Below are positions 1 to 20,355 of a stretch of DNA of 20,355 nt, one piece after another. The stretch comes from a virus. The notes under the pieces are model-generated. The model was not told where the DNA came from, ran no database searches, and worked only from the letters and a program-made list of their open reading frames with translations. The DNA is taken from IMG/VR virus record IMGVR_UViG_3300032286_000286, positions 1 through 20,355 of that record; one strand, written 5' to 3'. A program made the translations under genes and the position numbers. How positions within the stretch are numbered: the first letter of the stretch is position 1; each line of letters begins with the position of its first letter.

Positions 1-808
1 ACAATGTTTGTTCTTCATTTAAAGGCTCCAGAGACTTAATTTTTATCTCTCCAGAACCTGCAGAAGCACAAGCCGCTTGTATAGGGCATGTCTTGCATAT
101 CTTTGAATTAGAACGATAGTTTTTCTCTGGCAGGGTTTTATCTTCCCATGCCTTTCGAACTGTTCTCATCCATTCAAAAGTGTTCTCTACCCACTCGTAC
201 ATGTACTGATTTAATTCTACAGGAAAAATCAACAGTTCGTGATTGTTTTTGTTTTCATAAATCAACACTGCCTTGTTTTTATTAAGAATCTTCATGTAGA
301 TAAGCAACTGAATCATGTGACCCAGTTTAGGCTTTCCTGCATTTTTACGATACTCAAAGCCCTCGTTAGGCATTGTCTTAATTTCCCCAAGCAGTTCTTT
401 ATCTTCCCAGTTAAGAATAACGTCACCATAACCAAAGATTGGTGGATTGTCATATGTTACCTTAAACTCAGAATCTATAAGAAGACCTGGAACATTGCCC
501 ATAGCCTCTTGAATTCTTTCGTGTGCCTTTGTACCAGCAGTCATGTTGGCACCGCCATAGGCATCAGCGTTGTCTGTAAAGTTTGCACCCTCAAAGGCTA
601 GATACCAATAGCGAGGACATTCTCCATGAGAGAACGCAATTGTACTGGGTGCAAATGTTTTCTTTGTTTGAAACTTGTCTACACGATTAACAGTATAGCC
701 AGAGTTAATCTTGTCAATCAGTGCTTGCTTGTCTAGGAATGATGGTTTAGAGTTTGGATTCTTTTCAACCTTTTTAATCATTACCTGACTTAATAAATTT
801 TTTGCCAT
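1..808 (-). CDS. Cas4-like PD-(D/E)XK exonuclease with probable Fe-S cluster (partial, 3' end missing)
   Basis: The reading frame starts with ATG at 808 and stays open to base 1, giving 269 visible residues; the stop lies outside the window. I read it as a RecB/Cas4-family single-strand exonuclease. Visible motifs are C64 in HGEC, H96 in AHE, the nuclease core G-Y-G-D129 followed by G-E142-I-K144, and QLLIY at 167-171 (motif IV). Near the C terminus is a cysteine group, C238, C241 and C247. One N-terminal plus three C-terminal cysteines is the pattern of the 4Fe-4S cluster in Cas4 and AddB-type nucleases. There is no cas1, cas2 or repeat array nearby, so a CRISPR role is not supported. Its place behind recA and a resolvase-like gene suggests DNA end processing in phage recombination. 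The start is 7 bases after the previous stop with no clear ribosome site, so translation may be coupled. Confidence 0.88.
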   Translation of the reverse strand, partial: MAKNLLSQVMIKKVEKNPNSKPSFLDKQALIDKINSGYTVNRVDKFQTKKTFAPSTIAFSHGECPRYWYLAFEGANFTDNADAYGGANMTAGTKAHERIQEAMGNVPGLLIDSEFKVTYDNPPIFGYGDVILNWEDKELLGEIKTMPNEGFEYRKNAGKPKLGHMIQLLIYMKILNKNKAVLIYENKNNHELLIFPVELNQYMYEWVENTFEWMRTVRKAWEDKTLPEKNYRSNSKICKTCPIQAACASAGSGEIKIKSLEPLNEEQTL

Positions 809-815
809 AATAACA

Positions 816-1121
816 CTAGCGAGTAATATATTTAAGAGCCGAAACGAGGTTGTTAATAGCCTCAGCAGCGGTGTAATAAATATTCTTTTTCGCTCTGTCT
901 CCTTTATCTACGTTAGTTAGCCATGTGGCTTTGAAAGACATCTTCGCAGCAATTGCTTGCAAACGAACGATTTCTACTTGTGCAACGTTAAGGGGAATGT
1001 CTGGCTTAAGAATTACCTTAGCAATAAAGGTAAGAGCAGTAGTCAGTTCTTCATCATTCATAAAGTCAGCAATCTCTGTAAGACCATTGACCTGTTCAAT
1101 TGTTGTCTGTGTTTGTTCCAT
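816..1121 (-). CDS. Small phage protein of unknown function (101 aa)
   Basis: I do not recognise this protein. It is 101 residues, mostly alpha-helical in appearance, without cysteines, signal peptide or membrane segment. It has an acidic N-terminal half and a more basic C-terminal half (around DKGDRAKKN). The ATG at 1121 is preceded by a good ribosome site, AAGGAA, about six bases away, which supports the start. A TATAAT box (1152-1147) overlaps the stop codon of the upstream gene, so this gene and the Cas4-like nuclease after it may have their own promoter. Position between a resolvase-like gene and a nuclease gene suggests a helper role in recombination or DNA processing, but the sequence itself does not show that. 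Confidence 0.75.
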   Translation of the reverse strand: MEQTQTTIEQVNGLTEIADFMNDEELTTALTFIAKVILKPDIPLNVAQVEIVRLQAIAAKMSFKATWLTNVDKGDRAKKNIYYTAAEAINNLVSALKYITR

Positions 1122-1146
1122 TTTGTTTCCTTAATGTTATAGTTCT

Positions 1147-1155
1147 ATTATACAC
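1147..1155 (-). promoter_or_regulatory. Candidate -10 promoter box for the 101-aa gene
   Basis: On the minus strand GTGTATAAT occupies 1155-1147, with a perfect TATAAT hexamer (1152-1147) overlapping the stop codon of the resolvase-like gene. A start of transcription about 6-7 bases on, near 1140, would leave a leader of about 20 bases containing AAGGAA before the ATG at 1121. I see no convincing -35 box. Confidence 0.4.
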
Positions 1156-1447
1156 TATCGGGTGGTAGTAGGTCAAGTATCATCTCTAGCAAAGACAACT
1201 CAATGACTGCTAGTCTTGTTTTAATACCAGAATCGCCAAGGACAACTACAATTGCTGGATTATCGTTATTACGAATAGCATCTGTAGTTGCCTTAGCCCA
1301 AACATCTTTGTTCAGAGTAAAAGACTTGCCAACCTCTTTAAAGTCAACTGTAAAGCCTTCCCAAGAAGCGTCACCCTTATGAGTACCTCTGCCAGAGTTC
1401 TTGTGCTGTTTAGCACCAATACGCTTACTCTCGCTTCTCTCGCTCAT
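1148..1447 (-). CDS. PD-(D/E)XK Holliday junction resolvase-like protein
   Basis: This 99-residue protein has the layout of Hjc-like and phage PD-(D/E)XK resolvases. A basic N terminus is followed by NSGRGTHKGD (catalytic candidate D26) and then VDFK, with D35 and K37 as the (D/E)xK pair. A serine and an aromatic residue follow (KSFTL), then a helix and a buried strand (AIVVVLG). D35 replaces the more usual glutamate. Such enzymes cut four-way junctions left by recombination or replication, which fits the recA gene just upstream. The first 23 bases overlap the end of the zinc-binding protein gene. The ATG at 1447 follows a purine-rich AGAAAG, and no later methionine would keep the motif. Another PD-(D/E)XK nuclease activity cannot be excluded. 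Confidence 0.68.
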   Translation of the reverse strand: MSERSESKRIGAKQHKNSGRGTHKGDASWEGFTVDFKEVGKSFTLNKDVWAKATTDAIRNNDNPAIVVVLGDSGIKTRLAVIELSLLEMILDLLPPDSV

Positions 1448-1607
1448 AATCTTTCTTCTTCTTAGTTTCTAAACTAACTTCGTTTAGATGTTTGTCTGGA
1501 CACATCCAGGTTATTAGTTTGTCTGATGGATACACTCTTACAGACTTCACTTCTACCCTGCATGTGTGGCAAGGAAAGATTCCTGGATAAACTGTATACT
1601 TACCCAT
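1425..1607 (-). CDS. Small zinc-binding protein (60 aa)
   Basis: A 60-residue protein with CHTC (C13, C16) and C36-x3-H40 (CPDKH), which together look like one zinc-binding knuckle. The last third is very charged (KKKKDYEREKRE), typical of a flexible nucleic-acid or protein contact tail. It is squeezed between recA (8-base overlap, ATGGGTAA) and the resolvase-like gene (23-base overlap), so it is almost certainly co-translated with them. AAGG lies a few bases before its ATG. The function is unknown; DNA binding or a partner role in recombination is an inference from context only. The overlap on both sides and the conserved-looking zinc ligands argue that it is a real gene. Confidence 0.72.
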   Translation of the reverse strand: MGKYTVYPGIFPCHTCRVEVKSVRVYPSDKLITWMCPDKHLNEVSLETKKKKDYEREKRE

Positions 1608-2604
1608 TTACCTTAGCCTTAATATTGTCCTGTAGGTCTAGGTCTTCACGGACACGAGCCACAAACTTATCCCTACCCTGCAGTTTAGTTCCGTCTGGTA
1701 GAATATACCAAGCACCTGTACGCTCTACAATACCCATCATTTCAGCAGTATCAACCAAATCACCAATACTATCAATGCCAACATCACCTCTGAAATAAAA
1801 ATCGTATTCTCCAGATTGAAAGGCTGGCGATGTCTTGCTAAATTGGACTTCCCAACGAATCTTCCTACCAACCTTTTCCTCAATGAGTTTATCGCCAATT
1901 GCAATCTTGCCTTTAATTGCTTGATTGTCTGATTCGGAGGAGAATAACTTGATAACCGTTGATGAATAAAACTTAGTAGCCTGACCACCAGAAGGCTGTT
2001 GACTAGTATACATAGCAGAAATATTGTTACGAGATTGCGAAATAAGAACCAAAAGGGTTGGCTTAACTTTGTTATTAGCATAGTTAAGCATCTTCCAAGC
2101 GTTGCTAAAATCTCTAGACTCCGCACCAATCTGTTTAGTGTTTTCCAATTGTTTAAGTTCATCAGTATCCTTTTCAAAATAGATAGCAGGTAGTAGCGAT
2201 GTAATTGAATCAACCACAATGATATCTACTCCAGCATTCATTAAGTTTGTTCCTACATCAACCATTTCATTAATGGTCCTGGCTTGTGATACTATAAGGT
2301 TGTCTGTATTTACCCCAAGTCTTTTAGCCCATTCTTCTGAGTAAGACATTTCAGCATCAATCCAAGCACATAACTTGCCTTCTTCTTGTGCCTGAGCAAT
2401 CATCTGCAAGCATAGAGAAGATTTTGCAGAAGACTTACTTCCCCAAACTAATACCTGTCTACCCATAGGCAATCCACCATTGAGTGCACGATTTAAACCA
2501 AAACTAGGCGTAGCCTGATATTCAGTCTTAAACCCAACACCGTTAGTCAAACGCTTACGGATGCGTGGGTCTAGTGCTGCCATTGCTTCTTCAATAGTTG
2601 TCAT
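1600..2604 (-). CDS. recA: RecA/UvsX-like DNA recombinase
   Basis: This 334-residue protein is the strand-exchange ATPase of the phage. Landmarks are a P-loop GSKSSAKSS at 55-63, IDAE with catalytic glutamate E85, Walker B IIVVD at 128-132 followed by SITSLLP, the switch region LISQSRNN at 187-194, and the DNA-binding L2 region with GGQATKFYSS at 206-215. A bacterial-RecA-like end follows, GIVERTGAWY at 291-300, so the C-terminal domain is at least partly kept. Length is close to bacterial RecA (about 350). The P-loop has alanine (A60) where most have glycine before the lysine; T4 UvsX also departs from consensus at this place. The start overlaps the stop of the MazG-like gene as TAATG, indicating translational coupling. 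It probably works with the resolvase-like and Cas4-like nucleases downstream. Confidence 0.95.
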   Translation of the reverse strand: MTTIEEAMAALDPRIRKRLTNGVGFKTEYQATPSFGLNRALNGGLPMGRQVLVWGSKSSAKSSLCLQMIAQAQEEGKLCAWIDAEMSYSEEWAKRLGVNTDNLIVSQARTINEMVDVGTNLMNAGVDIIVVDSITSLLPAIYFEKDTDELKQLENTKQIGAESRDFSNAWKMLNYANNKVKPTLLVLISQSRNNISAMYTSQQPSGGQATKFYSSTVIKLFSSESDNQAIKGKIAIGDKLIEEKVGRKIRWEVQFSKTSPAFQSGEYDFYFRGDVGIDSIGDLVDTAEMMGIVERTGAWYILPDGTKLQGRDKFVARVREDLDLQDNIKAKVNG

Positions 2605-2942
2605 TAGAAACGAACCCCATGTCTTTCTGGTCTAGACTTATTGTATCCAGTCTTCTTTTCAAAAGCATCATCAAGATTGCCATTGACATACTCAAACTCA
2701 CGGAGACCTGCGTACAGGTCAAGAGTACGAATGATAATATCAGCCATTTCGTCTGCTACTTCCTCTGGACCTTTGGACTTACGAATTGCTTCCATGACCT
2801 CAACTGCTTCAGATACAATCATCATCAATTGCTTAGTCATAAAGATATCCAAAGATTCTTTATCATCATTGTTATAGGCAATGCCCCAGAAACCTTTTTC
2901 TACTGCGGTTTCGTGCAGTTCTTTTGCTACTTCATCAAACAT
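2604..2942 (-). CDS. MazG-like nucleotide pyrophosphohydrolase
   Basis: A short all-alpha NTP pyrophosphohydrolase of the MazG/dUTPase-like superfamily, which hydrolyses (d)NTPs to the monophosphate and pyrophosphate. Metal-binding acidic residues are visible as SEAVEVME (ExxE) and, about 20 residues later, ADEMAD (ExxD). The C terminus RPERHGVRF resembles the RPxKHGKKF-type tail seen in phage members. I place the start at the ATG at 2942, because GGAAG lies nine bases before it and the overlap with dnaE becomes the 8-base ATGTTTGA. An ATG at 2951 would add three residues, with the ribosome site touching the start codon. The gene sits between the polymerase and recA, consistent with control of the nucleotide pool during phage replication. 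Its substrate cannot be told from sequence. Confidence 0.85.
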   Translation of the reverse strand: MFDEVAKELHETAVEKGFWGIAYNNDDKESLDIFMTKQLMMIVSEAVEVMEAIRKSKGPEEVADEMADIIIRTLDLYAGLREFEYVNGNLDDAFEKKTGYNKSRPERHGVRF

Positions 2943-5900
2943 TTTCCACATCTTCCATAATTATTGTTCCATCTTTAGTTTTACCCAAAGAAAATTTGTA
3001 TACATTACCTTCATCAATCTTCATATATGCTTTGGAAAATGATGTTGGAAATACTGTAACGCTATGCATCTCACGACTAGCATCTGCTAGAACCAGAGAA
3101 GCCATCTTCTTACCAGCCTTAGTTACTCTTGGCTTAAATGATACAACAAATAGTTCATCATCTTTGTAAGGCAACTGACGGAAGTTAAGAATCTTAATCA
3201 ACCCAGATGGATTACCTTTAATCTCATCTGCTGGAATTGCTGTAACAATCCTATTGTCACTTGCCAAAACAATATATGTTCTACCTGCTTCAATGGTAGT
3301 GTTTTCGTCATCGAAGATTCCAGTGCTACCAGTTCTATCTAGTAGTTCTACTCTTGACCAACCTTTACCACGCTTAATGTTTTTAATCATACCCATCAAG
3401 ATATATGCACCTTTTTCTTCGTACTCTTCCACGTCATTAATAAATGCGTGATAATGTTGCGGAATAGATGTATTGAACTCTGGTAAGTTAAGATACTCGT
3501 AAAGGTTTTCACGAACTTCTTCATCGTTTCTAGGTTGGTCAGTAAATGTTGCAGCACCTACAAGACGTAGAGCCTGTAGTGCACGACTGTTAACACCATT
3601 ACCTTTACCAAATGTAAACTCTTCTAGTTCTTTGTAAGAAGCAAACGGTCTGGCATCAATATATTTATTAGCAATGTTATCACTAATAAACTTAATAGAT
3701 GATAGTCCAAAGCGAATACCTTTACCCTCGATTTTAAAGTCAACATCTGATTCATTGATGTGTGGCAAACGAACAGGGATACCCATACGCTTTGCTTCAA
3801 TCAAATATTCAGTACGAGCATCTTTGTCACTCTCGTTCTTGAGCAATGAATACATGAACTCAATTGGATAGTGATACTTTAGCCATGCTGTCCAGTATGA
3901 AACTGTTGAGTAAGCCACAGCGTGAGACTTATTGAACGAGTATCCAGCGTGTGCTTCAAAATCTGTCCATAGTTCTTCCGAAGCAACAGGAGTAAGGAAG
4001 CGAGAGGCACCCTTTACAAAGCGTTCCTTAAACACATCGAACTCACGAGCATCCTTCTTCTTACCAATAATCTTACGAACTTTATCTGCTTCTGCCATAG
4101 ACATACCGCCAAGTTCCACACAGGCAAGCATAACCTGCTCCTGATACAAAATACAACCATAAGTTTCTTTTGTAAATGATTTTAAAACTTCGTGTTTGTA
4201 ATCAATATTTTGCTTACCATGTTTACGAGCAACATAGTCTTTACCAATTGTGTTCATAGCACCTGGACGAACCAAAGCATTAGAAGCAGCAAGTTCTGCA
4301 AAGTTTTTGATACCCATCTTAACAAGCAGATTGGTATATGGTGTTGCTTCACATTGGAATACGCCCTTGGTATATCCATCTGAAAGCATACGATAAACAT
4401 TTGCATCTTCCATATTTAGTTTATACAAATCAACATTAGTTCCAGAACGTTCCTTGATAATGGCAAGTGTATCCTGAATAACAGATAGGGTCTTTAGACC
4501 CAGAGCATCAATCTTAATCAGACCAATACGTTCTGCTTCTTCCATGTCTACTGCTACTACTGGAATACGTTCCTTGCTACCTGGAGTTGTTCTAGTCTCT
4601 AATGGTGCATACTTAAAGATAGGCTCTTTAGCAGTAACCACACCAGCAGCATGAATACCAGTACCACGAATACGACCACGAAGTTGCTCACCATAAAGTT
4701 CAATTTCTGGATACTTTTCACGAAATTCTTGAGTAGACTTAGACCTTAAGTAGTCATCCCAGTCATCAACAAGTTTAAGAACCTTGTTTACATCTGGTAA
4801 TGGAATGTTTAGCACACGAGCAATATCTCTAATCATACCTTTGCCCTTGAATTCAAGGAATGTGGCGATAGAAGCAACGTGTCTATACTGTCTAACTAGA
4901 TAGTCTTTGACATCTTCACGTCTTGAATCTTGGATATCTGTATCGATATCTGGAAAGTCATTACGTTCTGGATTGATGAAACGGAAAAACAATAGTCCAT
5001 GCTTAATAGGGTCAATGTCAGTAATGCCCAATGCATAACAAACTAGAGAGCCAGCAGATGAGCCACGACCTGGACCAACCATAATACTTTCTTTCTTAGC
5101 CCAATTAATCATGTTACGAACAACTAGGAAGTAAGGAGCAAAGTTTTTATCTTTGATGATTTGAAGTTCTTCTTCAGCCCTAATGTGATATGCAGGGTCA
5201 GCCCCAACACCACGAGCAGTTAATCCTTCCATAGCAAGTTCATAAAGTTCTTGGTCTGGATTCTGATACTGTGCTGGAAGCAAGTCTAGATGGTCTTTGA
5301 TATTATAATCTTCAACCTTATTCATAATCTCAATAGTGTTATCATACATATCTTGTCTTACGATACCCTGGGCTTCCATAGACTTATGCATCTCTTCATC
5401 AGATAGCAAGTGAATTTCGTAGTCTCTAAAAGTAATCTGGCGGTCTGCACCGTATAGGTAGTCTAACTTATCCATAAGATTATCGTAATCCTGGCTACCA
5501 GCAAAGGTAGCGTCTTTCTCAATCTTATTAGAATAAGTATTTAAAATTAATTTAAGTTCCTGAATCTCACGCTGTTCTGGACCTGCATGGTGACAGTCTG
5601 GAGTAACAATAGGTTTGATACCGAACTCATCTGCAAGAGCAAGAATAGTTTTGTTAATCTCTGGTGGGTTGTGTGGCATGACTTCAATGTAATAGTCATC
5701 ACCAAAAGTTTTCTTAGCCCATTCCAAATGCTCTTTAGCAGCAGCAAGGTCATCCGCTTCAATCGCCTTGGCAACATATCCAGACAGACATCCAGAAGTG
5801 ATAATAAGTCCTTCTTTGTATTTCTCTAGAGATTCCCAGTCCATGCGAGGCTTCTTGTAGAAGCCCTCGGTCCAAGCAATTTCGTTTAGTTTGTTAAGGT

Positions 5901-6243
5901 TCTCAAGACCCTTTTCATTCTTTGCAAGAATAATTAAGTGATTATATACAGGGTTTAGTGGTGTGTCTTCACGTTCTGCCTTGTCTCTCTGGTCAAAGCG
6001 GTCTTGTGCAATGTATCCTTCGACACCAAGAATTGGTTTGATACCTTTTTCAATTGCGACACGATACATTTCACGGTGTCCAGATAGTGAACCGTGGTCT
6101 GTGATTGCGATGGCTGGCATTCCAATTTCGATTGCTCTGTCCACATATTCTTGTGGTGTTGCTATTCCATCAAACAAACTGAAATGCGAATGCATATGGA
6201 GTGCTATATAAGATTCTGATGTTTTGCTAATTGTTTTATCCAA
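2935..6243 (-). CDS. dnaE: DNA polymerase III alpha subunit (DnaE type) with intact PHP domain
   Basis: The 1102-residue replicative polymerase of the phage. The N-terminal PHP domain (about 10-230) has what looks like the full set of metal ligands: H16, H18, D25, H50, E75, H102, C152, D216 and H218. The palm follows, with GPGRGSSAGS at 390-399, catalytic PDID (D432, D434) and the third aspartate in KID (D579). The helix-hairpin-helix region GNGVNSRALQALRLVGA lies near 881-897 and an OB fold near 945-1000. No separate proofreading exonuclease domain or gene is seen, so the PHP domain may proofread. I see no QxxLF clamp-binding motif. The start is TTG at 6243; an in-frame TAA stands two codons upstream, and the next ATG (6195) would delete H16. 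The first 40 bases overlap the HNH gene. No intein interrupts it. Confidence 0.96.
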   Translation of the reverse strand: MDKTISKTSESYIALHMHSHFSLFDGIATPQEYVDRAIEIGMPAIAITDHGSLSGHREMYRVAIEKGIKPILGVEGYIAQDRFDQRDKAEREDTPLNPVYNHLIILAKNEKGLENLNKLNEIAWTEGFYKKPRMDWESLEKYKEGLIITSGCLSGYVAKAIEADDLAAAKEHLEWAKKTFGDDYYIEVMPHNPPEINKTILALADEFGIKPIVTPDCHHAGPEQREIQELKLILNTYSNKIEKDATFAGSQDYDNLMDKLDYLYGADRQITFRDYEIHLLSDEEMHKSMEAQGIVRQDMYDNTIEIMNKVEDYNIKDHLDLLPAQYQNPDQELYELAMEGLTARGVGADPAYHIRAEEELQIIKDKNFAPYFLVVRNMINWAKKESIMVGPGRGSSAGSLVCYALGITDIDPIKHGLLFFRFINPERNDFPDIDTDIQDSRREDVKDYLVRQYRHVASIATFLEFKGKGMIRDIARVLNIPLPDVNKVLKLVDDWDDYLRSKSTQEFREKYPEIELYGEQLRGRIRGTGIHAAGVVTAKEPIFKYAPLETRTTPGSKERIPVVAVDMEEAERIGLIKIDALGLKTLSVIQDTLAIIKERSGTNVDLYKLNMEDANVYRMLSDGYTKGVFQCEATPYTNLLVKMGIKNFAELAASNALVRPGAMNTIGKDYVARKHGKQNIDYKHEVLKSFTKETYGCILYQEQVMLACVELGGMSMAEADKVRKIIGKKKDAREFDVFKERFVKGASRFLTPVASEELWTDFEAHAGYSFNKSHAVAYSTVSYWTAWLKYHYPIEFMYSLLKNESDKDARTEYLIEAKRMGIPVRLPHINESDVDFKIEGKGIRFGLSSIKFISDNIANKYIDARPFASYKELEEFTFGKGNGVNSRALQALRLVGAATFTDQPRNDEEVRENLYEYLNLPEFNTSIPQHYHAFINDVEEYEEKGAYILMGMIKNIKRGKGWSRVELLDRTGSTGIFDDENTTIEAGRTYIVLASDNRIVTAIPADEIKGNPSGLIKILNFRQLPYKDDELFVVSFKPRVTKAGKKMASLVLADASREMHSVTVFPTSFSKAYMKIDEGNVYKFSLGKTKDGTIIMEDVENV

Positions 6244-6734
6244 TCTTTAAAGTCTTCTATTGACCTATCTAATTTTGCCACATTGCACCATTTGCAACAG
6301 GCTACTACATTACTATACAAGTATCCCACATTAGGGTCTACTCTGTCAAGTCCGTTTGTCAAAATATATGTGGACCATTGCCTATGACCTTTTGTTACTG
6401 TTGGTTTTGCATTACAATAAAAACAATTTTTTAAAGAAATTTCTTTAAATTGTTTTTCTGTTAAATTAAATCCTTTTTCTTTTGCATTTTTCCGTCCTTT
6501 TACAATTAAGTAGTGATTCTTCCAAGTTATTTCTTCCGAAGATTTTCTTTTTAAAATACCTCTACATTGATAGCAGGATTTTGCTTCTTTAAAATTTGTT
6601 GTTGGAGCAACAAAAGTTTTATTACAAAATGGGCAAAGAAAGTCCCAGGAGTTATGATTTTTTATTTTATAAGGACCAGATATAATTTTAACTCCAAAAT
6701 TATTTATATCTCCTATTTGCACGTTAAGTCTCAT
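6204..6734 (-). CDS. Free-standing HNH homing endonuclease with N-terminal zinc ribbon
   Basis: A 176-residue endonuclease. The N-terminal half has a zinc ribbon-like pattern CPFC (34, 37) and CYQC (54, 57). The C-terminal half is an HNH domain with CFYC (104, 107), NGLDRVD (127-133), GYxxSNVV (137-144) and CKWC (147, 150), matching the HNH class in which two CxxC pairs hold a structural zinc. The gene is clearly more AT-rich than its neighbours: bases 6421-6480 hold 9 G or C in 60, against 24 in 60 at 6001-6060 inside dnaE. This suggests separate ancestry. It lies directly before the polymerase gene and overlaps it by 40 bases, the usual placing of a homing endonuclease that targets an adjacent conserved gene. 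An extended -10 box six bases before the ATG suggests its own leaderless transcript. Confidence 0.9.
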   Translation of the reverse strand: MRLNVQIGDINNFGVKIISGPYKIKNHNSWDFLCPFCNKTFVAPTTNFKEAKSCYQCRGILKRKSSEEITWKNHYLIVKGRKNAKEKGFNLTEKQFKEISLKNCFYCNAKPTVTKGHRQWSTYILTNGLDRVDPNVGYLYSNVVACCKWCNVAKLDRSIEDFKDWIKQLAKHQNLI

Positions 6735-6740
6735 ATGTTC

Positions 6741-6749
6741 ATTATATCA
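6741..6749 (-). promoter_or_regulatory. Extended -10 promoter (TGATATAAT) for the HNH gene, predicted leaderless
   Basis: TGATATAAT reads from 6749 to 6741 on the minus strand. Six bases (6740-6735) separate it from the ATG at 6734, so transcription starting at the usual 6-7 bases would begin at the A of the start codon. No room remains for a Shine-Dalgarno site and no -35 box is seen. The same layout recurs at 11012-11004 and 12025-12017. Confidence 0.6.
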
Positions 6750-6762
6750 TATTAACGTGGTA

Positions 6763-6794
6763 ATGGGGGCAGAGAGCAAATCGTCTACCCCCAT
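6763..6794 (-). terminator. Intergenic hairpin after the single-strand binding protein gene
   Basis: Two 11-base arms (6763-6773 and 6784-6794) flank a 10-base loop. Read as minus-strand RNA, all 11 pairs form, one being a G-U pair; as plus-strand RNA the same position is a C-A mismatch. It therefore fits a transcript of the minus-strand genes. It lies 13 bases after the ssb stop. No run of T follows, so it is not a standard intrinsic terminator; it may be a weak terminator or an mRNA-stabilising or processing stem. Confidence 0.5.
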
Positions 6795-6807
6795 CACGAT
6801 TAATTGA

Positions 6808-7461
6808 TTACCAGTCAGTATTGCTGGATGTTAGAGATGGAGCATCAAAACCGAAGTAGAAATTCTCCTGCTCTGCATAAGCGACTTCACGAACAACCTT
6901 TTCAAGATTGAATGGCTCAATACCATCGAACTTGAATGGTTCTGTGTCTGGCTTTGTTGGAAGCAATGTATAATTGGTTTCAGTTCCCTGACCGTTACGC
7001 TTAATCTTCCATTCTAGGTTCGAGATTGAACCAGTCTCAATTGCATACTCACGGAGATTTCCGAAAGCAGACTGCTTTGAGATACCCTGTGACCATACAG
7101 CCACATAAGGTGCTTCAGTACCATCATCAATGATGACGTTACCGTACCAGCGAAGACGTGAACGCCAACCTGACTTAGGTTCTTTACGACCCATTTCACA
7201 ACCATAGCAGCGACCCTCAGAATCGATTGTACATACTGCTTTACGCTTGTAATCCTTTGGATTAGTGTGTTCTGCGATTACCACAGATAGTCCACGACTT
7301 TCATCGTAGTTTGCTGAATCAGTATCTAGTTCTTCAATGAAGCGAACCTTTGCTGATTGTCCGTCAGCCAGTTTGACCCAGCGAACTTTCTGACCATTGT
7401 TTTCATATTTTGGCTTATCCATTAATGCACCGATATCTTTTAGCCCTTTAATTACGCTCAT
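6808..7461 (-). CDS. ssb: gp32-like single-stranded DNA-binding protein
   Basis: A 217-residue protein that I read as the phage single-strand DNA-binding protein. It has VKLADGQSAKVRFIEE (29-44), a strand pattern typical of the phage OB fold, and an embedded zinc site H65, C77, C85 and C88 (EHTNP, AVCTID, CYGC). T4 gp32 uses His64, Cys77, Cys87 and Cys90, so order and spacing are nearly the same. Aromatic and basic residues follow (GWRSRLRWYGN), suitable for stacking on bases. The end is short and only mildly acidic (SSNTDW), unlike the long acidic tail of gp32. The gene lies between primase and polymerase, as expected of a replisome component. A strong ribosome site, AAGGAG, about eight bases before the ATG suggests high expression. 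Confidence 0.82.
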   Translation of the reverse strand: MSVIKGLKDIGALMDKPKYENNGQKVRWVKLADGQSAKVRFIEELDTDSANYDESRGLSVVIAEHTNPKDYKRKAVCTIDSEGRCYGCEMGRKEPKSGWRSRLRWYGNVIIDDGTEAPYVAVWSQGISKQSAFGNLREYAIETGSISNLEWKIKRNGQGTETNYTLLPTKPDTEPFKFDGIEPFNLEKVVREVAYAEQENFYFGFDAPSLTSSNTDW

Positions 7462-7489
7462 AATATTCTCCTTATGTTTTCTTAGCGGT

Positions 7490-7509
7490 ATACTAGTTTA
7501 GCATACTAG
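7490..7509 (-). promoter_or_regulatory. Possible promoter or operator region before ssb, with a direct repeat
   Basis: The minus strand reads TGC then TAAACT (hexamer 7500-7495), an extended -10-like box overlapping the primase stop codon. A transcript starting near 7488 would have a leader of about 27 bases containing AAGGAG. The 7-base direct repeat CTAGTAT occurs at 7509-7503 and 7496-7490, one either side of the hexamer. The hexamer is a weak match, so this is tentative. Confidence 0.3.
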
Positions 7510-8437
7510 CGATGGTTTTGTCAAACGATTCGTCAATATTTTTTATTGCTTCGTCAGACATATCGCCAATATCCTTATATTGTTTATCTATTTTAATAAC
7601 AGTAACACGAGAGCCAAGACGTTCTATAATCTTATCTTTCATGTTACCGCCAGCCTCATCATTATCTGCAATAACAATAACGTTATTAAAATACTTAATG
7701 AGCAGGTCTGTTTGGAAGTTGGATACGTTTGCACCCAACGTTGCTACTGCTGGAAAACCACACTGGTCTAAACGGATAGCATCAAATGATGATTCAACTA
7801 CATAGACTTTGCCAGCAGTCTTGACACGGTTTAAGTTGAATAAGGTTTTTGCTTTTGGTAGTCCTGGAGTATTCTTAAATTCTTTACCCTCGATTGAACG
7901 ACCAACGAACCCCACAGTAATTCCATCTGGAGAATGGACAGGTATAGTTACCATGTCCTGCTTCTCTGAAAAACCAAGTTGAAACTTTTTGATAGATGAT
8001 TCATTAATTAATCTACCTTCATAGTATCTAGTTGCTCTTGGAGACTCCAATGCTTGCTGGTTTAATCTTTTAATCTGTAACTCGTCATACGGAACGTAGT
8101 CTGGTTTCTCTACAAGTGTCTGATTAATTTGATAAGATAGGTCAACTTCAGTTTCTTTAGACTTTATGTAGCGAACAGATTCAAAATATGTTCTGCCAGA
8201 TGTATGCATAATCAGAGATGGTAGGTCACAAACGTGATGGCAGGAAAAGCAAAAGAATAGTCCAGAATTTTTATCTACTTCACCAGCAGGAGAGCGATAA
8301 TTGTTGTGAAATGGGCAGAAGATAATGTAATCAGAATCTACTTCTGATTCGATTGTGATGCCTGACCCTGCAATAACTCGCTTAATTTGTTCTTTTGAGT
8401 AGGAATCATTTCTGTTCCGTTTATTCCATTTATCCAT
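7493..8437 (-). CDS. dnaG: DnaG-type DNA primase (CHC2 zinc finger plus TOPRIM)
   Basis: A 314-residue primase, which makes RNA primers for the phage replisome. The zinc-binding domain has C41-PF-H44 and C63-FS-C66 (CHCC type). The RNA polymerase basic region carries GFVGR at 176-180, and the TOPRIM core has E215 (VVESSFDAI) and the acidic motif ADNDEAGG at 257-264. It ends soon after TOPRIM, so the long C-terminal helicase-binding domain of bacterial DnaG (about 580 residues) is missing. Interaction with the phage DnaB must use another surface or an adaptor. The ATG at 8437 lies inside the end of the preceding 114-residue gene (100-base overlap) and has GGAAAG about eleven bases before it. 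No later methionine lies before the zinc finger, so the overlap looks real. Confidence 0.93.
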   Translation of the reverse strand: MDKWNKRNRNDSYSKEQIKRVIAGSGITIESEVDSDYIIFCPFHNNYRSPAGEVDKNSGLFFCFSCHHVCDLPSLIMHTSGRTYFESVRYIKSKETEVDLSYQINQTLVEKPDYVPYDELQIKRLNQQALESPRATRYYEGRLINESSIKKFQLGFSEKQDMVTIPVHSPDGITVGFVGRSIEGKEFKNTPGLPKAKTLFNLNRVKTAGKVYVVESSFDAIRLDQCGFPAVATLGANVSNFQTDLLIKYFNNVIVIADNDEAGGNMKDKIIERLGSRVTVIKIDKQYKDIGDMSDEAIKNIDESFDKTIASMLN

Positions 8438-8682
8438 AATGCTTTATTCTTTCCTATGTATGTACCATATACTGTTAATGTAAATTCGTAGTAATCTTTT
8501 TCGTTATTATATTTTATCGTAAACTGTGGGTCTATGTCAAGTCTTTGTACATACCCCAACTCACACATCTCAAGTGTTTTGAGTCTCACAAGTTCTAGGC
8601 GAAGTCTACCAATTGCGGCATCATTCTTAATGATTCCGTCAAACGTAAAGTTCTTAATAGGTCTGTGATATATATTCTCCAC
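8338..8682 (-). CDS. Protein of unknown function between helicase and primase (114 aa)
   Basis: I do not recognise this 114-residue protein. It has a helical, Leu- and Arg-rich segment (GRLRLELVRLKTLEM, about 25-39) and a beta-rich middle (FTIKY and YYEFTLTVYGTY, about 54-74). The Ser/Gln-rich end is encoded by the bases shared with the primase gene. No signal peptide or membrane segment is visible. The start is GTG at 8682. There is no Shine-Dalgarno site; instead TATAAT lies five bases upstream, so the mRNA is probably leaderless. The 100-base overlap with primase in another frame means both products come from one message. Context suggests a replisome accessory protein, but nothing in the sequence proves it. 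Confidence 0.75.
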   Translation of the reverse strand: MENIYHRPIKNFTFDGIIKNDAAIGRLRLELVRLKTLEMCELGYVQRLDIDPQFTIKYNNEKDYYEFTLTVYGTYIGKNKALWINGINGTEMIPTQKNKLSELLQGQASQSNQK

Positions 8683-8687
8683 ACTCT

Positions 8688-8693
8688 ATTATA
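8688..8693 (-). promoter_or_regulatory. Candidate -10 box for the 114-aa gene and primase, predicted leaderless
   Basis: TATAAT reads 8693 to 8688 on the minus strand, with five bases (8687-8683) before the GTG start at 8682. This is close to, but not the same as, the TGnTATAAT-six-bases-ATG pattern elsewhere in the window; the bases before the hexamer are AGT, so the TGn element is absent. The hexamer overlaps a 12-base palindrome. Confidence 0.45.
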
Positions 8694-8709
8694 ACTAGTT
8701 ATCTAGATA
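8691..8709. promoter_or_regulatory. Two overlapping CTAG-centred palindromes, operator-like
   Basis: ATAACTAGTTAT (8691-8702) is a perfect 12-base palindrome. It overlaps a perfect 10-base palindrome, TATCTAGATA (8700-8709). Both lie in the gap between the helicase stop and the 114-residue gene, and the first covers half of the predicted -10 box. A dimeric repressor site is the natural guess; in AT-rich DNA, chance cannot be excluded. Confidence 0.35.
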
Positions 8710-8718
8710 CTCTATTGC

Positions 8719-9945
8719 TTAAAGATTTAAATCTTCCATGTCCTTGTAACGGTAATAACCCTTGTCGAAATCTACTTGAACTAGGAACTCACCCATAAAA
8801 CCATTACGGTTCTTACGGAATACGCACTCTAAAATATCACTATTTGTAGCACGACCCAAAGCCAAAACAAAATCAGCATCATAGGCAATCTGGCGTGACC
8901 AAGCAGTCTGACCAAGAGTAGGAACAGTGTCCAACTTAGTAACGTCATCTGGCGTAGCAGACGAAATAGCAATAATGGGAACCTGTTCACTAATAGCCAT
9001 TAATTTTAGTTCACGAGAAAGGTTCTTCATACGAACAGTCTCATTATCTGACTTCTGGTTTGGAGACATCAACTGTAGGTAATCTACAATAATTAAGTCG
9101 GGCTTGTATTGGTCAATCTTACCACGAATAACTGATGGAGTTACTTCTCCACCATTGTCGTTAGAGATGATATGGAACTCTGGTTTACCCTGAAGTTCTT
9201 TCTTGTGCCAACGCTTTAGGTCTTCGATATCTACCTGACCGTTGCTGAGTTTACGATGTGACCAAAGACCCTCACCCATAATAGCAAAGACACGGTTACG
9301 AACTTCTGTCTCAGACATTTCAAGTGAGATTACTAGTGGCGACTTACCTTGCTTCCATGCTTGAACTGCCATGTACAAAGCAAACCAAGACTTACCAATT
9401 CCTGGATAAGCAAGGAACACACCTAACTGTCCTGGGGTAATACCAGCAGGAAGATAGTTATCAAATCCTGGTAAACCAGTCTTGATACCAATAGAGCCTA
9501 GTTCATTCTGACGAGCAAGGTTTTCAAAGTATGCTACAGCAGAATCAATATCAGTGGCATCAATGTCACGGATAACTGCTGTGTTCTTTTTTAGTTCTGA
9601 TGTCTTTTGGATTAAGTCTTCTAGTGCTTTAGTGCCCTGACCTGCTTGAACATCCGAAGCAGTTGTTCTAAGAACATCCTTTAGGCTATCATTCAGGAAC
9701 TCAGCCTGTAGTTCTTCTAGATGATACTTGGTGGCACCAACACCATCAACAGGGGCGAAGTCACGGAACTTATCCACAACCAAAGATGTTGGTGGAACTG
9801 TGCCATTGGCTTCTGAATAGTTGCGAATAAATGTCCAGATATCGTTATGTGTTCTTAGTATGTTGTCTACGTTTGCTTGTAGCAAAACGTGTACTTGTTT
9901 GTCTGCTAATACAGCAGAGATTAGTTTTGATTCTGTATTATTCAC
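8719..9945 (-). CDS. dnaB: DnaB-like replicative DNA helicase
   Basis: A 408-residue hexameric helicase that unwinds DNA ahead of the phage polymerase. The N-terminal part (about 1-120) is the helical domain that binds primase and loader. A linker leads to the RecA-like motor: P-loop AYPGIGKS (179-186), ISLEM with catalytic E209, Walker B IIVDYLQLM (285-293), AWSRQIAYDADFV (348-360) and the arginine-finger region RKNRNG (377-382). It is shorter than bacterial DnaB (about 470), mostly because the N terminus is compact. The start is GTG at 9945, with AAGGAA eight bases upstream, and overlaps the preceding gene by 8 bases, so it is co-translated with the 102-residue protein. The motor is uninterrupted, so no intein is present. 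Confidence 0.94.
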   Translation of the reverse strand: MNNTESKLISAVLADKQVHVLLQANVDNILRTHNDIWTFIRNYSEANGTVPPTSLVVDKFRDFAPVDGVGATKYHLEELQAEFLNDSLKDVLRTTASDVQAGQGTKALEDLIQKTSELKKNTAVIRDIDATDIDSAVAYFENLARQNELGSIGIKTGLPGFDNYLPAGITPGQLGVFLAYPGIGKSWFALYMAVQAWKQGKSPLVISLEMSETEVRNRVFAIMGEGLWSHRKLSNGQVDIEDLKRWHKKELQGKPEFHIISNDNGGEVTPSVIRGKIDQYKPDLIIVDYLQLMSPNQKSDNETVRMKNLSRELKLMAISEQVPIIAISSATPDDVTKLDTVPTLGQTAWSRQIAYDADFVLALGRATNSDILECVFRKNRNGFMGEFLVQVDFDKGYYRYKDMEDLNL

Positions 9946-10246
9946 TTAGCCATTCCTTCGCTTTGAGCCTACGTTCTGCTCGTTCTTTGTTGTCTTGCTG
10001 TACTTGCTTACGCTTGTAAACAATGTGGTCTGCATAATTTGCAAAGTATTTCCATGATGGGTTTTCAGATACATCAAAGTAGTACTGGAGTAGTTCATAG
10101 CATTCTGGTATGCCATAGGATTCAATGAGTGCATCTGCAGCCCACTGTTCTACATTTAAATTTAGAGATGGCTTTTCTTCGTACTTTGCAGTATGTAATT
10201 TACTGTAGCGACTAAGCAAAGCCATGCGGTCTTTGCGTTCAGCCAT
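9938..10246 (-). CDS. Small protein coupled to the helicase gene, possible helicase loader (102 aa)
   Basis: A 102-residue, mainly helical protein. Most distinctive is the central stretch WAADALIESYG (35-45), followed by an aromatic-rich segment (ELLQYYF and SWKYFANYADHI) and a very basic, charged C terminus (KERAERRLKAKEWL). It resembles small proteins I associate with positions just before DnaB-type helicases in other phages, which suggests a loader or adaptor. That is an inference from gene order, and no motif proves it. It starts at ATG 10246, sharing TAATG with the stop of the previous gene, and ends 8 bases inside the helicase gene, so the three are translated together. It lacks a Walker motif and so is not a DnaC-type ATPase loader. 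Confidence 0.72.
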   Translation of the reverse strand: MAERKDRMALLSRYSKLHTAKYEEKPSLNLNVEQWAADALIESYGIPECYELLQYYFDVSENPSWKYFANYADHIVYKRKQVQQDNKERAERRLKAKEWLSE

Positions 10247-10485
10247 TACTTGTTGTCAGCCTCTTCTAGAGATTCCTTGACTTTATCAGCCAACTTTGCT
10301 TCAACAAAAGAATAGACACGTTCAAACGCATCTGTTATGTTTTCTCCCTCACGCTTGCTATCCGATACAGATAGGTCAATGCGGAGTGATTGGAAGTTAC
10401 CTAGGTTAAGCGTATAGCCTAGACCTACCGTTACCTTAGTGCTGTCATTAACTACAGCATTATTTACTACTTCACTCATTCTCAT
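10246..10485 (-). CDS. Small protein of unknown function (79 aa)
   Basis: I do not recognise a function. The 79 residues contain a beta-rich centre (TKVTVGLGYTLNLGNFQSLRIDLSV, spread over about 16-40) and an acidic C-terminal helix (AKLADKVKESLEEADNK). It may be a small DNA- or protein-binding fold, but no catalytic motif is visible. The ATG at 10485 overlaps the HNH stop as ATGA; a second ATG at 10479 is possible. No good Shine-Dalgarno site precedes either, so coupling to the HNH gene is likely. TAATG joins it to the 102-residue gene. The HNH gene probably inserted directly before it, which may have replaced its original 5' signals. Confidence 0.72.
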   Translation of the reverse strand: MRMSEVVNNAVVNDSTKVTVGLGYTLNLGNFQSLRIDLSVSDSKREGENITDAFERVYSFVEAKLADKVKESLEEADNK

Positions 10486-10997
10486 ACCAATTTTCTGCGA
10501 GAATTCATTATTCCAGATATTGTGGTTCTCGCTACCCCAAATATATCTGCTACCTGTTGATGTGTCTTACCTAATGATAGCACAAGATGCCTTATCGTGT
10601 CAATATCTGCATTAGATAATTTTGCATTTGGATGGTTTTCTCCAGATGCAAGTTTCTTATTTTTAACTGCGTCTTTTGCATTTTCGGAGTATGTTCCATA
10701 TTTTAGATTACTAACAATATTATTAGTCTTTATATCGTCTATATGGCAAACTACTGTATTTTTCATAGATGGTCCAATAAAAGTTTCTGCTACCAATCTA
10801 TGCACCAAAAAATTTTTTCTTACTTGTTTTATACATAATGTTACAGATGGATAACCATTTGAAAACCATTGAGTCATTATTTTAGGACTGTCTGGTTTTT
10901 CTTTACTATTTCCAACTGGTCTCCAACTTCTTACGTTTCCTAAATTAGAAACTTCATAGTCATCTGACCAAGATACTTTTTTCCAAATTTCATTCAT
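10482..10997 (-). CDS. HNH homing endonuclease with NUMOD4 and C-terminal helix-turn-helix
   Basis: A free-standing homing endonuclease. It has an N-terminal NUMOD4 DNA-binding motif (EIWKKVSW...YEVSNLGNVRSW), an HNH core of the HNH_3 type (VHRLVAETF, then VCHIDDIKTNN and NLKYGTYSENAKDA), and a C-terminal helix-turn-helix (KLSNADIDTIRHL through TISGIMNSRR). The domain order is that of the I-HmuI-like phage endonucleases. I choose ATG 10997 (171 residues) rather than ATG 11003, because an extended -10 box lies exactly six bases before it and no ribosome site serves either start. It lies between the helix-turn-helix gene and the small gene before the helicase operon, which it joins by ATGA. It is a different family from the HNH gene beside dnaE, so two independent invasions are likely. 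Confidence 0.92.
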   Translation of the reverse strand: MNEIWKKVSWSDDYEVSNLGNVRSWRPVGNSKEKPDSPKIMTQWFSNGYPSVTLCIKQVRKNFLVHRLVAETFIGPSMKNTVVCHIDDIKTNNIVSNLKYGTYSENAKDAVKNKKLASGENHPNAKLSNADIDTIRHLVLSLGKTHQQVADIFGVARTTISGIMNSRRKLV

Positions 10998-11003
10998 AAG
11001 CAT

Positions 11004-11012
11004 ATTATACCA
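11004..11012 (-). promoter_or_regulatory. Extended -10 promoter (TGGTATAAT) for the NUMOD4-HNH gene, predicted leaderless
   Basis: TGGTATAAT reads 11012 to 11004 on the minus strand. Six bases then lead to the ATG at 10997. Transcription from the seventh base would start exactly on that ATG. This also argues against the earlier ATG at 11003, which lies directly after the -10 box and would be outside the transcript. Confidence 0.6.
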
Positions 11013-11024
11013 TAAAAGTATGAA

Positions 11025-11555
11025 TCATATACTCTCTGACCATATAGGCACAAATCTGCCATCTTCTGTCTTTGTATATACCAGTATACCATCGCCCATA
11101 CGCCTTGTCAACTCTTGTTTTGTAGGTGTTACATCGTTGGTTATTAGTTTATCTTTTCTTGGTCTACCGTGGTGGTAGGATGCAAGTATATCACGAATTT
11201 CCCTTACCTGTGATTCAGAGTAGTAAGAACGGACCTGCCAGCCCCTCTTTCCGCCCTTCTGTGACCCCATAGGGAAGGGAATAATACCTTTTAGCATTAA
11301 TGCTGGCATATATTTCTTATGCCTGTTTACTAGGGCTGCTGTCTGTCCTACGGTGTATGCTCGTTCTCTGGTCTTTTTAAAATCACTAACTAAACAACTT
11401 TCAATTTGGTCTTTTATAATGTTATAAACAGACATTATTCCATTAGAGTTATTCATGTGATATACACGAACAAGGTCTCCATTAAGATACCAGACTTTTT
11501 TATTTCCTGCAATTACAGGTGAAGAATTGTACTCTTCCATAGTTTGAGCAGCCAT
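11025..11555 (-). CDS. Helix-turn-helix DNA-binding protein with AT-hook-like motif
   Basis: A 176-residue protein. The middle (about 67-125) looks like a MerR-type winged helix-turn-helix: YTVGQTAALVNRHKKY, then GIIPFPM and YYSESQVREIRDIL. The next residues, HGRPRKDK (129-136), match the core of an AT-hook (GRP flanked by basic residues), which binds the minor groove of AT-rich DNA. The N-terminal 60 residues are unassigned (VWYLNGDLVRVYHM). It lies between the tail genes and the replication genes and could be a regulator acting at that junction. It starts two bases after the previous stop; no clear ribosome site is seen before ATG 11555. The target is unknown. A structural DNA-binding role is the alternative. 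Confidence 0.7.
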   Translation of the reverse strand: MAAQTMEEYNSSPVIAGNKKVWYLNGDLVRVYHMNNSNGIMSVYNIIKDQIESCLVSDFKKTRERAYTVGQTAALVNRHKKYMPALMLKGIIPFPMGSQKGGKRGWQVRSYYSESQVREIRDILASYHHGRPRKDKLITNDVTPTKQELTRRMGDGILVYTKTEDGRFVPIWSESI

Positions 11556-11557
11556 GG

Positions 11558-12010
11558 TTATAGTTGTGTTAGCCCTACAGCCATAATGGATAGGTCAAAA
11601 TTGACATCGGAACTATAGGCTGCTTCACTGTATATATTTACTACGACTGTGCAGCCATAATTTGTAACACTAGAAACTATAGTTCCTGGAAGATGTACCC
11701 CTAATTGAGATGCTGCAAAATCAACTGATGCAAATACAAGTGGTGGTGCAAGAAAAGTTTTTCCAAAAGAAATATTAATTGATTTAGATGCAATAGTTTT
11801 TGCAGTAGTATTTTTCATTGTATCCGAAATACGATTAGTTGCTATTGCAAAAGTTCCCATATAAGAATTAACGACTTGCTTAGTTGCGGTGTTGTATATT
11901 GGAGATATGGTATTAGCAAACTTGCTAGAAATACCATTTACTGTGTCAATAATTTGATTTAGTTGTGTTTGGTCAACTAAAGAGTTTGTAGAAATGTTTG
12001 GAATAGTCAT
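11558..12010 (-). CDS. Tail fibre/tip-like structural protein (150 aa)
   Basis: A 150-residue protein with the look of a small tail-fibre or receptor-binding tip. The first 40 residues are helical and could form a trimeric coil (LVDQTQLNQIIDTVNGISSKF). The last 75 are beta-rich (FGKTFLAPPLVFASVDF, GTIVSSVTNYGCTVVVNIYS, DLSIMAVGL) and resemble the lectin-like H-type fold found at ends of phage fibres. This is a resemblance in pattern, not a proven match. It directly follows the other tail genes. TGGTATAAT six bases before the ATG at 12010 suggests that it can be transcribed on its own as a leaderless message. There is no Shine-Dalgarno site. Confidence 0.65.
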   Translation of the reverse strand: MTIPNISTNSLVDQTQLNQIIDTVNGISSKFANTISPIYNTATKQVVNSYMGTFAIATNRISDTMKNTTAKTIASKSINISFGKTFLAPPLVFASVDFAASQLGVHLPGTIVSSVTNYGCTVVVNIYSEAAYSSDVNFDLSIMAVGLTQL

Positions 12011-12016
12011 AAATAT

Positions 12017-12025
12017 ATTATACCA
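12017..12025 (-). promoter_or_regulatory. Extended -10 promoter (TGGTATAAT) for the 150-aa tail gene, predicted leaderless
   Basis: TGGTATAAT reads 12025 to 12017 on the minus strand and begins directly after the stop codon of the preceding gene. Six bases (12016-12011) separate it from ATG 12010. It has the same hexamer, TGn element and spacing as the boxes before both HNH genes. Confidence 0.6.
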
Positions 12026-12562
12026 CTAAACAATTGTTCCCGAATCAAGAATGGGCAAAGTGCTTAACGTAATTGTCTGAAAAATAAGTGCATTAGTATT
12101 AACAATCTTTTTACCTGTAGACACCTGAACTGCAACTTTTACAAATTTTGCTTTTACTGTAGATTGTAGCGGTATCTTTGTATAGTAAGTATTTGTGTTA
12201 ACTGTTTCTGCGTATTCAAAGTCCGAGAAGGTTGCTGTCATTGGGTTGGAATCCCAAGACCAAGCAAAGTATATATCAAATTTAGATACTGAAAAAGAAT
12301 CTGGAACAGTCCATCTAACATTAATGCCTTCGCCACCAGACTCAACGGAACTTACAGAATATTCTGGCACAAAACCATTCAATAACTGAGTCGTGCTCTC
12401 CTGATTAATCTCATTTACTTGTGACCAAGGAGACAGTTGCTCCCCAGTTTCTGAAACAATTGCATATCTGACTAAATAAACAATGTCTGAAGACGAGTCG
12501 CTTATGGTTGCAGAAGACTGGTTTTTTGGATTAAAAGTTGCTTGAACGGTTTGCTCAGACAC
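12026..12562 (-). CDS. Fibronectin type III-like tail protein
   Basis: A 178-residue beta-sandwich protein. The segment VYLVRYAIVSETGEQLSPWSQV (split over about 28-49) and the later INVRWTVPDSFSVSKFDIYFAW (about 79-100) have the strand and Trp/Tyr spacing of fibronectin type III repeats, which are common decoration or adhesion domains on phage tails. Nothing suggests an enzyme. The start codon is GTG at 12562, which shares one base with the stop of the previous gene (TAGTG), so translation is probably coupled; the upstream ribosome signal is weak. The position between two tail-fibre-like genes supports a structural role. I am confident that it is a gene and moderately confident of the fold. 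Confidence 0.75.
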   Translation of the reverse strand: MSEQTVQATFNPKNQSSATISDSSSDIVYLVRYAIVSETGEQLSPWSQVNEINQESTTQLLNGFVPEYSVSSVESGGEGINVRWTVPDSFSVSKFDIYFAWSWDSNPMTATFSDFEYAETVNTNTYYTKIPLQSTVKAKFVKVAVQVSTGKKIVNTNALIFQTITLSTLPILDSGTIV

Positions 12563-13938
12563 TATAGCACATCCACTACATACTTAAATTCTATAAAACT
12601 TTTTGTGTTATTCAACTTTATAATAGGCAAAGCATCTGATGACTTTATGACTGTATATGCTGTAAGCCCATACTTGCTGTTGAAAGATGATACATTTTCT
12701 ATTCTTAGTGCGTCTAATGCAACATAAAAATCTGATGCTGCAGCACCACCAATGGTATCTTCTATGTCAACAAAAACTTTTATATACCTGACATCTGACC
12801 AAGAAAAATTTCCAGAAGTCTTATACAAAGACTGCATTGTTTTGCTAACAACAACATATCTGTTATCTGTAAAGTTGTGTTGGGTGCTACTTGTAGCCCT
12901 ACCTCCAACAGTAATTGCACCAGGATTACTTCCAATATCAAGTATAAGTGTAGAACCAGTTGTTCCTGTCTGTGCTGTCCAAGTTCCGTTGTATTCGGCA
13001 GGGGTAATTCCAGAAATAACTACTTGTTGACCAACAGAAATATTATGTGCATTTGCAGTAGTAATTGTAATATTAGTTGTTCCAGTAGGAGTATGAGTAT
13101 TTATTCTTGTACCGTTATTTAAATTAACTACAAGACTTGCATATTCTGGACTTGCTCCATCACTATTTGCAAACTGAACCAAGACCTTAACATTACTTGG
13201 AACATCTGGACTAGGAACATTACTACCATCCACACCATCTTTGTTTATAACAGAAAAGGCTAATCTAATTTCATCTTCCGAAGAATTTTGACTTATACCC
13301 AAATCATCTGTTTCTAAATGAATATGATTTCCAGAAGAAACTGATAAGTCATTTCCATTGACTATCAGTGACGATGTGTCTCCTCTTATAAGTAAAACGC
13401 TACTTAAATATCTTGGTTGTTCGTATTTGGCAATTCTTGCTGGATTATTTACATTCTCAAATAATGCGTTTTCTGATGTAGTAAAAAATGCATCATCAGT
13501 TATTGTTATATTATTATTTGAGTCAGTTATAACTCCTGTTTGCTGTGGTACATCAACTATTGCTGCTGGGCTGGCTGTATGATATTTCCAACTTTCTCCA
13601 AAATTAAATAGTGCAAGTGCCTTGCTATCTGAGCCAGTTGGTATTGGATTTGATATAGATGGATATACCCCAATCTCTGTAATTGCATATCTTTCTGTTG
13701 TTGGTAGTTCTGCAGTGAATATTACTTGAGTTACCCCATTTTCAGTAACAATGTTTCTAGATGTAATAGGAACTCTAATCATTTCAAAATCCAAGGATGT
13801 TTTACTAGAATAAGTTCCGAATGGAATATCGGTTGATAGTGGTCTTGCTCCGCAACCCAGTACTATGTGAGATGCGTAAGTGTCTGTTAGTCCGATTAAA
13901 TATCGTCCTATAATTTGTTTTCCAGTGGTTGTAATCAT
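12562..13938 (-). CDS. Minor tail / tail fibre protein (458 aa)
   Basis: The N terminus (about 1-130) resembles the attachment domain of tail-collar or fibre proteins: MITTTGKQIIGRYL, ASHIVLGCGARPL, then RYAITEIGVYP. A beta-rich region follows. Residues 285-348 hold a module starting GTTNITITTANAHNI and containing YNGTWTAQ and IGSNPG. The 1551-residue tail protein has a related copy. In this protein the module splits a sandwich domain, since the strands before it (YASLVVNLNNG) and after it (NFTDNRYVVVSK) look like one fold. AGGAG lies about eight bases before the ATG, a strong ribosome site, behind an extended -10-like box. Role: likely host-surface contact or tail tip. No catalytic motif is seen. 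Confidence 0.8.
   Translation of the reverse strand: MITTTGKQIIGRYLIGLTDTYASHIVLGCGARPLSTDIPFGTYSSKTSLDFEMIRVPITSRNIVTENGVTQVIFTAELPTTERYAITEIGVYPSISNPIPTGSDSKALALFNFGESWKYHTASPAAIVDVPQQTGVITDSNNNITITDDAFFTTSENALFENVNNPARIAKYEQPRYLSSVLLIRGDTSSLIVNGNDLSVSSGNHIHLETDDLGISQNSSEDEIRLAFSVINKDGVDGSNVPSPDVPSNVKVLVQFANSDGASPEYASLVVNLNNGTRINTHTPTGTTNITITTANAHNISVGQQVVISGITPAEYNGTWTAQTGTTGSTLILDIGSNPGAITVGGRATSSTQHNFTDNRYVVVSKTMQSLYKTSGNFSWSDVRYIKVFVDIEDTIGGAAASDFYVALDALRIENVSSFNSKYGLTAYTVIKSSDALPIIKLNNTKSFIEFKYVVDVL
12895..13086 (-). repeat. Copy A of an inserted tail module shared with the large tail protein
   Basis: Encodes residues 285-348 of the 458-residue protein. In the first 42 aligned residues I count 27 identical to copy B at 17805-18008, including GTTNIT, YNGTWTAQ and, further on, IGSNPG. 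The DNA is also similar; CCAGGATTACTTCCAAT on the plus strand is common to both. Confidence 0.8.
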
Positions 13939-13949
13939 AATATTCTCCT

Positions 13950-13971
13950 ATACAATTGTATCATAGTGATA
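13950..13971 (-). promoter_or_regulatory. Extended -10-like promoter and palindrome before the 458-aa tail gene
   Basis: TGATACAAT reads 13963 to 13955 on the minus strand, an extended -10 with one change from TATAAT. Transcription near 13948 would leave a leader of about 11 bases that still includes AGGAG. The hexamer lies inside a perfect 12-base palindrome, ATACAATTGTAT (13950-13961). A second small inverted repeat, TATCA/TGATA (13959-13971), adjoins it. This could be an operator; chance in AT-rich DNA is possible. Confidence 0.4.
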
Positions 13972-13977
13972 AGTAGT

Positions 13978-14892
13978 TTAGTCTGGCAATATTGTTACAC
14001 CAGTAGCAGTAACAACCCTTACGCCACCAATTTCTACATATATTGGGTAACTTTTGCCAACAACAAAATTTTTATGAACGGCTGTTGGGGTTTTTGGAAT
14101 TTTTAATGTAAATATGCTACTTGTACGTCCTAACATGCTTACAGGAGTTTCTGGGCTTGTTACGAATCCGCTTTTTCTTGATGTAGTAGTTGTAATTCCC
14201 TTATGTGTAACTGTTATGGTATCTCCCTTTTTAGCACTAGTTGGAGTAAAAGATATTAATTCGAATGAAACTGTTGTTGCTTGAGTTACTACTGCCGCTG
14301 GAGTTTGAACCTCAACTTTTACTTGATTTGTGTTTGTAGTAGTTGCAGCATTTGTAGTAGTTGTTGCTGGCTGGACTGGGGCAGTTGAAACTGTTGCAGC
14401 AGGTGCAGTAACTGTAGTAGTTCCAGTAGCAGGAGCAATAGCAACAACTGTATTTTCAACAGTTGATGACGAATTTTTAATATAATCAGTATTACTATTT
14501 TGTGTTTTAACAAGTTCAATTGGGTTTGCTGCGTTTACAACAACGGTGGCATCAAGAACATTTTTATTTAAACTTAAGGAGTTGTTTGACATATTAAAGT
14601 TTCTTGAAACTTCTAGAATTTGTGTGCCAGTTAATGCCATAAAAGCCACACGTTCTTCTATGCTGAAGTCTGCTTTTGTTTCTTGAACCTTTTCCACATA
14701 GTTAGTTGGATTTGATGTTTTTACTACATCCTTTTTTTCTTTATCAATGTAATATTTATTTCCTGGAATATTTGGAGTTGTTTCTAAATAAGTTTTTGTT
14801 TTTGCAGATAACTGTATTCCCTTATTTAAACTACTTGTTAAAACACGACCATATTGTGTGTTAGTGTATTTTGGTGGTTTTTTATCTGCCAT
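13978..14892 (-). CDS. Tail-associated protein with Thr/Ala-rich linker and TIG-like end (304 aa)
   Basis: Three parts are visible. Residues 1-145 are mixed, with a charged, Lys-rich start. Residues about 146-207 are a low-complexity Thr/Ala/Val/Pro linker (for example TTTVTAPAATVST), without charged residues over most of its length. Residues about 208-304 are beta-rich and begin FELISFTPTSAKKGDTITV, the usual opening of IPT/TIG immunoglobulin-like domains. I do not know the precise role. The position directly after the large tail protein (TAATG overlap, GAGG about eight bases before the ATG) suggests a tail-tip or baseplate accessory held on a flexible stalk. No signal peptide is present, which argues against a secreted host protein. 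Confidence 0.7.
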   Translation of the reverse strand: MADKKPPKYTNTQYGRVLTSSLNKGIQLSAKTKTYLETTPNIPGNKYYIDKEKKDVVKTSNPTNYVEKVQETKADFSIEERVAFMALTGTQILEVSRNFNMSNNSLSLNKNVLDATVVVNAANPIELVKTQNSNTDYIKNSSSTVENTVVAIAPATGTTTVTAPAATVSTAPVQPATTTTNAATTTNTNQVKVEVQTPAAVVTQATTVSFELISFTPTSAKKGDTITVTHKGITTTTSRKSGFVTSPETPVSMLGRTSSIFTLKIPKTPTAVHKNFVVGKSYPIYVEIGGVRVVTATGVTILPD

Positions 14893-17800
14893 TATAGTAC
14901 CTCACTTAAATATAAAATTGTTGAAGGACCAGTTTCTTCTCTTTGGTATTCAGAAGCATAGATAACAAAGTTATTTCCGCTTACAGTATTTGGTAATGTC
15001 TTAGTTGTGTCATACACAAAAGAAACAATATCCCCTAATTGAATAATGGGCATACCAAAAACTCTGACTGCTGCAACTTTTCTAGGTTTAGAAATTCTAT
15101 TAATAACAAAATTCATTAAGTTTTGTGCTAGGTCTACAGTTTGAATGTAAGGAGAGTCTATTACAAAAGATTTTGAACCATAAAGTAATCTGTTATTCTT
15201 TATGTCTGTATACTTATTTTTATATTCTACAGAAGTATATTTTGCTGCTCCCACATAACTGCTTGTGTAATTGCTTTTTTCTGTTAAAAATTCATCTACC
15301 GTCAAATCTCTTGCTGCTTCTTGTGTAAAAGTAACCCCTGTAATGCTTACGTTATCTAGATAGTCTTTGTTTGCACCCAAGTCTAAAACAAAATCAGTGG
15401 TGTTAAATATCAAAAATTCTGCACGATAAGGTGTAGAATTATAACCAGCAACAACATATCCACCCAAAGATGCTGGTACTGGAGATATTAGAGATGTTAA
15501 TGCTGGATACGCTTTATCAAATTTGACGTTAAAGTAAGCACACTCTCTCATAATTGAACCAAACTCTTCATAAAAGATTTGACTTTCTGGAATACTTGAT
15601 GTTGAAAGTTTAGACAAGAAACCAGTTTGAACTAATGGGCTTAATGTATATTTACTTCCAGATATTCCAGAAACTTTTGTATCATCAAAAACTTTAACGC
15701 TGTTTGGAAAAGAGCCAATTGTATATGCTGTTTTATTTTTTTCATCTGCTGTTAAGTTTTTGTCAACTGTAATTGTCATCTCGTTTTTACTTAAAAATCT
15801 TCTCATTGCATATGTGTTTTCAAACATTACCTGTGAAGAACCACGAACAAAAAGAGATATGCTTCCTGTGATACCATCGTTGATTGGTTCTTTGTCTTCA
15901 ACTATTTTTATTTGTTCATTATCTAAATACAAAGAAAAGACCCAACTTGAACTACTAGTTTTGCTAACGCTTACGCCAATGTCGTAAACAGAATCAGTTT
16001 CTTGTGTTTTTAAAACTTTTCCAGTAAATTTTCCAGTATCTGTTAAAATATTTCTAAACTCTTCGTGAAGTATTGTAGGTATCAGGACTCCGTTAGCATT
16101 TTCTTTTAGTTTATAGAAAAACAAAGTATTAATTGTAGAAGATGTTTTTACTACTTCTGGTCTTGTATACTCTAAAGCAACTAATTCATAGTAGTACCCT
16201 TCTCCCTTAGCATTAGTCAATATTGCTATGCCGCCAGACTTAGCACCTATTTTACTAGGACCAGTAACAGAAGTTCCATCTTTGTTAAACTTTTTTAAAT
16301 TACTACCCAACTCGTATGCTGGATAACTAGAGCCTAAAGAAACAAAATCTGGGTCTTCTGTAGCATCGCCAAAAAGCCTAAGCCTTGCTCCATAGGTATC
16401 ATAATCTATTTCACTTGCCAAAGATTTTTTAACATATCCAATTGCACCCATTTCAGTTTCTGGTTCTTTAAAAGTTGGTCCTGTCAGAACTAAGCCAGAA
16501 GATTGAATTGATTCTGAAGCAACCTTTGTCTTACTTGTCAAACTATATACTTGTCTACCTAAAAAATTTTTAACTTTTGTTTGTGTAGTTACCGATTTAT
16601 TTTTAATATTATCTTTGTTGGCAGTAATTATTGCTATGTTATCTTTTCCTTTAAATAATTTTTGAGGATTTGTTGGCAAAGACTGTCTCTGAGTTTCCCA
16701 CCACGAAATTATTGTTCCATCATCTACCTTATGTTCTGCAATAGTTGTTCCAAATTGTCCACGACCATGCTTTGAGACCTTTCCAAATTTATAAGTTCCA
16801 TTAGTTTCGTAAAAAGGTTCCGCATATATTCTTACCTTACCAGTTTTATACATCTTATCGCCCTTATTAATTTTTGAAAAATAATATTGATATTCTTCAT
16901 TACTTGTAATCCAAACTGTATTTTCCGAATCTGCAGAACCATAACTATATTCTATTGCATCATATTTTATGATTTCCCCATTTGAATAAAAATAACCAGA
17001 GTATCTTCCAAGCCAATAAGCACCATCGCCAAATTCAATAATGTTATTTTTTATTGCTGTTCCATTTGCAAAATTATCAACTTCTGGAATAGCAACAGTA
17101 AGAGTTTTTGCAAGTGGAATTGCTGTCAGTGGATATGCTGTCTGAGTAACATCTTCTTCATTCTTAGATTGAAGATTTTGTTCGCTTGCTTCTAATGACC
17201 ATAAGACAGACCTTTGATATTCAAAAACTTGATTTTTATCTAATTGAGACAGAGATTGTAGGTCATTTGGTTGTTTTTGAATATATCTATTATAATAAAC
17301 AATCTTTCCATCATTATAAATATCATTTGACTCAGAGTTAATTTCTAAAATGTTTGCCCTTCTAGGACCGCTGTCAATACCGTAAAGGCTAATATCTTTA
17401 TTTCTAACAGAAGTTGATTGTGGAACAAGATATTCTTTGCTCATAACAACAAAGTTATTTACTTCATCAAAGAACATTGTTGTTTGAGTTGCTACCGCCA
17501 AATCCTGCAGAACCTGCATAATGTTTTTATCTGGTGAAACCATAAAAAAAGGTATTACTGCATCGGATTTGTTTCCCCTTAAAAATTTGTAGTTTGAAAA
17601 ACCAATAGAGTCTAGCAATGTTGCAACAATAAAACTAACAGAAACATTTCTTAACAATATTTCTGGTGCTAAAAATGATTCAAAGTAAAAAGTTAAATCT
17701 CTAAGAGACATAGATACATCTCTAGTTGCATCACTATATTGTGGAAAACCATCTGAATACATTGTTTTTACTGGAACATGAAAATCTTTATAGGTTGGGT

Positions 17801-19547
17801 TAGATTTAATCACTGTTCCAACTGTTGTAATGTTTCCAGGATTACTTCCAATGTTTAATACAAGTGTAGATGTAAGTTTATCTGTTCCAGATTGAGCAGT
17901 CCATGTACCATTGTATCCATTAGGTGTGACTCCAGAAACTATAACTGTATCTCCTTGATTTATTCCATGATTGTTTTCTGTTTTTATTGTAATGTTGGTT
18001 GTTCCAGATGGTTGCGGACTAGTTGATAAAATAGCAAATTCTTGTGGAACATTTGAAACAGTCTCATAAAACTTTATCTGTAAACTTTTACTAATCAATG
18101 TTATTGTAGAACTTATGTTTAACAAACTATTTATATTATTTTTGTTAAGAACCTGATTATTATCAAATATTGTGATGTCTCCAGTAGATGCTAATAGTTG
18201 ACCAACTGGAAGATTGCTAACTCCTAAGTCTGAAGCAAACTTTTTTACAGAAAAAGATGACACATTGTCTGTAATGTCTACTTCTAGTCTCGGAGATAGT
18301 TCGATTAAGTCAAACACTGTGTTTGTATTTAGCATAGATGTAACTAAAATTCTTAGTCCTTTGATATATTCAAATTCTCTGTAAACTGTTACCGAACTTT
18401 CTACAAAGGATGGTGCAATTGTTTTGTCTAATTCTGTTACAAATAGTTGTGAATTTGTAATTGATTCCTCGCTCTTATACCAACCATATGTTGGAACGAT
18501 GGCATCATAATTAGTTAAGGTGGTATCTGAAACCTGACCATTATAAATATACAAAGTTCCTTTATCTGTAGTAGATGATTTTATTAAATATGATTGCCCT
18601 TTTCTTTTAGGCTCCTGTATAAGTGGCAAGGCTGCTGTTGAAGAAAGGTTTCCAATTATTGTAAAAGTATCTTTATAGGCTCCACTAATTATTTGTGTAT
18701 TAGTTATTCCATAAGAGAGTTGAAAATATCCATCTTCAGTAAAGACATCTTGTCCATTTGGATATGATACAGAAACACTGTCATAGATGTCTACCCAGTT
18801 TGTGCCATTATACTTTTGCACTTTCCAGGATAGTGGGGTAGATTTGTGGTTTGGAGTAGAGCCAGAATAAAATGGGTCAGCGTTTGCTGTTGGCAATGAG
18901 TTGTTGCTACTAATATTTGTTTGAACTTTCACAACAACCTTGTTTGTTGGCACTAAATTTTTATATACTACAAATGGGGCAGCATCTTGAATTAGTTTAT
19001 CATTTCCAGACACAACTCCAGAAATTCCATACTCTACATTGTCTTGAGTTCTATATGAAGACCAATATTTAAACTTGTCATCTTTGCTTGCTGCATAATA
19101 TCGTGGGGTCAGGAATGTGTCATTGTTACTAGTAAGCGGAATTATTTTTTTATTCTTTCCAAAAAATCTTAATTTATTAATACCAGAACGAGGTCTAAAT
19201 CTATTAAAACAGTCTTCTAAAGACATTAATGACTTTTGTCTTTCTTTAGATGTACGGAATGTTACTGGCGTTAATGCTTCATCTGTATACCCTCCGTCAA
19301 TTACAACATCATAATCTGTATATCCATACCATTCGTTTGTGGCTGCTGTGGCTTCATTTTCATTTGCATTCCAAGTTGTATTTGGTGCAGTATTGGCTGG
19401 ACCTCCAGAAGTTGGTCTATTTTTATAATTACCAATTGCCTGAATAGTTTCATAATTATTTAAATTCCATTCAACGATTACTTTACTTTTAGTGGCAACT
19501 GTTGAAGAAGTTTGTAAATGATTAGTTAAAGTTATATCAGAATACAT
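14892..19547 (-). CDS. Very large tail / baseplate protein with LamG-like domain (1551 aa)
   Basis: The largest gene here. I place the start at ATG 19547, which shares TAATG with the previous stop and has GGAAG seven bases upstream. An ATG at 19580 would add 11 residues but has no ribosome site and a 34-base overlap. Visible parts (1551-residue numbering) are an N-terminal beta-rich region, then an inserted module at about 514-581 shared with the 458-residue tail protein. A hub-like segment at about 630-710 follows (VSFIVATLLDSIGF, then VLQDLAVATQTTMFFDE). A concanavalin/LamG-like domain lies at about 1140-1250 (WVFSLYLDNEQI, ITGSISLFVRGS). The end GMPIIQLGDIVSFVYD is typical of tail-tip hub proteins. 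It probably forms part of the tail tip or baseplate and may bind surface sugars. No peptidase or muramidase motif was noticed. Confidence 0.85.
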   Translation of the reverse strand: MYSDITLTNHLQTSSTVATKSKVIVEWNLNNYETIQAIGNYKNRPTSGGPANTAPNTTWNANENEATAATNEWYGYTDYDVVIDGGYTDEALTPVTFRTSKERQKSLMSLEDCFNRFRPRSGINKLRFFGKNKKIIPLTSNNDTFLTPRYYAASKDDKFKYWSSYRTQDNVEYGISGVVSGNDKLIQDAAPFVVYKNLVPTNKVVVKVQTNISSNNSLPTANADPFYSGSTPNHKSTPLSWKVQKYNGTNWVDIYDSVSVSYPNGQDVFTEDGYFQLSYGITNTQIISGAYKDTFTIIGNLSSTAALPLIQEPKRKGQSYLIKSSTTDKGTLYIYNGQVSDTTLTNYDAIVPTYGWYKSEESITNSQLFVTELDKTIAPSFVESSVTVYREFEYIKGLRILVTSMLNTNTVFDLIELSPRLEVDITDNVSSFSVKKFASDLGVSNLPVGQLLASTGDITIFDNNQVLNKNNINSLLNISSTITLISKSLQIKFYETVSNVPQEFAILSTSPQPSGTTNITIKTENNHGINQGDTVIVSGVTPNGYNGTWTAQSGTDKLTSTLVLNIGSNPGNITTVGTVIKSNPTYKDFHVPVKTMYSDGFPQYSDATRDVSMSLRDLTFYFESFLAPEILLRNVSVSFIVATLLDSIGFSNYKFLRGNKSDAVIPFFMVSPDKNIMQVLQDLAVATQTTMFFDEVNNFVVMSKEYLVPQSTSVRNKDISLYGIDSGPRRANILEINSESNDIYNDGKIVYYNRYIQKQPNDLQSLSQLDKNQVFEYQRSVLWSLEASEQNLQSKNEEDVTQTAYPLTAIPLAKTLTVAIPEVDNFANGTAIKNNIIEFGDGAYWLGRYSGYFYSNGEIIKYDAIEYSYGSADSENTVWITSNEEYQYYFSKINKGDKMYKTGKVRIYAEPFYETNGTYKFGKVSKHGRGQFGTTIAEHKVDDGTIISWWETQRQSLPTNPQKLFKGKDNIAIITANKDNIKNKSVTTQTKVKNFLGRQVYSLTSKTKVASESIQSSGLVLTGPTFKEPETEMGAIGYVKKSLASEIDYDTYGARLRLFGDATEDPDFVSLGSSYPAYELGSNLKKFNKDGTSVTGPSKIGAKSGGIAILTNAKGEGYYYELVALEYTRPEVVKTSSTINTLFFYKLKENANGVLIPTILHEEFRNILTDTGKFTGKVLKTQETDSVYDIGVSVSKTSSSSWVFSLYLDNEQIKIVEDKEPINDGITGSISLFVRGSSQVMFENTYAMRRFLSKNEMTITVDKNLTADEKNKTAYTIGSFPNSVKVFDDTKVSGISGSKYTLSPLVQTGFLSKLSTSSIPESQIFYEEFGSIMRECAYFNVKFDKAYPALTSLISPVPASLGGYVVAGYNSTPYRAEFLIFNTTDFVLDLGANKDYLDNVSITGVTFTQEAARDLTVDEFLTEKSNYTSSYVGAAKYTSVEYKNKYTDIKNNRLLYGSKSFVIDSPYIQTVDLAQNLMNFVINRISKPRKVAAVRVFGMPIIQLGDIVSFVYDTTKTLPNTVSGNNFVIYASEYQREETGPSTILYLSEVL
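17805..18008 (-). repeat. Copy B of the inserted tail module
   Basis: Encodes the segment beginning SGTTNITIKTENNHGI and ending TVIKS in the large tail protein. It is related to copy A at 12895-13086, with a two- to three-residue length difference in the second half. Flanking strands (QIKFYETVSN before, KDFHVPVKTMYSDG after) look like one interrupted domain, as in copy A. Confidence 0.8.
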
Positions 19548-20355
19548 TATGCCTCTTCCAGCGTAATAGAAATATTCCATAAGTCATGGTTTGTTCCACC
19601 ACGTTTATCTACACTGTATGTAAAGTCTGTAATGTACATTTCCAATACCTCGCTATATTGTGTCAAACGATTATAGGCTGCATCGGCTTTTCCAAACTCT
19701 GTATATTTGTCATAAGATAAACATACATAAAAAGTTCCAGAATGGGTTTCGTACCAGTCCAGTAACTCTGCACCGCCAGCACCACCGTCTATGGTGTACT
19801 GGTCAGTGGCGGTATCTGGTTTTCCTGTAGAAGTATTAAAGTTTGGGTCTGAGCCAAAAGACCTAGATGGAAGATTTTCCCAAGAAATACTCAAAGTTCT
19901 TTTATCGGCAACCCAATAAGAACGCATACGACCATTGACCATACGCTGGCGATTCTCAATTCTTTGCACTCCAAAATCTAGCGGACCTCTGTTATGGTCA
20001 GAAACAATAATAAAATCTCCACCATTGTTTGTGCTATTTCCAAATTCATAGCCATCTGGAATATATTGAGAAACATAATACTGTGAATATGTATTTACAA
20101 CTGATGATTGTTCAATCATTGCTGCATCAAAATATACTTTTTTTCCTGCGTCTCCTACACTAAATGATGTTGTAGAAGAAACATAAGGTCTAACGTAAAG
20201 TGGAACAGTTGGACTGCTTCCCACAGTTGCAGGAACAGTAAACGTAACAGATACGCTAGTCCAAGATGATGTAGAAACTGTTGTGGCTGTTCCTATGGTT
20301 ACACCTTGACCACCAATATATGTAGGAAATGCGTCACAATAATCAATACCTGCGG
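19547..20355 (-). CDS. Tail protein with CBM-like jelly-roll (partial, 5' end beyond the right edge)
   Basis: The frame is open from the right edge to the TAA at 19547, giving 268 visible residues. A GTG at 20224 could be misread as the start, but the same frame continues upstream with in-family sequence (IDYCDAFPTYIGG, VSVTFTVPATVG), so the gene is cut by the window. The first 85 visible residues resemble a carbohydrate-binding jelly-roll (VTFTVPA, VPLYVRPYV, KVYFDAAMIEQ), a common module on phage tails. The rest (QRMVNGRMRSYWVADKRTLSISWENLPSR, split over about 139-166, to the C terminus) looks like a beta-rich tail structural domain. Its stop shares TAATG with the large tail gene, so the two are translated together. 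Function: probably tail tip or distal tail structure. Confidence 0.82.
   Translation of the reverse strand, partial: AGIDYCDAFPTYIGGQGVTIGTATTVSTSSWTSVSVTFTVPATVGSSPTVPLYVRPYVSSTTSFSVGDAGKKVYFDAAMIEQSSVVNTYSQYYVSQYIPDGYEFGNSTNNGGDFIIVSDHNRGPLDFGVQRIENRQRMVNGRMRSYWVADKRTLSISWENLPSRSFGSDPNFNTSTGKPDTATDQYTIDGGAGGAELLDWYETHSGTFYVCLSYDKYTEFGKADAAYNRLTQYSEVLEMYITDFTYSVDKRGGTNHDLWNISITLEEA

Follow-up and report, generated by a model that had tools for sequence, protein, structure and literature searches.

The mobility of a small beta-barrel module among the virion proteins of a phage group is well supported by comparison of its copies, two of which lie in tail genes of the window, i.e., the whole stretch of 20,355 nucleotides analysed (IMG/VR record IMGVR_UViG_3300032286_000286, positions 1 to 20,355). 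It is probable that this mobile barrel, seated in virion-protein loops, is a promiscuous and selected insertion module in the manner of Ig-like domains, with an adhesive, exposed surface. No paper describing the module was found in the open-access literature searched.

Two Homologous Copies in the Window

The carrier proteins, the domains predicted to be interrupted and the neighbouring genes are as follows.

12562..13938, minus strand: protein A, a tail protein of 458 aa; phrog_9983 over residues 1-122, model with gp105-like ends
12688..13632, minus strand: CBM-like beta-sandwich of A (VIA-align), residues ~103-417, with the module inside
12892..13089, minus strand: module copy A, residues 284-349 (blastp and HMM match)
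14892..19580, minus strand: protein B, a minor tail protein or tail hub of 1562 aa; phrog_10359 (E 8.3e-48), hub fold
17427..18284, minus strand: gp27/gp44-like hub domain of B (VIA-align), residues ~433-718, split by the module
17805..18011, minus strand: module copy B, residues 524-592 (HMM match)
19547..20224, minus strand: Dit-like protein upstream of B, named by position, lacking the module in the window
12026..12562, minus strand: gene after A for a 178-aa protein, lacking the module in the window

Copies A and B are homologous. In a comparison of the two proteins, one part of the self-comparison that the first-pass annotation had proposed, blastp of protein A against protein B aligned A 284-370 with B 524-609 at E 7e-22 (49/89 identical), and the Smith-Waterman score was 219, set against a mean of 55 (sd 8, maximum 93) for 500 shuffles of A. 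At the DNA level, 74 of 103 positions are identical across the second half of the module, in addition to 20 of 22 close to its start. The annotation's count of 27 identical residues in 42 is exact, at A286/B526; copy B lies about 10 residues later than it had placed it. Its two related copies are likewise real, but many further copies are present in relatives.

Distribution in the Phage Group

A profile of the module gave 99 matches (81 distinct) in 80 of the 5183 ORFs of the window and its relatives, and none in the 5183 reversed ORFs. The module was found in 24 of 42 chosen related records and in at least seven protein families of this phage group, namely the Dit-like protein, hub B, tail protein A, the 178-aa protein, a 1370-aa protein C, a long fibre and a protein at the head-tail-connector position; the connector-position protein and protein C are presumed virion components. 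The closest relative, G003, carries 12 copies in five ORFs encoding structural-looking proteins. The same small domain thus occurs, variably present, in several unrelated virion proteins. Each of three homologues of the Dit-like protein (L050, L066, L068) has a copy, and two homologues of the 178-aa protein (L008, L016) have it at two different sites; for the window's own protein at the Dit-like position (19547..20224), no Pfam family was found.

Within families A and B, the copies map to 12 sites, not counting a row of L109 at site 398, which is a contig-end artefact. The first-pass annotation would have been contradicted by a module fixed in both families; instead, among non-redundant sequences, some of them incomplete, 34 of 116 in family A and 12 of 110 in family B carry a copy, and the remaining 82 and 98, respectively, carry none. 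Relatives empty at the very same sites, for which the annotation had advised looking, were also found (L004, L015 and others for A; L004, L005 and others for B). The A site is filled in six sequences and the B site in four, i.e., the window, L001, L002 and L003, with the contigs of L035 and L037 ending short of the B site; L004 lacks the A copy, though its sister L005 has it.

The annotation's assertion that the pattern beginning VTVTT-x-H-G is widespread in phage structural proteins is confirmed by PHROG profiles, which match it in virion proteins. A tblastn search of isolated phages with the module consensus gave no match at 0.01, so that the module's presence in isolates rests on those PHROG matches; protein A had no match in isolated phages at 1e-5. 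Distant relatives of protein B occur in 122 isolate records, of which 119 are Streptomyces phages (<60% identity); in those that cover the site (e.g., TunaTartare, with 669 nt for 311 query residues), there seems to be too little sequence for the module to fit. One further relative of B lies in a Chitinophagaceae MAG contig, which may be mis-binned phage.

Evidence for Movement

Copying between proteins is indicated by a single subtype that sits at A286, B526, C753 (G003) and C138 (G002) and forms one clade with an SH-aLRT of 100; the A and B copies taken alone form a clade with support of 100/99. Among the 53 and 76 copies compared, A286 and B526 are mutually nearest, apart from the protein C copies of the same phages (copies left out of alignments A1, A2 and A3 numbered 2/50, 11/76 and 3/75, respectively). 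In protein C, the related phages G002 and G003 carry this subtype at different sites, and a 234-nt in-frame insertion in G003 faces an empty site in G002 between flanks that are 74.6-76.0% identical. No insertion mechanism is visible at this clean junction, where GGA is the sole repeat; a target-site duplication consisting of just GGA at one junction is not interpretable. A homing endonuclease was considered as the mover on account of an HNH/NUMOD4 gene at 10482-11003, and nothing links that gene to the module.

In the window, the A and B copies share 62% DNA identity, whereas the A copies of the window and L003 share 84%, which places the copying before these phages diverged. The annotation's proposal of a recent spread by recombination therefore stands as to spread, with one subtype at four sites in three proteins and empty sites alongside, and is limited as to "recent". 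Gene conversion between A and B was not seen, since A copies are nearer to the A copies of other phages than to the B copy that shares their genome. The module has dN below dS in every one of the 10 A pairs and 6 B pairs, for example 0.05/0.76 (A) and 0.14/1.07 (B) from the window to L003.

Domains Predicted to Be Interrupted by the Module

Structures of both carrier proteins were predicted, a step the annotation had recommended, and an interrupted domain appears in each; together with the empty-site homologues, the models bear out its reading of the flanking strands as one beta domain in both proteins. In the predictions, the domain split by the module is a tail-hub domain in the case of B and a CBM-like sandwich in the case of A. 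In VIA-align, the hub domain of B (model residues 44-329) matches Mu gp44 (9ki1_G) with Z 12.3 over 161 aligned residues at an rmsd of 2.6. The sandwich of A (model residues ~101-422) matches CBM11, CBM30, CBM28 and CBM4-2 chains with Z 8-10, a level at which non-CBM jelly-roll proteins score about equally, and the CBM-like reading comes from VIA-align, as Foldseek of the A model gave no match below E 0.001. The module itself is confidently modelled in B only, where its strands reach pLDDT 76-87 and adopt the predicted FCCH beta-barrel fold, and not in A (pLDDT 44-54).

Relatives of the Fold and Known Systems

In VIA-align, residues 122-206 of the B model match yeast Uba1 180-260 (Z 7.2, 76 aligned, rmsd 2.6, 18% identity), and the module in B matches the head-to-tail interface protein 9jlf_E (Z 7.9), although Z 7-8 can fall within the range of a merely common arrangement, and a Z below 8 is not conclusive by itself. 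By sequence profile, 16 of 48 copies match E1_FCCH (PF16190) at E up to 10 (best 1.2e-6). The first half of the G003 fibre (1381 residues) reaches 30.1 bits against a cut-off of 29.5, the best stretch lying on the first copy; of ten single copies, six score 12.4-21.7 bits, all under the cut-off, and four have no match. The window record has no match to PF16190 at E up to 10, and its own two copies show no direct match to E1_FCCH or to the barrel family of endosialidases. PF16190 matches also occur in E. coli, Caulobacter, Methanocaldococcus and Haloferax among 14 control genomes, above the cut-off in one.

For the endosialidase barrel (PF12195), the 48-copy profile matches PDB entries 4hiz (E 1.5e-6, positions 2-66 of 69) and 1v0e (0.045), and Foldseek gives E ~3e-3; single copies match weakly (6 of 48, best 0.0078; L154 at 13 bits with a cut-off of 35). 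An Ig-like domain finds no support in the Pfam scan or in the fold: in the B model, the module is matched by barrels of E1 FCCH, and in the scan of 48 copies, the Ig-like families among the 25 of 33 listed, DUF5001 (0.045) and a PKD model (0.05), were one-member matches. Similarly, an aspartate decarboxylase-like match at A 270-310 (E 0.005, below the cut-off) was unsupported by that scan; weak decarboxylase rows also stand among the PDB matches of the 48-copy profile (E 0.8-1.5).

The E1 FCCH domain, the first catalytic cysteine half-domain of the ubiquitin-activating enzyme, resembles the module in its beta-barrel and, for part of the copies, in sequence profile; connected by two loops, it is likewise an insertion within another domain, and it serves as a protein contact surface (PMC12355090). 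In contrast to the phage module with its many sites, it occupies a single fixed site in a eukaryotic enzyme and contacts ubiquitin. The carriers that match E1_FCCH here are phage tail or head proteins rather than ubiquitin-activating enzymes, which makes the module a relative of the fold family and not a functional E1 domain. The endosialidase barrel resembles the module in the match of the pooled 48-copy profile, in the Foldseek match and as the barrel of a phage tail protein; it binds a glycan, being a site for polysialic acid and a hotspot of host discrimination, and is mostly permissive to substitution (PMC12632334). It differs as one barrel within a tailspike enzyme, while no enzyme is seen in the window's system.

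Phage Ig-like domains are, like the module, small domains shuffled among virion proteins, but they are of another fold and family and often terminal or appended, whereas the module interrupts domains in A and B. Their promiscuous occurrence on phage virion proteins was reportedly described by Fraser et al. in 2006. Carbohydrate contact has been proposed for some Ig-like types (PMC13370021). Domain shuffling in phage proteins has been characterised as contemporary mosaicism, found above all in receptor-binding proteins, baseplate proteins and endolysins (PMC10684548); that paper names N-terminal Ig-like and lyase domains, and "FCCH" is absent from its main text.

Proposed Mechanism and Alternatives

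The proposed mobile insertion module would be a self-folding beta-barrel of ~65-78 residues, the DNA of which is copied in frame by recombination into virion-protein loops, often between two adjacent beta-strands; the host domain would still fold because the ends of the module are close-set. Entry would be through illegitimate recombination, followed by exchange among the copies. Each copy would expose on the virion exterior a face that adheres, probably to glycans, and such faces would together hold weakly but multivalently to the host envelope or to environmental polymers, a function that probably parallels the one thought to belong to phage Ig-like domains. In favour of this function stand the polysialic-acid site of the endosialidase barrel and the CBM-like sandwich around copy A; against it, the tolerance of that barrel to substitution and the similar scores of non-CBM jelly-roll proteins. 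The shared binding function that the annotation had offered for the A and B copies may plausibly exist.

It is possible, albeit doubtful, that A and B each acquired the module from other phages, their likeness reflecting a common donor pool and not copying within the lineage: the subtype is also found in protein C of G002 and G003, and a donor outside the sample is conceivable, yet A286 and B526 are each other's closest kin in the comparisons above. Structural reinforcement is rather unlikely. Under it, the barrel would be a spacer or clamp that stabilises contacts between virion subunits and has no ligand outside the particle, which suits copies in the hub, Dit-like and connector-position proteins (ring-forming by their usual roles), the match to 9jlf_E, the contact surface of E1 FCCH (PMC12355090) and the presence of the module in all 10 connector-position homologues fetched, only carriers having been fetched. 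The module is missing from the majority of A and B homologues and is therefore dispensable for assembling those parts; with insertion sites that bear no relation to one another, no shared contact partner is suggested. The connector-position copy lies far from the receptor end, and general adhesion or stabilisation therefore fits it better than receptor recognition.

That the module is a tolerated passenger, a neutral insert persisting because it folds by itself in loops, is very improbable. Its many unrelated sites and varying presence between related phages would agree with neutrality, but purifying selection on it resembles that elsewhere in the proteins, with the caveat that synonymous sites approach saturation, and several sites are retained across divergent phages.

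Implications

A more distant proposal, quite unlikely at present, is that E1 FCCH descends from this class of mobile prokaryotic or viral insertion module, gained by in-frame loop insertion, after which its outer face came to bind ubiquitin. If true, the phage modules would represent a pool, still alive today, of a domain now found in a core eukaryotic enzyme; since one review holds the FCCH domains of NAE1 and SAE1 to be unique to eukaryotes (PMC11354881), such a viral pool would be new.

For the phages themselves, the module offers a natural series of one domain on the move between loops of many proteins, in which both empty sites and varying copy numbers are represented. How phages move protein pieces, which hub loops accept inserts and what a promiscuous virion domain does thereby become testable on real pairs, such as protein C of G002 and G003 or protein A of L004 and L005. 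A widespread and hitherto unexplained phage sequence pattern is now linked to a fold of which one relative is known to bind a glycan.

Shared segment and its distribution

Two proteins of the window carry the module:

12562-13938, minus strand: protein A, a 458-aa tail protein, whose residues 1-122 match PHROG 9983 (tail protein)
14892-19580, minus strand: protein B, 1562 aa, a tail hub candidate with a match to the minor tail protein family PHROG 10359 (E 8.3e-48)

One segment is common to both, with identity at 49 of 89 residues (E 7e-22); its Smith-Waterman score is 219, whereas 500 shuffles reached 93 at most, and the second half of the module is also alike in DNA (74 of 103 positions identical). 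The relationship proposed in the first-pass annotation is thus confirmed, including its count of 27 identities in 42 residues at sites A286 and B526 (named by protein and residue of insertion); the copy in B, however, begins near residue 524 instead of 514. Several relatives have contigs longer than the window (20,355 bases of an IMG/VR record), so some of this phage probably lies outside it.

Relatives were searched first in 74 and 80 loci with an iterated HMM, which returned 71 module matches in 61 ORFs; a 48-copy profile with added loci returned 99 matches in 80 of 5183 ORFs (81 non-identical sequences, some loci being overlapping or repeated), and none in the same ORFs reversed. For site mapping, the copies were cut out and the sequences realigned, with positions given in stripped window residues. 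Family A has six sites (about 36, 70, 140, 196, 286 and 337, the exact columns of 36, 70 and 337 being uncertain in loop-rich regions), and family B also has six (181, 526, 678, 914, 977 and 1103, some known from one sequence each). At least one copy occurs in 34 of 116 A-family and 12 of 110 B-family non-redundant sequences, some of them incomplete. The window's A site is filled in six sequences (the window and the relatives' loci L001, L003, L005, L035 and L037) and its B site in four (the window, L001, L002 and L003). Relatives without the module at the same sites were looked for and are present; for instance, L004 reads through continuously at both, as 'VNLDNGT SAGQWDFTNNRYVVV' in A and 'ETISKVKQSDNSYRDYHIPLKTM' in B.

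Further carriers include Dit-like homologues in L050, L066 and L068 (two or three sites) and homologues in L008 and L016 of the 178-aa protein encoded after A (two sites); the window's own Dit-like and 178-aa proteins have no copy. Among 42 phage records chosen from the loci, 24 contain a copy (E up to 0.01) and 18 none. A fibre accounts for six of the 12 copies in G003, the closest relative; three more are in its 1370-aa protein C, and a 380-aa protein, A and B have one each. The fibre (2779 aa, L156:2058-10397) bears the N-terminal domain of Major tropism determinant (Mtd), and its six modules are set within a long composite repeat. Protein C is without a PHROG family match and is LamG-like by eye. 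The 380-aa protein lies two genes downstream of a PHROG 1623 (head and packaging) match, which is taken for the major capsid protein, and from this place it would be a head-tail connector; ten of its homologues have a copy (52-92% identity in the pairs printed, only carriers having been fetched).

Family and fold of the module

The 48-copy profile reached the endosialidase of phage phi92 (4hiz, E 1.5e-6) over its barrel, the K1F endosialidase (E 0.045) and Uba1 (E 0.16, 26 positions only). Among single copies, 16 of 48 touched the Pfam family E1_FCCH (best E 1.2e-6, with values up to 10 counted) and 6 of 48 the endosialidase barrel family (best 0.0078); none of ten checked exceeded the E1_FCCH bit cut-off, and the window's copies matched neither of these Pfam families. 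That cut-off is exceeded by residues 1-1381 of the G003 fibre (30.1 versus 29.5 bits), with the best stretch on the first copy. Residues 122-206 of the B model align with Uba1 180-260 (Z 7.2, rmsd 2.6, 76 residues), at 9-21% identity to E1 structures in the rows listed; in Foldseek searches, endosialidases and E1 enzymes rank below hub proteins. PHROG matches of single copies span virion structural, major tail, tail fibre, head and major head families, in keeping with the earlier remark that the pattern is widespread in phage structural proteins.

Predicted placement within host domains

For B, AlphaFold2 (residues 390-790, 72 sequences) reached a mean pLDDT of 71.9 and a pTM of 0.58; the core of the module scores 76-87 in pLDDT. 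The Mu gp44 tail hub matches model residues 44-329 over 161 aligned positions (Z 12.3, rmsd 2.6), so the module, at about 135-203 between strands 112-123 and 208-220, is predicted to sit within a single hub domain, as the proposal of an interrupted domain had held.

For A the model supports the same proposal. It (65 sequences, mean pLDDT 83.4) places strands 266-275 and 361-367 on either side of the module, but the module blocks at 281-350 reach only 44-54, and their shape is therefore not interpreted. Residues of about 103-417 resemble carbohydrate-binding-module sandwiches (CBM11 Z 9.9, CBM30 9.2, CBM28 8.4, and others); because other jelly-rolls score alike (haloarchaeal virus turret 10.9, complex I assembly factor 9.7, cyclases 8.5, insecticidal Cry proteins about 8), the model supports the fold and not a carbohydrate-binding function. 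Residues 1 to 455-458 align with Listeria phage A511 gp105 and the phi812 baseplate arm (Z 10.2-10.8), and A would thus be nested, module in sandwich and sandwich in arm-like shell, as judged from alignments that give first and last aligned residues only.

Neighbouring genes of A and B are as follows:

11558-12010, minus strand: 150-aa protein downstream of A, with an H-type lectin match below threshold (18 bits, cut-off 24)
13978-14892, minus strand: protein of 304 aa encoded between A and B; one stretch is rich in Thr and Ala, the C-terminus is TIG/IPT-like by eye, and a Pfam search gave no credible family
19547-20353, minus strand: Dit-like ORF at the contig edge, its first part CBM-like by eye

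The protein is called Dit-like from its position before B. In relative L155, its homologue comes after a long protein that is tape-measure-like by eye. L155 is a contig of a Chitinophagaceae MAG; it encodes, besides the Dit-like protein, a relative of B that is 52% identical in the best segment, and gave no match in the module profile search; it is perhaps a mis-binned phage or a pointer to the host phylum. The first part of the window's ORF does not align with the N-terminus of the seven relatives compared, and would be either a fusion or a misassembled contig end.

Movement between sites and selection

Movement is clearest in protein C, of which the G002 and G003 genes are 74.6-76.0% identical in DNA outside inserts. 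In G003, residues 753-818 are a copy belonging to the same subtype as those of the window (TPTGTTNIT...NIGSNPGAIT), inserted in frame as 234 nt with GGA at each end, where G002 reads FDSG|GILTN with nothing inserted; G002 instead has a same-subtype copy at residues 138-201, absent from G003. In a tree of 53 copies, those at A286 and B526 group together as a single clade (100/99), and in a quick-method tree of 76 (near-identical copies dropped, L035's included) they join two C copies in an 11-copy clade (SH-aLRT 100); with only 65-66 columns, deeper branches are limited and many unresolved. A 1083-aa C homologue in phage G018 has a copy near residue 51. This copy resembles connector-position copies of other phages (about 49% over 71 residues; L159:1041-2204, L159:7190-10438), a likeness that hints, as a second pointer, at copying between proteins.

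The suggestion of spread by recombination is supported, with one subtype at differing sites (A286, B526, C753 in G003, C138 in G002), but its 'recent' applies only within bounds: module DNA is 62% identical between the window's A and B copies and 84% between the A copies of the window and L003 (76% between window A and C753), by which the A-B copying is older than the split of these phages. Loss or replacement also happens, since of L004 and L005, which group as sisters in the trees of both genes, only L005 has the A copy.

Neutral evolution of the module is unlikely on substitution patterns. Between the window and L003, dN and dS are 0.05 and 0.76 for the module in A (remainder 0.08 and 1.09); for the module in B they are 0.14 and 1.07 (remainder 0.14 and 1.03). 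In all ten A pairs and all six B pairs, dN is well under dS, the ratios being rough with synonymous sites near saturation in several pairs.

The window also encodes:

1600-2604, minus strand: RecA-family recombinase (Pfam RecA, 2.5e-38), so that the phage supplies its own strand-exchange protein
6204-6734, minus strand: 176-aa cysteine-rich protein, HNH-like by eye, with only a sub-threshold Lar match in Pfam
10482-11003, minus strand: 173-aa homing-type endonuclease (HNH_3 and NUMOD4), lying between the replication genes and the tail genes

The endonuclease is a possible recombination driver, with no link to the module.

Possible mode of action and precedents

The module is a self-contained barrel, in frame between strands, variably present and under purifying selection. 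Its ends probably lie close together and would fit a loop, leaving the host domain unbroken, and its outer face could add a weak binding patch. The best pointer to a ligand is the barrel of endosialidases, which is one of three sites for polysialic acid; some changes in it shift host discrimination, although most substitutions across the barrel were tolerated (PMC12632334). If the 1v0e chain begins at residue 246, residues S460 and S468, named in that study, fall within the module-matched stretch. Both the CBM-like sandwich that hosts the module in A and the sub-threshold lectin match at 11558-12010 point in the same direction. The copy in the connector-position protein counts against a pure receptor role. 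In E1 enzymes, FCCH is an insertion on two loops and touches ubiquitin (PMC12355090), so a barrel of this kind can also act as a protein contact.

The nearest concept is that of the promiscuous Ig-like domains of phage, reportedly described by Fraser et al. in 2006. Public annotations presumably label such phage proteins 'E1 FCCH domain-containing protein'. No paper on FCCH-like domains in phages was found in the open-access PubMed Central literature, though one may exist elsewhere in print; in FCCH papers retrieved from it, the passages that mention phage deal with anti-phage defence, phage display or references, and one of these papers treats the FCCH domains of NAE1 and SAE1 as exclusive to eukaryotes (PMC11354881). 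Modular Ig-like adhesins have also been described (PMC13370021), as has contemporary shuffling within tail proteins (PMC10684548).
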